DNA from: Spirosoma sp.
GTDB lineage: Bacteria > Bacteroidota > Bacteroidia > Cytophagales > Spirosomataceae
Assembly: GCF_026391055.1 (NCBI RefSeq)
Contig: NZ_JAPLET010000017.1
Location: forward strand, 372,001-436,000
Direction: 5' to 3'
DNA length: 64,000 nucleotides
The notes under the pieces: generated by a model
What the model was told of the DNA's origin: nothing
Seen by the model: the letters and a program-made list of their open reading frames with translations, nothing else
Database searches by the model: none
Position numbers and translations under genes: made by a program
Shown: positions 1-64,000 of the stretch, piece by piece
Layout: each line of letters begins with the position of its first letter
Position numbering within the stretch: position 1 is the first letter of the stretch

Positions 1-686
1 TTTTTGACAGCAATACTATACTTTGGTAACTGTCGACAGCCGTTCAGCTCCAGTTTTTTTGCAATATGTGCCTTATGATTCACTGCCGTTCGGTAGCTGA
101 TATTCAACTTCTCGGCGATTTCACTTGCGGTATTACCATTTGCAATCATCCGTAAAACTTCACGTTCCCGTTGTGTTAGTCGGTTAAGTTCATCGCGCGT
201 TCTATCTGATATTACCTCTATTCCAAAGTTCTTAAGTAAGCCCATGAAACCGTTGCTATAATAGCAACCTCCATTGCTTACCGTCTGGAAACAACGATAC
301 AACTCATCCAGTCCATCTGTAGCATACAGAAAGCCGAAGAATCCGATCTTCATGGCATTGGCTACCATTCTGAGGTCAGGATTTCGGGTGTATAAAATAA
401 ATTTGGTTTGCTGATTTGACTCCTGCATTTGCTCAACGATATCGAAGCTACGCTGCCCGGAAATCTCTGACTCCAGGATAACACATTGTGGACGCTTGAC
501 CCGGATCTGCTGGAGTGTATCCTCCATCTCCACTGCGCGGCCCACCACATTATAGCCTTGCTCCTTTAAAAGCTGACTTAATACTTCACAATTGAACTGT
601 TCTGATTGCGCAACGAGAATCGAAAAGTCTCGCCGGCGAATCGCGAATTTTTTAGTGATCTCCTCATCACTGACGAATTGGCTCAT
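1..686 (-). CDS. LuxR/NarL-type response regulator with degenerate receiver, 3' end cut by window
   Basis: I translated this frame by hand from the ATG at 686; about 228 residues are visible and the C-terminus lies beyond the window edge. The C-terminal part is a canonical LuxR/GerE helix-turn-helix (LTQREREVLRMIANG, then NISYRTAVNHKAHIAKKL), so it should bind DNA. The N-terminal part has the pattern of a receiver domain, but its catalytic residues are changed: the acidic pair is Q27-S28, the phospho-acceptor position in the VILESEISG strand is Glu72 instead of Asp, and the usual FLxK lysine is Ala (FLYATDG). It therefore looks like a phosphorylation-independent pseudo-receiver with a built-in Glu at the acceptor site. 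No histidine kinase is seen beside it. The gene is divergent from the small gene at 917 and shares with it a region holding a perfect inverted repeat. Confidence 0.85.
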   Translation of the reverse strand, partial: MSQFVSDEEITKKFAIRRRDFSILVAQSEQFNCEVLSQLLKEQGYNVVGRAVEMEDTLQQIRVKRPQCVILESEISGQRSFDIVEQMQESNQQTKFILYTRNPDLRMVANAMKIGFFGFLYATDGLDELYRCFQTVSNGGCYYSNGFMGLLKNFGIEVISDRTRDELNRLTQREREVLRMIANGNTASEIAEKLNISYRTAVNHKAHIAKKLELNGCRQLPKYSIAVK

Positions 687-752
687 GACATTCTTCACGT
701 ATAGATGGATCAATGTAACACACTTGCATACTATTCTGTAACACTCAATGTT

Positions 753-834
753 TGAAATCACCATTTTCCCGGACGAAATCAACCATTTAGTTGAAACTTT
801 TTGGGTGATTTCGTCCGGGAAAATGGTGATTTCA
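753..834. repeat. perfect 29-bp inverted repeat in divergent intergenic region
   Basis: Arm 753-781 and arm 806-834 are exact reverse complements, 29 bp each, around a 24-nt AT-rich loop. The arms begin TGAAATCACCATTTTCCC and are not followed by a T run, so this is a poor intrinsic terminator. It lies between the regulator start (686) and the divergent gene (917), where neither gene would need a terminator. An operator, a cruciform or a small palindromic mobile element are the possibilities; nothing in the window copies it. Confidence 0.9.
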
Positions 835-916
835 CGCATAACGGTTTGCTTTCAGCGTAAAGTCAGGTCTACTTTTGGTTATCCAATTGCAAAAAACATA
901 TTTTGACCATCGGGCG

Positions 917-1300
917 ATGAATCAGGAAGAATCAGCAAGATCGTTTGGCTACGAAGCCTCAGAAGAGGAGATCCAGAAAGTCATTTTGGCGTGGGCACAG
1001 GCAACGGAAGCATTTCACTATCGCTTCGCTAAATTGGATCGAATCATAAATACGCTACAAACAATGGGCCGCCGACAGACACCGGCATTCCGGGCTCGTT
1101 TGAATCGACTTATCGAACTTCGTCAGCATATGGGCGATGTTATGATGACTCTGTTACTGGATATGTCCGGGTCAAAACCAGGTCAGTCAACGCAGTTATC
1201 AAAGCCGGGTCAGCTTCACTCTCATGCCAGTTTACTGGATGAATTGAACCGAAAAATTGATGCTGAATTACTAGGTACTTCAACAGTAGCTCAAGCTTAG
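917..1300 (+). CDS. small hypothetical protein, largely helical
   Basis: I do not recognise this family. The 127-residue product is rich in Glu, Gln, Arg and Leu and should be mostly alpha-helical: an acidic N-terminal segment (EESARSFGYEASEEEIQ), then a basic helix-rich middle (RARLNRLIELRQHM), then a Ser/Gly/Pro linker with two SKPGQ copies and a final short helix. No signal peptide or membrane segment is seen. I chose the ATG at 917; an in-frame TTG at 875 would add 14 residues. It is divergent from the pseudo-receiver regulator and is followed 29 nt later by a clear intrinsic terminator, so it is probably monocistronic. Confidence 0.6.
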   Translation: MNQEESARSFGYEASEEEIQKVILAWAQATEAFHYRFAKLDRIINTLQTMGRRQTPAFRARLNRLIELRQHMGDVMMTLLLDMSGSKPGQSTQLSKPGQLHSHASLLDELNRKIDAELLGTSTVAQA

Positions 1301-1329
1301 TGTTCACCCCTCCCTATTAATAAAGGTTG

Positions 1330-1361
1330 GCCTCGATTCAAAAAAATCGGGGCTTTTTTTT
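1330..1361 (+). terminator. intrinsic terminator of the small gene
   Basis: A 9-bp stem (GCCTCGATT with AATCGGGGC, one G-U pair) is followed directly by eight T residues. It lies between the stop at 1300 and the convergent dnaG stop at 1369. Confidence 0.85.
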
Positions 1362-1368
1362 ATTACCA

Positions 1369-3480
1369 CTATCCTGAAATAACCGTTCCCAACAGGCTCG
1401 ATATCTCAATATCTATCCGTTTGAAATGCATAAACTCAGTTAACAACTGATCGGCTTCTTCCGGAGACTTACTTCCCGACTCACGCAGCAGTTGCTGTAG
1501 CGTAGCCATTCGCTGCTCGGCCAGCAATTTTTTAATACGTAGAATATTCCGATAAGCAGCATCAGCCAGAATCCCGACCTCTTCTTCCGACGGAACAAAG
1601 ATTTCGTGCTTTAGCCACCCTTCACTGATTTCGTAGCGCGGTGTCGTTAAATGAATTGCCTGATTCTGGATTTCGGCACCACCTGGCCAATCTGAAGCGT
1701 CAGAACGACGGTTCAGAAAGTCATCGGCGGTCAGAATATCCCCACGCGAGTAGGCCTCTCTAAAGAGGGTCAGAATTAGGTCGTAAGGTGCTGTATGAAA
1801 TTCTATTTCATGCAACTCACTCAGCACATACTGGCAAAGCGTTATACCGGGCTCCAGTTCGCGTACACCGTAGTTTATCAGCAGTCTTACACACTCCTCC
1901 TCCTGATAGGATAACGGCGTTCTAACGCCTTTTGTGCGCTCATCCGTAGTGAATTTACCCGGAGCAACGACTTCGGCCGGAAAATTCATTTCAGAAAGCT
2001 CCGGCGCAAAGCCGTCGAGTAGTGAATTTATATCATCGAGTGAAGGCTCAGCAGGCGGCATTGCCTGAGGATTCGTCGCCTTTCGGGCTGATGAATCGCC
2101 CGTTCGCTGCTGCCGCTCAGCATCCTTTTTACTCTGATCGTGCTGCTTTCGCAGCAGTCGGTTAATTTCCGATATCACCGATTGCTCGCTGACATGAAAG
2201 ACCTGCGCTACCCGCTGCGACAGGGTCTGGCGTTTAAGCGCATCCGGTATTTTGGTAATACTGGCACATACATCGGAGATACCTTCAGCTCGTTTGAGTG
2301 GGTCATCACCTGCTTCGGTTAGCCAGCGGCTGGCCTTAAAGTCGATGAAATCCTGCGAATGCTCCCGAATGTAGGTTTTGAAATCATCAGCACCGATTTT
2401 ATGTACGTAGCTATCCGGGTCTTCGCCATCGGGTAAAAGCAGGAGTCTAAGGTTAAGCCCCTCCTCCAGCACCATATCAAGTCCACGTAAAGCCGCTTTA
2501 ATACCTGCCGCATCGCCATCATAAAGAATCGTGACGTTTGGCGTGAAGCGGGAAATCAGGCGAATCTGCTCCGTAGTCAGAGATGTCCCCGACGAAGCGA
2601 CCACGTTTTTGATGCCCGCCTGGTGAAGAGAAATCACATCCGTATAGCCTTCGGTCAGATAACAGACATCCTCCTGACGGATGGCCTGTTTTGCCTGATA
2701 GATACCGTACAGAACCTGGCTTTTGTGATAAACCGACGTTTCCGGCGAATTAAGGTATTTAGGAGCAGCACCACCCGGCTGGTTCTTATCTGTTTTTAAA
2801 ATCCTTGCTCCAAAAGCAATAACCCGTCCCGACACGTTGTGGATCGGGAACATAACCCGCCCCCGGAACCGGTCAAATACTTTGCTGTCGCCCCCGGCCG
2901 AACCCTCCTTGACTAAAATAAGCCCGGCTTTCTCCAGCAAATCCCGACTATAGCCACGGCGTATACCTTCTTTCAACAACGCATCCCACTGGTCGAGCGT
3001 ATAACCCAGCTCAAAGGCATCGATGGTTGGATTGGTAAAGCCCCGCTCCCGGAAGTAACTCAGGCCAATGCTTTTACCTTCGTCGGTCGTTTTGAGCTTC
3101 TCCTGAAAAAACGTTTTGGCAAAGTTCAGAACGATTAGTAAGCTCTCGCGTTCGTTCTGCCGCAGCAGATCTTCGGGAGTTTGTTCCTGCTCCTCAATTT
3201 CGACGCCATACTTCTTGGCCAGATAACGTAATGCTTCGCCGTAACCAATATTCTCGATATCCATGATAAAGCGGACCGAGTCTCCCGCTTTGCCACACCC
3301 GAAGCATTTGTATATCTGCCGGGTGGGGTTAACGTTGAATGACGGTGTTTTCTCATTATGAAACGGGCAGCAGGCAATGTAGTTACTACCTCGTTTCTTG
3401 AGCGATACGAAATCATTTATTACCTCCAGAATGTCGGCTGACTGGCGAATTCGTTCGACGGTTTCTTCAGGGATTCGCAT
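1369..3480 (-). CDS. dnaG: DNA primase
   Basis: DnaG makes the RNA primers for chromosome replication. The 703-residue product has the CHC2 zinc finger at the N-terminus (C38, H41, C59, C62, in CPFHNEKTPSF and CFGCG), the RNA-polymerase core, and a TOPRIM domain near residues 270-360 (TEGYTDV; LYDGDAAG). A Gln/Lys-rich linker leads to a helical C-terminal region where the replicative helicase normally docks. Length is somewhat above the usual ~600-650. The start at 3480 (MRIPEETVERI) is preferred to an in-frame TTG at 3510, because that codon lies inside a consensus -7 box at 3508-3515. It converges with the small gene upstream in the window and is not in the classic rpsU-dnaG-rpoD arrangement. 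Confidence 0.97.
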   Translation of the reverse strand: MRIPEETVERIRQSADILEVINDFVSLKKRGSNYIACCPFHNEKTPSFNVNPTRQIYKCFGCGKAGDSVRFIMDIENIGYGEALRYLAKKYGVEIEEQEQTPEDLLRQNERESLLIVLNFAKTFFQEKLKTTDEGKSIGLSYFRERGFTNPTIDAFELGYTLDQWDALLKEGIRRGYSRDLLEKAGLILVKEGSAGGDSKVFDRFRGRVMFPIHNVSGRVIAFGARILKTDKNQPGGAAPKYLNSPETSVYHKSQVLYGIYQAKQAIRQEDVCYLTEGYTDVISLHQAGIKNVVASSGTSLTTEQIRLISRFTPNVTILYDGDAAGIKAALRGLDMVLEEGLNLRLLLLPDGEDPDSYVHKIGADDFKTYIREHSQDFIDFKASRWLTEAGDDPLKRAEGISDVCASITKIPDALKRQTLSQRVAQVFHVSEQSVISEINRLLRKQHDQSKKDAERQQRTGDSSARKATNPQAMPPAEPSLDDINSLLDGFAPELSEMNFPAEVVAPGKFTTDERTKGVRTPLSYQEEECVRLLINYGVRELEPGITLCQYVLSELHEIEFHTAPYDLILTLFREAYSRGDILTADDFLNRRSDASDWPGGAEIQNQAIHLTTPRYEISEGWLKHEIFVPSEEEVGILADAAYRNILRIKKLLAEQRMATLQQLLRESGSKSPEEADQLLTEFMHFKRIDIEISSLLGTVISG

Positions 3481-3507
3481 TGAATACGTATTGATTGGTC
3501 TATTAAT

Positions 3508-3515
3508 CAAAGGTA
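3508..3515 (-). promoter_or_regulatory. -7 box of dnaG promoter (TACCTTTG)
   Basis: On the minus strand this reads TACCTTTG, an exact match to the Bacteroidota -7 consensus TAnnTTTG. No good -33 TTTG is present. It would give a leader of about 20 nt before the ATG at 3480. Confidence 0.6.
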
Positions 3516-3704
3516 CACCGAAAGTTATGTTTTCGTTTACGCAACTTACAAGGATGAGATAGCCTAATTAGCCATCTGGCAGCGTTTTTGCTGACTCCTT
3601 CTTGAGTTTCAGACTCATATCATACAAGAGTACATCTTATGCCGTAAGAATTTATGATTTCACTTCTCCACTTTTCCAAAAGCAGGGATTCTTACTACCC
3701 GACC

Positions 3705-5069
3705 ATGTCCAAACGTAGCCAGCGGGGTCTACTACTCAGTCTGACATTGCTGGTTTTATTACAGGCATGTCGGGTACAGCCAACGGACCCGGAACCCCTG
3801 ATGCCCCAGGGAAAAACGGCTGATCTGTACAAGGGTGACATTGCAACCCAGTGGGCGGATCTTCAGCTGAAACTGACGAAAACAACTGCCGGATTTACTC
3901 CCCCAGTGGCCGCAAGGGCCTACGGTTATGCAGGTCTTACCTTGTATGAAGCGGTAGTACCAGGCATAACAACCCGGCGGTCTCTTGTAGGACAGCTCCA
4001 AGGACTTACTACGCTGCCACAGGCAGAGTCGGGTAAAACATACAACTGGGCACTAAGCGCTAATGCCGCCGAAGCAGCCATTTTACGAAGCCTTTATCCG
4101 ACAACGAGTACCACTAATAAGACCACGCTGGACTCGTTGGAAACTGCCTTACAAACGGCATTTAAAGACACCGACGAAACCGTAAACCAGCGCTCAATTG
4201 AGTTTGGAAAGAAAATTGCTAGCGCACTTTTTGAATGGTCAAAGTCTGATGGTGGTGACGCTGGTTATAGCCGAAACTTTCCGGCCAGCTATATTGTACC
4301 CACAGGTGCTGGTCTTTGGCAACCCACCGAGAACGGGCAGAAAATACCCATGCAGCCCTATTGGGGCCAGAACAGAACGTTCCTGAAAGCCAATAACGAT
4401 CTGCCGATGCCCAAACCACTGCCCTATTCTACCGATACCAAATCGGCCACCTTTGGCCAATACCTAGATGTATACAACAAATCAAAGAATCTAACCCAGA
4501 CGGAGAAAGAAATTGCTGTCTGGTGGGCCGACAATCCTGCCGAAACGTTCACCCCTCCCGGCCATTCCTACAACATTGCCCGGATTGCCGCCTTGGAAAC
4601 TAAAGCCAACCTTGCAAAAGCGGTTGAAACGTTTGCGCGCACCGGAATTGCGGTAGCCGATGCCTTTACTCTCTGCTGGCGCTGCAAGTACACCTACAAT
4701 AATATGCGCCCTTACACATACGTCCGACTGGCTATTGACCCAGGCTGGATTCCATTCTGGCCAGCTCCTCCATTTCCTGGTTACCCATCAGGACATGCTA
4801 CCCAATCGGCGTCGGCAGCTACTGTACTGACGGCTTTATACGGCGAGAACTTTGCGTTTACGGATAACTCGCACGTGAGTCGGGCCAAAGATGTTACTCG
4901 AAATGTTGAGTTCAAGGCGCGGTCGTTTACGTCGTTTGCGCAGGCAGCGCAGGAATCAGCCGATTCTCGCTTTTACGGCAACATACACACCAAACAGGAC
5001 AACGAAACCGGCCTGATCGAAGGAAAAAAGATAGGAGCCAATGTAAACGGGCTAACCTGGCAAAAGTAA
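3705..5069 (+). CDS. vanadium-dependent haloperoxidase / PAP2-type lipoprotein
   Basis: The 454-residue product carries a type II signal (LLVLLQAC lipobox), so it should be an exported lipoprotein. The C-terminal half has every residue of the vanadium chloro/bromoperoxidase and acid-phosphatase (PAP2) active site: K-x6-R-P in KYTYNNMRP, PSGH in GYPSGHA, and R-x5-H in SRFYGNIH. It could oxidise halides with peroxide or act as a phosphatase; the sequence does not decide. The spacing and the overall layout (long N-terminal helical domain, DNETG after the last His) resemble bacterial VCPO-like proteins more than membrane PAP2 enzymes. The ATG at 3705 puts the lipobox in place; an ATG at 3654 in the same frame would add 17 residues ahead of the signal. 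It stands alone between dnaG (divergent) and purF (convergent). Confidence 0.88.
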   Translation: MSKRSQRGLLLSLTLLVLLQACRVQPTDPEPLMPQGKTADLYKGDIATQWADLQLKLTKTTAGFTPPVAARAYGYAGLTLYEAVVPGITTRRSLVGQLQGLTTLPQAESGKTYNWALSANAAEAAILRSLYPTTSTTNKTTLDSLETALQTAFKDTDETVNQRSIEFGKKIASALFEWSKSDGGDAGYSRNFPASYIVPTGAGLWQPTENGQKIPMQPYWGQNRTFLKANNDLPMPKPLPYSTDTKSATFGQYLDVYNKSKNLTQTEKEIAVWWADNPAETFTPPGHSYNIARIAALETKANLAKAVETFARTGIAVADAFTLCWRCKYTYNNMRPYTYVRLAIDPGWIPFWPAPPFPGYPSGHATQSASAATVLTALYGENFAFTDNSHVSRAKDVTRNVEFKARSFTSFAQAAQESADSRFYGNIHTKQDNETGLIEGKKIGANVNGLTWQK

Positions 5070-5084
5070 CTGGTTAAAAAAGTA

Positions 5085-5150
5085 AAGCGTCTGGAGTTAG
5101 TGAAGGAGTCATGTTATGCACTGACCTGCTTTCATTAACTCCAGACGCTT
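5085..5150. terminator. 20-bp hairpin between convergent genes
   Basis: Arms 5085-5104 and 5131-5150 pair over 20 bp with one G-U, loop 26 nt. There is no strong T run. It lies between the haloperoxidase stop (5069) and the convergent purF-type stop (5167), so it probably ends both transcripts. The arm word GGAGTTAGTG followed by GGAGTCAT recurs at 52013-52030. Confidence 0.65.
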
Positions 5151-5166
5151 CAGCGTTAACTAAAAC

Positions 5167-7059
5167 CTAATAGGCTCTTACCAGTTTCCCTTCCATAAAG
5201 TTAACGAAGGCCTTATTAACAACATTATTCCCGCCGGGCGTTGGATAATCGCCCGTGAAGTACCAATCGCCGGAATGGTTGGGGCAGGCTTTATGCAGAT
5301 TCTCAACGGTCTGATACACAACTGCAACTTCAGCTTTCAAATCAGCAGGTGTAACAATTTCCGCTACTTTACGCGACAGTTCGTCGTGCGTAAATGGCTC
5401 GAAGACCGCTTTAACGTAGTTCTGCTTGTTGGCATTGCCAGACTCTATCGCAGCCACACATTGGCCGTACACTTCCTCCAGCAGATCCTCCTGGCCCCGA
5501 TCGCGGAGAAGCTCAAGTGCCGCCCGGAAACCAATGAACTCCTTAAACTTCGACATATCAATGCCGTAACAGTCTGGGAAACGAATTTGAGGAGCTGAGG
5601 AAACAATGATAATTTTCTTGGGACCAAGCCGATCCAGCATCCGCAGAATACTCTTCTCCAGCGTAGTACCCCGAACGATGGAGTCATCAACTACAACCAC
5701 ATTATCCTTGCCTTTCTTAATCACCTCGAAGGTAGTGTCATACACGTGCGACACCATATCGTCCCGCTGCGAATCGTCGGCGATAAAGGTGCGCAATTTC
5801 ACATCTTTAGCAACCAGCTTTTCAATCCGTGGCCGGAACGAAAGCACCCGATCCAGTTCCTCTTCGAACAGGATACCATCCATGATGGCTTTCTTACGCT
5901 GCTTGGCCAGGTGGTCTTCCAGCCCTTCCACCATACCGAAGAAAGCGGTTTCTGCTGTATTTGGTATGTAAGAGAAGACGGTATTTTCGAGATCGTAATC
6001 TATTTCTTCGAGAATCTGCGGTATAAGCAGTTTCCCTAACGTCTTGCGTTCGTTGTAAATATCGGGATCGGTAGCCCGTGAGAAGTAAATCCGCTCGAAA
6101 CTGCATGATTTCTTCTCGATAGGCTTCACAAACTCCTGTTCCCTGTATTCACCGTATTTGTCGATGATGAGCGCATGGCCGGGCTTCACTTCCTGTATCG
6201 CGCTGTAGTCGACATTAAAGGCTGTTTTGATGGCGGGTTTTTCAGACGCCACAACAACAACTTCATCATCGGCATAGTAATAAGCGGGACGAATACCGGC
6301 CGGATCGCGAGCTACGAAGGCAGCTCCATAGCCTGTCATACCAACCATGGCGTAGCCACCATCGAAATCACGGCAGGAACGGTGCAGAACGCGCTGTAAA
6401 TCGAGATTATCTTCAATAATATCCGACAGATCGGGATTTTCATAGATACCCTTGAACCGTTCAAACACGCGCTGGTTTTCTTCGTCCAGGAAGTGTCCGA
6501 TTTTCTCCATCACCGTTACGGTGTCAACCTTATCCTTCGGATGTTGACCCAGCGAAACGAGCTTATCGAACAGTTCTTCAACATTCGTCATGTTGAAATT
6601 ACCCGCTACCACCAGATTACGGCTGCGCCAGTTACTTTGCCGGAGCATAGGGTGGCAGTTTTCGATCTCGTTAGCCCCGTGCGTACCGTAGCGCAGGTGG
6701 CCCATCCAGACTTCGCCAGTGAAGGCGATGTTCTCCTGAAGCCATTTAGCGTCTTTAGCTTTGTCTTTATTGCCTTTGAGCGCTTTACGAAATTTTTTAT
6801 TAACCTTTTCGAAGATGTCCGTTACGGGTCGTTGGTCGACGGAACGGTAGCGGCTGATGTAGCGGTGTCCGGCGGGTACATCCAGTTTGATGTTGGCAAT
6901 CCCGGCACCGTCCTGCCCGCGATTGACCTGCTTTTCCATAAGCAGGTAGAGTTTGTTAGCGCCGTAGAGCGCTGTACCGTACTTGTCAATGTAATATTGG
7001 TACGGTTTGCGCAGCCGGATCAGGGCAATACCGCACTCATGTTTGATGGCGTCGCTCAT
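5167..7059 (-). CDS. purF: amidophosphoribosyltransferase-type protein (PurF family, long form)
   Basis: PurF catalyses the first step of purine synthesis, PRPP plus glutamine to phosphoribosylamine. The 630-residue product begins MSDAIKHECGIAL, so Cys9 would be exposed as the N-terminal nucleophile after removal of a short propeptide, as in class II glutamine amidotransferases. NRGQDGAG and GHLRYGTHG match the glutaminase domain. The PRPP loop is VVVVDDSIVRGTT near residue 450. It is longer than the usual 470-510 because of insertions between the domains, a form I associate with Bacteroidota. Some genomes carry a shorter canonical PurF as well, so the exact role is not certain. The start at 7059 is fixed by the catalytic Cys and by a -7 box at 7138-7145. 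Confidence 0.85.
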   Translation of the reverse strand: MSDAIKHECGIALIRLRKPYQYYIDKYGTALYGANKLYLLMEKQVNRGQDGAGIANIKLDVPAGHRYISRYRSVDQRPVTDIFEKVNKKFRKALKGNKDKAKDAKWLQENIAFTGEVWMGHLRYGTHGANEIENCHPMLRQSNWRSRNLVVAGNFNMTNVEELFDKLVSLGQHPKDKVDTVTVMEKIGHFLDEENQRVFERFKGIYENPDLSDIIEDNLDLQRVLHRSCRDFDGGYAMVGMTGYGAAFVARDPAGIRPAYYYADDEVVVVASEKPAIKTAFNVDYSAIQEVKPGHALIIDKYGEYREQEFVKPIEKKSCSFERIYFSRATDPDIYNERKTLGKLLIPQILEEIDYDLENTVFSYIPNTAETAFFGMVEGLEDHLAKQRKKAIMDGILFEEELDRVLSFRPRIEKLVAKDVKLRTFIADDSQRDDMVSHVYDTTFEVIKKGKDNVVVVDDSIVRGTTLEKSILRMLDRLGPKKIIIVSSAPQIRFPDCYGIDMSKFKEFIGFRAALELLRDRGQEDLLEEVYGQCVAAIESGNANKQNYVKAVFEPFTHDELSRKVAEIVTPADLKAEVAVVYQTVENLHKACPNHSGDWYFTGDYPTPGGNNVVNKAFVNFMEGKLVRAY

Positions 7060-7137
7060 GAGGGAGTTTGTCGATGCACGTTGATTTTGATAATACTGAG
7101 GTAACGGCTCTGCTTTGGCAATGGTTCGAGCCCTAAA

Positions 7138-7145
7138 CAAAAGTA
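7138..7145 (-). promoter_or_regulatory. -7 box of purF-type gene (TACTTTTG)
   Basis: Exact TAnnTTTG on the minus strand, 78 nt ahead of the ATG at 7059, implying a leader of about 70 nt. No matching -33 element was found. Confidence 0.5.
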
Positions 7146-7160
7146 GTCAAAAACGATAAG

Positions 7161-7799
7161 CTATTCGTCGCCTGAGTTATTCGCTTTTGTAGCCCACCCA
7201 TACATTAATTGAAATATAATGACGGATGAAATAGTGCCAACCAACGAACCCACGAAAACATCTTCAACAAAATGCTGGAAAAGATACACCCGCGAATACC
7301 CGGCAAGAACGCCTAGTAATAGCCAAATCCAGCCCCTGTTCTTATTTTCATCCAGAAACGCCATTAGACCAAATAAAGCGAAGGCCGTAATGGTGTGGCC
7401 CGATGGAAAGCTGTTGTAGCTGAAAATATCCAAGCCTTCGATGAGGTGATATTGAAAGCTTGAATGTTCAAAATATTTTAGAGGTCGGGGCGAGCCCTTG
7501 AAGACAACCTTCTTCAAAAACTCGGAGATCAGAGTCGACAGTGCGAAACTGGCAAAGGCCATCAACCCGATACGCCTGTTTAAAAAAACGAGAAGGAGAC
7601 AGACCGCAGCAAAAAAAATCCCATCGCCCAGATACGTGATGTACGGAAAAAGGGCGTCGGCAACCGGGCTATTACGCGTATTGACCCACTGCATTAGCTG
7701 CTCCTGAGAATAAATCAATTGCAGTAGGCCAAATAGCAGCAACAGGAAAGCATATGGAAGGAAAAAGAGCCAGTTTTTACGCAAAAAATCAATTACCAT
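7161..7799 (-). CDS. membrane PAP2-family phosphatase
   Basis: A 212-residue integral membrane protein with about five to six hydrophobic segments and the three phosphatase motifs: KGSPRP, PSGHT, and SRVYLFQHFVEDV (SR-x5-H-x3-D). Family members remove phosphate from undecaprenyl pyrophosphate, phosphatidate or phosphatidylglycerophosphate; the substrate cannot be read from sequence. It starts 17 nt after the gldH stop and is probably co-transcribed with it. The ATG at 7799 is chosen; a GTG at 7808 would add three residues. Confidence 0.9.
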   Translation of the reverse strand: MVIDFLRKNWLFFLPYAFLLLLFGLLQLIYSQEQLMQWVNTRNSPVADALFPYITYLGDGIFFAAVCLLLVFLNRRIGLMAFASFALSTLISEFLKKVVFKGSPRPLKYFEHSSFQYHLIEGLDIFSYNSFPSGHTITAFALFGLMAFLDENKNRGWIWLLLGVLAGYSRVYLFQHFVEDVFVGSLVGTISSVIIFQLMYGWATKANNSGDE

Positions 7800-7816
7800 C
7801 AGCAGCACAAGTCGGT

Positions 7817-8293
7817 TTAATGAGAAGGAGCGGCTTTTTCGACGGTAATACCTACGCTCATGATATTGAGCAACGGGTCCTGACGCATGTACTGCCGCAG
7901 TTGCATGGTGTATTTTCCCGGTTTCGGAAAACGGTAATTACGTTTCATCAGAAACTTGTGGTCGAAGAGATCGCCTAAGCCATCGCCATTGGGTTTCCCT
8001 GTTTTAGGGTCCATCAGGATTAACTCATCCAGACGGGATTCGAGTTCTTTACCAGTAGCATCGCGCAGGTAGCGGGTCAGGTAGAGATTATAATACCCGT
8101 ACGACAGGCTATTGCGTAGGTTGTAGTAAATGTTGTAGGGAACCGATGTATCGGTGATCTCGAACGTAAACGAAGGGGCATTTTTAATGTACCACTTGCC
8201 GTCTTCGATATCCGTGTATTCTTTATAAACTGCGCTCGAATCGCAGCCGCCGAGCAGCAACGTCACCAGTAATACTAATCCCAATCGTTTCAT
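7817..8293 (-). CDS. gldH: gliding motility lipoprotein GldH
   Basis: A 158-residue lipoprotein (LLLGGC lipobox) that matches GldH, one of the lipoproteins needed for gliding and type IX secretion in Bacteroidota. Typical features are the opening CDSSAVYKEYTDIEDGKWY, the central YNIYYNLRNSLSYGYYNLYL and the DPLLNIMSVGI end. GldH sits in the envelope; its biochemical role is not known. It leads a probable gldH-PAP2 unit. Its promoter is a full consensus match and is interleaved with the blaI promoter on the other strand. The ATG at 8293 is used; a GTG at 8302 is less likely. Confidence 0.92.
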   Translation of the reverse strand: MKRLGLVLLVTLLLGGCDSSAVYKEYTDIEDGKWYIKNAPSFTFEITDTSVPYNIYYNLRNSLSYGYYNLYLTRYLRDATGKELESRLDELILMDPKTGKPNGDGLGDLFDHKFLMKRNYRFPKPGKYTMQLRQYMRQDPLLNIMSVGITVEKAAPSH

Positions 8294-8315
8294 AGACCTC
8301 ACTCAAAATAGTACA

Positions 8316-8347
8316 CAAATCTACAACGGGGCGGCTGGCTTTTCAAA
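8316..8347 (-). promoter_or_regulatory. gldH promoter, full Bacteroidota consensus
   Basis: On the minus strand TTTG (8344-8347), a 20-bp spacer, then TAGATTTG (8316-8323). The -33 element overlaps the first copy of the CAAACGATAAAAA direct repeat, so a protein bound there could block gldH. Confidence 0.75.
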
Positions 8348-8386
8348 CGATAAAAAACTACTTAATTAGTTTGCAAACGATAAAAA
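8341..8386. promoter_or_regulatory. putative BlaI operator: direct repeats around an 18-bp palindrome
   Basis: CAAACGATAAAAA occurs at 8344-8356 and again, exactly 30 bp on, at 8374-8386. Between and overlapping them lies AAACTA-N6-TAGTTT (8355-8372). BlaI/MecI repressors bind dyads next to their own promoters, so this is the obvious candidate site. One repeat covers the gldH -33 box, the other lies in the blaI spacer. Confidence 0.55.
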
Positions 8387-8400
8387 TAGTTTTAGATTTG
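8370..8400 (+). promoter_or_regulatory. blaI promoter, full consensus, apparently leaderless
   Basis: TTTG (8370-8373), a 19-bp spacer, then TAGATTTG (8393-8400). Only four T residues separate the -7 box from the ATG at 8405, so transcription should begin at or within a few bases of the start codon. Confidence 0.75.
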
Positions 8401-8404
8401 TTTT

Positions 8405-8764
8405 ATGGAAAAGTTAACGGCTAAAGAAGAAGAAGTCATGCAGGTGCTCTGGAAAATGGAGCAGGGGTATGTGAAAGATATGGTACCCCAGTTTACCAAC
8501 CCACCACTGCATTACAATACGGTTTCAACCATTGTGCGTAACCTCGAAGAAAAGGGCTACATCGGCCACAAAGCATACGGCAACACCCACGAATACTACC
8601 CGATTATCAGCAAAGAAGCCTATCAGAACCGATTTGTCCTGAAAAAAGTAGTCGACGAATATTTTGACAACTCCTACAAGAATCTGGTAAGCTACTTTGC
8701 ACAGAATGAAAAGATTTCGGCCGACGAGCTTCGGGAAATTCTGGCGATGATCGAGAAAAAATAA
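8405..8764 (+). CDS. blaI: BlaI/MecI/CopY-family transcriptional repressor
   Basis: A 119-residue winged-helix repressor opening with the family signature LTAKEEEVMQVLWKMEQG, then NTVSTIVRNLEEKGYIGH as the recognition helix and wing, and a C-terminal dimerisation helix. BlaI proteins repress their own operon until a membrane M56 protease triggers their cleavage. Here the next gene is such an M56 protease, so the two form a signal-repressor pair. No beta-lactamase gene is nearby, so the signal is unlikely to be only antibiotic. Divergent from gldH, with which it shares operator-like sequence. Confidence 0.93.
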   Translation: MEKLTAKEEEVMQVLWKMEQGYVKDMVPQFTNPPLHYNTVSTIVRNLEEKGYIGHKAYGNTHEYYPIISKEAYQNRFVLKKVVDEYFDNSYKNLVSYFAQNEKISADELREILAMIEKK

Positions 8765-8863
8765 AAATCAGCAGTCAGAAATAATCAACACACAACGCTT
8801 GTACCACACTCGTTTGGCGGTTGATCGTTTCTCATCCTCACCTATCCTTTACAGCCTATAGAG

Positions 8864-10762
8864 ATGGAAACCCTACGCTACCTTGTGTTGGTCAACGGTT
8901 TACTAGCCGTTGTAAGTGTTGCCTTCTATATACTGCTCCGGCGGGAAACGTTTTTCAGCACCAATCGACTTGCCTTATGGCTGGGTCTGGCCAGTGCACT
9001 AATTATGCCCCTGGTCGAACTTCCCGACTGGCGTCCGCAGCCCGTGCGTTCGGCGATGCAGCGTACGGCTCAGGTAATTATTCCCAACGTACTTCCTGAG
9101 CCGTACGCTCCGACCCCTGAGGTAACGATCATGTTTCCCAACCGGAAAACTTACCGGGCTTTTCAGGCGCTGCAGCCGCGCTTCGTCTGGTCATGGCAAA
9201 CAGGGATGGCTGTGCTTTACTTCCTTGGCGTCTTTTTGCTATTTGTGCGCTTCGTAAGCCAGTTACTTTCTCTGCGAAAACTCATTCGGGGCTCTACGCT
9301 GGAGCCCTATACTGATTTTATACTGGTACACAATGCCAGCATCACCACTCCTTTCTCCTTTTTCGGCTGGGTGTTTGTTAGTCCAGATCAGCACACAACT
9401 GATGAATTAGATCAGATTCTCCGGCACGAACGGGTTCATGTGCGGGAGCGGCACAGTTTCGATATGCTCGGGGCTGAACTTGTGTGTATTCTTTTCTGGT
9501 ATAATCCGGCGGCTTATCTATTTAGAAAATTGCTTCAGCAGACACTTGAGTTCAGCGCCGACCGGGCTGTACTGGCCGAGGGCATCGACGCCAAACTATA
9601 TCAGTACAATTTATTGAAGGTGAGCCTGGCCGGTGGGCAGTCGTCTCTTACAAATCACTTCAGCAGGTCGCAGCTCAAATCCCGGATTATCATGCTCAAC
9701 CAACCCAAATCCACCAAATTAAGCTGGTTTAAGTACCCTGTCTTTGTATTGGCAGCTTTAACCGTGGCTTCTGCCTTTGCAAGGCCTCAGGTAGAGAAAT
9801 TAGCGAAACATGTAGCGAAACCAATCTCGGATATTTTATCTATTACCGATCAATCCGTGACGAAAAGAATTCCTGAACCTAAGCCAACACCAATGGCTAA
9901 GCTTTCTACTCAGGAAGACATTAATCCCAAGATACCTATAAAAGAAAACCTAGTAACTGATTCGTCACAGTATCAAAGTCAGCAACAGCCTAGCACAGAT
10001 TTAGCTCGGGTGAGTCCCTCTCGTTATATGGTTTATCAGGGAGACTATCTCTACTGGATCGTTACCCCTAAAACTACGTTTGATGATTTCTTTCTAATGA
10101 AGCAGGAGTTTGCTAAACAAGGCTATACCATGCAACTCAATGAAGTAAAACTCGACCCACTGTCTGTATATATTGACCGTGTCAGTTTCACTCTACAACG
10201 ACCAGCTGGTAGTCCAATGCGTTGTGAGGAACTTAACTCTGATGGAAAACCCATTCCAACACTAGCAGGATACATTTATCTTAAAAATGACCAAATAGGT
10301 TCAAGTCGGCTTGAGGGTCGCTATAGTAAGAGATTCCCTTTGTATCAGACTGAGGGTGAAAAGCAGTTTCCTGACTTACTACGTAGCGTTGCTGCTACTG
10401 ATAATGCTACTATGTGGTGGTCAATAAATGAAAAAGGAATGGAATACATGGTTCTTGATGGTCAGCGTAAATATGGCCACTTGGGTAGTGGGTTCCGCAG
10501 ATTCGATAAAGAAGACGTAAAGAGGCTATCCAGTTTAGGAGATGCGATAACTGTCCGTACAGATGGCTCTATATCTGTGAATAATGCGGCAAATGACGTT
10601 GAAGTTTTCATTAATAATGAACCCGTTTCTTCTGAAGCTATCCAGCAGTGGAAAATTAGCCAGCTTTACACCGTCGCGTCCATCTTGGGGTACGATTCAG
10701 CTACGAACAAACGTTCGGGAATAACGTATTTACTTTTTTACGTTGAGAGGCCTAATAAATAA
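8864..10762 (+). CDS. BlaR1-type M56 membrane metalloprotease sensor
   Basis: A 632-residue membrane protein. The N-terminal ~290 residues hold four or so transmembrane segments and the M56 zinc-protease site HERVH (about residues 188-192) followed by RERHSFDMLGAELVCILFWYNP. A final membrane segment (FKYPVFVLAALTVASAFA) precedes a periplasmic C-terminal half without a penicillin-binding domain. That half ends in a short module with EVFINNEPV, which recurs in the next gene. It should sense an envelope signal and lead to cleavage of the BlaI repressor encoded 99 bp upstream. The ligand is unknown. Confidence 0.88.
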   Translation: METLRYLVLVNGLLAVVSVAFYILLRRETFFSTNRLALWLGLASALIMPLVELPDWRPQPVRSAMQRTAQVIIPNVLPEPYAPTPEVTIMFPNRKTYRAFQALQPRFVWSWQTGMAVLYFLGVFLLFVRFVSQLLSLRKLIRGSTLEPYTDFILVHNASITTPFSFFGWVFVSPDQHTTDELDQILRHERVHVRERHSFDMLGAELVCILFWYNPAAYLFRKLLQQTLEFSADRAVLAEGIDAKLYQYNLLKVSLAGGQSSLTNHFSRSQLKSRIIMLNQPKSTKLSWFKYPVFVLAALTVASAFARPQVEKLAKHVAKPISDILSITDQSVTKRIPEPKPTPMAKLSTQEDINPKIPIKENLVTDSSQYQSQQQPSTDLARVSPSRYMVYQGDYLYWIVTPKTTFDDFFLMKQEFAKQGYTMQLNEVKLDPLSVYIDRVSFTLQRPAGSPMRCEELNSDGKPIPTLAGYIYLKNDQIGSSRLEGRYSKRFPLYQTEGEKQFPDLLRSVAATDNATMWWSINEKGMEYMVLDGQRKYGHLGSGFRRFDKEDVKRLSSLGDAITVRTDGSISVNNAANDVEVFINNEPVSSEAIQQWKISQLYTVASILGYDSATNKRSGITYLLFYVERPNK

Positions 10763-10770
10763 ACGGTTGT

Positions 10771-11730
10771 ATGTATTCCTTCACCAACCAGTTCAGCGGC
10801 CCTACCCTACACCAGCGGGTCGGTATGATTAATAGTCGGCGCTCCGGACCGTGGGCATGGTGGCGGTATGCACTTTGGGTAGTACTCATGGGTTGCATAG
10901 TGCTGGCCTGCCAACATGAAGTTCGGGAGCATGTTTACATTCCGGGTGAGACACGAAAGTCAAAGACCCTGGCGGCTACCAGCCCTACGCGGGCACGCGT
11001 TGTTGAGCTGGAGGATAAAAAGACATGGTACCGCCATTTGGCCCTGTTTGAGAATAAAATCGGGACGGCAGTCGTGCGGAGTAAACCCATCATTTTATGT
11101 CTTAAAGCGGACCATTTTGTACTGCCTGACGATTATAAGTACGAATCGGCAATCTACATTGATGGAGAAGAAGCGTCCGTAGAAGATCTGGAAAAGCTGT
11201 CGCCGGAGTTCGTTAGCGAGCTGTTTGTCATGCACCAGTGGGAGAACATGCCCGATGCTGACAAACAGGCTAAACCCTATCAGATACTGATACAGACCAG
11301 TTCCAGACCTGTTATTTTTAATGAGCGACGTAAGCAGTTTTTCACCTTATTGCAGGCAGCCGCTTTGTCAAAGCATCCACTGGGTGAAACCTTCTCATTC
11401 AACATGAATCAGTTGCTCGAAGCCACCTTTTTCCATGACAAAAACGCCCTTGTCGAACGGACTAAGAACGAGCACCTGCGCATTTATGACGAATGCACCG
11501 GTACAACGGAGGTCTTTATCAATAACTTACCTGCTACACCAGCTGACGTAAAGACCGTTCATGTTCGGGAGGTGGCGCGGCTTTATACTAAAGAACGTCC
11601 TTACGACGAGTGGTTCCGCGCCGATTACCCCTCACCACGTTTTGAACTACATATTGAAACAACGCCAAAACGCGCTAAACGCGACACTAGTCACTACGTT
11701 TTCAGTCCGTTTTATACTGGTGATTTCTAG
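10771..11730 (+). CDS. headless paralogue of the M56 sensor C-terminal half, lipoprotein-like
   Basis: A 319-residue protein without a protease domain. Its first ~48 residues line up with the end of the upstream sensor's core: SFTNQFS with SLTNHFS, then a Met-Asn motif, a Trp/Lys-Tyr and a hydrophobic segment. The hydrophobic segment here ends in IVLAC, a possible lipobox. Two plug-like modules follow (YIDGEEASVEDLEKL and EVFINNLPATPADV), similar to the short TonB-plug fold seen at the end of such sensors. It starts 8 nt after the sensor gene and must be co-transcribed. It looks like a partial duplication that kept only the sensory part. A second start at 10825 would give a shorter lipoprotein. 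Confidence 0.75.
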   Translation: MYSFTNQFSGPTLHQRVGMINSRRSGPWAWWRYALWVVLMGCIVLACQHEVREHVYIPGETRKSKTLAATSPTRARVVELEDKKTWYRHLALFENKIGTAVVRSKPIILCLKADHFVLPDDYKYESAIYIDGEEASVEDLEKLSPEFVSELFVMHQWENMPDADKQAKPYQILIQTSSRPVIFNERRKQFFTLLQAAALSKHPLGETFSFNMNQLLEATFFHDKNALVERTKNEHLRIYDECTGTTEVFINNLPATPADVKTVHVREVARLYTKERPYDEWFRADYPSPRFELHIETTPKRAKRDTSHYVFSPFYTGDF

Positions 11731-11771
11731 AAACAACAAACCCCGGCCAAATTGGTCGGGGTTTGTTGTTT
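11731..11771. terminator. 20-bp bidirectional terminator
   Basis: AAACAACAAACCCCGGCCAA (11731-11750) pairs with 11752-11771 with one G-U. The A-rich/T-rich ends make it work in both directions. It abuts the convergent stops at 11730 and 11770; the latter stop codon is inside the arm. Confidence 0.9.
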
Positions 11772-12966
11772 AATTGACTTTACCATTCTGAGCCGGTCTT
11801 GGTGCACCACCTTCAGGCCCTCTGGATTTTTTTTTCTTCTTCTTGGAGGGCGTCCGGGTCGTGTACTTGGCATCTAGCTTTTGTAGATCGCTGTTGAGGG
11901 CAGCTGCCGTAGTGGGCTCCTTCTCTCCTATCGGGGTCAATACCTCGAACGATTCAGGGATGATGCCTCGTTTGTTCAGCTCAACGATTTCCAGTACCCG
12001 AATAATGGACAACGGATGCCAGGTACTTTCGGCACTGTAGCCAAACCACATGAGCTTCCGGAAGATATCGGTTTTCTGTAAATAAGCTCGTCCTTTCTGG
12101 GTTTCCAGTGGTTTCTCAATCGTTGGAATATCCCGGAGGGCATCCATGTACGTATCCAGTTCGTAATTCAGACAGCATTTCAACCGACCACACTGACCGG
12201 ATAATTTAGCCGGATTCAGGGACAGATTCTGGTACCGGGCGGCCGATGTGGCAATATTTTTGAAATCGGTAAGCCAGGTTGAGCAGCAGAGTTCGCGCCC
12301 GCAGGAGCCAATGCCCCCCAGCCGACCCGCTTCCTGACGGAGGCTGATCTGCCGCATTTCGATACGGGCTTTAAACTCACCGGCCAGCATCTTAATCAGT
12401 TCACGAAAATCGACCCGCTCTTCAGACGAGTAATAGAATGTTGCTTTCGTATTATCGGACTGAAACTCAACGTCCGACAATTTCATATTCAGCTTCAGTT
12501 CACGGGCTATTTCACGGGAGCGGTACAAGGCTGGCAAATCACGCAAAACGGCCTGTTCGTGCCGTTCCATATCTTTCGGCGTAGCAATCCGATGGATAAC
12601 CTTGGTGTCGTCCGTAATTTTAACCCCTCGTTTTTTCACCTGTAGCCGAACCAGTTCGCCCTGTAGGGAAACCGCGCCGATATGAAAACCCGATTGCATT
12701 TCGACCACCACATAATCGCCCGTAGTCAAATCGAGCAGATGGACATTGCGATAATATTCTTTCCGTCCACCCTTAAATTTAACCTCAACTACATCGTATC
12801 GTTGGCCCGGCATGGCGATGTCACTCAGCCAGTCGAACGAATTCAGTTTATTGCAGCCTCCAGTGCTACACCCTCCGCTACCGCATCCTTTAGTGGCTGT
12901 TTTCTCGCCATCAGATGCGCCACGCTGGGTTCCGCACCCGCCGGTTGCACAAGATTTGCAGGACAT
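11770..12966 (-). CDS. PSP1-domain protein, RicT/YaaT family
   Basis: A 398-residue homologue of B. subtilis RicT (YaaT), part of a complex there that carries Fe-S clusters and affects RNase Y, sporulation and biofilms. The PSP1 core is clear: GGIGSCGRELCCSTWL and GQCGRLKCCLNYE. The first 38 residues hold six Cys (positions 3, 6, 11, 28, 33, 38) in Gly-rich spacing, then FDWL. The C-terminus is a Lys-rich tail (SKKKKKKSRG). Role in Bacteroidota is not established. It lies 82 nt downstream of purD on the same strand; the gap contains an 8-bp hairpin (13000-13030). Confidence 0.88.
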   Translation of the reverse strand: MSCKSCATGGCGTQRGASDGEKTATKGCGSGGCSTGGCNKLNSFDWLSDIAMPGQRYDVVEVKFKGGRKEYYRNVHLLDLTTGDYVVVEMQSGFHIGAVSLQGELVRLQVKKRGVKITDDTKVIHRIATPKDMERHEQAVLRDLPALYRSREIARELKLNMKLSDVEFQSDNTKATFYYSSEERVDFRELIKMLAGEFKARIEMRQISLRQEAGRLGGIGSCGRELCCSTWLTDFKNIATSAARYQNLSLNPAKLSGQCGRLKCCLNYELDTYMDALRDIPTIEKPLETQKGRAYLQKTDIFRKLMWFGYSAESTWHPLSIIRVLEIVELNKRGIIPESFEVLTPIGEKEPTTAAALNSDLQKLDAKYTTRTPSKKKKKKSRGPEGGAPRPAQNGKVN

Positions 12967-12999
12967 GTATATATATAATTTACGACCTGCGAATTACCA

Positions 13000-13030
13000 G
13001 GTACGATTTCAGTAATGCCTACATCGTACC
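13000..13030 (-). promoter_or_regulatory. small hairpin in the purD-ricT gap
   Basis: GGTACGAT (13000-13007) pairs with ATCGTACC (13023-13030), loop 15 nt, inside the leader of the PSP1 gene. Function unknown; it may stabilise or attenuate the intercistronic RNA. Confidence 0.4.
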
Positions 13031-13048
13031 GTTTCATTCACAAATCAG

Positions 13049-14335
13049 TTAGTCGGAGTACCGAATCAGGTCGAGCCCGATGTCTTTACGGTACTGTTTT
13101 CCGTCAAATTGTACTATCCGGGCCGCTTCCTGCGACTTCCTGACAGCGTTTTCAAGCGAATTGGCCTGTGCCGTAATAGCCAGTACTCGTCCACCATTGG
13201 TCAACACGTGACCGTTTTTTTCGAGCGTTCCTGCATGAAACGCTGTTACATCTTCTAAACGTTCTAAATCCGAAATGATTTTACCGGTTACATAATCCCC
13301 GGGATACCCACCCGATACCAGCATTGTTGTTACGGCCGTTTGTGGCGACACCAGAACGGTAAGTTTGTCCAGTTCGCCATGGGCCGTAGCCTGCATCAGT
13401 TCGGCAAAATCACTCTGAATTCGAGGCAACACGACTTCTGTTTCGGGGTCACCCATACGTGCATTATATTCAATCACATAAGGCTCTCCGTTCACTTTCA
13501 TCAATCCAACAAAAATAAAACCCTGGTAGTGAATGCCTTCCTTCTGAAGGCCTGCCAGTGTTGGCCTCACTACTTTGTCTTCTACTTTCTGTAAAAAGGC
13601 TTTACTGGCAAAAACTACCGGCGACACGGCACCCATACCCCCCGTATTAGGGCCGGTATCCTGCTCGCCAATTCGCTTATAGTCCTTGGCTTCGGGTAAG
13701 ATTTTATAATTGACCCCATCGGTTAACACAAAAACCGATAGTTCTATTCCACGCAAAAACTGCTCCACAACGACCTTACTTCCAGCAGCGCCAAACTTTT
13801 GCCCGTCCAGCATATCGTGCATAGCCGCCTGGGCTTCTGCTACGGTCTCGGCAATAATAACGCCCTTACCGGCCGCCAGCCCATCGGCTTTAATAACAAT
13901 GGGCAATGCGTGTTTTTCCAGGTAATCGAGCCCATCCTGAAGTGTATCGACGGTAAAGGTTTGCGAAGTAGCCGTAGGAATACCATTTCGAAGCATGAAC
14001 TGCTTGGAAAAGTCCTTGCTGCCTTCCAACTGTGCACCCTGTGCATCAGGCCCGACAATGCCCAGTCCTGCCAAATCAGGTTGTTCACGCAGAAAATCGA
14101 CAATACCCTTTACAAGCGGCTCTTCGGGTCCAACAATCAATAGATTAATTTCTTTATCCCGAATGGCCTTGGCAACAGCCGGAAAATCATTGTAGCTAAT
14201 TGGCAGATTTGTCGCTACCTGTGCTGTTCCGGCATTGCCCGGTGCTACAAATAAAGTGTCACACAATGGACTCTGCGCTAGTTTCCAGGCAAAAGCATGC
14301 TCTCGCCCCCCCGACCCAAGTATTAGTATATTCAT
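13049..14335 (-). CDS. purD: phosphoribosylamine-glycine ligase
   Basis: PurD joins phosphoribosylamine and glycine to make GAR, the second purine step, using ATP. The 428-residue product has the family start MNILILGSGGREHAFAWKL, the VGPEEPLVKGI segment, the ATP-grasp motifs (KADGLAAGKGV; GGMGAVSP) and YNARMGDPETE near the metal site. Length is normal. It is on the same strand as recQ upstream but separated by a 140-bp repeat structure, and precedes the PSP1 gene. Its presence about 6 kb from the purF-type gene is not an operon. Confidence 0.98.
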   Translation of the reverse strand: MNILILGSGGREHAFAWKLAQSPLCDTLFVAPGNAGTAQVATNLPISYNDFPAVAKAIRDKEINLLIVGPEEPLVKGIVDFLREQPDLAGLGIVGPDAQGAQLEGSKDFSKQFMLRNGIPTATSQTFTVDTLQDGLDYLEKHALPIVIKADGLAAGKGVIIAETVAEAQAAMHDMLDGQKFGAAGSKVVVEQFLRGIELSVFVLTDGVNYKILPEAKDYKRIGEQDTGPNTGGMGAVSPVVFASKAFLQKVEDKVVRPTLAGLQKEGIHYQGFIFVGLMKVNGEPYVIEYNARMGDPETEVVLPRIQSDFAELMQATAHGELDKLTVLVSPQTAVTTMLVSGGYPGDYVTGKIISDLERLEDVTAFHAGTLEKNGHVLTNGGRVLAITAQANSLENAVRKSQEAARIVQFDGKQYRKDIGLDLIRYSD

Positions 14336-14340
14336 AAATT

Positions 14341-14474
14341 AGTTGGTAAGCCGGTAAGTTGGTAAATCAGTAAATTGGTTACGAGACTACCCGTGCGGCC
14401 AGTACATATGCATGTACTTACTGACTTACCAACTTACGGACTTGCTGACCGCACGGGCGGCCCCGTTACTGACT
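14341..14474. repeat. compound hairpin repeat with TTACTGAC words and shared 29-bp block
   Basis: Arms 14346-14375 and 14416-14445 pair at 25 of 30 positions; both are made of a repeated 8-nt word (TTACTGAC/GTAAGTTG type). A second pairing joins CCCGTGCGGCC (14390-14400) to GACCGCACGGG (14447-14457). The block 14446-14474 is an exact 29-bp match, inverted, to 42937-42965. The structure fills the recQ-purD gap, ending at the recQ stop codon. Confidence 0.85.
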
Positions 14475-16685
14475 TTAATTAGCTACTTCCGACAGGAACT
14501 TGATGCGCATAAGGCGCAGGTCTTGTTCAGTAAAATCGTCACCTCCGAACTCGCGCATAGCCACGGCAATGTTATCGCTCTCAGCCTGCATGAAGTATTC
14601 GTAGATTTCGTCCTGCCGGTCTTTATCCATTACCTGATTAATGTAGTAATCGAGATTTAGTCGAGTACCTGAGTAACAGATGTGTTCAATCTCCTCCATA
14701 AGATCTTCCATACTCAGTGACTTAGACTCCGCGATTTCATCTAAGTCGACTTTCCGGTCGATCTGCTGAATGATAAAAATTTTGACTTTTGACTTATTGA
14801 CTGTCGACTTGATAACTACGTCTTTAGCTGTTTCAATGTCGTTATCTTCAACGTACTTGGTAATGAGGTCGATAAACTGTTTGCCGAACTTCTGCACCTT
14901 ACCCATACCCACGCCATTGATCTGCGCCATTTCCTCACGCGTGGTGGGGTATGTGGTTGCCATCTCCTCCATGGATGTCTCCTGGAAAATAACGTAGGGA
15001 GGCAGATTTTTTTCTTTGGCAAGCCGTTTTCGCAACGCCTTTAATAGGCCCAGGAGCTCTTCGTCGTAGGCAATTCCACCCGACGATGGTGCCGAGTCTT
15101 TGTCTTCTTCTTCCTTTATATCGGCCCCCTGTTGCTCATAATCATGATCCTTTGTCAGCGTAACCGGATAAGGATCTTCGATATAATTCAGACCACGCTG
15201 GGTCAGCTTCAGAATACCGTAGTTATCGACATCCTTTTCGAGATAGCCGTAGATCGTGATCTGCTTGATAACCGAGCACCAGAAATTACAATCTTCATTG
15301 AACTCAAGCCCTTTTCCATACACAGCAAGCCGGTCGTGTTCGTAACTGGTTACGTACTGGTTGCTGGTAGCCGTCAATACATCGGCCAGGTGAGCGACGT
15401 CGAAACGCTGATCGGTTTGAAGAACGGTTTGTAGGGCCAGTACAACTTCGTGTTGTGCTTTGAACTTCTCCGGCGATTTAAGACAGTTGTCGCAAAAACC
15501 GCAGTCTTTCTCCATAAACTCGCCAAAGTAACCTAACAATTGCCTTCGACGGCAAACGCCAAGGTTCGCATACGAAACCATTTCGGTCAGCAGGTGCTTG
15601 GCATTATCGCGCTCGGTAACGGGTTTGTCTTTGTTGAATTTTTCCAGCTTCACAATATCATCGAAGCTGTAAAACATCAGGCAGTTACCTTCCAGGCCGT
15701 CACGCCCGGCCCGGCCGGTTTCCTGATAATACCCTTCGAGCGATTTTGGCGCATCGTAGTGAATAACGAATCGAACATCCGGCTTATCGATGCCCATACC
15801 GAAAGCAATCGTGGCGCAGATAACGTCTACATCTTCGTTCAGAAACGCATCTTGGTTGTTCATCCGGGTAACCGGGTCCAGACCAGCATGGTAGGGCAAT
15901 GCTTTTACGTCATTTACCCGGAGCAGTTCGGCAATTTCTTCAACCGTTTTACGGCTCAGGCAATAAATAATTCCTGATTTGCCTTTGTTCTGCTTTATGT
16001 ATTTGATGAGTTGTTTCTTGGCATCAACCTTCGGTCTTATCTCGTAGTATAAGTTCTTCCGGTTGAAGGATGTCTTGTACAGGTTGGCATCCTCCATTTG
16101 CAGGTTTTTCTGAATATCCTGCTGCACTTTAGGCGTGGCCGTTGCCGTAAGTGCAATAACGGGCAAGTTGCCAATGTTGTCGACGATTCCCCGAATTTTC
16201 CGGTACTCAGGCCGGAAGTCATGTCCCCATTCCGAAATACAGTGAGCTTCGTCAATGGCGACAAATGAAATATTCGCTTTCTTAAGAAAATCCAAATTTT
16301 CTTCCTTTGTCAACGACTCGGGGGCAATATAGAGCAGCTTAAGTGTACCGTTAAGGGTATCCTTTTTTACCTTGTTCATCTCCGCCTTCGAGAGTGTCGA
16401 GTTCAGGAATTGGGCGTTGATACCAAAAGCATTTAACTGGTCAACCTGATTTTTCATGAGCGCAATCAGGGGCGAAATAACGACGGCGGTACCCTCGCTG
16501 ACAATAGCAGGCAGTTGATAGCAAAGAGATTTGCCTGCGCCAGTGGGCATAATGACAAATGTATTTCGACCTGCCAGGATACTATATATAATAGCTTCCT
16601 GCTCGCCCCGAAACTGGCTATACCCGAAAATTTCCTTTAGCCGCTCTCTGAGAGTTGTATGGACCGACTGATCAACCTGCATCAT
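14475..16685 (-). CDS. recQ: ATP-dependent DNA helicase RecQ
   Basis: A 736-residue 3'-5' helicase for recombination and fork repair. Visible in order: Walker A (MPTGAGKS), DEAH box near residue 145 (AIDEAHCISEWGHDFRPEY), motif VI (YQETGRAGRDG), the RecQ zinc-binding site (CRRRQLLGYFGE ... CGFCDNC), a winged-helix RQC domain, and an HRDC domain near residue 550 (YVIFQETSMEEMATTYPTT). A further helical C-terminal extension follows. Divergent from the sugar-phosphate isomerase. The start could be either Met of the first pair. Confidence 0.97.
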   Translation of the reverse strand: MMQVDQSVHTTLRERLKEIFGYSQFRGEQEAIIYSILAGRNTFVIMPTGAGKSLCYQLPAIVSEGTAVVISPLIALMKNQVDQLNAFGINAQFLNSTLSKAEMNKVKKDTLNGTLKLLYIAPESLTKEENLDFLKKANISFVAIDEAHCISEWGHDFRPEYRKIRGIVDNIGNLPVIALTATATPKVQQDIQKNLQMEDANLYKTSFNRKNLYYEIRPKVDAKKQLIKYIKQNKGKSGIIYCLSRKTVEEIAELLRVNDVKALPYHAGLDPVTRMNNQDAFLNEDVDVICATIAFGMGIDKPDVRFVIHYDAPKSLEGYYQETGRAGRDGLEGNCLMFYSFDDIVKLEKFNKDKPVTERDNAKHLLTEMVSYANLGVCRRRQLLGYFGEFMEKDCGFCDNCLKSPEKFKAQHEVVLALQTVLQTDQRFDVAHLADVLTATSNQYVTSYEHDRLAVYGKGLEFNEDCNFWCSVIKQITIYGYLEKDVDNYGILKLTQRGLNYIEDPYPVTLTKDHDYEQQGADIKEEEDKDSAPSSGGIAYDEELLGLLKALRKRLAKEKNLPPYVIFQETSMEEMATTYPTTREEMAQINGVGMGKVQKFGKQFIDLITKYVEDNDIETAKDVVIKSTVNKSKVKIFIIQQIDRKVDLDEIAESKSLSMEDLMEEIEHICYSGTRLNLDYYINQVMDKDRQDEIYEYFMQAESDNIAVAMREFGGDDFTEQDLRLMRIKFLSEVAN

Positions 16686-16727
16686 TCTACAAATCGTACA
16701 AAAGTTACTTTACTCTATGCGCTTGTG

Positions 16728-16735
16728 TATCTTTG
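16728..16735 (+). promoter_or_regulatory. -7 box of isomerase promoter (TATCTTTG)
   Basis: Exact TAnnTTTG, 56 nt ahead of the TTG start; at the -33 position there is only TTAC. Confidence 0.55.
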
Positions 16736-16791
16736 CTATATAAAGTTAGCGAATATACACTGCAAACCATTCCTTATTATCAAAACTGACG

Positions 16792-17760
16792 TTGAAAGTA
16801 ATAAAAAATCCTAAGACCATTGCCCGTTCGGTTTTGTTGGCCGAAGCTGAAGCAATCCGAAAAGCCGTTGATTTACTGGATGAGCAATTCAATGAAACAG
16901 TCGACACGATCCTTAATTCGTCGGGCCGTTTGGTTGTGACCGGTGTAGGGAAAAGTGCACTGGTAGGACAGAAGATAGTGGCCACCATGAATTCAACGGG
17001 TACTCCATCGCTATTCATGCATGCTGCCGATGCCATTCACGGCGACCTGGGGATGATCCAGAGCAACGATGTCGTTTTGTTAATCTCGAAAAGCGGAAAC
17101 ACCGCCGAAATAAAGGTTTTAATCCCCTTATTGAAGCGTACGGGTGTGCGCCTGATTGCAATGGTCAGTGCCCGTGACTCGTATCTGGCCAACCATGCCG
17201 ATTACGTTCTCCACGCGTATGCGGAGATGGAGGCCGACCCGCTGAATTTAGCCCCCACAACCAGCACAACGGTTGCCCTAGCCATTGGCGATGCGCTGGC
17301 AGTTAGTCTATTGGAGGTTCGTGGCTTTACGCGGCAGGATTTTGCCCGGTATCATCCCGGTGGCTCACTGGGGAAGCGGTTATATTTGAAAGTTGCTGAT
17401 ATTTTTCCACATAATAAGTGTCCCAGGGTAGTACCAAGCACCCCACTTAGGGATGTCATCTTCACGATCTCGGCCAACCGGCTGGGCGCAACGGCGGTTG
17501 TCGATGAAAAAGGGACTTTAGCAGGTATTGTAACCGATGGCGATATACGCCGGACGGCTTATGACCATAGTGCCTTCTGGAATCTTTGTGCTCAGGACGT
17601 CATGACTACCCAGCCCGTATGCGTAGCACCGGACGAATACGCTGTTGTAGCGCTACAATTGATGCAGGAACGAGACATTTCACAACTAGTTGTTGTGGAT
17701 GATACACAGGTTTTGGGGTTTATTCACTTACACGATTTACTACGGGAAGGACTTATCTAG
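16792..17760 (+). CDS. kdsD: arabinose-5-phosphate isomerase (KpsF/KdsD family)
   Basis: It interconverts ribulose-5-phosphate and arabinose-5-phosphate, the first step to Kdo for lipopolysaccharide. The 322-residue product has an N-terminal SIS domain (TGVGKSALVGQKI; STGTPSLFMHAADAIHGDLGM; SGNTAEI) and two C-terminal CBS domains (residues ~200-322). Start is a TTG at 16792, the only start that gives a family-like N-terminus. It is monocistronic, ending in a strong terminator. Confidence 0.93.
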   Translation: MKVIKNPKTIARSVLLAEAEAIRKAVDLLDEQFNETVDTILNSSGRLVVTGVGKSALVGQKIVATMNSTGTPSLFMHAADAIHGDLGMIQSNDVVLLISKSGNTAEIKVLIPLLKRTGVRLIAMVSARDSYLANHADYVLHAYAEMEADPLNLAPTTSTTVALAIGDALAVSLLEVRGFTRQDFARYHPGGSLGKRLYLKVADIFPHNKCPRVVPSTPLRDVIFTISANRLGATAVVDEKGTLAGIVTDGDIRRTAYDHSAFWNLCAQDVMTTQPVCVAPDEYAVVALQLMQERDISQLVVVDDTQVLGFIHLHDLLREGLI

Positions 17761-18109
17761 TCGTATACTGCTTCCTTATACTATTTCAAGATTTCTCGTA
17801 ACGAATCCCATCTTTTCCTGATCAAGCGGGAATTAAGGTGGGATTCACTTTGTTTTGTTTAATGAGAAACCTGATTTGTTAAACAAAATCCACACTTTTG
17901 ATTCCACAGAATGGGGGAAATATTCCACACTCCACAATGCGGGATTATTTGTTTCTGGCACGGTAATTCAAATTTAACCTAAGATAACGCATTGACAAAC
18001 AAATACTTACCATAAAGATGGTACCCTTCCCAATGAAACCTAACAAGACTGGTCGTCTTTTTGTCTAAATGCTAGTACAATCGATTCAACAGAAAAACTT
18101 ATAACAGCC
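17761..18109. other. 349-bp gene-free stretch
   Basis: It holds the isomerase terminator (17803-17860) and then AT-rich sequence leading to the sigma-factor gene. A TTGACA occurs at the 17993 region but without a good partner box. I see no small RNA or small ORF worth calling. Confidence 0.5.
17803..17860 (+). terminator. terminator of the isomerase gene
   Basis: GAATCCCATCTT (17803-17814) pairs with AAGGTGGGATTC (17835-17846), one G-U, followed by T-rich ACTTTGTTTTGTTT. Confidence 0.7.
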
Positions 18110-18625
18110 ATGACCGCTCTCGAATTTACTAACCATATTGGCAAAGTGTCTAAATCGTTACGTCCATTTGCTCTCCGTTTGACTAAAGATGTTGAAGATG
18201 CAAACGACCTGTTACAAGATACCTTATTGAAAGCATTTACGAATCGCGATAAATATACCGACGGTACAAATTTGAAAGCTTGGCTCTATACAATCATGAA
18301 GAATACGTTTATCACCAACTATCAACGTATGGTGCGTAAGAATACCTTCATCGATACAACTGATAACCTGCACTACATTAACTCGATTGAAAGCAGCACA
18401 GACAATCTGGCTTATTCTTCTTTCGCTCAGGACGACATTAACCGGGCTGTAAATGGTCTGGAAGACACATATAAGACTCCATTTATGATGCACTTCCGTG
18501 GCTTTAAATACCACGAAATAGCAGCAAAACTTAATATCCCCATCGGAACGGTGAAGAACAGAATTCACATTGCCCGTAAGGAATTGAAGGGACAACTAAA
18601 AGTTTACGCCTATTTTAATGCCTAG
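18110..18625 (+). CDS. ECF-type RNA polymerase sigma factor
   Basis: A 171-residue sigma-70-family protein with region 2 (RLTKDVEDANDLLQDTLLKAFTN ... NLKAWLYTIMKNTFIN-like) and region 4 (YHEIAAKLNIPIGTVKNRIHIARKEL). No anti-sigma gene follows, which is common for this type in Bacteroidota. It is followed by a terminator and then by the carotenoid genes crtI-crtB on the same strand; in some bacteria ECF factors control carotenoids, but here a link is only suggested by position. Confidence 0.9.
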   Translation: MTALEFTNHIGKVSKSLRPFALRLTKDVEDANDLLQDTLLKAFTNRDKYTDGTNLKAWLYTIMKNTFITNYQRMVRKNTFIDTTDNLHYINSIESSTDNLAYSSFAQDDINRAVNGLEDTYKTPFMMHFRGFKYHEIAAKLNIPIGTVKNRIHIARKELKGQLKVYAYFNA

Positions 18626-18930
18626 ATGAGACTTTTTCGAAAGTACATCGTCTAAGGTTCATTGATTGAGTAGTTTTTGGTTAAAAAGAGGAAGGTTCGA
18701 AAAGTTGGGTAGGTTTCTACCCAACTTTTTTTATGCCCTAACGGCTCGTTTACGCTGGCTCTAGCCTGCAATGCTTGTCGTGATAGTACTTAGTTTAACA
18801 GGCAAGCCGGATAATATTGTCTCCTTCGTGCTTGCTTAAACAAGTAATCTGTTGAAATTTTAGACCAATTAGCTTGAACAAATTTCTTCATCAATTACTT
18901 TTCCACTTTTTAACCTTCATACTTGTACTA
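18626..18930. other. 305-bp gene-free stretch
   Basis: It holds the sigma-factor terminator (18702-18732). The rest, up to crtI, shows no consensus promoter; a TTG frame start at 18874 is in frame with crtI but is not supported by family length. Confidence 0.5.
18702..18732 (+). terminator. intrinsic terminator after the sigma gene
   Basis: AAGTTGGGTAG (18702-18712) pairs perfectly with CTACCCAACTT (18717-18727), loop 4, followed by a T run. Confidence 0.92.
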
Positions 18931-20403
18931 ATGCCCAAGCGAGTTCTTGTTATTGGGGCCGGATTTGCCGGGCTTGCTGCTGCGACCAGTCTTGCCGATA
19001 AAGGTTTCGATGTCACAATTCTTGAAAAAAACTCTATTCCTGGTGGACGTGCCCGCGTATTTGAGGCTGAAGGATTTACCTTCGACATGGGGCCGAGCTG
19101 GTACTGGATGCCTGACGTTTTTGATACCTACTTTGCCCGTTTTGGTAAGAAGACTAGCGATTATTATAACCTTGTTCGGCTTGACCCTTCTTATAAAGTT
19201 GTTTTCGGTCCCGATGAGGCTGTAGACCTCCCGGCTGGACTAGATAACTTAGAAATCCTGTTTGAAGGAATTGAGCCGGGTAGTGGCGTTAGATTACGGC
19301 AGTTCTTAAAGCAAGCTTCCTATAAATACGAGGTTGGCATGAATAAATTTGTTTGGAAACCCAGTCGGTCAGTAACCGAATTCTTGAGTCTGAAGCTATT
19401 GTTCGATGTTACGCGCCTTGATGTGTTCCAATCTTTTGCGTCGCACGCCCGCAAGTTTTTCACTCACCCTCGCCTGCTGGAAATCGTCGAGTTTCCGGTC
19501 CTGTTTCTGGGTGCCACACCCGAAAATACCCCTGCCATGTACAGTCTGATGAATTATGCAGAGATGGCCCTGGGTACCTGGTATCCAATGGGCGGCATGC
19601 ATGAGATTGTCAAAGCGATGGTTCGCTTGGCCGAAGAAAAAGGAGTTAAAATCCTGCTGAATCAGACCGTCAAAAAGATTGATATACACAAGAAAACGGC
19701 CCATCGCGTTATTACAACAGAAGGTATATTTGAAACAGATGTGGTAGTAGCCGGCGCCGATTATAACCACGTTGAAACAAGCCTGATCGACGAAACGAAC
19801 CGGAACTATGATGATGCGTACTGGAAAAGTCGCGTCATGGCGCCCTCATCACTTTTGTTTTACCTTGGCGTAAACAAACGCCTACCCCGACTGCTACACC
19901 ATAATCTGTTCTTTGACGAAGACTTTAAAGTACACGCTCAGGAAATTTATGAAACACCACGCTGGCCTTCCAAGCCCTTGTTTTATGCATCTGCTCCGTC
20001 AAAAACAGACCCCGGTATTGCCCCTGAAGGTTGCGAGAACTTGTTTCTGCTGATTCCTGTAGCCCCGGATCTTACAGATGACGAAGCAACTCGCGAACAT
20101 TATTATAACTTAATTATGGATCGGCTCGAAGCATATGTAGGTGAGGATATTCGCAACCATATTGTCTTTAAACGTAGTTATGCACACAATGATTTTAAAC
20201 AGGACTACAATGCATTCCGGGGTAATGCGTATGGACTGGCGAATACCCTGCGTCAAACGGCGATTTTAAAGCCATCCTTGAAAAATAAACAGGTAAGCAA
20301 CCTGTTTTACACCGGTCAACTTACTGTACCTGGCCCGGGCGTCCCACCTTCGCTCATATCAGGACTGGTTGTAGCCGACGAAGTAGCCAGAGAATTCAAC
20401 TAA
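18931..20403 (+). CDS. crtI: phytoene desaturase family oxidoreductase
   Basis: CrtI introduces double bonds into phytoene to make lycopene-type carotenoids. The 490-residue product opens with the FAD-binding motif MPKRVLVIGAGFAGLAAA, then GGRARVFEAEGFTFDMGPSW, and ends with the family motif FYTGQLTVPGPGVPPSLISG. Length is typical. The ATG at 18931 is the canonical start. It is followed 93 nt later by crtB; together they make phytoene and desaturate it. No cyclase or hydroxylase is in the window, so the final pigment cannot be told. Confidence 0.95.
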   Translation: MPKRVLVIGAGFAGLAAATSLADKGFDVTILEKNSIPGGRARVFEAEGFTFDMGPSWYWMPDVFDTYFARFGKKTSDYYNLVRLDPSYKVVFGPDEAVDLPAGLDNLEILFEGIEPGSGVRLRQFLKQASYKYEVGMNKFVWKPSRSVTEFLSLKLLFDVTRLDVFQSFASHARKFFTHPRLLEIVEFPVLFLGATPENTPAMYSLMNYAEMALGTWYPMGGMHEIVKAMVRLAEEKGVKILLNQTVKKIDIHKKTAHRVITTEGIFETDVVVAGADYNHVETSLIDETNRNYDDAYWKSRVMAPSSLLFYLGVNKRLPRLLHHNLFFDEDFKVHAQEIYETPRWPSKPLFYASAPSKTDPGIAPEGCENLFLLIPVAPDLTDDEATREHYYNLIMDRLEAYVGEDIRNHIVFKRSYAHNDFKQDYNAFRGNAYGLANTLRQTAILKPSLKNKQVSNLFYTGQLTVPGPGVPPSLISGLVVADEVAREFN

Positions 20404-20496
20404 CGTAGCTATGTAGGCTTGTCCCGAAAGACGCCCATAGTTCTTTTTCGATACACTGGTTTTTTAACCCTAAATAACACTACACGCTTAATTTAT

Positions 20497-21333
20497 ATGA
20501 TGGCATTGTTCAACAAAACGGCACTGGAATGCAGTAAACTAATTACTGAGCAGTACAGCACGTCGTTTACGTTAGGTATTAAAACGCTTGACCGTAAATT
20601 TCACTTACCTATCTATGCCATCTATGGATTTGTCCGATATGCCGATGAGATTGTGGATACCTTCCACGATTATGACAAAAAAACGCTTCTGCTACGGTTC
20701 AAACACGATACATATCAGGCTATTGAGGAAAAGATCAGCCTCAACCCCATATTGCAGTCCTTTCAACTTGTGGTGAATGAGTACAAGATTGAGCATGAGT
20801 TGATCGAGGCTTTTCTGAAAAGTATGGAGATGGATCTATATTATCAGGATTACGATGCCAAGGGCTACAAGGAGTATATCTATGGTTCGGCTGAGGTGGT
20901 TGGTCTTATGTGCCTGCGGGTCTTCTGCGAGGGCGACCTGGCCGAGTTTGACCGCCTTAGGGGAGCCGCGTGTAAATTGGGGTCAGCTTTTCAGAAAGTG
21001 AATTTCCTGCGCGATCTCAAAAGTGATTTTGTTGATCGGGGGCGTACCTATTTTCCAGGTGTCGACTTTAAAGACTTTGGTGTTGAAGCCAAAAAACTTA
21101 TCGAAGCGGATATCCAGCAAGACTTCGATGAAGCTTATATTGGAATTATGAATTTACCAAGGGGAGCCAGAATGGGCGTTTATCTGGCCTATATATATTA
21201 CCAAACGCTTTTCAATAAAATCAAACAACTGTCGGCCACCCGCATTCAACGGGAGCGGGTCAGAGTACCTAATCCACAAAAATTTGCCCTGCTTGCCCAA
21301 ACGTATGTCAAGTATCGGCTCAATGTCCTGTAA
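20497..21333 (+). CDS. crtB: phytoene synthase
   Basis: CrtB condenses two geranylgeranyl diphosphates into phytoene. The 278-residue product has both Asp-rich substrate motifs (YADEIVDTFHD and NFLRDLKSDFVDRGRTYFP) and Tyr-Gly-Ser-Ala-Glu-Val-Val-Gly in the middle, typical of the squalene/phytoene synthase family. The start is one of two adjacent ATGs at 20497/20500; a longer in-frame start at 20419 has no family support. Probably co-transcribed with crtI. Confidence 0.94.
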   Translation: MMALFNKTALECSKLITEQYSTSFTLGIKTLDRKFHLPIYAIYGFVRYADEIVDTFHDYDKKTLLLRFKHDTYQAIEEKISLNPILQSFQLVVNEYKIEHELIEAFLKSMEMDLYYQDYDAKGYKEYIYGSAEVVGLMCLRVFCEGDLAEFDRLRGAACKLGSAFQKVNFLRDLKSDFVDRGRTYFPGVDFKDFGVEAKKLIEADIQQDFDEAYIGIMNLPRGARMGVYLAYIYYQTLFNKIKQLSATRIQRERVRVPNPQKFALLAQTYVKYRLNVL

Positions 21334-21413
21334 GTGCTTCAGTACGGCTTCTTAACTTGTATATCCCATCTTTTCCAACAAACTTAGCTGCTAGCCCCTG
21401 TTTTATTTCTCCC

Positions 21414-21421
21414 TATCTTTG
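21414..21421 (+). promoter_or_regulatory. -7 box of gatB promoter (TATCTTTG)
   Basis: Exact TAnnTTTG 24 nt ahead of the gatB ATG, giving a leader of about 15-20 nt. Confidence 0.6.
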
Positions 21422-21445
21422 CCTAAAATTTTTTAATTTCTGCCA

Positions 21446-22927
21446 ATGATAGCCGAAGCGACCCTTTCGCCGGAGGTTCTGTCTCAATACGAAGCCGTTA
21501 TTGGGCTGGAAGTACACTGCCAGTTGCTTACGCAAAGCAAAATTTTCGCGTCGGATACAAATGCGTTCGGTGCTGAGCCAAATACAAATATTAGTGTCAT
21601 TACGCTTGGTCATCCGGGTACGTTGCCTAAACTGAATCGTAAAGCCGTTGATTACGCTGTGCGCATGGGGCTTGCCTGCGGCAGCACGATTACGCGCCAT
21701 AATGTATTTGCCCGCAAAAATTACTTTTACCCTGACCTGCCAAAAGGCTACCAACTCTCACAGGATAAAGGTCCAATCTGCGTTGGTGGCGGCATTTTAG
21801 TTAAAGCCAAAGATCCCCTAACGGGTCAGTCTTACCAGACAACCATCCAGATACACCATATTCACCTCGAAGAAGACGCCGGCAAATCTATTCACGACGG
21901 CGATCAATGGGCTACGCAGCTAGACTATAACCGCGCGGGTACCCCCCTCATCGAAATGGTGACTGAACCCTGTATCCGAACGGCCGACGAAGCGGGTCAA
22001 TACCTTACGGAAGTCCGCCGGTTAGTACGCTATCTTGACATCTGCGATGGCAACATGGAGGAGGGTTCGCTGCGCTGCGACGTAAATGTTTCCATAAGAC
22101 CCAAAGGTGCAACGTATCTCGGCACGAAGGTTGAAGTAAAAAACCTGAATTCGATCCGGAATGTAATGCGTGCGGTAGACAGCGAGTTTCTGCGGCAGGT
22201 TGAACTAACGGAATCGGGCGGACGCATTACGCAGGAAACGCGTACGTTCGACGCAGCCACCGGACTAAGCTACGCCATGCGCGAGAAAGAAACGATGAAT
22301 GATTATCGTTACTTTCCCGACCCCGACCTGACGCCCGTTGTCATTTCGGATGCGTGGTTAGCTGATATCCAGGCCCAAATGCCGGTACTTCCGGCCGAGT
22401 TGTACCAGAAATTCACGTCGGTCTACGGTCTGCCCGAATACGATGCCGCGTTATTGACCGATGCGAAAGAACTGGCCGAGTATTACGAAGACGTTTGTAC
22501 AACGACCTCAAATTATAAAGCCGTTTCGAACTGGATTATGGGACCGGTAAAAGGACAGCTCAACGAAAAAACACTGCGTGAACGGCAGTTTCCGGTCTCG
22601 GCCGAACGGCTGGCGGCTTTAATTAATCTGGTTGATGGGGGCGTTGTCAGCCAGACCGCTGCTCAGCAGGTATTTACCCTGATGATCGACCAACCGGACG
22701 CAACACCCGAAGCCATTGCAAAAGCGAATGGATTGGTGCAGAATCGCAATACCGACGCTCTGCAAACGTTGGTAGAAGAGGTACTGGCAGCCTGGCCCGA
22801 CAAAGTAGAGCAATACCGAAAAGGCAAGAAAAACCTGTTGGGTCTGTTTGTGGGCGAGGTGATGAAAAAATCGAAAGGTTCGGCCGACCCGAAACTAGTA
22901 AATGAGTTATTAGCCAAGATATTATAG
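21446..22927 (+). CDS. gatB: Asp-tRNA(Asn)/Glu-tRNA(Gln) amidotransferase subunit B
   Basis: GatB is the tRNA-binding, kinase-bearing subunit of GatCAB, which converts misacylated Glu-tRNA(Gln) or Asp-tRNA(Asn). The 493-residue product shows YEAVIGLEVHCQL, the KNYFYPDLPKGYQLSQ motif, IHLEEDAGKS and DYNRAGTPLIEMVTEP, followed by the C-terminal YqeY-like helical domain. gatA and gatC are not adjacent. Four nt separate it from the thioredoxin-like gene. Confidence 0.98.
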   Translation: MIAEATLSPEVLSQYEAVIGLEVHCQLLTQSKIFASDTNAFGAEPNTNISVITLGHPGTLPKLNRKAVDYAVRMGLACGSTITRHNVFARKNYFYPDLPKGYQLSQDKGPICVGGGILVKAKDPLTGQSYQTTIQIHHIHLEEDAGKSIHDGDQWATQLDYNRAGTPLIEMVTEPCIRTADEAGQYLTEVRRLVRYLDICDGNMEEGSLRCDVNVSIRPKGATYLGTKVEVKNLNSIRNVMRAVDSEFLRQVELTESGGRITQETRTFDAATGLSYAMREKETMNDYRYFPDPDLTPVVISDAWLADIQAQMPVLPAELYQKFTSVYGLPEYDAALLTDAKELAEYYEDVCTTTSNYKAVSNWIMGPVKGQLNEKTLRERQFPVSAERLAALINLVDGGVVSQTAAQQVFTLMIDQPDATPEAIAKANGLVQNRNTDALQTLVEEVLAAWPDKVEQYRKGKKNLLGLFVGEVMKKSKGSADPKLVNELLAKIL

Positions 22928-22931
22928 ATCC

Positions 22932-24068
22932 ATGAAAAATCTATTTTTTAATGTAGCCAGTCTGATAGCCTTTAGCCTTACGGTTAATGCTCAGTCTACC
23001 AAGTCGTTCACTGTAACGGGTAAAGTCAATAAAGCAACGCCGGGCAGCTATGTCTATCTGGAAACCAATTCGCAGCCAACGCATAAGCTGGACTCTACCA
23101 AACTAGCAGCGGGCAACACCTTCACCATAAACGGTAAAGTAGCCGACGGGGGCGAAGTGTTTGTCCTGAATGTTGGCGGAGGACAAAAAATGGCGCTGCT
23201 GGTAGAAGGGGGCGAAACGCTGAACGTAGTTGCCGATGGCTACCGTATGGATGCAAAAACCGGTCAGACAGGTCAGGCAACTGTTACGGGTTCCAAAAAC
23301 ATGGAGTACTACAATAAACTAAATACGCTCCGTACGGATATGGAAACGAAAGTAGCGGTCTGGAATAAACAAGTGGCGGCTGCTACCGAGAAGAAGGATA
23401 ACAAGCGAATTTCGCAAATTGAACAGGAGTACCAGGTCGCCGAGCAGGATGTTGTCAACAAAGTAAAGGCAATGCTGCCCGAAATGGGAACTTCCTTAGC
23501 ATCTTTGTTTGCGCTGAATTTCATTAACATCGACACCGATTTTGCCACGTACGAATCGCTGGCACAACGGTTCGAGAAAGAAAACCCCAGCAGCCCGCAC
23601 GCGAAATCACTCATTGGCCGGGTTGCCCGCATCAAAGGCGTATCGGTAGGTGCGCCCGCCCCCGAAATAGCCTTGAATGATACAACGGGTACACCCATAC
23701 CATTGTCATCTTTACGGGGCAAATATGTATTGATCGACTTCTGGGCATCGTGGTGCGGTCCCTGCCGGGCTGAAAACCCCAACGTTGTTCGGATGTACAA
23801 TAAGTTTAAAGACAAAGGGTTTGCCATCTACAGCGTTTCGCTGGACCAGGCGAAAGCTAACTGGACGAAAGCTATCCGGAATGATAATCTTACCTGGACT
23901 CACGTGTCAGATCTGAAATTCTGGCAATCGGCAGCAGCCCAGCAATATGGTGTTCAGGCAATTCCGGCTACGTTCTTGCTTGATAAAGACGGAAAAATCA
24001 TTGCCAAGAACCTCCGGGGCGACGCACTGGAACAGAAATTGGAAGAAATTATGAAAGGTGGGCAGTGA
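22932..24068 (+). CDS. TlpA-like periplasmic thioredoxin with DUF4369 domain
   Basis: A 378-residue exported protein (signal peptide ending near VNAQS). The N-terminal ~110 residues form the DUF4369 beta-domain common in Bacteroidota redox proteins; a helical linker with many Lys/Glu follows; the C-terminal ~140 residues are an AhpC/TSA-TlpA thioredoxin fold with the active site WCGPC (about residue 274) and a cis-Pro loop IPATFLL. Likely a periplasmic disulfide reductase. It begins 4 nt after gatB, so is co-transcribed, though no functional tie is clear. Confidence 0.92.
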   Translation: MKNLFFNVASLIAFSLTVNAQSTKSFTVTGKVNKATPGSYVYLETNSQPTHKLDSTKLAAGNTFTINGKVADGGEVFVLNVGGGQKMALLVEGGETLNVVADGYRMDAKTGQTGQATVTGSKNMEYYNKLNTLRTDMETKVAVWNKQVAAATEKKDNKRISQIEQEYQVAEQDVVNKVKAMLPEMGTSLASLFALNFINIDTDFATYESLAQRFEKENPSSPHAKSLIGRVARIKGVSVGAPAPEIALNDTTGTPIPLSSLRGKYVLIDFWASWCGPCRAENPNVVRMYNKFKDKGFAIYSVSLDQAKANWTKAIRNDNLTWTHVSDLKFWQSAAAQQYGVQAIPATFLLDKDGKIIAKNLRGDALEQKLEEIMKGGQ

Positions 24069-24092
24069 GTTAACCGCAAGTCGTTAGTTTTG

Positions 24093-24127
24093 TAAGGTCA
24101 GGTTTACGAACCTGACCTTTTTGTTTT
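24093..24127 (+). terminator. terminator of the gatB-thioredoxin unit
   Basis: AAGGTCAGGTT (24094-24104) pairs perfectly with AACCTGACCTT (24109-24119), loop 4, followed by TTTGTTTT. Confidence 0.9.
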
Positions 24128-24189
24128 GGTCAAGTGCCAAACGTATACTTCATCAACCCTGACTCATTCACCAATACAATGATTGACAA

Positions 24190-24993
24190 ATGAAAATCGC
24201 TATCGTGGGTTGTGGCAACATGGGTATGGCCTTCGCCAAATCATTTTTGCAGTACGATCTGGTAAAGAAGGAAAACTTACTTCTTATTGAAAAAAGCGCT
24301 GACCGGTCTGAAGCGCTCAAAAATGAAAAAGCCGGTGTTGTTGTCGACACCATTGGCCCACACGTTGGCGAAACGGATTTGATCATTCTGTCGGTTAAGC
24401 CCCAGGACTTCAATAGTGTACACGAAGCCCTTCGGGAAGTTGTCCAGCCGCACCAGGTTATCCTGTCGATCATGGCGGGCATTCCCATCAATCAGATTCA
24501 GGAAAAACTAGGGCATTCGCTCGTTGTTCGAGCCATGCCCAATACCCCCGCCATGCTGGGTATGGGTATAACCGGCTTCACGGCAGCTAAAGAAGTGGAT
24601 TTGACCAGCCTGCGCCGGGTCGAGAACTTAATAAATGCCACCGGCCGGTCCATTTTTCTGGAAGATGAGTCGATGCTAGATGCCGTTACGGCGCTTAGTG
24701 GCAGCGGTCCAGCTTATTTTTATTTCGTTGTGAAAGCGATGATCGATGCCGGAAAGCAAATGGGCTTCGACGATTCAGTTTCGGCATTGCTCGTCAAGCA
24801 AACAATGCTTGGAGCCTATCACCTCATCAACACCGCTGATAAATCGCTGGATGAGCTAATCAAAGCCGTAGCTTCCAAAGGCGGCACCACCGAAGCGGCC
24901 CTGCGCGAGTTTGAGCGTGGTGGCCTGGCCAATACCCTTGTAGCAGGTATCAAAGCAGCCCAGGTTCGGGCAACGGAGCTATCGAAAGAGTAA
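24190..24993 (+). CDS. proC: pyrroline-5-carboxylate reductase
   Basis: ProC reduces pyrroline-5-carboxylate to proline with NAD(P)H. The 267-residue product has the N-terminal Rossmann motif IAIVGCGNMGMA, the RAMPNTPAMLGMGITG stretch, and the C-terminal dimer motif ALSGSGPAYFYF with SKGGTTEAALREFE. Length is normal. It stands alone, followed by a hairpin and the convergent purB. Confidence 0.97.
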   Translation: MKIAIVGCGNMGMAFAKSFLQYDLVKKENLLLIEKSADRSEALKNEKAGVVVDTIGPHVGETDLIILSVKPQDFNSVHEALREVVQPHQVILSIMAGIPINQIQEKLGHSLVVRAMPNTPAMLGMGITGFTAAKEVDLTSLRRVENLINATGRSIFLEDESMLDAVTALSGSGPAYFYFVVKAMIDAGKQMGFDDSVSALLVKQTMLGAYHLINTADKSLDELIKAVASKGGTTEAALREFERGGLANTLVAGIKAAQVRATELSKE

Positions 24994-25002
24994 TATAGTA
25001 CC

Positions 25003-25043
25003 GCACTTGTAGTGCCGACTAAGACAGTCAACACTACAAGTGC
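25003..25043. terminator. hairpin between convergent proC and purB
   Basis: GCACTTGTAGTG (25003-25014) pairs perfectly with 25032-25043; an inner GACT/AGTC extends it. No T run. It sits 10 nt from either stop codon and probably serves both genes. Confidence 0.65.
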
Positions 25044-25052
25044 TTCGCTTCA

Positions 25053-26393
25053 CTACAAGCCCGTATAGCTAAACGGCGTTATAGCTCGGAGTTCATCCTT
25101 CACAGAGCTTGACACGTTCAGCTCGTCAATAAATTCCCGAATACCGTCGGCGGTAATTTTCTGGTTCGTCCGTGTCAGGGCTTTCAGGGCTTCATACGGC
25201 TTGGGATACCCTTCGCGCCGGAGAATGGTCTGGATTCCCTCGGCAACCACGGCCCAGTTATCTTCCAGATCCGCCGAAATAGCCGCCGGATTCAGTTCAA
25301 GTTTATTGAGACCTTTCAAGAGTGACTTTAGCGCAATGACTGAATGGGCAAACGGAACACCAATGCTCCGCAATACCGTCGAGTCGGTCAAATCGCGCTG
25401 AAGCCGGGAAATGGGGAGTTTACCAGACAAATGCTCGAACAAGGCATTGGCAATGCCCAAATTTCCTTCCGAATTTTCGAAATCAATGGGGTTCACCTTA
25501 TGCGGCATTGCCGACGAACCAACCTCTCCTTCTTTCAGCTTCTGCTTGAAGTAATTCATGGACACATACGTCCAGATGTCGCGGTCGAGGTCGATCAGGA
25601 TGGTGTTTAACCGCTTGAATGAATCCAGCGTAGCGGCCAGCATGTCGTAATGCTCGATCTGGGTCGTAAACTGACTACGAACCATACCTAAGCTTCCAAC
25701 GAATTTATCGCCGAACTGCTTCCAGTCCTGACCCGGATAAGCCACGACATGCGCGTTAAAATTACCCGTTGCACCCCCAAATTTGGCGGCTGTTGGAATA
25801 TCGGCCAAGAGGTGTAGTTGTTTTTCAATTCGCTCGACAAACACCAGCAGTTCTTTACCCAAACGGGTTGGCGACGCCGGTTGTCCGTGCGTACGAGCCA
25901 GCATGGGCACCTCTTTCCATGCCTCGGCCAACTCCTGCAAGCGCATGAACACCTGCCGATACAGCGGAACAATTTCCGTATCGAGCGCATCGCTCAACAA
26001 CAGCGGAATGGCCGTGTTATTTATATCCTGTGAGGTTAGGCCGAAGTGAACGAACTCCAGAAAAGGTTCGACCGGCGAACCTGCCAGCTTTTCTTTTATG
26101 AAATATTCTACCGCTTTAACGTCGTGGTTGGTCGTCTTCTCAATTGCCTTGATTCGTAGGGCATCACTTTCCGAAAAGGTTTCGTAGATAGCCCGAAGAG
26201 CCGGAAACTGTGATGGATCGACACCGGCTAATTGCGGAACCTGCCATTCGCAAAGGGCAATAAAATACTCGATTTCAATACGAACCCGGTAATGAATAAG
26301 ACCTAGTTCCGAGAAATAAGGTGCCAGGGCGTCAACTTGTGACCGATAGCGCCCGTCGACCGGTGAGATGGCCGTTAATGCAGATAATTCCAT
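25053..26393 (-). CDS. purB: adenylosuccinate lyase
   Basis: PurB acts twice in purine synthesis, cleaving SAICAR and adenylosuccinate. The 446-residue product starts MELSALTAISPVDGRYRSQV, carries TTNHDVKAVEYFIKE and the signature loop GSSAMPHKVNPIDFENSEGN. Length is that of the long PurB type. The ATG at 26393 is the family start; an ATG-rich frame continuing upstream to 26453 is not. It lies 56 nt downstream of the barrel-protein gene on the same strand. Confidence 0.97.
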   Translation of the reverse strand: MELSALTAISPVDGRYRSQVDALAPYFSELGLIHYRVRIEIEYFIALCEWQVPQLAGVDPSQFPALRAIYETFSESDALRIKAIEKTTNHDVKAVEYFIKEKLAGSPVEPFLEFVHFGLTSQDINNTAIPLLLSDALDTEIVPLYRQVFMRLQELAEAWKEVPMLARTHGQPASPTRLGKELLVFVERIEKQLHLLADIPTAAKFGGATGNFNAHVVAYPGQDWKQFGDKFVGSLGMVRSQFTTQIEHYDMLAATLDSFKRLNTILIDLDRDIWTYVSMNYFKQKLKEGEVGSSAMPHKVNPIDFENSEGNLGIANALFEHLSGKLPISRLQRDLTDSTVLRSIGVPFAHSVIALKSLLKGLNKLELNPAAISADLEDNWAVVAEGIQTILRREGYPKPYEALKALTRTNQKITADGIREFIDELNVSSSVKDELRAITPFSYTGL

Positions 26394-26449
26394 GTAGTTA
26401 TGTGTAGTATAAGATGCATGGTGAAAGATGCAGTGTTCTTCATCATACA

Positions 26450-27787
26450 TCAAAACGGGTTTAGGTACAGACCAAGACCCAGCCAGGTTGTTTGCTGTTG
26501 TTCGAACTGGCTGTAGGGCCGGAAACCGGAGTATCCTTCCAACAGGAATGTCAGGTTATTTTGAGTCCGTCCCACCTCAAATCCAATACCGGCATGAATG
26601 CCCGGTCGGAAGTCGGTTTGCTGCCAGAACTTAATATCGGCACCCCCTACCAGCCGGGTGGCTTTGGTCGAAGGTTTTTTGTAAAATGCCCCTAGTTGAG
26701 CACTCAATGGCTTACGCTCTTCTGTTTTACGCAGCACAACGCCAAGACCACCATACACGCGCCAGTTATTCACCGTACGACTGTAGGTGGCGTCCAGCAA
26801 TTCATAATTCACGGAGTTAGGCGATGGGGCCGTTAGTTTGTTCCGATAAATGTAGTCATCGCCCAGATGAGACGACAGGTGATACACCCGAAAACGGTAG
26901 TTGTTTTCTCCCCGACGAACGTTATAGATGATACTGATTTTGTAATCCGTATTAATAATTCGGCGAAGGGCTTTATCAGTCACGTCGTCATGGAAAGCCT
27001 CAAACTGCGTGAAGGATGCCAGATCCAGAACCCATTCTTCGGCATGACTGGCGTCGGTACTTCGGCGGTAGAATGGCTTAGCGAACCCAAAGGCAAATGG
27101 AACAATACTGCCGTTGTATTTCTGTCCTTCAGTCCAGTAAAGTGGTAAAATGCTTCCGTACGTTTGCGCTTCGAGCGGGTCCAGCAGAATAGGATCGAAT
27201 AAGTGCCCTTTGGGAAGAAACTCCTGCGTTGGCCGGCTGACGGATTCCTCCCGACCCGTTGCGGCTACAGCCAAAGAATCCACCGGCCGTGGCTTGCGTT
27301 CCCGTTTCACACGTTCAGGCCGGGGTGCCTTCTCCGGCTCCGGGGTGGGTGCTACGGGCGTGGGCTGCGTTACAGGCGCAGGCTCTGCAACTGTTTCTTT
27401 TTTGCGTTTTTCCCGTTTCTCTTTTTTGGTCGGCTCCACAACGGTTGGTGCCGAAGCAGCTGGTTGATCAACAGGCGAAGCGGGGACTGTTATCGCAGGA
27501 GCGGTTGTGGGCTTAGGCGCAGGAGATTGAACAGGTTCAAGAACCTTGCCTGCTTTTTTGGCTTGTCGCTGACGTTCTTTCTCGGCCTGTTTTGCTTCGT
27601 ACTCGCGCTGTTTCTGCGCCCACTCGGCTCTTATCTGACGCTCGCGCTGGACCTCCCTTTCTATTTTTTCCTTTTGTCGCTGCTCAGCAGGAGTTAAGAC
27701 TCGGGCTGGGGGCGTCGCGGGGGTTTGCGCTAAAGCTATTGTTCCTAGGTATAAAGTCAGTATAAGAACCGACAGTGTTTTTTTCAT
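26450..27787 (-). CDS. DUF1207-like outer-membrane protein with charged Pro-rich N-terminal region
   Basis: A 445-residue exported protein (signal peptide ending ALAQT). Residues ~30-75 form a highly charged Gln/Glu/Arg coiled coil; residues ~85-180 are Pro/Ala/Lys-rich; the last ~250 residues look like a beta-barrel with many aromatic, alternating strands ending in ...LGLGLYLNPF. The segment LFDPILLDPLEAQTYGS resembles the opening of DUF1207 proteins, often found as outer-membrane barrels. The family call is tentative. It probably shares a transcript with the dipeptidase upstream (48 nt) and purB downstream. Confidence 0.6.
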   Translation of the reverse strand: MKKTLSVLILTLYLGTIALAQTPATPPARVLTPAEQRQKEKIEREVQRERQIRAEWAQKQREYEAKQAEKERQRQAKKAGKVLEPVQSPAPKPTTAPAITVPASPVDQPAASAPTVVEPTKKEKREKRKKETVAEPAPVTQPTPVAPTPEPEKAPRPERVKRERKPRPVDSLAVAATGREESVSRPTQEFLPKGHLFDPILLDPLEAQTYGSILPLYWTEGQKYNGSIVPFAFGFAKPFYRRSTDASHAEEWVLDLASFTQFEAFHDDVTDKALRRIINTDYKISIIYNVRRGENNYRFRVYHLSSHLGDDYIYRNKLTAPSPNSVNYELLDATYSRTVNNWRVYGGLGVVLRKTEERKPLSAQLGAFYKKPSTKATRLVGGADIKFWQQTDFRPGIHAGIGFEVGRTQNNLTFLLEGYSGFRPYSQFEQQQTTWLGLGLYLNPF

Positions 27788-27835
27788 AAACTAAAGGCCG
27801 GAATTAAAAGAGAAACGAATTGCTGGAACCCTATT

Positions 27836-29197
27836 TTACTGTTTGAGGGCAGCGTAATGTTTATAGAAATACGGGATTGTTTCAATTCCCTTATAGAAAT
27901 TAAACAGTCCATAACTTTCATTGGGCGAATGGAGCGCGTCGCTATCTAAGCCAAAACCCATTAGAATTGACTTGATGCCCAGTTCTTGTTCAAAAAGGGC
28001 CATAATGGGAATACTGCCGCCCCCTCGGGTTGGTATGGGCTTCTTCCCCCAGGCATCTTCAAAGGCTTTGCTGGCGGCTTCAAACTCAACAGAATCAACA
28101 GGTGTCACGTAAGGCATACCCCCATGATGTGGCTCTACCGTTACGGTAACGCCGGGCGGAGCAATAGACAGAAAGTGATTGGTAAAGAGTTCGGTAATTT
28201 CATCTGGTGTCTGGTTCGGCACCAGACGCATACTGATTTTAGCCGACGCCTTGGAAGGCAGTACCGTTTTTGCACCTTCGCCGATGTAGCCGCCCCAAAT
28301 ACCGTTCACATCGAGTGTTGGGCGAATAGACGTACGTTCATTGGTCGAATAGCCAGCCTCACCCATCACATCGTTAATGCCCAGATCGCGCTTATACTCC
28401 TCCAGGTCGAAAGGTGCTTTGGCGAGTTCGGCCCGCTCCTCATCGCTTAGATCAGCTACGTTGTTGTAAAAGCCGGGAATGGTAATGCGTCCCTTCTTAT
28501 CGTGCAGGGACGCAATCATCTCGCACAATATATTGATCGGATTAGCGACACCCCCTCCATACACACCCGAGTGCAGATCGCGGTTAGCGCCCGTTACGTG
28601 TACCTCTACATAAGACAAACCACGCAGCCCGGTTTCCAGAGACGGCGTTTCGTTCGAGATGATGCTTGTATCAGATACCAGAATAACATCGGCTTTAAGC
28701 ATTTCCTTGTGGTTGGCGACAAAGATGCCCAGGTGGTCGGAGCCTACTTCTTCTTCCCCTTCAATCATCACTTTTACATTGCACGGCAAACCATCTGTGG
28801 CCACCATGGCTTCAATAGCTTTGATGTGCATATAAAACTGACCTTTGTCGTCGCAGGCTCCCCGGGCATAAATCCGCTCGTTGCGGATGGTTGGCTCAAA
28901 CGGGGGCGTATGCCATAGCTCATACGGATCAGCGGGTTGCACGTCGTAATGGCCATACACCAGCACCGTTGGCTTTGCCGGATCAACTAATTTTTCGGCG
29001 TAGACAATCGGATGACCCGGTGTCTCGAAAAGTTGGGCGTTGTCAAGACCAGCCGCCTGTAGCTTATCTTTTACAAACTCGGCGGCACGACGAACATCGC
29101 CTTTAAAGTTTGAATCGGCCGAAACCGATGGAATTCGTAATAACTCCAGCAGTTCATCCACGAACCGCTGCTTATTTGTTTCCAGGTAGGTAGTCAT
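27836..29197 (-). CDS. M20-family metallopeptidase (dipeptidase)
   Basis: A 453-residue cytosolic zinc peptidase of the M20/CNDP type. The five metal ligands are visible: His in YGHYDVQP, Asp in RGACDDKGQ, Glu pair in EGEEEVGS, Asp in VSDTS, and His in DALHSPNE. The lid/dimer domain (ANRDLHSGVYGG) lies in the middle. It should hydrolyse dipeptides; the exact substrate is unknown. No signal peptide. Confidence 0.94.
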   Translation of the reverse strand: MTTYLETNKQRFVDELLELLRIPSVSADSNFKGDVRRAAEFVKDKLQAAGLDNAQLFETPGHPIVYAEKLVDPAKPTVLVYGHYDVQPADPYELWHTPPFEPTIRNERIYARGACDDKGQFYMHIKAIEAMVATDGLPCNVKVMIEGEEEVGSDHLGIFVANHKEMLKADVILVSDTSIISNETPSLETGLRGLSYVEVHVTGANRDLHSGVYGGGVANPINILCEMIASLHDKKGRITIPGFYNNVADLSDEERAELAKAPFDLEEYKRDLGINDVMGEAGYSTNERTSIRPTLDVNGIWGGYIGEGAKTVLPSKASAKISMRLVPNQTPDEITELFTNHFLSIAPPGVTVTVEPHHGGMPYVTPVDSVEFEAASKAFEDAWGKKPIPTRGGGSIPIMALFEQELGIKSILMGFGLDSDALHSPNESYGLFNFYKGIETIPYFYKHYAALKQ

Positions 29198-29291
29198 TTC
29201 GAAGTGTGTAATGTGTATGGCTGATGTAGTACATAGGTAGATGAAATCCTGATCTTTTCTACATCGAGTAGCCGTATACCGTTAAAAGTTT

Positions 29292-29328
29292 GCCCCGAAG
29301 TTACGCACTTTTTGCGCAACGTCGGGGC
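29292..29328 (-). terminator. hairpin downstream of plsY
   Basis: GCCCCGAAGTTACGCA (29292-29307) pairs with 29313-29328 with two mismatches. It lies between the plsY stop (29377) and the dipeptidase start (29197) and would end the plsY transcript. Confidence 0.65.
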
Positions 29329-29376
29329 GTTGATTCGTTTAAGCGTTAGGCTTTGGTTTTGTCTCTTCCTTCGGTT

Positions 29377-30027
29377 TTATCTTTTTTTTCGCAAGCGAAT
29401 CAGGACGGTTCGATTTTCCTGCCCCCGTATCAAGCGCCCTATGTTCTTCTGGTGTGTCAACACAACAAGCAGGAACACCACAAAGCCGAATACGATTAAC
29501 AGGGGACTTTCCTTCTCGCCGAAAATTTGTAGTAGCAGTAATACCGGGAAAGCCAGCGCGGCCATAATTGATCCCAGCGATACGTATTGAGAGGCAATAA
29601 CAACCAGTAAAAAAATACCGATGCACACAGCCGCCATTTCCGGATGCGTCGCTAGTACCAGACCCAATAAGGTTGCTACGCCTTTTCCGCCCTTAAAGCC
29701 AGCAAAGATTGGGTACAAATGGCCCATCACCGCAACCAGTCCAAATACGATTTTGAAGGTCATAATTTCATTCTCCGTAATTACATCTGCATACCAAAGT
29801 AATGTTGAGAGAATAGCAGCCGTGTACCCTTTCAGAACATCTACCAGCATAACGATCGTACCGGCACGCTTGCCCAATACCCGAAATGTATTAGTTGCGC
29901 CGGCATTTCCACTGCCATACTGACGAATGTCAAGGCCAAAAAAGCCCTGACCGTACCAAACAGCCGTTGGAATTGAACCTAACAGATAGGCTATGACCAC
30001 CGTAATGCTAATGAGAAAGATATTCAT
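29377..30027 (-). CDS. plsY: acyl-phosphate glycerol-3-phosphate acyltransferase PlsY
   Basis: PlsY transfers an acyl group from acyl phosphate to glycerol-3-phosphate, the first step of phospholipid synthesis. The 216-residue membrane protein has the three loop motifs of the family: LLGSIPTA, GSGNAGATNTFR and GHLYPIFAGFKGGKGVAT. About five membrane segments; a basic tail. ATG at 30027. Confidence 0.97.
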   Translation of the reverse strand: MNIFLISITVVIAYLLGSIPTAVWYGQGFFGLDIRQYGSGNAGATNTFRVLGKRAGTIVMLVDVLKGYTAAILSTLLWYADVITENEIMTFKIVFGLVAVMGHLYPIFAGFKGGKGVATLLGLVLATHPEMAAVCIGIFLLVVIASQYVSLGSIMAALAFPVLLLLQIFGEKESPLLIVFGFVVFLLVVLTHQKNIGRLIRGQENRTVLIRLRKKR

Positions 30028-30102
30028 CAACAGAAATAAGTTATTACAGAGAAAAAGAAACGATCAACTTTATTAATCATTTCTGGAGAAAGAGTGCAAC
30101 AC

Positions 30103-30133
30103 CAAAATTAAGGCATTGTTACCAAACGGTCAA
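30103..30133 (-). promoter_or_regulatory. probable plsY promoter (TAATTTTG)
   Basis: Minus strand TTG, a 20-bp gap, then TAATTTTG (30103-30110). A leader of about 70 nt follows to the ATG at 30027. Confidence 0.5.
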
Positions 30134-30184
30134 CCATAGTAACCTATAAAACAAGTCTAGTACTAATTAACTTTCTGAACGGTC

Positions 30185-31465
30185 CTATTTACCACCTACG
30201 ACTACTTCCCGTAAATCCTCGGAGGCCAGGTAGCGATTAGCTGTCTCCATTATATCGGCTGGGGTTACCTGACGAATTTTTTGAATATACGTTGTCAGGA
30301 AATCCGTAGGCATTCCATCCAGTAGAACCACTTTATACCGGTCGGCAATTTCGAAGGGAGTATTCAATGATCCAACAAATTCGCCTGCCATATAATTCTG
30401 TACTGTTTCCAGTTCATCCGCCGATACCGATTCGCTTTGCAGGATACTTATCTCCTTTCTAATCTCATCCAGCGTTTGCTGAGTATTTTCTTTGTTAACA
30501 TCCGTTCCGATCAGGAAATACCCATCCTGCCGGAATGAAGGCATATTCGATGAGATTCCGTACGTAAATCCTTTCTCTTCACGAATATTTTTCATAAGCC
30601 GGGAGCCAAAATATCCCCCCAATACCTCATTGGTAACAAGCATTTTAAAGAAATCAGGATGTGAGCGGGTAAATAACCGGCGACCAACGCGGATTGACGA
30701 TTGAACGCTGTCCGGTTTGTCAGCCAGTATAGGAGACCGATCGTCGGAATGGGCGCTTCCGTTAAATGCCACGAGTACATCTGTGCGAATGGGTAACTGC
30801 CCCAGTTCGCGGTTAATCGCAGCCAGTTCATCTTCAGCGGCCTGTCCGGCCAGAATTATCTGAAAAGGCCGGTTACTGATAACCTGACTAAAGAAGTCAA
30901 CTACATCCTGCCGGGTAAGCTTTTCGACATTTTCGGGACGTTGGCTACGGCCATATGGGTGGTCGATGCCAAACAATTTTTCCCGGAACAGAACCCCAGC
31001 GAGGTAAGCATTCTTTTCGTAATTGACGCGTAGGTTCTGGAGGGTGATGTTCCGCAAGTCGTCCAGTTCCTTTTGCGGGAAGGTGGCTTCAGTAAGCATC
31101 TCCCGAAGCACAGGCAGCACGTTAGGTAAAAACTTGCTGAGGCAGTAAATGACAATACTAGCCCGGTCGGGGCCACTGTTAAGTTCCAAGAAAGCGCCGT
31201 ATCGGTCGATGTACTCACTAATCTGGGCTGATGTGCGTGTGGGTGTACCTTCCGCCAGCATTTTCATGGCAAAAAATGCGCTACCTGGCACCTGTTCATA
31301 CCAGGTCCCCGCATTAAATACGCACTCCAGCCGCAAAACAGGCTGCTGAGCGACCGCAATCAGGTGCAGAGGAATTCCGTTATCCAGTTGGTGAGACTGT
31401 ACTGCTGGCAGGCGTATTTCCTGGATAGCCTGAAATTCGGGCGATTGTGTTCTATTGAGCGTCAT
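30185..31465 (-). CDS. M16-family protein lacking the zinc site
   Basis: A 426-residue homologue of mitochondrial-processing-peptidase/PqqL-type M16 proteases. The fold is evident (LRLECVFNAGTWYEQVPGSA near residues 44-63; YGRSQRPENVEKLT; EEKGFTYGISS), but the HxxEH zinc motif is replaced: F64, M67 and K68 stand where His, Glu and His should be. So it is a non-catalytic subunit. Such proteins normally pair with an active M16 partner encoded next to them; none is in this window. The ATG at 31465 is used; a longer frame to 31531 is formed by the upstream hairpin. Confidence 0.88.
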   Translation of the reverse strand: MTLNRTQSPEFQAIQEIRLPAVQSHQLDNGIPLHLIAVAQQPVLRLECVFNAGTWYEQVPGSAFFAMKMLAEGTPTRTSAQISEYIDRYGAFLELNSGPDRASIVIYCLSKFLPNVLPVLREMLTEATFPQKELDDLRNITLQNLRVNYEKNAYLAGVLFREKLFGIDHPYGRSQRPENVEKLTRQDVVDFFSQVISNRPFQIILAGQAAEDELAAINRELGQLPIRTDVLVAFNGSAHSDDRSPILADKPDSVQSSIRVGRRLFTRSHPDFFKMLVTNEVLGGYFGSRLMKNIREEKGFTYGISSNMPSFRQDGYFLIGTDVNKENTQQTLDEIRKEISILQSESVSADELETVQNYMAGEFVGSLNTPFEIADRYKVVLLDGMPTDFLTTYIQKIRQVTPADIMETANRYLASEDLREVVVGGK

Positions 31466-31483
31466 GTATGTAAATGCAACAAA

Positions 31484-31549
31484 GAGCGAACGAATGAACG
31501 AGTGAAAGAGCGTTGATTGTCGCTCTTTCACTCGTTCATTCGTTCGCTC
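31484..31549 (-). terminator. perfect 29-bp hairpin with GAnn-periodic arms
   Basis: Arms 31484-31512 and 31521-31549 are exact reverse complements with an 8-nt loop. One arm is a run of 4-nt words (GAGC GAAC GAAT GAAC GAGT GAAA). It lies between the porV stop (31565) and the M16 start (31465) and probably ends the porV transcript, though there is no T run. Confidence 0.75.
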
Positions 31550-31564
31550 CTTACTTTATAATAG

Positions 31565-32767
31565 CTAGTTTCTATCATCCGAAAGGGCTTCATCATCGCC
31601 AATTCGGTTGCCTTTGTTGAAGTTAAGTAAAAGCGAGATACGGAACGTTTCAGACAGGGGGCTACCCTGTTTTACAGGAAGCAGGTACGAAAAATCTACA
31701 CCGAAACGATCCTGTAAGCGCAGACCGATACCGGTTGTCACGTATTTACGACCGCCTTTCTGGTTCGACTCATTGAAATAACCCACCCGAGCAGCAAACT
31801 GGTCATTATACCAGTACTCGATACCGGTCGAGATTGTTATTTCTTTTAACTCTTCGCTAAATCCACCGGGCGCATCGGCAAACGAGCCAAATACTGAACT
31901 GAAATAGTTCTTATTGGCATTTACATTTGTCTGCACGCCGTTCACCGTTTGAATATCGGGCGTAGGCACCATGAGTTTATTGGCGTCCAGCACAAAATTG
32001 AACTTGTTATACTGGTCAGAGAACAAGGTAAACCGGGTGCCTAACCGCAGGTTGGTTGGAATAAAGTAGCTCTGGGTACCGCCGTAATTGATCCGGCCAC
32101 CTAGGTTGGAAATCATACCACCAAAGGCCCAGCCTATTCCTTTACCCGTTGCGTTATCCCGAAATTCGTTCTGGTAATAAGCGCTGATATCGGCGGCTGC
32201 GGTCGAACCGGGCTTCAAACCGGCATTTGTACTGCCTGCTGCCAGGTTAGAACTAAGGTATTTAAGATCAACAGCAAGCGAAAAGTTTTGCGAGAGCCGT
32301 TGAGCAAACGTAGCTGTCACCGCATATTCGCGGGAGTTAAACGACCCGGCTGCTACGCCGGTAGCCGTTGTAAAGTCAACCGTCCCGAGGTCAAAATACA
32401 TCAGGGAGCCGCCTACTACTGAGTTCTTACCCACTTTCGAGTATCCGCTCAGGTAAGTATAATACATATCGCCAATCAGATTGCGCAGCCAGGGCGTGTA
32501 AGAAATAGAGGCCCCTTTGTCCTGCTTGGCAAATACCAGTTTCGAAGGATTCCAGTAAATAGCGTTCGCATCAGCATCTCCCAGCGCTACACCAGCCTCA
32601 CCCAGGGCACCCGAACGGGCATCTGGCGTGAAGTTCAAAAACGGAACCGATGACGTAGGAATATTTAGCTGCGCGCCGTTAAGCGTAGTTATTTGAGATT
32701 GAGCAGAGACAACAAACGGAAAAAAACTACATGCGCCGAGAAGAACATGGAAAAAATTGCGCTTCAT
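31565..32767 (-). CDS. porV: type IX secretion outer-membrane protein PorV
   Basis: PorV (LptO) is an outer-membrane barrel that carries T9SS cargo from the translocon to the PorU sortase. The 400-residue product has a signal peptide ending VSAQS, then VPFLNFTPDARSGALGEAGVALGDADANAIYWNPSKL, the hallmark of the PorV/FadL-like family, and ends in strands GFDFSYLLP... and SLLLNF. The neighbour upstream on the same strand is porU, the usual partner. ATG at 32767. Confidence 0.95.
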   Translation of the reverse strand: MKRNFFHVLLGACSFFPFVVSAQSQITTLNGAQLNIPTSSVPFLNFTPDARSGALGEAGVALGDADANAIYWNPSKLVFAKQDKGASISYTPWLRNLIGDMYYTYLSGYSKVGKNSVVGGSLMYFDLGTVDFTTATGVAAGSFNSREYAVTATFAQRLSQNFSLAVDLKYLSSNLAAGSTNAGLKPGSTAAADISAYYQNEFRDNATGKGIGWAFGGMISNLGGRINYGGTQSYFIPTNLRLGTRFTLFSDQYNKFNFVLDANKLMVPTPDIQTVNGVQTNVNANKNYFSSVFGSFADAPGGFSEELKEITISTGIEYWYNDQFAARVGYFNESNQKGGRKYVTTGIGLRLQDRFGVDFSYLLPVKQGSPLSETFRISLLLNFNKGNRIGDDEALSDDRN

Positions 32768-32826
32768 ATAATGAGAGTTGGTCAACGACAGCAACTGATG
32801 ATAGTATACTAGCAGCCCTGTGCGGT

Positions 32827-32834
32827 CAAAATTA
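32827..32834 (-). promoter_or_regulatory. -7 box of porV promoter (TAATTTTG)
   Basis: Exact TAnnTTTG on the minus strand, 59 nt ahead of the porV ATG, with only a T-rich stretch at -33. It would allow porV to be expressed apart from porU. Confidence 0.5.
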
Positions 32835-32884
32835 CAATGAAAGGTTGGATTAGAAAAAGCGAGATGATGTTTAAGTACGCGAAA

Positions 32885-35800
32885 TCATTTAGTTAATAGT
32901 ATACGGTATGTTTTTCTAGCCTCTGACCCATCCGCAGCCGAACGCACCTGAAACTGAACAAAATACATACCATTCTGTAGTGTTTGACCTGTATGGCTGG
33001 TGCCATTCCAGACGCCAACGTCCAGCACAGCAGCACAATCAGTACATTGCCCTGACTGTTGATTGAGTAATTGTCCGTTCAGATCATACACAGTCGATGT
33101 CCAGTCCAACGGCTCACCTGACCGGTTTAACTCGGCTACAAATGTTGTCTGGATACTAACAGGATTTGGATTTGCCCGCAGCGATCGCACTTCCAGCCCT
33201 GGTCGTTCTGAAACTAATAAGGTCAACGTGCCCTCTGCTGAATTATTGTTAATGTCCCAGGCTTTGACTCGAATTGTATACGTTCCGGGAGTCACATCAC
33301 GAAAGGTGTAATAAACATCGCCCTGCCGACCATCTGCCCCATTTGCAATGTAGTTTTCGTTCAAAATAACCGCTGGCTGGTCATTAAGCCGGGCAGTTAG
33401 TTCATGCCCCAGGCCGGTTCGGGTAATGTTGATGCCTTTATTGTCGGACAGTCTAATCCGTAAGGTTACGTCCGGGCCAGCCACACGCACTTTTTCACCT
33501 TCTGCTGTTGCTCCAACCACCGAGAGCGTTACAGCGGGCGGTTGATTATCAATAGTATCTGCAAGAATACTACCTCCTACCAGTAAATTATCGTAATTCC
33601 CCAACGCACTAAGTGTACTATCAGCCGGTATGGCATATAAATAGAGCTTCCCCGGCCCAACCGTATAGTCAATATCTTTGGGCATGGTAAATCTGACGGC
33701 AAATTGCCCCTGTTGAACCGGTACCTGCCCGGTGAAAATTGGATTAGCAAACACCTGATACGTCATCCTGGGGCTACCGGCTTCGGAACCCAGTGTAGTT
33801 CGTTTAACAGCTTTGTCATATAAAGCCAGCTGCATCAATCCCGAAAAATTGACTAGTCGTTGGCCCTGCTGGCGGATTTCGCCCGACAGTTGCACTGTCT
33901 GTAATGCCCTTAAGGTATCTGCCCGATTAACAGTTACTGCCTTACCGTTTACCTGCGTTAGTACAGCCTGAGCCGTTGGATAGGCTAATCGCAGGGATGG
34001 GTCGCCTAGGAGTGCAAAGTTTCTGTTGACCGGTCCACTTAGGCTGTTGTTCTTGGTACTCCGCATGACATCGCCTAAGCGGGGCATACGGCCATCAATC
34101 GGACTAAAAACAGCATCATAAAATGCCTGATTCAGTAGCAGATTTGTGTTGGCATACACGGGCCGGGTAGTTGTTAGCAACCCGATAGCGCCCCCTGTCC
34201 GGCTTAAGAGGGTTAACTCAGCACCCGAGCTTACACTTGGGTCGTCATAACGTCCAAACTGGCAGGTGGCCGTTACAAATAGCGGCAACCGTTTATTTTT
34301 CCAGGAAAGTATGTCCTGAAGTGTCACAATCTGTTCATCGGCAAGGCCCAGAATACCACCGTGACCACTGTAATTGATGATGAGCTGTCCATCTGCAATA
34401 CCCTGGTTGATCAGTTTATTAACCAGGGGTACCTTTTGCCCGGCACTCGTATTTTCCTGCGGATAATCGTCCAGAAATACCCGCTGGGGGCGGTAGGCAG
34501 GCGCAGTTTTCTCGACACTACGCGCCATTTGATCGGCGTCCTGCTGGTGGATATTGTAATCACCGTCGTCGGCAATCAGCATCAGACGGGTTTGCCAGTC
34601 GCCCGTAAGTGACGGATCGGAACTGTACCGAATGAGTTTATCAACAACCGTCCGGGCCTCCTCTACTGATTTTGCCGGTATCCGGCCAATACCAACATCC
34701 AGGCTGTAATCACCGATCTGGTTTTCGGGCCACTCCCCTTCGTTACTATCCATGAATCCGAAATAATCGTCGGACGAATAGCTTAATACCGGGTGCAATG
34801 ACTCCCGACTTTCATAGACGGGCACCATATTTGCCAGTTGGGCCGCGCTCACCAAACCACCGATGTTCCGGTAGTTGAATGTTGCATCGCCGAAAAGCAA
34901 TACATAGCGAAGTTTAGTTGGCTGCTGATGATAAAAATACCGCACCATATCCCGAATCGCCGTTGGGTCGGGCTGGCCGGAACCGAATTCATTAAGAGCC
35001 TGCTGAGTAGTTACAACCAGCACTGAGAGTTGGTCGTGGTCGCGTCGGAACTGAGCCAATCGGTCGGCCTGTTCACGCCAGGCAGCCGGGGTTACAATCA
35101 GCAGATCGGGTGCTGGTTGAGCCCGTACATTTTGGTTGGCAATCGCGTTCAGCGATGCAGGCGACAAGATCTGGACATCGCTGAAAAGAAAGTAGTCGCT
35201 GACTTTTGCCCCCAGCCAGCCAGCTTCCTGTGCTGCCGATAAAACATACCCCTGGATGATGGGGGTCAGCGGGTTCGTAACATCCCAAATACGCAGGCTG
35301 TTTGTGGCCTGCCGAACCGCATATTGCCCCGGCATCAACCGACGAACCCACATCGGCTTGTCGTACTGTCGAAGTTCGCGCCGGGTCTGAAGAGCCAGAA
35401 AGTTAAGATATCCCTGGGCCGAATACTGCCCATTTTTCCGAAAAGTCAGTGCCAGGCGAATTGAGTTAACGGCTGTTGTCAGCCTCGTCAAAAATGTATC
35501 CGTTCGGGCAACACCCTGATAGTCGTACTCATAACCCGAAATTGTGGACATGGGCATCGTTCCAACTAGCTGATCATTAAGCTGAAGCCTGAACTGTGTT
35601 GATAAAGGTGCTCCGGCAACGGCAGAAGCGGCCAACCGAATCGGAGTATTCGCAACAAGCCCGGCAACATCGAACGTCACTGTCTTTGTTGTATCGATGG
35701 TGAGGTAGTCGGCCAGCCACTCCCGGCCCGATCGCACAGCGGGCACTTTCAACAAGTCCTGTTCGTAAAACTGGTAATCGTCAAACGTCGTAACAGTAGG

Positions 35801-36343
35801 CGTAGCCGACAGGCTACCCGACGGCCGCTCCGTCATGCGCAGACCAGGCGTATCACCAATGGTCAGAAAATAGAAGGTTGTATCAGAATAGGCATTGAGC
35901 TGATGCGTAAACCGGCGGTTCGTTGAATCATATCGAACAACGTGCGGGCTTTGCCCAAAAAACAGGAGTGCGTCGGATGCGTCAAACCGTCCATCCGCTT
36001 CACCCTGTACCTGAATGGCATTTTCGGTCAGATCAGCCGGGCGTGGACTGGCATTGCGCTGGGGCAACATGGCACCCCCATTTCCGTACAGCCTTAAACG
36101 GCGGGGATCGGCAGCGGTAAAGGCGGGATTAAGCTGTGCTAGTTGTGCCTGACTGAGCCGATATACCCCCGACTGGGTTACACCTACTTTCACCCACACA
36201 CCCGTTTTCAAAACAGATTGCGCCAGCGCAGGTGATTGACTACTAAACACGAACAAATGGAAACAGAAGATTACGATCAGTTTTGCCCAAGCACGTTGCT
36301 TTAGCCATCCCGCAAGTCTGCTAATACATTCCGCCTGTTTCAT
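32885..36343 (-). CDS. porU: type IX secretion sortase PorU
   Basis: PorU is the surface sortase that removes C-terminal signals from T9SS cargo and attaches A-LPS. The 1152-residue product has a signal peptide (ending ALAQS), an N-terminal domain, and a gingipain-like C25 peptidase domain with catalytic His (NYSGHGG, about residue 661) and Cys (TATCQFGRYDDP, about residue 691). Ig-like and CTD regions follow, ending in a type A sorting-like domain (NPNPVS ... NGMYFVQFQV). It overlaps the SprT-like gene by four bases (ATGA). ATG at 36343. Confidence 0.95.
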   Translation of the reverse strand: MKQAECISRLAGWLKQRAWAKLIVIFCFHLFVFSSQSPALAQSVLKTGVWVKVGVTQSGVYRLSQAQLAQLNPAFTAADPRRLRLYGNGGAMLPQRNASPRPADLTENAIQVQGEADGRFDASDALLFFGQSPHVVRYDSTNRRFTHQLNAYSDTTFYFLTIGDTPGLRMTERPSGSLSATPTVTTFDDYQFYEQDLLKVPAVRSGREWLADYLTIDTTKTVTFDVAGLVANTPIRLAASAVAGAPLSTQFRLQLNDQLVGTMPMSTISGYEYDYQGVARTDTFLTRLTTAVNSIRLALTFRKNGQYSAQGYLNFLALQTRRELRQYDKPMWVRRLMPGQYAVRQATNSLRIWDVTNPLTPIIQGYVLSAAQEAGWLGAKVSDYFLFSDVQILSPASLNAIANQNVRAQPAPDLLIVTPAAWREQADRLAQFRRDHDQLSVLVVTTQQALNEFGSGQPDPTAIRDMVRYFYHQQPTKLRYVLLFGDATFNYRNIGGLVSAAQLANMVPVYESRESLHPVLSYSSDDYFGFMDSNEGEWPENQIGDYSLDVGIGRIPAKSVEEARTVVDKLIRYSSDPSLTGDWQTRLMLIADDGDYNIHQQDADQMARSVEKTAPAYRPQRVFLDDYPQENTSAGQKVPLVNKLINQGIADGQLIINYSGHGGILGLADEQIVTLQDILSWKNKRLPLFVTATCQFGRYDDPSVSSGAELTLLSRTGGAIGLLTTTRPVYANTNLLLNQAFYDAVFSPIDGRMPRLGDVMRSTKNNSLSGPVNRNFALLGDPSLRLAYPTAQAVLTQVNGKAVTVNRADTLRALQTVQLSGEIRQQGQRLVNFSGLMQLALYDKAVKRTTLGSEAGSPRMTYQVFANPIFTGQVPVQQGQFAVRFTMPKDIDYTVGPGKLYLYAIPADSTLSALGNYDNLLVGGSILADTIDNQPPAVTLSVVGATAEGEKVRVAGPDVTLRIRLSDNKGINITRTGLGHELTARLNDQPAVILNENYIANGADGRQGDVYYTFRDVTPGTYTIRVKAWDINNNSAEGTLTLLVSERPGLEVRSLRANPNPVSIQTTFVAELNRSGEPLDWTSTVYDLNGQLLNQQSGQCTDCAAVLDVGVWNGTSHTGQTLQNGMYFVQFQVRSAADGSEARKTYRILLTK

Positions 36344-36954
36344 TGTTCTTTCATTTCCACCCACGCATGAGCCAGTATTGCATACGACCTGCCCGACGAC
36401 ATCTCTTTACAAACGATACGAGTTCTCCGAAGCGTACCCCGTTGGTAAGTCTTTTTAGCAAACTCGAACAGCTTGCCTTCGGGCACATGACTAAGGAGTA
36501 CCTTATGCCCACCCGACATAGTTACCTCTATCTTATCAAGTTGACGCAACGCGCTCATTAAAGCCGGGTTAGCATACGTGGTAGCAGCTGGCTTTGCCAT
36601 ATACTGCCGAAGAGGTAAGAGGACTGCTTCCGGAAAGACGGTATCTGTCATGATTGGCTCCATCAGCCTTTGGAAAGCCATTTGCCAGGCTTTACCGTGT
36701 GGCTGAACACGCCGTTTGTACTGGCTGTTCACCGCAGCATGGGCCACTTCATGAACATAGGTAATCAGAAACGCATAAGGGTTCAGGTTGGCGTTAACTG
36801 TAATTTGAGTCTGGTTATGCGGCAGCACCCGGAAGTCTCCCAAGCGTGTTCGCCGGGGCCTGACTACCCGAAAAATAAACTTATACTGTTGCCATAGCTG
36901 ATAGCAATAAGTGGCAGCCGTGGGCGGGAAATACGCGGTGAAGTGATCCGTCAA
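36340..36954 (-). CDS. SprT-like zinc metalloprotease domain protein
   Basis: A 204-residue protein with a SprT/SprT-like core: VHEVAHAAV as HExxH, followed by HGKAWQMAFQRLM, where the third zinc ligand is expected. The C-terminal part (VPEGKLFEFAKKTYQRGTLRRTRIVCKEMSSGRSYAILAHAWVE) is the small domain that in relatives carries a zinc ribbon; here only one Cys remains. The start is TTG at 36954; no ATG precedes the active site. It is translationally coupled to porU. Confidence 0.85.
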   Translation of the reverse strand: MTDHFTAYFPPTAATYCYQLWQQYKFIFRVVRPRRTRLGDFRVLPHNQTQITVNANLNPYAFLITYVHEVAHAAVNSQYKRRVQPHGKAWQMAFQRLMEPIMTDTVFPEAVLLPLRQYMAKPAATTYANPALMSALRQLDKIEVTMSGGHKVLLSHVPEGKLFEFAKKTYQRGTLRRTRIVCKEMSSGRSYAILAHAWVEMKEQ

Positions 36955-36964
36955 GGTATATAAA

Positions 36965-36998
36965 ACAAAAAAGCCTTATAAAAATAAGGCTTTTTTGT
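36965..36998 (-). terminator. strong intrinsic terminator
   Basis: A perfect 15-bp stem (36965-36979 with 36984-36998), loop 4, with A/T tails on both sides. It follows the small lipoprotein gene stop (37022) and precedes the SprT-like gene. Confidence 0.92.
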
Positions 36999-37021
36999 AA
37001 ATCGTAAAGGAGAAGAACGAA

Positions 37022-37216
37022 TTACTTCGCGCTGTCTGCAGGAGCAACAGCAGCCGAATCAGTCGACATAGTCGAAGCTGAATCCGTCATCGTCGTTGTG
37101 TCGGTAGACATAGCAGCGGTCGAATCGGTTGTCGTCTCTTCAGTCTTTGGTTTGCTCTGGCAAGCTGCGAATGTCAGCATGCTGCCAACGAACAACAAGG
37201 CGAATACTTTTTTCAT
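37022..37216 (-). CDS. small Thr/Ser/Asp-rich lipoprotein
   Basis: A 64-residue lipoprotein: MKKVFALLFVGSMLTFAAC is a type II signal with Cys20, followed by 44 residues of low complexity with repeated STDT/TDSA words. No folded domain. Small lipoproteins of this type are common in Cytophagales; no function is known. It has its own promoter and terminator. ATG at 37216; a longer GTG start at 37249 would fall inside the -7 box. Confidence 0.8.
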   Translation of the reverse strand: MKKVFALLFVGSMLTFAACQSKPKTEETTTDSTAAMSTDTTTMTDSASTMSTDSAAVAPADSAK

Positions 37217-37248
37217 TACTTTCAGTGATTGTTTTAGGTTTTCGAGCA

Positions 37249-37278
37249 CAAATATAGTTTTTTCCAGACTAATGCAAT
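37249..37278 (-). promoter_or_regulatory. promoter of the small lipoprotein gene
   Basis: Minus strand ATTG, an 18-bp spacer, then TATATTTG (37249-37256), close to consensus. A leader of about 25 nt follows. Confidence 0.65.
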
Positions 37279-37382
37279 AGTAGGGCCTATTAAATCACAT
37301 AAAATAAGGATCTCTATAGAAATAGTACTATTTAGGATTGACTTAATAAAAGATGTAGTTCGCTTTCAAAACATATTTTTCA

Positions 37383-37814
37383 CTACTTAGTCGAGCGAGA
37401 AAGTATTTTATTATACATTCCGGTACTTCGGAAGGTGAGTAGTTTATGTCCGAAATAATTGGCCAGAAAGCTGAATCCCATCCCAACAACATGGGAGCCC
37501 TTCTCACGCCAAAACATGCTCTTTTCGGGGAAGATCGGGTTGGCAATCCACTCTAGCGTGGCAACTGCCATACCAACCTGTACAACCCAAGCAACTAAGG
37601 CAATGATACCAAACTTAATCATTTCCCGACCTGTGTTTCCTGTTTGCTTGGCGGAGAAGGCAAACAGTTTGGTTGGCACAAAACTCACCACCGTGGCTGT
37701 CAGGTAACCCAGAAACACGCTGGCTGAATAGTCGAACGACTTGCGGTACAATATCTGGCTGAAAAAGTTAACCGATGCACCAAATAGAGCCGTCAAAAAA
37801 AACGAGAGTAACAT
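37383..37814 (-). CDS. GtrA-like membrane protein
   Basis: A 143-residue protein with four hydrophobic segments in the GtrA pattern: short N-terminus, FGASVNFFSQI, FLGYLTATVVSFVPTKLFAF, and the last helix ending SFLANYFGHKLLTF. GtrA-like proteins help move lipid-linked sugars across the membrane. The ATG at 37814 is used; a TTG at 37880 in frame would add 22 hydrophilic residues and cannot be excluded. Confidence 0.75.
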   Translation of the reverse strand: MLLSFFLTALFGASVNFFSQILYRKSFDYSASVFLGYLTATVVSFVPTKLFAFSAKQTGNTGREMIKFGIIALVAWVVQVGMAVATLEWIANPIFPEKSMFWREKGSHVVGMGFSFLANYFGHKLLTFRSTGMYNKILSRSTK

Positions 37815-37987
37815 CTTGTAATTTTTGGCTTTCGGCTGGTTGATCCGGCTCGCTTGGGCTACTTTACTTGACAAAAGCAATCGGTTTTAACTTGTTAATA
37901 ATTTTTGTCGCTATTCTAAAATTACAAACTTAAACTCTATTCCACGTTTATCGCTATTATATGGCCCTTCCTGAGCAGTTTGACCCA

Positions 37988-39391
37988 TTAGAATAGACCC
38001 TGCAACAGACCCGGTGCAACACCCAGACCCAGCGTTAAAATAGTAGCCGCCAGCAGTACATATTTATAGAAAGGGGCTACACGAATAGGCTCAGCAGCAC
38101 CATCGCGGAAGTACATGGCAATAATAACCCGGAAGTAGTAATAGATACCAACCGCCGACATGAGTACGGCAACAACAAGCAACCAGATTTGTCCACGCTC
38201 AACGGCGGTCGAAAACATATAGAATTTACCCCAGAAGCCGGCCGTCAGCGGAATACCAGCCAACGATAGCATTGACACCGTCATGGCGAAGCCTAACAGC
38301 GGATTCTGCCGGGCCAGACCGTTGAACGCATCGAAATTTTCGGTCGAAATACCCTCCTTAGAGATGGTTTGTGTATTTTTTTGTTGAGCTACCAGCAGCA
38401 AAACACCAAAAGCCGAGATGGTGGCTACGGAGTAAGCAAGCGAGTAAAAAACGATGGCCTGCTTCGTCTGCGCACCAAGTGCCGCCAGACCGATGAGCAG
38501 ATACCCGGCATGTGAAATGCTGGAATAAGCCATCATCCGCTTAAAGCTGTTCTGATAAGCCGCGGTCAAATTACCAATAATGAGCGTGACAGCGGTGATA
38601 ATGGCCAGAATTGTCCACCAGAAATTGTATACGCCAACAAACGAAACGGACAGCAACCGGAACAGAGCCGCAAAACCAGCGGTTTTTACCACGGTAGACA
38701 TAAAAGCCGTGAAAATTGTAGGGGCACCATCATACACGTCGGGCGTCCAGAAATGGAAAGGCGCTGCTGAAACTTTGAACAGTAAACCGATTAACAGCAT
38801 GAGCAAGCCAACGTACAGCAATAACGAAAGCCCTTGCTGACTGGCTGCGTATCCGCCAATACCTGCCAGTGTAAAGGACCCGGTAGCTCCGTACAGCAGC
38901 GCCATACCAAACAACATGATACCGGTGGTGAAGGCACCCATCAGAAAATATTTGAGAGCCGCTTCATTGGAACGCAGATTTCGCTTGTCGCTGCCCGTCA
39001 GCACATACATGGCAACTGAGAGGATTTCAACACCAACAAACAGCATGATCAGGTTCTCGAAGGCAATCATCATTACCGCTCCAACCAGCGAGAACAGGAT
39101 AATCCCGTAATATTCGGCGGGTTGAGCTTCATCATTCTCAATAAAACTACCTGACAGGGCCACTACCAAAAAAGCAGACCCCAATACAATAGCAATAAAC
39201 ACCATGGCCAGGTTATTTACCCGAAGCATGTCGTTAAAATACAGGTAGGTTTTATTCCAGTCCAGGAAATTAACTGCCAGCGTAACCAGCAAAAAAAGCA
39301 GGGTTGCAGGCAGCAGAATTGCCTTCGACTTCATAAAGCCAAGAAACAACAGCGCTATGCCAAAAACCGATAACAGAATGATGGGGAGCAT
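37988..39391 (-). CDS. nuoN: NADH-quinone oxidoreductase subunit N
   Basis: One of three antiporter-like proton-pumping subunits of respiratory complex I. The 467-residue product has ~14 membrane segments and the conserved glutamate and lysines of the family (FVGVEILSVAMYVLTG; FKVSAAPFHFWTPDVYDGAP; KRMMAYSSISHAGYLLIG). The ATG at 39391 is the family start; GTG at 39460 is less likely. Last gene of the nuoKLMN set. Confidence 0.96.
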   Translation of the reverse strand: MLPIILLSVFGIALLFLGFMKSKAILLPATLLFLLVTLAVNFLDWNKTYLYFNDMLRVNNLAMVFIAIVLGSAFLVVALSGSFIENDEAQPAEYYGIILFSLVGAVMMIAFENLIMLFVGVEILSVAMYVLTGSDKRNLRSNEAALKYFLMGAFTTGIMLFGMALLYGATGSFTLAGIGGYAASQQGLSLLLYVGLLMLLIGLLFKVSAAPFHFWTPDVYDGAPTIFTAFMSTVVKTAGFAALFRLLSVSFVGVYNFWWTILAIITAVTLIIGNLTAAYQNSFKRMMAYSSISHAGYLLIGLAALGAQTKQAIVFYSLAYSVATISAFGVLLLVAQQKNTQTISKEGISTENFDAFNGLARQNPLLGFAMTVSMLSLAGIPLTAGFWGKFYMFSTAVERGQIWLLVVAVLMSAVGIYYYFRVIIAMYFRDGAAEPIRVAPFYKYVLLAATILTLGLGVAPGLLQGLF

Positions 39392-39471
39392 AAATTTTAC
39401 GGTTTGTGATTTACGGCTTATCGTTCGCAGCCAGTCGTTTGGATGACTGTGTTCGGGCACCGTAAACTTTT

Positions 39472-40950
39472 TTATTTCATTGACACGGCCGTTGTACCGA
39501 TGTACTTCATCAGGTTTGCCACGGCGGATTCGGTTACTTTGAGGAATGTGTGTGGGTAAATACCAATCCAGAATACCATTACCACTAGCGGAATAAATAC
39601 CCAGCTTTCGGAGTTGGTCAAGTCAGTAAAGGATTCTGTACGGGAAGTAGTTGGGCCAAACATGCTTTTCTGGAACATACGAAGCATATATACTGCACCA
39701 AAGATAATGGTGAATCCAGCCGCCAGACCCAGGTAATGGTTGTAGGTGTAAACGCCGTGCAGGAGAAGAAATTCACCCACAAACCCGTTGGTGAGTGGCA
39801 GGGCTACACTTCCCAGCAGCATAATCATGAAATAGACCGTGAGCTTAGGCGTCGATTGCGTAATACCTCCCAACTGGTCGAGTTGACGGGTGTTAGTTCG
39901 GGAGAAAATAACGTCAGCTACGAAGAACATGCCCACTACGTTAATTCCGTGCGCCAGCATTTGAATAAGTGCTCCCTGCATACCGGTTTCGGTTTGTGAG
40001 AAAACACCAGCCGCCATCAAACCAACGTGCGAAAACGACGAATAAGCGATCAACCGTTTCATATCACGTTGCCGAATGGCAATGATCGCGCCGTAAATAA
40101 TACCGATTACAGATAAGATAATGGCCGTTTTACCCCAGGTCTCTACCCCCAGCGGAACGATGGGCAGGATAAAGCGAATGAGGCCATAAACACCCATTTT
40201 CAACATGATACCAGCTAGCAACATGGTAGCCGGAGTTGGTGACTCAACGTAGGTATCGGGTTGCCAGGTGTGAAATGGGAACACCGGCATTTTAATAGCG
40301 AATGCGATGAAGAACGCCCAGAAAATCCAGTTTTCTGCCTGGGGCGTCAGGTTCAGCTTATAGAAATCAGCAATGGCCGATGAGTGAGCCGCTACCGCCG
40401 TTGGGGGCGTCTGGTAATAGAGATATACCAGGGCGACCAGCATGAACAAGCTGCCGAAAATGGTGTACACAAAGAATTTGAATGTAACCGGAATTCGGTT
40501 GTCTCCGCCCCACATGGCTGCCAGAAAGTAAATCGGAATCAGGGCTGCCTCGAAGAAAAGATAAAACAGAAATCCATCGCGGGCGGTGAACACACCCATC
40601 AGCGCAGCCTGCATAAATAGCATCAGCGCGTAAAAGGTGGCCGGTTGTTTATACGTCCGATTGAAAGTCGACAGAACAATGAACGGAACTAGTAACCCCG
40701 TCAGTAAAACCAGTAAGACACTAATGCCGTCGATTCCAGCGCTCAACCGGATACCCAGCGAGCCAATCCATGGATAGTCGAAGGCAAACTGCGAACTGGC
40801 ATCGGGCTTAAAGCTGAAAAACGCATAACCAGCGCAGGCCAACTCAGCCAATGCGGCTAGTAAAGCACCCTGCTTTGCTCGTTCGCCCCCAAAAAAGAAA
40901 ATCAGGGTAGCCGCTACGGCCGGGAAAAGAATCAAAAATAAAGTAAGCAT
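39472..40950 (-). CDS. nuoM: NADH-quinone oxidoreductase subunit M
   Basis: Second antiporter-like complex I subunit, 492 residues. Family features: FYLFFEAALIPIYFLAAMWGG (essential Glu), KMPVFPFHTWQPDTYVESPTPATMLLAG and KRLIAYSSFSHVG. It follows nuoL by 50 nt and precedes nuoN by 80 nt on the same strand. Confidence 0.97.
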   Translation of the reverse strand: MLTLFLILFPAVAATLIFFFGGERAKQGALLAALAELACAGYAFFSFKPDASSQFAFDYPWIGSLGIRLSAGIDGISVLLVLLTGLLVPFIVLSTFNRTYKQPATFYALMLFMQAALMGVFTARDGFLFYLFFEAALIPIYFLAAMWGGDNRIPVTFKFFVYTIFGSLFMLVALVYLYYQTPPTAVAAHSSAIADFYKLNLTPQAENWIFWAFFIAFAIKMPVFPFHTWQPDTYVESPTPATMLLAGIMLKMGVYGLIRFILPIVPLGVETWGKTAIILSVIGIIYGAIIAIRQRDMKRLIAYSSFSHVGLMAAGVFSQTETGMQGALIQMLAHGINVVGMFFVADVIFSRTNTRQLDQLGGITQSTPKLTVYFMIMLLGSVALPLTNGFVGEFLLLHGVYTYNHYLGLAAGFTIIFGAVYMLRMFQKSMFGPTTSRTESFTDLTNSESWVFIPLVVMVFWIGIYPHTFLKVTESAVANLMKYIGTTAVSMK

Positions 40951-41000
40951 ATAGTCGATTTACGATATACGATGGACGAATGACACGCCAACGACCAGCA

Positions 41001-42929
41001 TTATAAACGAATGAAGAACCGAAGGGCAAAAATGACGACAATACTCACGACCATTGCCAGTACATAAAAGCCGATAGATCCACTTTGCAACAGTCGCAAC
41101 TGGGCCGAAATTTTTTGAACAACCCAGGCCACGCCATTGACAACTCCATCGACAAGTCCTTCGCCGAAACTGTAAAAGGCATCTCCCAGCCCACGAATTG
41201 GCCGGACAATAATGGTTTCGTACAGTTCGTCAACGTAGTATTTGTTGTAGATAACCTGCTCCGGCAACGACCGCTCAGCCGATTCGGGTGCCGGTACGAC
41301 TTGGCGGCTGATGTACATGACATAAGCGATAATGAGTGCCAGCAAAGCCACCCCGGCTGAAACGGCCATCAATATGTACTCAGTGCTGTGCTCGATGGTC
41401 GATTCGGCGAATGCTTCGGGACTTACCTGCTTCGACCCTTCAAAAATAGGTGCCATGAAGCCACTCAGCCAGCCACCGCCTGGTAAGTTCAGGCCACCAC
41501 CAATAATTGACAGAATCGCCAGCACAACCAAGGGTGCAGTCATGGTAGCCGGTGACTCGTGCAGGTGATGCCGCTGCTCTTCCGTTCCGCGGAACTCGCC
41601 GAAGAACGTCAGGAATAGCAACCGGAACATGTAGAAGGAGGTCAGGCCGGAACCCAGCACACCCAGTCCCCATAGTAATTTATTGTGTTCAAATACGTGT
41701 GCCAGGATTTCATCTTTCGAGAAGAAACCGGCAAAAGGAGGAAGACCCGAAATGGCAATGGTACCAATCAGGAACGTAATAAACGTAACCGGCAGAGCTT
41801 TCCGCAAACCACCCATTTTACGAATATCCTGCTCGTCGGACATGGCGTGGATTACGCTACCAGCTCCGAGGAACAATAACGCTTTGAAGAAGGCGTGGGT
41901 AATAACGTGGAACATGCCTGCAGTATAAGCCGTGGCGCTCAAACCCAGGAACATATAGCCCAACTGTGATACAGTTGAGTAAGCCAGTACTTTCTTAATA
42001 TCATTTTGCAGCAGGCCAATGGAAGCCGCCAGTAACGCGGTAACGATGGCAATACCACCAATGATTTCGAGCGTTAACGGAGCCAGCGTATACAATACGT
42101 TCGAACGAACAACCATATAAATGCCAGCCGTTACCATGGTTGCTGCGTGGATCAGGGCCGACACGGGCGTTGGACCAGCCATGGCATCGGGAAGCCAGGT
42201 ATAGAGCGGAACCTGCGCCGATTTACCCATGGCACCTACAAACAGTAGCAGTGTAATGGCCAGAATCGTTTTATCGCCAACGGCCAGACTGGTTGCCTGC
42301 TTAAAAATATCGACGTATTCAACCGTACCAAATGTGTTGATAAGCATGAATATGCCCAGCAAAAAGCCCAAATCGCCAATTCGGTTCATAACGAAGGCTT
42401 TCCGGGCGGCATTATTATAGCTGATGTTTTTGTTCCAGAAGCCGATCAGCAGGTAAGAACAAAGTCCAACACCTTCCCAGCCAATAAACATGATGACGTA
42501 GTTTGACCCCATCACCAGTAATAACATAAAGAAAATGAACAGGTTTAGGAAAGCCATGAACTTGCCAAACCCTTCGTCGTGGCTCATGTAGCCAATGCTG
42601 TACAGGTGAATCAGGGAGCCAACACCCGTTACGACCAGCAGCATCAGTAACGATAACTGGTCAATCTGAAACGAGAAATTGATATGTAAATCGCCCACGC
42701 TGATCCAGTCGAAAAGGGTAGCGATCTGCGGACCGGCATTAGCAGAGAGATTGGCGTTTCCCAGGAATGCCCCAAATAAATAGGCAGAAGTCAGGAAAGA
42801 TGCCAGAACGGCAACGGTTGATATGGCCCCGGCTAAACCCTTAGGCACCCGACGAAAGCCCAAACCGTTAATCAAAAAGCCAATAAGCGGGAAGAGCGGA
42901 ATTAACGCACAGAGTAATTCTATTTTCAT
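41001..42929 (-). CDS. nuoL: NADH-quinone oxidoreductase subunit L
   Basis: Largest antiporter-like subunit of complex I, 642 residues, with the C-terminal amphipathic piston helix region. Motifs: FIGWEGVGLCSYLLIGFW, KSAQVPLYTWLPDAMAGPTPVSALIHAATMV, KKVLAYSTVSQLG, and HAFFKALLFLGAGSVIH. Length is normal. A 130-bp repeat structure separates it from nuoK. Confidence 0.98.
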   Translation of the reverse strand: MKIELLCALIPLFPLIGFLINGLGFRRVPKGLAGAISTVAVLASFLTSAYLFGAFLGNANLSANAGPQIATLFDWISVGDLHINFSFQIDQLSLLMLLVVTGVGSLIHLYSIGYMSHDEGFGKFMAFLNLFIFFMLLLVMGSNYVIMFIGWEGVGLCSYLLIGFWNKNISYNNAARKAFVMNRIGDLGFLLGIFMLINTFGTVEYVDIFKQATSLAVGDKTILAITLLLFVGAMGKSAQVPLYTWLPDAMAGPTPVSALIHAATMVTAGIYMVVRSNVLYTLAPLTLEIIGGIAIVTALLAASIGLLQNDIKKVLAYSTVSQLGYMFLGLSATAYTAGMFHVITHAFFKALLFLGAGSVIHAMSDEQDIRKMGGLRKALPVTFITFLIGTIAISGLPPFAGFFSKDEILAHVFEHNKLLWGLGVLGSGLTSFYMFRLLFLTFFGEFRGTEEQRHHLHESPATMTAPLVVLAILSIIGGGLNLPGGGWLSGFMAPIFEGSKQVSPEAFAESTIEHSTEYILMAVSAGVALLALIIAYVMYISRQVVPAPESAERSLPEQVIYNKYYVDELYETIIVRPIRGLGDAFYSFGEGLVDGVVNGVAWVVQKISAQLRLLQSGSIGFYVLAMVVSIVVIFALRFFIRL

Positions 42930-42936
42930 TTTTTAT

Positions 42937-43053
42937 AGTCAGTAACGGGGCCGCCCGTGCGGTCAGTAAATCAGTAGGTCGGCAAGTCGGTAAGTAACTG
43001 ACGCATCAAATAAACACTAACGCCAGTTACTTACTGACTTACTGACTTACTGG
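42937..43053. repeat. compound hairpin repeat between nuoK and nuoL
   Basis: Block 42937-42965 is an exact inverted copy of 14446-14474. Beside it, arms 42972-43000 and 43024-43052 pair at 25 of 29 positions and are built of the 8-nt word TTACTGAC. CTTACTGACTTAC occurs here at 43030-43042 and at 14417-14429. It lies within an operon, so it does not simply end transcription. Confidence 0.85.
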
Positions 43054-43060
43054 CTAAATA

Positions 43061-43405
43061 TTACCATTTCAGTTTATTGAGCAATCCCACATCAATGGAG
43101 CGGGTATTGCGGTAGATCATGACAATAATAGCCAGCCCCACCGATACTTCGGCAGCAGCAACAGCCATAATGAAAAAGACGAATACCTGTCCAGCCGAAT
43201 CGGAACGATACGATGAAAATGCGATTAATAACAAATTGACCGCATTGAGCATGAGCTCGATGGACATGAAGATGATGATAGCGTTTCGCCGGGTCAGTAC
43301 ACCAATGATGCCGATGACGAACAGTGAGGTACTGAGAATCAGGTAGTACGTGAGCGGTATTTGCTGAATGACTTCCGGAATGAGGACGTCCTGCGTGGGT
43401 TGCAT
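43061..43405 (-). CDS. nuoK: NADH-quinone oxidoreductase subunit K
   Basis: Small three-helix complex I subunit, 114 residues, with both conserved membrane glutamates ([27 protein letters not shown]). The N-terminus is about ten residues longer than usual. ATG at 43405; the frame extends to 43495 but a -7 box lies between. First gene of the local nuo set; nuoJ is not upstream. Confidence 0.96.
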
Positions 43406-43431
43406 GGCTTGCCGGTTAATACAAAGTTCCG

Positions 43432-43439
43432 CAAAGGTA
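43432..43439 (-). promoter_or_regulatory. -7 box ahead of nuoK (TACCTTTG)
   Basis: Exact TAnnTTTG on the minus strand, 27 nt before the nuoK ATG. A second match (TATGTTTG) is at 43493-43500. Together they support nuoKLMN as its own transcription unit. Confidence 0.55.
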
Positions 43440-43600
43440 AAGATTATTCGGAATTGCCGTAACGGTGTTTTACGTTCCTGACGAGAATACGTCAAACATA
43501 TAGGATATAAACAGCGCTTTTAGACAGGATTAAACACGCGGATAACTACTATTCAGCTATATCCTTACCTATACTTTTGTCCATCAAATTGACGGATTTG

Positions 43601-44413
43601 TCATTTCCCGTTACTGAACATACGAAGACGGATTTCCGTCAGCCGGCGTTTTGTATCGAGTGGAAAATCTCCTTTTAATATCCAGTCGTAAAAGGAAGGC
43701 TCTTTCTTTAACACTTCCAGCACGGGCGCTCCTTTGTGCTTTCCGAAGTTGAATACTTCCTCTCCCTTCTCATTAATCACCATCCGACCCGCGAGATCGA
43801 TGTTTTTATTGGCGGTGAGGCTATGAAGCATATCAACATCGTTCTCAAATACCACATCCGCTCCGCTATCCGACTTAGCCACCATGCCCATGTACCGCTG
43901 TACCTGTGCATCCAGCACTTCGAGAGTAGCAATGGTATCGGCCTCAGCACCATGGGCACCAATCAGTTCCTTATTGCAATAAAATCTGTATGCGGCCGAC
44001 AGATTTCGCGGTTCCATGAGGTGGAAGATGCGTTGGGCATCGACCAGCCGACGGTTTTTCATATCGAAGTCGACATTGGCCCGCAAAAACTCTTCGACTA
44101 GCAGCGGTACGTCGAAGCGATTGCAGTTGAAGCCCGCCAGATCGCACCCATCCAAAAACTGCGCCAGCGTCCGGGCAACAGTCTTGAACGGAGGGGCATT
44201 CTGAACATCGTCATCGTAAATACCGTGAATCATACTCGACTCCAGCGGAATGGGCATACCCGGATGAACACGCTGGTTTTTGGTGATCACCTCACCGCCT
44301 GGCAATGCTTTGATGATACAGATGTCAATAATACGGTCTTTGGCGATGTTGATACCCGTCGTTTCGAGGTCGAAAAAAGCGAGTGGCTTTTTGAGTACAA
44401 GTTGATGCGTCAT
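43601..44413 (-). CDS. DEDDh 3'-5' exonuclease (DnaQ/ExoX-like)
   Basis: A 270-residue exonuclease with all DEDDh motifs: FFDLETTG (D15, E17), GFNCNRFDVPLL, and HGAEADTIATLEV. The C-terminal ~80 residues (FNFGKHKGAPVLEVL ... FYDWILKGDFP) match the extra domain seen in exonuclease X-like proteins. It could proofread or trim DNA in repair. ATG at 44413, directly after a small 5'-leader hairpin. Confidence 0.92.
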   Translation of the reverse strand: MTHQLVLKKPLAFFDLETTGINIAKDRIIDICIIKALPGGEVITKNQRVHPGMPIPLESSMIHGIYDDDVQNAPPFKTVARTLAQFLDGCDLAGFNCNRFDVPLLVEEFLRANVDFDMKNRRLVDAQRIFHLMEPRNLSAAYRFYCNKELIGAHGAEADTIATLEVLDAQVQRYMGMVAKSDSGADVVFENDVDMLHSLTANKNIDLAGRMVINEKGEEVFNFGKHKGAPVLEVLKKEPSFYDWILKGDFPLDTKRRLTEIRLRMFSNGK

Positions 44414-44414
44414 A

Positions 44415-44452
44415 ATCAAACCGAAATTTCGTGCGGTTTGATAACAAAGGTA
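44415..44452 (-). promoter_or_regulatory. exonuclease promoter box and leader hairpin
   Basis: TACCTTTG on the minus strand (44445-44452) lies about 32 nt before the ATG. In the predicted leader ATCAAACCG and CGGTTTGAT (44415-44423, 44434-44442) form a perfect 9-bp hairpin ending next to the start codon. Confidence 0.5.
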
Positions 44453-44469
44453 AACAGGTTTCGGTGGAA

Positions 44470-46050
44470 TCAGGCTTTTTTCAGCTCGTCGACCCACTTT
44501 ATCCCGTTTTGGACAGCATCTACCGATGGCATTTTTCCGGCCTGCATCAGTTCCCGAATCGCAATAATATCTTGATCACGCTTAAGTCCGGCTACTGCTT
44601 CGATTTGGTTATTCTGAACGTAAAAAGCCAGAAACGATTCGTCGGTTTCCGGACTACCGTCATACAGTATATCATCAACTTGTGTAGTATGTCCAACGTA
44701 ATTGATTCGCTTACCCTGCTGGTTAGTCCAGAAGAATGGGGCCATCTGGTACGGCGTTTCTTTACCGGCCATGTTCAACCCGGCCACGTGCCCCTGCTGA
44801 CCCGCCACTTTCCAGTGTTCAATACGCTGTATTCCGTCTGACGTGGGGTAATGAACGATGTCGCCTGCAGCATACAGGGCGTCCGTTATTCTCAGGTATT
44901 CGTCGGTTCGCACACCTCCGTCTTTCTCGACAGGAATGCCTTTCAAAAAGTCCGTTCGAGGTTTAACACCTGCGCCAATCAGTACAAAATCGGCGGGGAG
45001 TCGCTCGCCATTGTCGAGAACCACTGCGCTAACAGCCTCTTCCCCTTCCAGATGGTCCAGTCTCCGCCCCAGATGAAACCGAATGCCCGCTGCCTCATGC
45101 CAGCCCTGAATGACCCGGCCGATCCGGGCACCCAGAATTTTCTCAAAAGGTGTTGTTTCCGGCCCGACAACATCCACCTCGCTGCCGAGTTTTCGTAAGC
45201 TCATGGCTCCTTCCAGTCCAATAAATGAACTCCCTACAATAACGACCCGCTTCCCTTGTTTCCCCAGGTTGCGCAGGGACTGGCTATCATGCAAACTACG
45301 CAGCGTGTAAACTCCCGTAAGTGCCGAATCGACGGCAGGCAGCTTGTTGGGCTTACCGCCAGTACACAGAAGCGCCTTATCATAGCCGATGGTTTCGCCC
45401 GATGCGAGTTCAATCTGCTTCGTTACCGGATTTATTCCCGTTACGGGCTGATTTGTCCGGATTTCGATACCGTAACTATCGTAGAACTCTTCCGGGCGGA
45501 GTGCCATCCACTCATCGGGTGCTTCGCCCTGCAAGTAATCCTTCGAGCAGTTTGGGCGGTCATACGGCACTTCTCCGCTGGCAGTGAGCATAACGATTTT
45601 GCCGGTAAAACCGCCTTCACGCATGCCCTCTGCTGCAAACGCGGCCGCTCCGCCACTGCCAATAATTACATAGGTTTCAGAATTGGCGGTGTCTGGCGCA
45701 GACATGGGATTCTCCAGACTTTCTTTATCCGTCGTTAGCCGTACAAACACCTGATCTCCTTCGATGCGTACCTCATGGGTCGGTAATCCATTCAGCGCAG
45801 GTGCTTCGAGTCGATGGCCATCCCTGATGTCGAAACAGGCATTGTGCCAGGGACAAACCAGTCGGTGCCCGTTCAGTAACCCCTTCACTAAAGGACCCTG
45901 ATAATGTGAACATTTCGGATGAAGTGCATAAAACTGCCCATCGGCGCGGGCCAGCAACACATCTGTATCGCCAACACGAACTTCTTTCAGATCACCATCG
46001 GCCAGGTCATCAATATGGCATACAGGGGCTTCGGTATAGTCGGCTATCAT
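44470..46050 (-). CDS. Rieske / FAD-NAD(P)-dependent oxidoreductase (AIFM3-like)
   Basis: A 526-residue fusion. Residues 1-~105 form a Rieske [2Fe-2S] domain with C47-x-H49 and C66-x2-H69 (KCSHYQGPL; CPWHNACFD). The rest is a pyridine-nucleotide-disulfide oxidoreductase: FAD motif VIIGSGGAAAFAA, NAD motif VVIVGSSFIGLEGAMSLRKLG, and the YAAGDI motif, ending with the reductase C-terminal domain. It resembles AIFM3 proteins and ferredoxin reductases of ring-hydroxylating systems; the electron acceptor is unknown. Single gene, ATG at 46050. Confidence 0.93.
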   Translation of the reverse strand: MIADYTEAPVCHIDDLADGDLKEVRVGDTDVLLARADGQFYALHPKCSHYQGPLVKGLLNGHRLVCPWHNACFDIRDGHRLEAPALNGLPTHEVRIEGDQVFVRLTTDKESLENPMSAPDTANSETYVIIGSGGAAAFAAEGMREGGFTGKIVMLTASGEVPYDRPNCSKDYLQGEAPDEWMALRPEEFYDSYGIEIRTNQPVTGINPVTKQIELASGETIGYDKALLCTGGKPNKLPAVDSALTGVYTLRSLHDSQSLRNLGKQGKRVVIVGSSFIGLEGAMSLRKLGSEVDVVGPETTPFEKILGARIGRVIQGWHEAAGIRFHLGRRLDHLEGEEAVSAVVLDNGERLPADFVLIGAGVKPRTDFLKGIPVEKDGGVRTDEYLRITDALYAAGDIVHYPTSDGIQRIEHWKVAGQQGHVAGLNMAGKETPYQMAPFFWTNQQGKRINYVGHTTQVDDILYDGSPETDESFLAFYVQNNQIEAVAGLKRDQDIIAIRELMQAGKMPSVDAVQNGIKWVDELKKA

Positions 46051-46127
46051 GGTAGGTTAGGTTTAGCCTATAAACTCTCATGTTCACTAATTTGATTTGA
46101 TCCAGCCTGAAAACTACGGTTATTACC

Positions 46128-46135
46128 TAATTTTG
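46128..46135 (+). promoter_or_regulatory. -7 box of glycosyltransferase promoter (TAATTTTG)
   Basis: Exact TAnnTTTG 36 nt ahead of the ATG at 46172; no -33 match at the right distance. Confidence 0.45.
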
Positions 46136-46171
46136 ACCACTAATCCGGCAATTCTGCCAACGTATACTACC

Positions 46172-47047
46172 ATGAAAGTAGCAGGTTTTACATTCATCAG
46201 GAATGCCAATATATATGATTACCCAATTGTTGAAGCCATCACGTCTATTCTGCCGCTTTGCGACGAATTTGTAGTGGCTGTTGGTAATTCGGAGGATGAT
46301 ACCCTGGATTTAATCCGTAATATTCCCACTGATAAAATCAGGATTGTTGAAACGGTCTGGGATGATAGTTTGCGGGAAGGCGGAAAAGTATTGGCTCAGG
46401 AAACCGACAAGGCACTGGCGGCCATCTCACCCGATGTTGATTGGGCGTTTTACATTCAGGGCGACGAAGTGATGCACGAAACGTATATTCCGGTTGTGAA
46501 ACAGGCGATGGAAACGTATCTGGCCAATAGCGACGTAGAAGGGCTTCTGTTCAACTACTTACACTTCTATGGTTCGTATAATTACTATGGAAACTCAAGA
46601 AGATGGTACCGTCGCGAAGTTCGGATTGTTCGCCCGTTCAATCAGGTATATGCCTATCGGGATGCGCAGGGGTTTCGGCGAAGCAACAACAAAAAGCTAA
46701 GAGTCAAGCTGATCGACGCCTACATTTATCACTACGGCTGGGTAAAATCCCTGGAAAAAATCAAAAAAAAGTACAGCTATTTTTACCGCTTCTGGCATTC
46801 CGACGAGCAGATGAATATCCCTCAAAAGGAAGCAGAAAACTTCCAGTTTGCCAAACACATTGATTCATTGGCCCTGTTTAACGGCTCGCATCCGGCCGTT
46901 ATGCAGGAGCGAATTAAACGGGAGAATATCCAGTTTGACTTCGATACCCGGCAGCAGAATTACTCCACGAGGGTTAAAGTTCTGGCCTGGGTAGAACGAT
47001 TGACCGGCTGGCGTATTGGCGAGTACAAGAATTACAAAATTATTTAA
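46172..47047 (+). CDS. glycosyltransferase family 2-like protein
   Basis: A 291-residue cytosolic protein opening MKVAGFTFIRNANIYDYP, typical of a small group of GT2-like enzymes; the DxD-like site is in YIQGDEVMHE, and the NYLHFYGSYNYYGN stretch is conserved in relatives. It probably adds a sugar to a surface glycan or lipid. It is not in a polysaccharide cluster. ATG at 46172, chosen over an ATG at 46097 that precedes the promoter box. Confidence 0.82.
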   Translation: MKVAGFTFIRNANIYDYPIVEAITSILPLCDEFVVAVGNSEDDTLDLIRNIPTDKIRIVETVWDDSLREGGKVLAQETDKALAAISPDVDWAFYIQGDEVMHETYIPVVKQAMETYLANSDVEGLLFNYLHFYGSYNYYGNSRRWYRREVRIVRPFNQVYAYRDAQGFRRSNNKKLRVKLIDAYIYHYGWVKSLEKIKKKYSYFYRFWHSDEQMNIPQKEAENFQFAKHIDSLALFNGSHPAVMQERIKRENIQFDFDTRQQNYSTRVKVLAWVERLTGWRIGEYKNYKII

Positions 47048-47059
47048 CAGCACTTTCTT

Positions 47060-47132
47060 GTGTAGAACCAATCGTCCCGGTCGGGTGTAAAAGGTTTGAC
47101 TTTACACCCGACCGGGACGGTCGGTTCTACAC
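47060..47132. terminator. 32-bp hairpin between convergent genes
   Basis: Arms 47060-47091 and 47101-47132 pair at 30 of 32 positions with a 9-nt loop. They contain the GC-rich word CCCGGTCGGGTG. It lies between the glycosyltransferase stop (47047) and the convergent exbD stop (47145) and likely serves both. Confidence 0.8.
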
Positions 47133-47144
47133 GAAAAGCTTGAC

Positions 47145-47537
47145 TTATTTGGAGGTAGCCATCACCATTTTAATATTCAGTTTGGCTCCGGTTTGCAGCA
47201 CATCAACCAAATCCTGAACGGTTAAGGTCTTATCGAAACGAACCACAACGGTTGGCTCGGCAATACCGGCCATAATCTGTTTCAGTTCATTCTCCAGATT
47301 GGCCGGATCGACCGGTTTTTTATCAATGTAATATTTCTTATCGGCATCAACCGATAGCGTTACCTGTTTCTTGCTCAACTGCTGGGTTGAGGCTGCTTTA
47401 GGCAGCAACAGTTTGATTACATTAGGATTTGCTACCGTCGAGATAATCAGAAAGAACAACAGCAGGAAAAACATGATGTCGTTCAGGGATGAAGTTGCAA
47501 CTTCGGCAGCAAATTTACTTTTACGTCGGAGTTTCAT
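47145..47537 (-). CDS. exbD: ExbD/TolR-type biopolymer transport protein
   Basis: A 130-residue protein with one N-terminal membrane helix carrying the proton-path Asp (SLNDIMFFLLLFF) and a periplasmic domain. With ExbB it uses the proton gradient to energise TonB or Tol/Pal-like functions. ATG at 47537; a TTG frame to 47591 reads through palindromic sequence and gives a non-conserved leader. Confidence 0.94.
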   Translation of the reverse strand: MKLRRKSKFAAEVATSSLNDIMFFLLLFFLIISTVANPNVIKLLLPKAASTQQLSKKQVTLSVDADKKYYIDKKPVDPANLENELKQIMAGIAEPTVVVRFDKTLTVQDLVDVLQTGAKLNIKMVMATSK

Positions 47538-47546
47538 GCTAGTCTG

Positions 47547-47607
47547 GGCCAAGCTCTGGCCTGGCCCGTCTAAATTGTATTCATTGGCCAAGCTCTAGCT
47601 TGGCCCG
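47547..47607. repeat. tandem pair of GGCCAAGCT palindromes in the exbB-exbD gap
   Basis: Two direct copies of a 22-nt unit (47547-47568 and 47586-47607). The second is a perfect 9-bp inverted repeat (GGCCAAGCT-CT-AGCTTGGCC), the first an imperfect one. They fill the gap between two genes of one operon, as REP-type elements do. Confidence 0.75.
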
Positions 47608-47615
47608 GACAGAAA

Positions 47616-48326
47616 TTACCGCATCCGGGCGGGTTCTGTGGTTGGTTTTTGAAGAACTTCGATAAACTCGAAGGCATTTACTTCCAGCGCCAGCGTAAAC
47701 CGCTCGATCATCATATTGAGCAGGTGATACCCTGTGTAGGCAATAACGCCCACAATCAGACCAGATCCTGAGGTAATCATTTTCTCGTATAGACCACCGG
47801 CAATAATACCCACGCTGATATTATCGGATAACGAAATGTCGTAGAAAATCCGAATAATACCGGAAATGGTCCCGATAAAACCCAGCATCGGTGCAATACC
47901 GGCGATGATACCCAGATATCCCATGTTTCGCTCCAGCCGCGAGAGTTCAATCTGGCCAACCGTTTCGATGGTTCCTTCGATCTCGCGGATTGGCGAGCCG
48001 ATCCGGCCAATGGCTTTCTCAAACACCCGACCCATTGCGGTACGCTGGTTTTTAGCGAACGATTCGGCTGATTTTATATTTCCCTGCGCCACCATATCCC
48101 GAATGTTATCGATGAAGTTAGCATCGTATCGACTTTGCGACCGAATCACAAAATACCGTTCGAAAATCAGGTAGAGTGCCGAAAACAGCAAAAATGCGAT
48201 GGGAATCATGACCCAACCGCCTTTAGCTACGAGATCAAATAATTGCAGAGTTTGGGGTTGAGCAGCCGTTGTGGCCGACAGTGATGCGGCCGTAGTATCA
48301 ACAGCCGGAACCTGGAGCAAGAGCAT
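47616..48326 (-). CDS. exbB: ExbB/TolQ/MotA-type proton channel protein
   Basis: A 236-residue protein with three membrane segments: GGWVMIPIAFLLFSALYLIFERYFV, then NMGYLGIIAGIAPMLGFIGTISGII, then GSGLIVGVIAYTGYHLLN. The family's conserved Thr and Gly pattern (APMLGFIGT) is present. It pairs with ExbD 78 nt downstream. A Thr/Ala-rich N-terminal stretch may be periplasmic. A TATCTTTG box lies upstream. Confidence 0.94.
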   Translation of the reverse strand: MLLLQVPAVDTTAASLSATTAAQPQTLQLFDLVAKGGWVMIPIAFLLFSALYLIFERYFVIRSQSRYDANFIDNIRDMVAQGNIKSAESFAKNQRTAMGRVFEKAIGRIGSPIREIEGTIETVGQIELSRLERNMGYLGIIAGIAPMLGFIGTISGIIRIFYDISLSDNISVGIIAGGLYEKMITSGSGLIVGVIAYTGYHLLNMMIERFTLALEVNAFEFIEVLQKPTTEPARMR

Positions 48327-48404
48327 ACGAACGAGTCGAATAAGTGGATGTGAGTAAATCTGCGGTCGTTATTGAAACAAACGTACTGAACTGTATATTG
48401 TTGT

Positions 48405-48412
48405 CAAAGATA
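48405..48412 (-). promoter_or_regulatory. -7 box of exbB promoter (TATCTTTG)
   Basis: Exact TAnnTTTG on the minus strand, 78 nt ahead of the exbB ATG. Confidence 0.5.
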
Positions 48413-48528
48413 AGGAAGCCACCCGAAATCGTTTAGAAAATTACCAAAAGCAGCCCGCCTAACGGTTCTTAACATTGGGCACCTTATTTATTTAACCCTT
48501 ATAAATCGGTTACGATAGCCGATGCACG

Positions 48529-49500
48529 TCAAGGCTTCAACAGGATTTTCCCCCGACGCCCCGGCCGGTCGGCATGTTCGACGGCTTCGGCGATTTGGGC
48601 CAATGGATACGATGCCTCCACCGGCAATTGAATTTTGCCAGATGCCAGCAAACCTATCACATTTTGTGCCACTTCCTGCCGGGTCTGGCTATCTACCCGG
48701 CGCATCCAGTCCGTAAGCCAGAAACCCTTTACGGTCAATTCTCTAAAAATTAGCAAACCGGCGTTCAGACTAGGGTCCTGTAAACTCATCAACCCATAGA
48801 TAAGCATGGTCCCGCCCTTAGCCAGGCACTTAACGGCTTCGGTAGCAATATGCCCGCCAACGGCATCAAGTACACAGCCGACACCGGCTCCATCGGTAAT
48901 CTGCTTGACGCGGGCGGCCATGTTCTCGGTTTCGGTATTGATCACTTCGGTTAGTCCGAGGGCTTTCAATTCGTCGGTAAGATCGTCACGCCGAACGGTG
49001 CCGATGGTTTTGATACCTCGCATGGCACAGAGTTGAATCACCATTTTACCAAAAGCCGAGCCAGCGGCTGTTAGCATCAGCCAGCCGCCTTCCGGTACAG
49101 CCGCATCCTGAACCATAGCATAAGCCGTAAACGGGTTGACAAATAACTGAGCCGCCACCTCATCCGACATGACATCGGGTACCGGGATAAGGCTCCGGTG
49201 ATGGGCAATAGCGTATTCCGACCAGGTACCAACGCTGGTGAAGCTCACCCGTACACCCGTTCGCATCTGCACGCCTTCGCCAACGGCATCCACAATACCC
49301 ACACCCTCAAACCCGGCTCCTGAAGGCAACTGCGGCCTGATTCCATAGAGATTCTGTACGAACATGATGTCGGACGGATTTATTGGCGCGGCAATAACCT
49401 TGATGCGCACGTCATTTGGGCCGGGTTCGGGTATGGCAGTGTCAGCAAATTTGAGAATCTCGGTTGGTTTTCCGGTCTCGGTAAATAAGATGCTTTTCAT
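48529..49500 (-). CDS. MDR-family NAD(P)H oxidoreductase (quinone/enoyl reductase type)
   Basis: A 323-residue medium-chain dehydrogenase/reductase: GroES-like N-terminal domain (APINPSDIMFVQNLYGIRPQLPSGAGFEGVGIV), then the cofactor domain (TAAGSAFGKMVIQLCAMRG). No zinc Cys ligands are seen, so it fits zinc-free quinone or enoyl reductases. The substrate is unknown. Confidence 0.88.
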   Translation of the reverse strand: MKSILFTETGKPTEILKFADTAIPEPGPNDVRIKVIAAPINPSDIMFVQNLYGIRPQLPSGAGFEGVGIVDAVGEGVQMRTGVRVSFTSVGTWSEYAIAHHRSLIPVPDVMSDEVAAQLFVNPFTAYAMVQDAAVPEGGWLMLTAAGSAFGKMVIQLCAMRGIKTIGTVRRDDLTDELKALGLTEVINTETENMAARVKQITDGAGVGCVLDAVGGHIATEAVKCLAKGGTMLIYGLMSLQDPSLNAGLLIFRELTVKGFWLTDWMRRVDSQTRQEVAQNVIGLLASGKIQLPVEASYPLAQIAEAVEHADRPGRRGKILLKP

Positions 49501-49713
49501 AAGGATGACTAAATGAATTGATGAGGTGAATCCCGTTATGGTACGTCGGGCAAAAATGAATTTATCGCCGGGTTTGGAATAGGGTCAAAAATATGACTTA
49601 ATTCGCACAAACTATTCCTAAACCTTGAGCGCAGTGATTAGTAGCCGATGAGTCGTGATTCATTCAGGCCACCGTCTACTTACCTCTGCCCGCTTAGCCA
49701 TTAACCCCTATAC

Positions 49714-50439
49714 ATGCAAACATCTCCCTTTATCGGTGAATTAATTGGTACAATGGTGCTCATTCTGCTGGGCAATGGTGTTGTGGCCAATGTAGTGCTT
49801 AAACAGACCAAAGGTGAATCATCGGGCTGGATTGTCATTACCGCAGGCTGGGCCTTTGCGGTGACGATGGGCGTTTTTGTTTCCAAAGCCTTTGGCAGTG
49901 TCGATGCTCATTTGAATCCGGCCGTAACGGTCGCTTTTGCTGTAGCGACCAACGATTTCAGCCATATGGTGCCCTATATTACCGCCCAACTGATTGGAGC
50001 CTTTTTGGGTGCAGTCTTGGTGTGGCTTCATTACCTCCCCCACTGGGCCGCCACACCCGATGAAGGTGCCAAGCTAGCTTGTTTCGCTACGGGACCTGCC
50101 ATTCGTAAGCCGGGTGCCAACTTTTTGAGCGAGGCAATGGCAACCCTGGTCCTTATTCTGGGGCTGGCGGGTATCTCCTCCAAACACCTTGGTGAATTAG
50201 CCATTGGCGTTGGTCCTTATCTGGTGGGTGTTCTGGTGTGGAGTATCGGGCTCTCGCTCGGTGGCACCACTGGTTACGCTATGAGTCCCGCCCGCGATTT
50301 CAGCCCACGCCTGGCCCATGCGCTCCTGCCAATTCCCAACAAAGGATCGTCAGACTGGAGTTACGCCTGGATACCCATTGCAGGTCCATTGGTGGGGGCT
50401 GCCATCGGCGGATTACTGATTCGCTGGTTTACGCTGTAA
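49714..50439 (+). CDS. glpF: MIP-family glycerol/water channel with SPA second motif
   Basis: A 241-residue six-helix aquaglyceroporin. The first selectivity motif is standard (LNPAVTV, about residue 68). The second reads MSPARDFSPR: Ser191 replaces the Asn of NPA, while Arg-Asp follow as in GlpF. It is 57 nt upstream of glpK, the classic glpFK pair, so glycerol uptake is likely. A single-base change (AAT to AGT) explains the Ser. Confidence 0.92.
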   Translation: MQTSPFIGELIGTMVLILLGNGVVANVVLKQTKGESSGWIVITAGWAFAVTMGVFVSKAFGSVDAHLNPAVTVAFAVATNDFSHMVPYITAQLIGAFLGAVLVWLHYLPHWAATPDEGAKLACFATGPAIRKPGANFLSEAMATLVLILGLAGISSKHLGELAIGVGPYLVGVLVWSIGLSLGGTTGYAMSPARDFSPRLAHALLPIPNKGSSDWSYAWIPIAGPLVGAAIGGLLIRWFTL

Positions 50440-50496
50440 TTATTAGTCGGGAACTGTCCCAAACTCACTCATTTCTTACTACGTTTAATATACCCT

Positions 50497-51999
50497 ATGC
50501 CCTCTTACATAGCCGCTATTGACCAGGGAACGACCAGTACCCGTTGTATTGTATTCGACCGACAGGGCAAAATTGTTTCCGTTGCTCAGAAAGAACACAA
50601 ACAGATTTATCCGCAACCCGGCTGGGTAGAGCACGACCCTGAAGAAATCTGGCGCAATACCCTCGAAGTAATTGCCCTGGCTCGCATCAAAGGCAAACTT
50701 TCTGTTCAGGATATAAAGGCCGTTGGCATTACCAACCAGCGCGAAACCACCGTTGTCTGGAACCGCCGGACGGGCAAACCCTACTACAACGCCATTGTGT
50801 GGCAGGACATGCGCACAGCCGATCTGGTTCTTGAATTTTCAGACAATGGTCACGGACAGGATCGATTTCGCGAGAAAACGGGGCTTCCGCTGGCGACTTA
50901 CTTTAGCGGTCTGAAGCTGAAGTGGCTGCTGGATCATGTGCCGGGACTTCGGGAAGATGCCGAACGGGGCGACGCCGTTTTCGGCAACATGGACACCTTT
51001 GTGGTCTGGAACCTGACTGGTGGTACAAACGGGGGGCTGCACCTCACCGACGTTACCAACGCCAGCCGGACGCAGCTCATGAATCTGCACACCCTCAACT
51101 GGGACGATAGCTTACTAAATGACTTTACAGTGCCCCGCGCCATGCTGCCACAGATACGCCCCAGCAGTGAGGTGTACGGAACGGTATCGTCGGAAGTTCT
51201 GCCGGGCGTTCCGGTAGCGGGTATTCTCGGCGATCAGCAGGCGGCTCTTGTTGGCCAGACCTGCTACGAACCGGGTCAGGCAAAGAATACCTACGGAACG
51301 GGCTGTTTCCTGCTGATGAACACCGGCACAGAACTTCGTAAATCGACCTGTGGGCTATTGACAACGGTAGCGTATCAGTTTCAAAATGAGCCCGTTCATT
51401 ATGCGCTCGAAGGTAGTGTGGCAATTACCGGCGCGCTGGTGCAATGGCTACGTGACAATCTGGGTATTATTAAAAAGAGCACCGACATCGAAACCCTGGC
51501 CCGCACGGTCGAGGATAATGGTGGCGCTTATTTTGTACCCGCCTTCTCGGGTCTCTATGCTCCGCACTGGAAAGCTGATGCACGGGGCATCATTGCCGGC
51601 CTAACACGTTTTGTTAATAAAGGGCATATTGCGCGGGCTGTTCTGGAAGCCACTGCTTACCAGACTGTCGATGTTGTCCGGGCTATGGAACAGGATGCGG
51701 GCGTATCGCTCAAATCCCTGCGGGTGGACGGCGGCATGGTTGTCAACTCCCTGCTCATGCAATTTCAATCTGATGTATTGAATGGGCCCGTTATCTGCCC
51801 ACGCATGACAGAAACAACGGCCCTCGGAGCCGCTTATGCCGCCGGGCTAGCTGTTGGTTACTGGCAGAATCTGGATGATTTACGCCAGAACTGGGGCATT
51901 GCCAATACCTACGAACCTAATATGGATGATGCACAGCGTACAAAGCTGATGCGCGGCTGGCAGAAGGCCATCGAGCGGTCGTTCGGGTGGGAAGAATAA
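50497..51999 (+). CDS. glpK: glycerol kinase
   Basis: It phosphorylates incoming glycerol to glycerol-3-phosphate and so traps it. The 500-residue product has the FGGY-family motifs [54 protein letters not shown] and [19 protein letters not shown]. Length is normal. The stop is followed by a hairpin shared with the convergent MscS gene. Confidence 0.98.
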
Positions 52000-52009
52000 T
52001 GTTGGTGGA

Positions 52010-52095
52010 GTGGTGGAGTTAGTGGAGTCATACTCTTATTTCACTTACTGCACCCACTTACTTTACCACTCCACTTATTCCACTAACTCCACCAC
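52010..52095. terminator. hairpin with GTGGAG-word arms at the glpK-mscS junction
   Basis: GTGGTGGAGTTAGTGGA (52010-52026) pairs perfectly with 52079-52095, loop 52 nt with weaker internal pairing. The second arm encodes the last residues of the MscS-type protein. The words match those at 5091-5112. Confidence 0.65.
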
Positions 52096-53191
52096 CTTTC
52101 AACTCCTCGGCCAGCATCAAACGCGTTTGCGGCAGACTCTCTGGGTATTCGTCCCGCAGGAAAGCAATAAGCTGTTCGCGCATATGGCAACGTAAATCGA
52201 AAGCCGACGGCGAATCATGGGCCGAGACCAGAATACGAACAACAATGCAGGTGGGTTGTGTGTCGGTTACCTGCACGGCAAAACTTTCGCCCGTCCAAAG
52301 CGGGTCGTTCTCGGCAACCTGTCGGGCCTTCTCCCGGAGTTTATCAATGGGCACTTTGTAATCCAGATAGAGAAAGATGCTGCCAATGATGGAGGCATCG
52401 GAGCGGGTCCAGTTTTCGAATGGTGTTTCGACAAAGTAGGTAATGGGCAGAATTAGCCGACGGCGGTCCCAAAGTCGTACGATAACGCTCGTCAGGTTAA
52501 TCTCTTCAATGCGCCCCCATTCTTTTTCGACTACAACGGCGTCGTTTAAACGGATTTGCTGATTGAAGGCAATTTGAATACCAGCCATTAAATTGGCCAG
52601 TGTTTTCTGAGCGGCAAAACCAATCAACACCGAAACGACCCCAGCTGAGGTTAGTACACTTAGTCCTACTTTTCGGCTCCCCTGAAACGAGATTAACAGC
52701 AGCGACGCTCCTACAATGATCACTCCAGCAGAAATGATCCGACGAAAGAACCGCACCTGGGTAACGAACTTCCGCTGTGATAGATTAACGTCCTGAGTGG
52801 TATCGTACTGATGAATTAATCGAAGCTCGGCAACCTTAAGCAATTGAACGACCAGCCAGGTTGTCGCAACCAGGAACAGAACCTCGGCTGTTTTATCCGC
52901 CACCGGATGCCGACGTAAAAACCGCGCCGACTGTATGTTTGTAGCCAGTAAAAAGAACAGGGAAGGCACAAACACCCAGAATGCCCAACGGACATAAATT
53001 TTGAGTAAGGCCAGGGTGTGAAAGGGTCGACGACGAACAACAAAACGAACGATTTGCGTCATAACCAGATCGACAGCCAGACCAACCAACACCGCCATGA
53101 TGAGCAATACCCATCCCGACAAATCGCGGTTAGGAATGTAACCGAACCAGCGGACGGTGGCTCTTATCCATATTTCTAGTTGCTGTAGCAT
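52058..53191 (-). CDS. MscS-family mechanosensitive channel
   Basis: A 377-residue membrane protein: about four N-terminal membrane segments, the pore helix region (SVLIGFAAQKTLANLMAGIQIAFNQQIRLNDAV), the beta domain (EWGRIEEINLTSVIVRLWDRRRLILPITYF) and a C-terminal alpha/beta cage. It should release solutes on osmotic down-shock. The last ~12 residues (Gly/Val/Ser) are encoded by the repeat hairpin. Start at 53191, with a -7 box only 4 nt upstream. Confidence 0.92.
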   Translation of the reverse strand: MLQQLEIWIRATVRWFGYIPNRDLSGWVLLIMAVLVGLAVDLVMTQIVRFVVRRRPFHTLALLKIYVRWAFWVFVPSLFFLLATNIQSARFLRRHPVADKTAEVLFLVATTWLVVQLLKVAELRLIHQYDTTQDVNLSQRKFVTQVRFFRRIISAGVIIVGASLLLISFQGSRKVGLSVLTSAGVVSVLIGFAAQKTLANLMAGIQIAFNQQIRLNDAVVVEKEWGRIEEINLTSVIVRLWDRRRLILPITYFVETPFENWTRSDASIIGSIFLYLDYKVPIDKLREKARQVAENDPLWTGESFAVQVTDTQPTCIVVRILVSAHDSPSAFDLRCHMREQLIAFLRDEYPESLPQTRLMLAEELKGGGVSGISGVVK

Positions 53192-53195
53192 GCCA

Positions 53196-53203
53196 CAAAA
53201 GTA
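53196..53203 (-). promoter_or_regulatory. -7 box of mscS-type gene, apparently leaderless (TACTTTTG)
   Basis: Exact TAnnTTTG on the minus strand ending four bases before the ATG, the same geometry as blaI. Confidence 0.5.
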
Positions 53204-53360
53204 AAGGAGCCACGCCGAAAAGACGTAGCTCCTTACCTTATGGCCTTAAAAAGGTCTAAACAAACGTATTATTTACCGAATACCGTTTTTTGGCAAAAAA
53301 TCTCCATTGCCAACTCCTTTCAGTATTTTTTGGTAATACAACTTACTGAATGCCTGACTT

Positions 53361-54830
53361 TTAGGCTAATAGCGACTTCACTACTTTGCCATGCACGTCG
53401 GTTAGTCGATACCTCCGTCCCTGGCTTTTGAAGGTCAATTTTTCGTGGTCGATTCCGAGTAGATGCAGGACCGTCGCCTGGAAATCATGCACGTGAACGG
53501 GGTCTTTGACAACGTTATAGCCGAAATCATCCGTTTCACCGTAAACCATCCCTTTTTTGACCCCGGCACCCGCCATCCAGACCGAAAAGGCACGGGGATG
53601 ATGATCACGGCCATAATTATCGCGGGTGAGTTTTCCCTGCGAGTACGCCCCACGGCCAAACTCACCGCCCCAGATTACGAGGGTATCGTCTAGCAAACCA
53701 CGCTGTTTAAGGTCCATGATCAGTGCGGCCGAAGGCTGGTCAACGCTTTTTGCCTGTGTCTTAATGTCGTTGGGCAGGTTACCATGCTGGTCCCACCCCT
53801 GATGATATAGTTGAATAAATTTAACATCTTTTTCGACCAGTTTGCGGGCCAGAAGGCAGTTGGCGGCAAACGTGCCCGGCTTGCGGCTGTCGGGTCCATA
53901 CATATCGAAAATATAGTCTGGCTCTTTCGAAATGTCGAGCGTTTCGGGAACCGATGTCTGCATCCGGTACGCCATTTCGTATTGTGCCATCCGGTTGTTT
54001 ATCTCCGGATCCAGCACGTGTTTGAATTGCTCCTGATGCAGTTTTCCCAAATAGTCGAGCATGCGCCGACGGCTGGTTTTATCGACTCCCGGTGGGTTGT
54101 TGAGGTAATAAACTGGGTCCGGACCCGACCGAAACACCACGCCCTGATGCACCGAGGGCAGAAACCCATTGCTCCAGAGTTTGGCATAGAGCGGCTGGTC
54201 CCCATCGCGCCCTTTGGACAGCAGAACCACAAAGGAAGGAAGGTTCTGATTATCGGAACCCAGGCCGTAGCTGATCCAGGAACCGAAACTGGGTCGCCCC
54301 GCCTGCTGGCTTCCCGTCTGAAAAAACGTAACGGCCGGGTCGTGGTTGATAGCCTCGGTATGCAGGGAGCGCACAAAGGTTAAATCGCCGGCAATCTTCG
54401 CTGTATGCGGCAGCAGTTCACTAAGCCACATTCGGCCGGGGCCGTACTGTGCGAACTTATACTTGGAAGCTGCCAGCGGAAACCGGCTTTGCCCGGCACT
54501 CATACCCGTCAGGCGTTGACCGTTGCGCACCGAAGCTGGTAAATCCTGCCCCCACATGGTTTCGAGCTTTGGCTTGTAATCGAATAATTCGAGTTGCGAC
54601 GGCGCTCCACTCTGAAACAAATAAATTACCCGTTTCACTTTCGGTGGAAAGTGTGGCTTGCCTACCGCCGGATTTTCTCCCGGCATGGAGGTGCCGGGTG
54701 ATGATGCGCCACCGAACAGATTTGTCGGGTTCAGCAGTGATGCTAACGCAATGGCACCCAGACCAGCACTGGATTGTCCCAGAAAGGTCCGGCGGCTAAG
54801 TTGGTCGTGTATTTCGTCCTGAATATCCAT
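53361..54830 (-). CDS. DUF1501 protein with Tat signal
   Basis: A 489-residue exported protein (SRRTFLG twin-arginine motif, then GLGAIALASLL). The body matches DUF1501, a sulfatase/phosphatase-like fold: VIWGGEFGRGAYSQG, NYGRDHHPRAFSVWMAGAGVKKG, YGETDDFGYNV. Its activity is unknown. DUF1501 genes are almost always next to DUF1553/DUF1549 genes, as here. ATG at 54830, 71 nt downstream of the DUF1553 gene stop. Confidence 0.92.
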   Translation of the reverse strand: MDIQDEIHDQLSRRTFLGQSSAGLGAIALASLLNPTNLFGGASSPGTSMPGENPAVGKPHFPPKVKRVIYLFQSGAPSQLELFDYKPKLETMWGQDLPASVRNGQRLTGMSAGQSRFPLAASKYKFAQYGPGRMWLSELLPHTAKIAGDLTFVRSLHTEAINHDPAVTFFQTGSQQAGRPSFGSWISYGLGSDNQNLPSFVVLLSKGRDGDQPLYAKLWSNGFLPSVHQGVVFRSGPDPVYYLNNPPGVDKTSRRRMLDYLGKLHQEQFKHVLDPEINNRMAQYEMAYRMQTSVPETLDISKEPDYIFDMYGPDSRKPGTFAANCLLARKLVEKDVKFIQLYHQGWDQHGNLPNDIKTQAKSVDQPSAALIMDLKQRGLLDDTLVIWGGEFGRGAYSQGKLTRDNYGRDHHPRAFSVWMAGAGVKKGMVYGETDDFGYNVVKDPVHVHDFQATVLHLLGIDHEKLTFKSQGRRYRLTDVHGKVVKSLLA

Positions 54831-54901
54831 AACTGCTTGGCTATTGGCTGGGGCGGGTTTGAACCCGCCCCAGTTGGGTGCCCCCTTTGGGGTAGGGACT
54901 T

Positions 54902-57900
54902 TTATCGTTTTACTATCGCTTCGTCGAAATTCATTATCGTACTCGCTACCACTGTCCAAGCAGCTAGTTCGGCGGAATTGAGCTTTTTATCAATAGGGTA
55001 CTCCCCCACTGATAATAGCTCCGATGCCCGCTTCGGGTTTTGTTTAAAATCTGCCAGTTCTTCGGTATACAACTGTTTTACCAGCGTTATCTCTTCCGGT
55101 CGTGCCGGACGGCTGATAACGGCTTTAAAAATAGCGTTGATGCCGACGTCTGCAGTGCCGCCCGCCGAAGCGTCAGACCGTCCGGTCGGCACTACATGTT
55201 GTGCCAGCACTCGGGCGGCCTCCACAAACTGCGGGTCGTTCAAGGTTACGAGCGCCTGTAGGGGTGTGCTCGTTTTCTGCCGTTTCACAATGCAGGTGTG
55301 CCGCTCGGCCGCATCGAAGTTCAACATCATAGGCGCGGGTGATGATCGTTTCCAGATGGTGTACATCGACCGGCGGTAAAGACTATCGCCATGATCCTGT
55401 TCGTACTTCACGGCATTACGGGTAGCCAGCGCTTCCCAAATGCCCGACGGCTGATAGGGCAGTACGCTCGGACCACCAATCTGCCGGGTTAGTAGGCCAC
55501 TGGCTGCCAACGCATTATCCCGAACCTGCTCCGCCGACATGCGGTAACTTGGCCCACGCGTCAGGTAGGTATTGTCCGGGTCAGCCTCCCGAACATTCTC
55601 GGGTACACTCGACGATTGCCGGTACGTTGCTGACATCACAATCAGCTTGTGCATGGCTTTCGTGTTCCACTGCCCGCCCGATTCGCCCATGTCGCGGAAT
55701 TTCGTCGCCAGGTAATCCAGCAATTCGGGGTGACTGGGTAACGCTCCCTGATTCCCAAAATCATCGCTGTTCTTGGCCAGCCCCTGACCAAAATACTGCT
55801 GCCACATACGGTTTACCATCACCCGGCTAAATAGGGGGTTCTCGGGTGCCAGCAACCACTTTGCCAAGCCAAGCCGGTTGGTCGGCATGTCGTCCTCCAA
55901 AGGATTCAGACTGTGCAACACAGCTGGTTTCACGACTTCGCCGGGGGCATCATACGCCCCGCGTTTGAGTAAATGCGTTTCGCGCGGCACCGACCGTTCC
56001 TGCATAACCATGAGCTGGTCGGAGTCGGTATACAGGGTAACCTGCTCACCCCGCAACTTCATGGCGTTGGCATAGGTCGTTTTATAAACAGGGTCCTGCG
56101 TTCTGACGTAATAGGTGTACAAGCCTATCCTTTGAGCCGGTGTCCGACTAGCAGCGGGTGTTTGCAGAGCCGCCATAAGCGCGTCCGGCTGACCGGCCAG
56201 TTTGGGCATTTCGAGGGGTGTCAGGCAACGGTTATAGATTCGCAGTTCATCGACGGCGAAGTCTTTATAAAAGTTATCGTGCATCCGGCCCACATAGAAG
56301 GGGTGCTGCGCCCAGTGGCTTTTGTTTTTGCCATACACCATGCTGTGTATCAGGTTATCGGCAATAACTTTCGTGCGGAGTGGCCGACCGTTCAGATACA
56401 GCGTGATGCCGTTGGCTCTGCCGGTGCCATCGTAAGCAAAGGCCACCTGAAACCACTGATGGACCGGAACTTTTTCAATCGTCTCAACATCAATGGCATT
56501 AGCGGGCCATACGTGACTAAACGCCAGCTTGAGCCGACCGTCACTCAGCAAGTCGAGTTGGTAACCCCGCTGACCATCCATCGGGCCCGTGGTGCGTCCC
56601 ATTAGTGTCAGTGCCATATTCGGTTTAGCCAGATTGAACCAGCTGCTGACCGTAAAGGGCTCGTTTTGCTCGAAGACCGCAAAGTTTCCGGGTAGTTCAA
56701 TAAAACTGTCGCCCGCCAGATACCGGGCTTTTCCAAAGCGACCCGGCACCGAATACGGCACCTTATCGGGATCGCCCCCTAACCGGGCTGGAATGGTATC
56801 GTTCACCGAATTGGCAAAGGCATTCCTTGGGTCCTGCCAGAGTTCTTCTTTTGTCTTCCGTTTTGGCGGCTCCTTTTTCTCAGGCTTCTTATCTTCGGGC
56901 TTTCCAGCTTTGGCTATGCCTTCTTTTTTACGTTTCGCGTCTTCCTCGCGCTTCTTCTTTTCGTCTTCGAGTTTCCGTTGCTCGTTTTTTGCCTTTACAT
57001 AAGCACCGATATCCGTCCGGTCGGCTTCGTCGAACGTGTAATGAGCCAGTAAACCGGAGTCGATAGACGATACCACGCGGGTTTTCGCCAGCCACTGCCC
57101 GAAACGCTGCTGATAATCGGGCCGGTTAAGATTGAGCTGCTGCTGAATGGGGGTTAGCTTTTCGCGGATGAACCGTAGTTTTGCTTCCGTTTCGGGCTTG
57201 GTCAGGGTAATAGTTGGGGCGGCCTCACCATTGTAGGGAATCTGCCCCCGGTCGTTGTTGCTGTCGAAAAAGGCGTAGAGCGAATAATAATCTTTCTGGC
57301 TGATGGGGTCGTACTTGTGGTCGTGGCAACGGGCGCACTCAACCGTTAGCCCCAGCATCGCTTTCCCGAATGTATTGGTTCGGTCGGCAACGTATTCGGT
57401 TCGGTATTCTTCGTCCACGATGCCCCCCTCCTGGCTCTGCTGATGGTTTCGGTTGAAAGCGGTTGCAATTAGTTTTTCACGCTTGTCTTTCGAACCATTC
57501 AGATTGGGGAGTAAATCGCCCGCCAGTTGCCAGGTGATGAACCGGTCGAAGGAGAGATTGCGGTTATACGCCCGAATGACCCAGTCCCGGTACGGCCACA
57601 TGGTACGCAGACCGTCATCCTGGTAACCGTGTGTATCGGCATAACGCGCCACATCGAGCCATTCGACGGCCTGCCGTTCGCCATAATGCGGACTGTTGAG
57701 CAGCCGGTTTACTACTTTTTCGTAGGCATTAGGCGATTTGTCGGCCAGAAACGCGTCGACCTCGGCGGGTGTTGGCGGTAAGCCCGTCAGGTCGAGGCTT
57801 ACCCGGCGGAGCAAGGTCGTTTTATCTGCTTCGGGCGCGTGGTTTACTTTTTTTGCTTCCTGTTTGGCCAGAATGAACCGGTCAATATCATTGACACCCC

Positions 57901-58396
57901 ATTTTTTGTCTTTTACTTTTGGAATCTCCGGCATGGTCGGCGCAATGAGCGACCAGTGTTCCTTATATTCCGCTCCCTGTTCGACCCAGCGAATCAGCAT
58001 CGCTTTTTCTTCCGTTGTCAGCGTCAGGTTCGACTTAGGCGTGGGCATCATCTCCTCCGGGTCATTGCTGAGGATGCGGCTGACCAGTTCGCTCTTGGCC
58101 AGATTACCCGGCACAATTGCCTTATGGCCACTTTTGGCCAGGGCTTCGTAAGCGCCATCGGGCGTATCCAGCCGCAAACCAGCCTGTTGCTTGGCTTTAT
58201 CCGGGCCATGGCACGCAAAACAGCGGTCAGACAGAATGGGCTTTACGTGTAAATTATAGTCAACTTTTTCGGGAAGCGTAGATTCGGCGGCTACAATGTC
58301 GGCCGGTTTTTCGACTGAACTACGGCAGGACGTTAACCAGATGGACGCACCGAAGAGACCAGCCGTTGCGCTGAGAAGAATGTATCTAAATCGCAT
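54902..58396 (-). CDS. planctomycete-type cytochrome C / DUF1549 / LamG / DUF1553 protein
   Basis: A 1164-residue lipoprotein (LTSC lipobox). Domains in order: PSCyt1 with one haem site CFACH (about residue 57); DUF1549 (WGVNDIDRFILAKQE; TPAEVDAFLADKSPNAYEKVVNRLLNSPHYGERQAVEWLDVARYADTHGY); a LamG/concanavalin-like domain (~residues 440-740) interrupted by a ~50-residue Lys/Glu insert (463-517); then DUF1553 (NRLGLAKWLLAPENPLFSRVMVNRMWQQYFG). It is periplasmic or outer-membrane attached. Function unknown; the haem suggests electron transfer. Confidence 0.93.
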   Translation of the reverse strand: MRFRYILLSATAGLFGASIWLTSCRSSVEKPADIVAAESTLPEKVDYNLHVKPILSDRCFACHGPDKAKQQAGLRLDTPDGAYEALAKSGHKAIVPGNLAKSELVSRILSNDPEEMMPTPKSNLTLTTEEKAMLIRWVEQGAEYKEHWSLIAPTMPEIPKVKDKKWGVNDIDRFILAKQEAKKVNHAPEADKTTLLRRVSLDLTGLPPTPAEVDAFLADKSPNAYEKVVNRLLNSPHYGERQAVEWLDVARYADTHGYQDDGLRTMWPYRDWVIRAYNRNLSFDRFITWQLAGDLLPNLNGSKDKREKLIATAFNRNHQQSQEGGIVDEEYRTEYVADRTNTFGKAMLGLTVECARCHDHKYDPISQKDYYSLYAFFDSNNDRGQIPYNGEAAPTITLTKPETEAKLRFIREKLTPIQQQLNLNRPDYQQRFGQWLAKTRVVSSIDSGLLAHYTFDEADRTDIGAYVKAKNEQRKLEDEKKKREEDAKRKKEGIAKAGKPEDKKPEKKEPPKRKTKEELWQDPRNAFANSVNDTIPARLGGDPDKVPYSVPGRFGKARYLAGDSFIELPGNFAVFEQNEPFTVSSWFNLAKPNMALTLMGRTTGPMDGQRGYQLDLLSDGRLKLAFSHVWPANAIDVETIEKVPVHQWFQVAFAYDGTGRANGITLYLNGRPLRTKVIADNLIHSMVYGKNKSHWAQHPFYVGRMHDNFYKDFAVDELRIYNRCLTPLEMPKLAGQPDALMAALQTPAASRTPAQRIGLYTYYVRTQDPVYKTTYANAMKLRGEQVTLYTDSDQLMVMQERSVPRETHLLKRGAYDAPGEVVKPAVLHSLNPLEDDMPTNRLGLAKWLLAPENPLFSRVMVNRMWQQYFGQGLAKNSDDFGNQGALPSHPELLDYLATKFRDMGESGGQWNTKAMHKLIVMSATYRQSSSVPENVREADPDNTYLTRGPSYRMSAEQVRDNALAASGLLTRQIGGPSVLPYQPSGIWEALATRNAVKYEQDHGDSLYRRSMYTIWKRSSPAPMMLNFDAAERHTCIVKRQKTSTPLQALVTLNDPQFVEAARVLAQHVVPTGRSDASAGGTADVGINAIFKAVISRPARPEEITLVKQLYTEELADFKQNPKRASELLSVGEYPIDKKLNSAELAAWTVVASTIMNFDEAIVKR

Positions 58397-58447
58397 GTCT
58401 AACCAGACGAGCATACCAACGAACTGATTGATTGTGAAACGAATTTA

Positions 58448-58455
58448 CAAATTTA
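58448..58455 (-). promoter_or_regulatory. -7 box of the DUF1553-DUF1501 unit (TAAATTTG)
   Basis: Exact TAnnTTTG on the minus strand, 51 nt ahead of the ATG at 58396. It splits the cluster into two transcription units. Confidence 0.5.
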
Positions 58456-58599
58456 GCTTCGGAAGGTACGTAAAAATCGTACTATCTTATCTTGATGATA
58501 GACTATTTTGCCAGGAAGACACTAAAAGGTAAGTAGTATACAGGGGCTATATTTTCAACCGGCGTATCGGTGATATCAGTCTATAGAAACAACGGAAAG

Positions 58600-58638
58600 T
58601 CACTACACCACAAAAGCAAGAACACAGCCCTGTAGTGA
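58600..58638 (-). terminator. weak hairpin after the cytochrome-LRR gene
   Basis: TCACTACA (58600-58607) pairs with TGTAGTGA (58631-58638) in the 273-bp gap; no T run, so a tentative call. Confidence 0.35.
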
Positions 58639-58669
58639 GCACTTATCAATTGCCCTTAAATTCATTTTC

Positions 58670-60193
58670 TTATTTCTTAGCCTCCCCGGCTTTCGGCTCG
58701 CCCGCTTTTACAAATTCGGCGACGGCCTGCTCACTGATCCCACCAATTACCTCCAATTTGGGCAGAGCGGTTTTCAATCTGGCAATGCCTTCTTCGCTGA
58801 CTTTGGTTTGCCAGAGGTATACGGTTTTGAGGCTTTTCAACTCGGCTAGTTCAGCGAGTCCGGCATCGGTAACTGCCGTACCGTATAAATTGATGTATTC
58901 CAGATAAGCCAGTCCTTTTAGTTGTTTCAGGCCCGCGTCGGTCACTTTGGTTTCTTCCAGATGGAGCTTTTGCAGGTTTTTCAGCTTGGCAACCTGTGCC
59001 AGAGCCGCATCTGTAACCTCCGTATCGCCCAGCTTTAGCCAGACAATCTGATTGCTTAACTTGGGCAATTCGGTGGCCTGTGCATCAGTAAACGACCGGG
59101 CGTTGACGGCACTAACCTCCAGCTGATTTTGCTCTTTCGAGAGGGGCAATACCAATAAGTTCAACTTTTTCAGTTCGTCAATAACTTTTGGGTTGGCGGC
59201 TGGCACTTTCATGGTCAACACCGGCGATTCGGGCGCAGGACCAGCGGCAACCTGGGTGCCACCGTTTTCGACGGCGCCACCACCGCCCAACGATGCCAGC
59301 ACCGGGCGAATGGCATCGTTCACGTTGAGATCCGATACTTTTTTATCAAAGGGTGCACCCTGATCGATCCACCAGGTTAGCAGGGCAATGTCGCTCTCCT
59401 TTAACTGTGTTTTACCTTTGGGCGGCATGTGGTGGTCATCGTCTTCCGGCAGCAGACAGACTTTCAGCAATTCACTCGATTTACTGTTACCCGCCACAAA
59501 CACAGGCCCATCTTCATAGCCTTTCTTGATCATCTCGGGCGAATCCAGCCGCAGCCCTCCTTTCGACTTTCCGGCGTTATGGCATTGTACACAACGGCTG
59601 TGCAGAATGGGGTTCACGATTTGCTGATACACCATTGCCTGATTGACATCGGTAATAGGCTCAACCTTCAGTTCTTTTAACTTCGGCTCCACACCAGTTA
59701 TAGCCCGAATGGGACCAGGCATGTACTGGGTCAGGTAATCGGAGCCGTGGGTCAAATTACCACCCTGATGTCCGGCCGCCAGCAGCAGCAATAAGGCAAT
59801 TCCTAGCGCGGGCAGATACATAAGTTGGGCAAACGAAAAAATACGGCCCAGATTCTCGGATTTTACCGACCACGCCAGCCAGGCGAACACTGCTACGCCG
59901 ATCCCCTCCCACATGTGGTCATTCAGGGTTTCTTCTTCGTAGCCGCCACCCAGCGATAACATATAGCCGAACACGCAAGCCATCGTTGCACTCACCGCCG
60001 ACCAGAACAGAATCAGCGTAATAGTGTGCGGACTAACCGAGTTTCTACGGGTTAGACGGTCAATTTCGAGCAGACCGGCGATCAATAAAAAACCAATGGG
60101 CAGGTGAACAATGAGTGGGTGAAAATGCCCCCAGAACAATACCCAATCGGAAGGGGATGATGGATTAGCTTGCAACAAAATCAACTCGCTCAT
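58670..60193 (-). CDS. DUF2231 / cytochrome c / leucine-rich-repeat membrane protein
   Basis: A 507-residue protein. Residues ~20-145 hold four membrane segments of the DUF2231 type (HFHPLIVHLPIGFLLIAGLLE). A planctomycete-type cytochrome domain follows with CVQCH (about residue 200) and MPPKGK as the distal Met region. A Gly-rich linker leads to about five leucine-rich repeats (LKLGDTEVTDAALAQVAKLKNLQKLHLEETKVTDAGLKQL ...). So a haem domain is tethered to the membrane and fused to a protein-binding LRR. It starts 16 nt after the NHL gene. Confidence 0.92.
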   Translation of the reverse strand: MSELILLQANPSSPSDWVLFWGHFHPLIVHLPIGFLLIAGLLEIDRLTRRNSVSPHTITLILFWSAVSATMACVFGYMLSLGGGYEEETLNDHMWEGIGVAVFAWLAWSVKSENLGRIFSFAQLMYLPALGIALLLLLAAGHQGGNLTHGSDYLTQYMPGPIRAITGVEPKLKELKVEPITDVNQAMVYQQIVNPILHSRCVQCHNAGKSKGGLRLDSPEMIKKGYEDGPVFVAGNSKSSELLKVCLLPEDDDHHMPPKGKTQLKESDIALLTWWIDQGAPFDKKVSDLNVNDAIRPVLASLGGGGAVENGGTQVAAGPAPESPVLTMKVPAANPKVIDELKKLNLLVLPLSKEQNQLEVSAVNARSFTDAQATELPKLSNQIVWLKLGDTEVTDAALAQVAKLKNLQKLHLEETKVTDAGLKQLKGLAYLEYINLYGTAVTDAGLAELAELKSLKTVYLWQTKVSEEGIARLKTALPKLEVIGGISEQAVAEFVKAGEPKAGEAKK

Positions 60194-60209
60194 AGGTCAG
60201 ACCAGACTA

Positions 60210-61280
60210 TCAGGCAACGCGCTCTAATTTAATAGGATATGTTTTTTTCGACGCCCACTGCGCCACATAAATGCTGTCGTCCTCATCTACCAGTACATCG
60301 TGCGGATGTAGAAAAGGCGAATTTGTGCGGTCTTTACGTTGCTCCGCCAGTTTACCGTCCTGATAGGTCGGTGCCGAACCGCCGGGCGTTGAAATAACTT
60401 TATCGTTTTTGTCCAAAATCTGAATATAGCCCGAATCCGGATAAGCGTCGGACGTGCTCCGGAAGACGGCACCGTAGATATTTTCACCCCGAATAACCGG
60501 GCGGCAAATGTATGAACCCGGCAAAGCAATGGTCGACTGGTATTTACCATCGAGCGAGAACCGCTTCAGTGCATTGTGCCGCCGGTCGGTAACCAGGAGC
60601 GTTGGGTTAGCCGCAACCCGCCGGTCTACCGTAATGCCGTGGCAGCAATCGAAGGTTTCGTTTGTATCGCCCTTGCCGCCCCACTGCCGGATCAGTTTAC
60701 CATTTTTGTCGTATTGCGTAACGTAATTTAAGCCGTACCCATCGACTACATAAATATCTCCATTAGCCGGGTTGATAGCCGTTTCGGTTGGTTTGAACTG
60801 CGACGGATAATCGTATTTGCCGGTTTCCCGTGGGTAGTCGAGCTTCATTAACTCTTTGCCTTTCAGGTCGGTTTTGATTACTTGATTACGGTCTGTATCG
60901 CAAATAAGCAGATACTGGTCATTGCCCTCACCGCCGAGTGTCAGGCCGTGTCCACCGGGATAGCTGTGCCCCCATGTTTCGAGCAGTTTGCCCGATTTAT
61001 CGTAAATCAGGATGTTGTTTTTCGTCTCGTTGGTCAGCAGAATAATGCGTCCTTTTGCATCCTGTACCATTTCGTGGCAGTCATTAACGGGATTTTTACC
61101 CGCATCCAACACTCCCCAGCCCGGTACGGCCCGGTATTTAAACCCGTTATGACCTATTGTAGGAGCTTCAGCCGCTTTCGAATAAGATTTAGCCGATAGC
61201 AGAGTTGGAGCCGCAACAGTTGTTGCGCTTGCCAGAGAGGCCTGTTTGAGAAACAGCCGACGTGAAAGAGGGGATGCCAT
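60210..61280 (-). CDS. NHL-repeat beta-propeller protein with Tat signal
   Basis: A 356-residue exported protein: SRRLFLKQ twin-arginine motif, then NHL/6-bladed propeller repeats (GGHGLTLGGEGNDQYLLICDTDRNQVIKTDLKGKEL; DIYVVDGYGLNYVTQYDKNGKLIRQWG; DDSIYVAQW). Closest in type to peptidylglycine-lyase-like or 6-bladed sugar-acid proteins, but no catalytic residues are claimed. First gene of the upstream half of the cluster. Confidence 0.88.
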   Translation of the reverse strand: MASPLSRRLFLKQASLASATTVAAPTLLSAKSYSKAAEAPTIGHNGFKYRAVPGWGVLDAGKNPVNDCHEMVQDAKGRIILLTNETKNNILIYDKSGKLLETWGHSYPGGHGLTLGGEGNDQYLLICDTDRNQVIKTDLKGKELMKLDYPRETGKYDYPSQFKPTETAINPANGDIYVVDGYGLNYVTQYDKNGKLIRQWGGKGDTNETFDCCHGITVDRRVAANPTLLVTDRRHNALKRFSLDGKYQSTIALPGSYICRPVIRGENIYGAVFRSTSDAYPDSGYIQILDKNDKVISTPGGSAPTYQDGKLAEQRKDRTNSPFLHPHDVLVDEDDSIYVAQWASKKTYPIKLERVA

Positions 61281-61362
61281 TACAGTAGTGCTAAAGTTTA
61301 GGTAGAAAGTCATAAATAGCTAAACTTTACTGCAAGTAACGAAGACAACGCCCTTTATACTT

Positions 61363-61423
61363 ACAAAAAAGAAAGTTGGCTGGACTGGTATGCAGATATC
61401 GGCCAGCCAACTTTCTTTTTTGT
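61363..61423 (-). terminator. perfect 21-bp terminator hairpin
   Basis: Arms 61363-61383 and 61403-61423 are exact reverse complements with A/T tails on both ends. It follows the Spy-like gene stop (61437) on the minus strand. Confidence 0.9.
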
Positions 61424-61436
61424 GACGCTCCTGCCG

Positions 61437-61880
61437 CTACTCTCGGCTATCGTTGCCATTGCCGCCCCGCCGACCGTGTTTCATACGGTCTTTCATAGCA
61501 TCGAGTTTGGCGAACTGATCCGGCGTCAGAATATTTTTCAACGTAGCCTTGTACTCGTCAGCGTTTGCTTTCAGGGCTTGTTCTTTGGCCCGATTATCAT
61601 CCGAGCCCGCCTGAATGGCGTTGACTTTTTGTGCACGGGCTAATGTTGCCTCATATACTTTCTGCGAAGTTGCCTGATCGAGCCCCAGCGTCTGCGTCAT
61701 GCGGTCGGTCATTTTTTTAGCGCGTGCAGCCGGGTCGCCCATCTGGTGCTGCATGGACCGGTTGCGCCCCGTGCGGGTGTTGGTCTGAGCAGGGGCATCG
61801 GGCGTAGCGGTTTGTTGCGCTAGTAAAGGGAATGAAAACAGAGAGAGCAGCAGCCCACTTAAAGCGATTTTCTTAAACAT
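61437..61880 (-). CDS. Spy-like / DUF4890-type periplasmic protein
   Basis: A 147-residue exported protein (signal peptide ending LLAQQ). The mature part is helical, basic and Gln/Ala/Lys-rich, with LTPDQFAKLDAMKDRM, typical of Spy/CpxP-like or DUF4890 small periplasmic proteins, which act as chaperones or stress sensors. The tail is Arg/Gly/Asn-rich. Monocistronic. Confidence 0.75.
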   Translation of the reverse strand: MFKKIALSGLLLSLFSFPLLAQQTATPDAPAQTNTRTGRNRSMQHQMGDPAARAKKMTDRMTQTLGLDQATSQKVYEATLARAQKVNAIQAGSDDNRAKEQALKANADEYKATLKNILTPDQFAKLDAMKDRMKHGRRGGNGNDSRE

Positions 61881-62027
61881 GGTTCGTCATTAATTAAATG
61901 TGAACCTAAGACTGAAGATGCGCTCTGTGGTTTAAGAAGGATGATCGATTTAACGGGATCTTAACAAATTTTATGTTTCTCGCCGTTGTAAATCGCTCGG
62001 CACTCCAATTGATGAAACGTATTTCGT

Positions 62028-62510
62028 TCAGAACGTCATGATCAGGCCCGCAATCTTTTCCAGCTCTTTAGCATCAACCTCACTGAAGTCATTCAGTTGA
62101 TCGCTATCGACGTCCAGCACCATCGTCACGTTGCCATCACGATCAAACACCGGTACTACGACTTCTGATTTTGACGCCGAGCTACAGGCAATGTGCCCTG
62201 GAAACTGGTCAACGTCGGGTACCAGAATCGTTTCCTGACGTGTATAAGCGGCCCCGCAAACACCTTTATCGAAAGAGATACGGGTACAGGCAATAGGGCC
62301 CTGAAACGGCCCCAGCACCAATTGATTTTCTTTTTTGAGATAAAAACCAACCCAGAAAAAGCCAAAGGCTTCTTTCAGCGCAGCGGAAATATTGGCCAGG
62401 TTGGCGATCAGGTCGGGTTCGCCCTCCACAAGAGCAGCTATCTGCGGAATCAGACTATCGTAAATAGCCTGACGGTCAGACGATTGAGGAAGAATAAGTG
62501 TTTCAGCCAT
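62028..62510 (-). CDS. msrC: GAF-domain free methionine-(R)-sulfoxide reductase
   Basis: A 160-residue GAF protein of the fRMsr family, which repairs free methionine-R-sulfoxide. The three Cys of the family are present: ACTRI, GVCGAAY and HIACSSASKSEVVVPV. It starts 3 nt after the mreD stop and is probably the last gene of the mre transcript. Confidence 0.92.
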   Translation of the reverse strand: MAETLILPQSSDRQAIYDSLIPQIAALVEGEPDLIANLANISAALKEAFGFFWVGFYLKKENQLVLGPFQGPIACTRISFDKGVCGAAYTRQETILVPDVDQFPGHIACSSASKSEVVVPVFDRDGNVTMVLDVDSDQLNDFSEVDAKELEKIAGLIMTF

Positions 62511-62513
62511 CGC

Positions 62514-63020
62514 TTAATTTCTGGTAAAGAACTGAATCAATACGATACTCACCGTAGTAAACAACGTGCTGGCGATTACCCGAATAAGAGTTGGAATGAT
62601 CAGAGTTAGGCTACTGGCTTCGATGAAAAAGAGAGCCGTATGGTGTACAAGCGTCAATATAAATATGTAGCGAAAGAAGGCACTAACGCCTAACGAACGC
62701 AGCGAGAACGCAATGCGTGTCTCCAGACCCGGTACGTCAATTTGAGAACGTACTACCAGCGGTCGACAATAGGCCATCAATACTGTTGCTGCAGCATGCA
62801 TGCCTAATGTGTTGTAAAACATATCGACAACAATTCCCGTCACGAATGCAAGGAGCAACAACCACGTCAGGCCAATTTCATTTGGCATGAGCAGAATACA
62901 GGCTATGTAGATGAAACAGAAAGCATAATCGAACAGAACCAGATTCCGCGCCAACAGTATCTGAAGTACCAAGTACAACAGAAACAAAAATGACGTAGAC
63001 AGTATTTCGCGTAAGGTCAT
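62514..63020 (-). CDS. mreD: rod-shape protein MreD
   Basis: A 168-residue protein with five to six membrane segments, placed directly after mreC. MreD works with MreC and MreB to position cell-wall synthesis. Sequence is weakly conserved, so position supports the call. ATG at 63020 (MTLREILST); a TTG frame to 63035 runs into the repeat hairpin. Confidence 0.85.
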   Translation of the reverse strand: MTLREILSTSFLFLLYLVLQILLARNLVLFDYAFCFIYIACILLMPNEIGLTWLLLLAFVTGIVVDMFYNTLGMHAAATVLMAYCRPLVVRSQIDVPGLETRIAFSLRSLGVSAFFRYIFILTLVHHTALFFIEASSLTLIIPTLIRVIASTLFTTVSIVLIQFFTRN

Positions 63021-63033
63021 TTGATAAGTCAAC

Positions 63034-63090
63034 AAGTCAGCAAGTCAACAAGTCGGTAAGCCTCTTACTGACTTGTTGACTTACTGACTT
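63034..63090. repeat. 27-bp hairpin of TTACTGAC/AAGTCAAC words between mreC and mreD
   Basis: Arms 63034-63060 and 63064-63090 pair at 25 of 27 positions with a 3-nt loop. The words match those of the structures at 14341-14474 and 42937-43053. It lies inside an operon. Confidence 0.85.
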
Positions 63091-63095
63091 ATAAG

Positions 63096-63932
63096 CTATT
63101 TTTCGTTTTCAATTTGTTTCTCTAACTGTTCCTGTTCGCCCTGAAGGCGATTTTCGACAACGTATACATACGATAAGGTGCTGAAATTCGTCGCCAGATT
63201 AAGCGTGATGTCATGGAACGTCATATTGGGCTGGACACCAACAGAATAGACACGACCCACTAAAATTCCGGGAGGAAAGGTTGAGTTGTATTCCGAGGTC
63301 ACAACGGAGTCTCCTTTGCTGACAGGCTTGTAGCGTGAAATATCGTTCAATTTTATCAGGTGCGGGTCACCACCATCCCACTTGGCAGAGCCAATATCTT
63401 TAGCTTTTACAAGCTGCGATGATACCAGAAACTCGGAATGCAGGATTGAGGTAATCACCGAAAAATGTCGATTACATACTTTCACCTTACCTACTACACC
63501 CGTTGGCGAAATAACACCCATACCCGGACGGATGCCATCGTCGGTGCCTTTATCGATGGTAATGTAATTGTTGGCAAACTGTGTAGTGTTATCGACAACT
63601 TTAGCGGCAGTAAACTTAAATCGGTCAGCAAATGCCGAGTCGGCCCTATATTCTGCCGGAGCCACTGGCTTGCTTTGAAGCAGCTTCGTTAGCTGAGCGT
63701 TGAGCCGCTGGTTTTCCAGGGCCAGATCGGCATTAACCTGACGAAGACTCGTGTATTCATTGGCCGCATTTGACCAAGCCAGTACTTGAGCCGCATACCG
63801 ATTCGACGTATTGAAATACGTGACGCTCCAGTAATTGCTGGTATTGATAATGAAGTAGAAACAAAGTACTTCCAGCAATACGAATAAAATGAAGTTTCGG
63901 CTACGGACGAAAAAATCGACTAACTCTCCCAT
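63096..63932 (-). CDS. mreC: rod-shape protein MreC
   Basis: A 278-residue protein: short cytosolic start, one membrane helix (LFVLLEVLCFYFIIN-like), a coiled coil (~residues 60-95) and the beta domain (NNYITIDKGTDDGIRPGMGVISPTGVVGKV; DSVVTSEYNSTFPPGILVGRVYSV). MreC is the periplasmic scaffold of the elongasome. mreB probably lies beyond the window. Confidence 0.95.
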   Translation of the reverse strand: MGELVDFFVRSRNFILFVLLEVLCFYFIINTSNYWSVTYFNTSNRYAAQVLAWSNAANEYTSLRQVNADLALENQRLNAQLTKLLQSKPVAPAEYRADSAFADRFKFTAAKVVDNTTQFANNYITIDKGTDDGIRPGMGVISPTGVVGKVKVCNRHFSVITSILHSEFLVSSQLVKAKDIGSAKWDGGDPHLIKLNDISRYKPVSKGDSVVTSEYNSTFPPGILVGRVYSVGVQPNMTFHDITLNLATNFSTLSYVYVVENRLQGEQEQLEKQIENEK

Positions 63933-63942
63933 ATACAGTAGC

Positions 63943-64000
63943 GCCGGGCCATAGGCCCGGCTGTACGGCTTATTCTATACAGCCGGGCTTATGGCCCGGC
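63943..64000. repeat. nested GC-rich hairpin at window end
   Basis: Arms 63943-63965 and 63978-64000 pair at 22 of 23 positions; each arm is itself a palindrome (GCCGGGCC-ATA-GGCCCGGC). It lies just upstream of mreC and reaches the last base of the window, so it may continue. Confidence 0.75.

Follow-up and report, generated by a model that had tools for sequence, protein, structure and literature searches.

The window analysed here, a stretch of 64,000 nucleotides from Spirosoma sp., carries an operon in which the gene of a BlaI-type repressor and that of an M56 sensor-protease are followed, 8 nt past the M56 stop, by a gene (10771-11730) that probably encodes the detached C-terminal tail of a BlaR1-type receptor, docking on the protease in trans. 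As judged from sequence comparison, the head of this protein is homologous to the seam of the sensor, and in other species its body forms the C-terminal end of the orthologous protease, with the junction at this very seam. The features are listed in Table 1, where CT-A denotes the sensor's own tail and CT-B the family of the detached one; G-numbers below are labels of genomes and g-numbers labels of genera in the comparison sets. A gldH-like gene lies 5' of blaI on the opposite strand, and a ricT-like PSP1 gene lies 3' of the operon.

Table 1. Features of the M56 operon (positions are those of the window)
Feature	Position	Strand	Basis and remarks
Operator-like palindromic stretch	8365-8391	+	TAGTTTGCAAAC core at 8367-8378
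BlaI/MecI-type repressor	8405-8764	+	Pfam Penicillinase_R, E 3.3e-28; directly 5' of the M56 gene
M56 sensor-protease ORF	8864-10762	+	632 aa; Pfam Peptidase_M56, E 6e-18 over aa 19-278
M56 protease half of the sensor	8864-9637	+	aa 1-258; HERVH at aa 188, EFSAD at aa 229
Sensor seam/head	9644-9784	+	Part of the autocleavage loop, juxtamembrane helix and last membrane helix, from BlaR1 alignment and head profile; hydropathy peak at aa 286-306; predicted P1' Phe266 at 9659-9661
CT-A, the sensor's own (cis) periplasmic tail	9785-10759	+	G+C 41.4%; G+C-poor, hypervariable
Detached (trans) tail gene, CT-B family	10771-11730	+	319 aa; ORF; no Pfam match
Head of the detached tail	10777-10917	+	Profile match to the sensor head, residue statistics; Phe8 (P1' equivalent) at 10792-10794, Arg16 (BlaR1 Arg294 equivalent) at 10816-10818; membrane helix about aa 29-47, with Cys47 at its end
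CT-B periplasmic body	10918-11727	+	18-member alignment; C-terminal end YVFSPFYTGDF
Terminator-like hairpin	11731-11771	+	19 pairs; operon end, before the convergent ricT-like gene

The start of the detached tail matched M56 residues 261-296 over 36 aa (36% identity, BLASTP E 5e-5), and in a comparison of family profiles (18 CT-B rows against 7 own-tail rows) the first 48 columns aligned with an hhalign probability of 97.3 and an E value of 2.1e-11. The two profiles gave no hhalign alignment past the head; the CT-B body thus represents a separate family and not a copy of the sensory half of the sensor. A sequence-only reading of this DNA had described the gene at 10771 as beginning with the sensor's seam and last membrane helix, as devoid of the protease domain, and as separating sensing from proteolysis. 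The gene is real and agrees with this description, and a co-receptor-like role beside the protease, also proposed there, is the best reading of it. The similarity by profile which that reading expected was found for the head and not for the body: the module EVFINN, which it considered common to both genes, corresponds to a 34-aa BLASTP match that is not significant (E 0.063), and the profiles show nothing of it beyond the head. It had further suggested that the detached copy gained a lipobox. A Cys that terminates the membrane helix is present in 17 of the 20 fused and in 31 of the 34 separate CT-B proteins, so that the detached form did not gain it, and the lipobox-like Cys is an old feature of the family. 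In the window's protein Cys47 follows the hydrophobic stretch, the residues before it being atypical of a lipobox and marginal as judged by eye.

The body itself ends in an 11-column motif (YVFSPFYxGDF) that is invariant but for one column among 18 members, and it has no convincing Pfam or PDB match. Hints of a plug-like fold came from Pfam Plug (E 0.039 in one of the 18 members) and from hhalign against a small plug-like family (probability 10.8, E 0.0028). A PDB profile search returned two ScpA chains, one at E 0.0036 over 84 positions and the other at E 0.032 over 72. Scattered single Pfam matches among CT-B members were not credited, and the structure models were poor, with a mean pLDDT of 34.6 from a single sequence and 37.0 from three.

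The M56 sensor aligned to BlaR1 of S. aureus (8exp) with an E value of 0.002. In this alignment LSHS283|F284NGKKSLLKRR294L of BlaR1 lies over TNH|FSRSQLKSRI of the sensor; the detached tail, linked to BlaR1 via the shared head, has TNQ|FSGPTLHQRV. According to PMC9834060, BlaR1 cleaves itself spontaneously in cis at S283|F284, its loop, cut or uncut, fills the active site and excludes BlaI, and the two chains of its dimer exchange α9 and the last membrane helix, α10, so that Arg294 of each chain pairs with Asp246 of its partner. From the seam alignment and this swap it follows that the detached gene would encode the swapped unit together with a sensor. It begins seven residues before the position matching the BlaR1 cleavage site, and the tail-less proteases of G150, G151, G015 and G008 end approximately 5-8 residues before the corresponding Phe. 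Phe occupies P1' in 108/108 heads and the Arg294 equivalent is present in 106/108. These counts come from a set chosen by the head profile; two of its pieces are broken, one is a duplicate, and the Phe column is ambiguous in those g30 rows that have a loop insertion. Of the 23 heads classed as transX, one is the broken piece of G006, one the remnant in G027 and one a second copy of the G026 head, cut by the contig end. A pattern for the zinc and loop-contact residues matched 52 of 55 protease halves; in the three that it missed, the Tyr is present by eye, after a different preceding residue.

Of BlaR1/MecR1-type traits the window's sensor has HExxH, ExxxD and the adjacent BlaI-type repressor gene, and in the sequence alignment the bulky P1' Phe266 of its loop and the Arg of LKSRI match BlaR1. 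A search of the sensor for a penicillin-binding C-terminal domain gave no transpeptidase-type Pfam match at E <= 1, and the NCBIfam models for BlaR1 and MecR1 scored far under their cut-offs. By its sequence, then, the protein is an M56 sensor and not a beta-lactam BlaR1.

The detached gene, and likewise the sensor, was sought in 36 genomes of the genus, 33 of which had a match to the former, and 36 stretches from 35 genomes were annotated (G031, without such a locus, was excluded). CT-B is fused to the M56 protease in 16 of these 35; in 12 the M56 protein has another tail and CT-B is separate; in three (G008, G015, G030) the M56 gene stops at or near the seam and CT-B is separate, bringing the genomes with a separate CT-B to 15. 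Three more (G019, G024, G027) have no CT-B or a 31-aa remnant, and in G006 the protease half is lost and CT-B broken; these four were counted neither as fused nor as separate. The BlaI repressor is 84-100% identical across the loci of the genus. Within the family, 57 of 222 genomes matched the CT-B query, G098 and G027 by the head only. Intact CT-B was present in 54 genomes of seven genera, fused in 20 and separate in 34, the separate form occurring in five genera (g1, g11, g22, g30 and g36). Its presence in fused form in relatives and in separate form in five genera indicates that the arrangement is old and that the detached gene is a conserved tail. Broken copies (G006, G027 and, in g30, G208) are in the minority. 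In the window's genome CT-B has no second copy, the sole other match at E <= 10 being the sensor's own head (E 0.2).

The two states have alternated repeatedly. On a tree of four flanking genes from 38 genomes the fused state needs 6 changes, of which the starred branches force 5; the corresponding figures are 11 and 5 on the CT-B tree (54 rows) and 9 and 3 on the tree of protease halves (55 rows, 52 scored). All are quick trees with SH-aLRT support, and the choice of root decides the direction of switching. If g30 is taken as outgroup, the earliest-branching groups of the protease-half tree (g30, g36 and g22) carry separate tails, and for this reason the separate state is likely the older one and fusion the repeated event. 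In G030 remnants of a CT-A end, out of frame, persist between the stopped protease and the separate tail, so that in this genome, at least, the protease became split off by losing the tail it once had. The occurrence of fused and detached forms at the same seam in relatives suggests that parts for sensing and for proteolysis can be combined in different ways.

Selection on the parts was estimated pairwise by the Nei-Gojobori method, with several dS values above 1. The detached CT-B body had a dN/dS of 0.072-0.096 in eight of nine pairs, the ninth being saturated, and the head of the detached tail 0-0.16 in all nine; the protease half, in intact pairs, had 0.096-0.136 (one pair saturated). The detached tail is thus under purifying selection across distances from dS 0.3 to beyond saturation. 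The sensor's own tail behaves differently. In a comparison of the window with G010, its nearest relative, identity is 93% for the protease half and 94% for the detached body, compared to 46% for the own tail; for G001 and G022 the figures are 94, 95 and 27%. In 66 pairs from 12 genomes the median identities were 67% for the protease, 54% for the detached body and 29% for the own tail, which was the less conserved of the two tails in 63 pairs. The own tail was also poorer in G+C than the protease half in 15/15 genomes, and than the detached body in 12/12.

Purifying selection also acts on proteases that lack a tail. Those of G150, G151, G008 and G015, each beside a detached tail, have intact motifs. 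Between G150 and G151 the dN/dS was 0.122 for the protease half and 0.086 for the tail, at a dS of about 1.2-1.35; against relatives, in comparisons that mix branches with and without a tail, it was 0.075 and 0.078 for G015, 0.057 and 0.061 for G008, and 0.140 for G030. Co-variation of the protease and the detached-tail head within genomes was assessed by permutation, with p values of 0.17 in the window's genus, 0.65-0.84 in g22 and 0.03-0.04 in g30. Concerted evolution of the heads within an operon, an idea prompted by near-identical heads in g30 and in G013/G026, was dropped, the permutation tests being weak or negative.

More than one separate tail can occur in g30 and g22. In g30 (G196, G197, G198, G199, G201, G202 and G205, where one tail is shortened; for G206 the contig is short) two to four tail genes come after the M56 gene, all of them with a head and the last being CT-B. 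One extra tail precedes CT-B in g22 (G168, G170, G173, G169, G172, G175), with a gene of 981-1023 aa intervening in three genomes and the extra tail of G169 shortened to 245 aa. The detached tail started 2-12 nt past the M56 stop in 13 of the 14 genus loci measured, and start and stop overlapped by 4 nt in 11 of the 49 neighbouring gene pairs measured. A second tail family in g30 has five members in cis and 11 in trans (35% identity, 70% coverage). At another M56 locus, in G192, G193 and G174, the M56 gene is followed by a separate protein composed of a head and a TonB C-terminal domain; two of the three were scanned and matched Pfam TonB_C with E values of 6.2e-19 (L150) and 4.7e-17 (L152).

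Beyond the family, the matches listed for other families among 390 genomes of the order cover the profile at its head end only and lie in frames that could accommodate an M56 protein. Of nine short-frame cases inspected in the order, three were these TonB_C tails; in G104 an M56 gene is interrupted at the seam by an in-frame stop, in G208 an array contains a broken CT-B, and in G391, G311, G273 and G469 the M56 proteins have short tails. The head profile matched 47 of 296 genomes of the phylum; of the short-frame cases inspected there, that of G736 was an M56 gene with a frameshift, that of G665 a second M56 gene and that of G608 an M56 gene whose tail is short. In the genomes of the order and phylum, searched with a profile tuned to this family, no clear detached tail was found outside the family.

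An operator-like palindrome similar to that of the window is discernible 5' of blaI in 46 loci, as judged by eye and not by a statistic; in the window TAGATTTG sits 3' of it, shortly before the blaI start. A derived operator pattern, searched in the window's genome with up to three mismatches, matched the blaI locus with one mismatch forward and three in reverse, as well as two further sites with three mismatches each, while the backward-pattern controls gave 0. The 12-base core alone, with two mismatches, matched the window at chance level (7 matches against 7.07 expected). Terminator-like sites numbered 3, compared to 4.7 expected in shuffles, and only the hairpin at 11731-11771 has a long stem.

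The reading that we prefer is the following. The detached tail would insert in the inner membrane, and its α9-α10 would dock on the M56 protease, replacing the protease's own tail or standing beside it, with the loop placing its Phe in the active site as the BlaR1 loop does. Sensing of a signal by the periplasmic body would then move the loop, upon which the protease would cut BlaI and the operon would be derepressed. A free tail would be expected to dock because the tail piece of BlaR1 can stay put with no covalent link, its α9-α10 lying on the other chain, and partners would be expected to show up fused, as this body and this protease do in many species. In line with this reading, CT-B is broken in G006, where the protease half is lost. 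Against an obligatory partnership stand G019, G024 and G027, three of 35 genomes, which keep the protease with another tail and lack CT-B, so that CT-B is dispensable beside a protease with such a tail, as well as the weak co-variation of heads within genomes. Against a split receptor stands G171, whose CT-B is intact but has a degenerate head and lies some 17 kb away from the M56 gene; with that gene upstream, G171 was rejected as an example of a CT-B that occurs naturally without a protease.

In the window, one protease would be served both by its own fast-changing cis tail and by the conserved trans tail. Extended to the arrays, this gives a more ambitious scheme that we put forward tentatively, as somewhat less likely than not to be correct in full: a combinatorial split receptor, in which one M56 protease is served by one cis and one to four trans tails, all docking through the loop-α9-α10 plug that is swapped in BlaR1 dimers, and in which tails changed, added or re-fused at the autocleavage seam retune sensing while protease, repressor and operator remain fixed.

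The detached protein could also be a decoy or built-in inhibitor, whose loop Phe plugs the active site and damps BlaI cleavage, the body being a mere anchor. The Phe loop is indeed kept in all 34 separate CT-B heads, and the exclusion of BlaI by the BlaR1 loop, cut or uncut, as described in PMC9834060, is compatible with such a function. An anchor, however, would not need the conservation that the body displays (dN/dS 0.07-0.10), nor would it need to be the protease's own C-terminus, as it is in 20 of 54 genomes, and we regard this explanation as unlikely. An independent co-receptor, that is, a periplasmic protein, lipidated or anchored in the membrane, that contacts the sensor's own tail outside the membrane and whose head is an anchor inherited from an old fusion, is improbable as well. 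The conserved Cys after the membrane helix, in separate and fused forms alike, and the tails of TonB and plug type that other M56 loci of the family carry are in line with it; yet an anchor requires none of the conserved Phe, Arg and Met of the cytoplasmic loop and helix, in a head with a dN/dS of 0-0.16, and tail-less proteases offer the detached tail no partner tail to meet.

A store of exchangeable cassettes or a displaced remnant, comparable to orphan Rhs tips and of consequence only once recombination fuses the tail, would agree with the repeated cis/trans switches at one seam and with the hypervariable, G+C-poor cis tail. It has little probability in view of the detached tail's own start at a short distance from the M56 stop, the 4-nt overlaps, the long-lasting purifying selection and the small number of broken copies. 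The partial tandem duplication of the sensor's sensory half that the sequence-only reading had proposed accounts for the homology of the heads and is hardly tenable otherwise, since the bodies are unrelated by profile and the detached gene predates the genus, 16 of 35 genomes having its body fused to the orthologous protease. The head may derive from an older duplication.

The route by which a signal passes from the periplasm to the protease in BlaR1-type receptors is debated, and so is the role of autocleavage. Here evolution has kept the protease half and a tail apart as two genes, divided only a few residues from the position of BlaR1 cleavage. A natural two-piece receptor of this kind would allow one to ask if protease and sensor need to be linked covalently, and if tails are exchangeable. 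Should several tails serve one protease, this would be a modular multi-input receptor, of a kind not found among the matches listed in the open-licence literature; nor did those matches include a report of split or arrayed M56 tails. A link to BlaI was sought in PMC8225782, on Spirosoma and beta-lactam resistance, the available part of which concerns other genes.

Among the closest known systems is M56-type BlaR1 of S. aureus (PDB 8exp; PMC9834060). It shares with the present locus the adjacent BlaI-type repressor gene, HExxH and ExxxD, the P1' Phe loop, the Arg294 equivalent, the last membrane helix and a C-terminal extracytoplasmic domain. It, too, can exist in two pieces, but there they are produced by spontaneous autocleavage at S283|F284, whereas here the tail piece has its own gene; unlike in BlaR1, the tails are not penicillin-binding domains by Pfam, and several of them can adjoin one protease. 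MecR2 is similar in being a separate protein that aids an M56/repressor system, an anti-repressor that promotes MecI proteolysis (PMC3406092); the likeness is one of description, and nothing in the material covered points to an M56 tail head in MecR2. M56 proteins with plug or TonB_C tails (L150, L152), from the same family of bacteria, have the same head followed by periplasmic domains, at another locus and with another tail family. The C-terminal displacement of Rhs proteins, as outlined in PMC2935791, resembles the present case in its conserved core gene, its exchangeable C-terminal ends and the detached ends downstream; unlike those, the detached end described here is conserved, selected and equipped with its own start, and its function would be in signalling.

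The window and the stretch from a sister species (L074) carry different C-terminal modules in the protease's own tail, with the endings LLFYV and LLIYT, respectively, and because of this difference the module seems, from the sequences compared, to be swapped as one block.

A second kind of detached tail, found 3' of an M56 gene, consists of the head (autocleavage loop, juxtamembrane helix and last membrane helix) followed by a TonB C-terminal domain; in L150, the M56 protein preceding it has carboxypeptidase-regulatory-like and plug domains. The tail genes of some genomes are followed by a small gene whose product probably has a signal peptide and is plug-like towards its C-terminus, and a Pfam scan of three members of this group returned no matches. 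Three genomes of one genus of the Spirosomataceae, g22 (G169, G172 and G175; stretches L120, L122 and L123), carry a gene of 981-1023 aa, peptidase-M16-like by eye, which separates an extra tail from CT-B, the conserved tail family.

One M56 gene of G104 contains a single in-frame stop near the seam, which may be a mutation, an incipient split of the gene or an error in sequencing. A histidine-kinase-like gene lies 3' of the fused sensor in G009 and G021, and the ricT-like gene had no matches in the stretches fetched from these two genomes.

Coordinates of the features in the window and in the stretches fetched from relatives
Feature	Location	Genome
Region with the operator-like palindrome	window 8303-8404	
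Sigma-70-like match	window 8346-8318, - strand	
Protease's own tail	window 9785-10759	
In-frame stop	L153:2545-2547	G104
Histidine-kinase-like gene	L073, L085, about 6100-7700	G009, G021
Head + TonB C-terminal domain tail	L150:3438-4040; also L151, L152	G193, G192, G174
Small plug-like gene	L077:6961-7377	
Small plug-like gene	L102:2864-3307	
Small plug-like gene, equivalents	L083, L084, L088, L090, L093, L098, L103	

The operator-like palindrome is conserved and, like a sigma-70-like match, lies in the region that separates blaI from the divergently oriented gldH-like gene. GldH belongs to gliding and type IX secretion, and gldH could be a further target of BlaI, besides the blaI operon.
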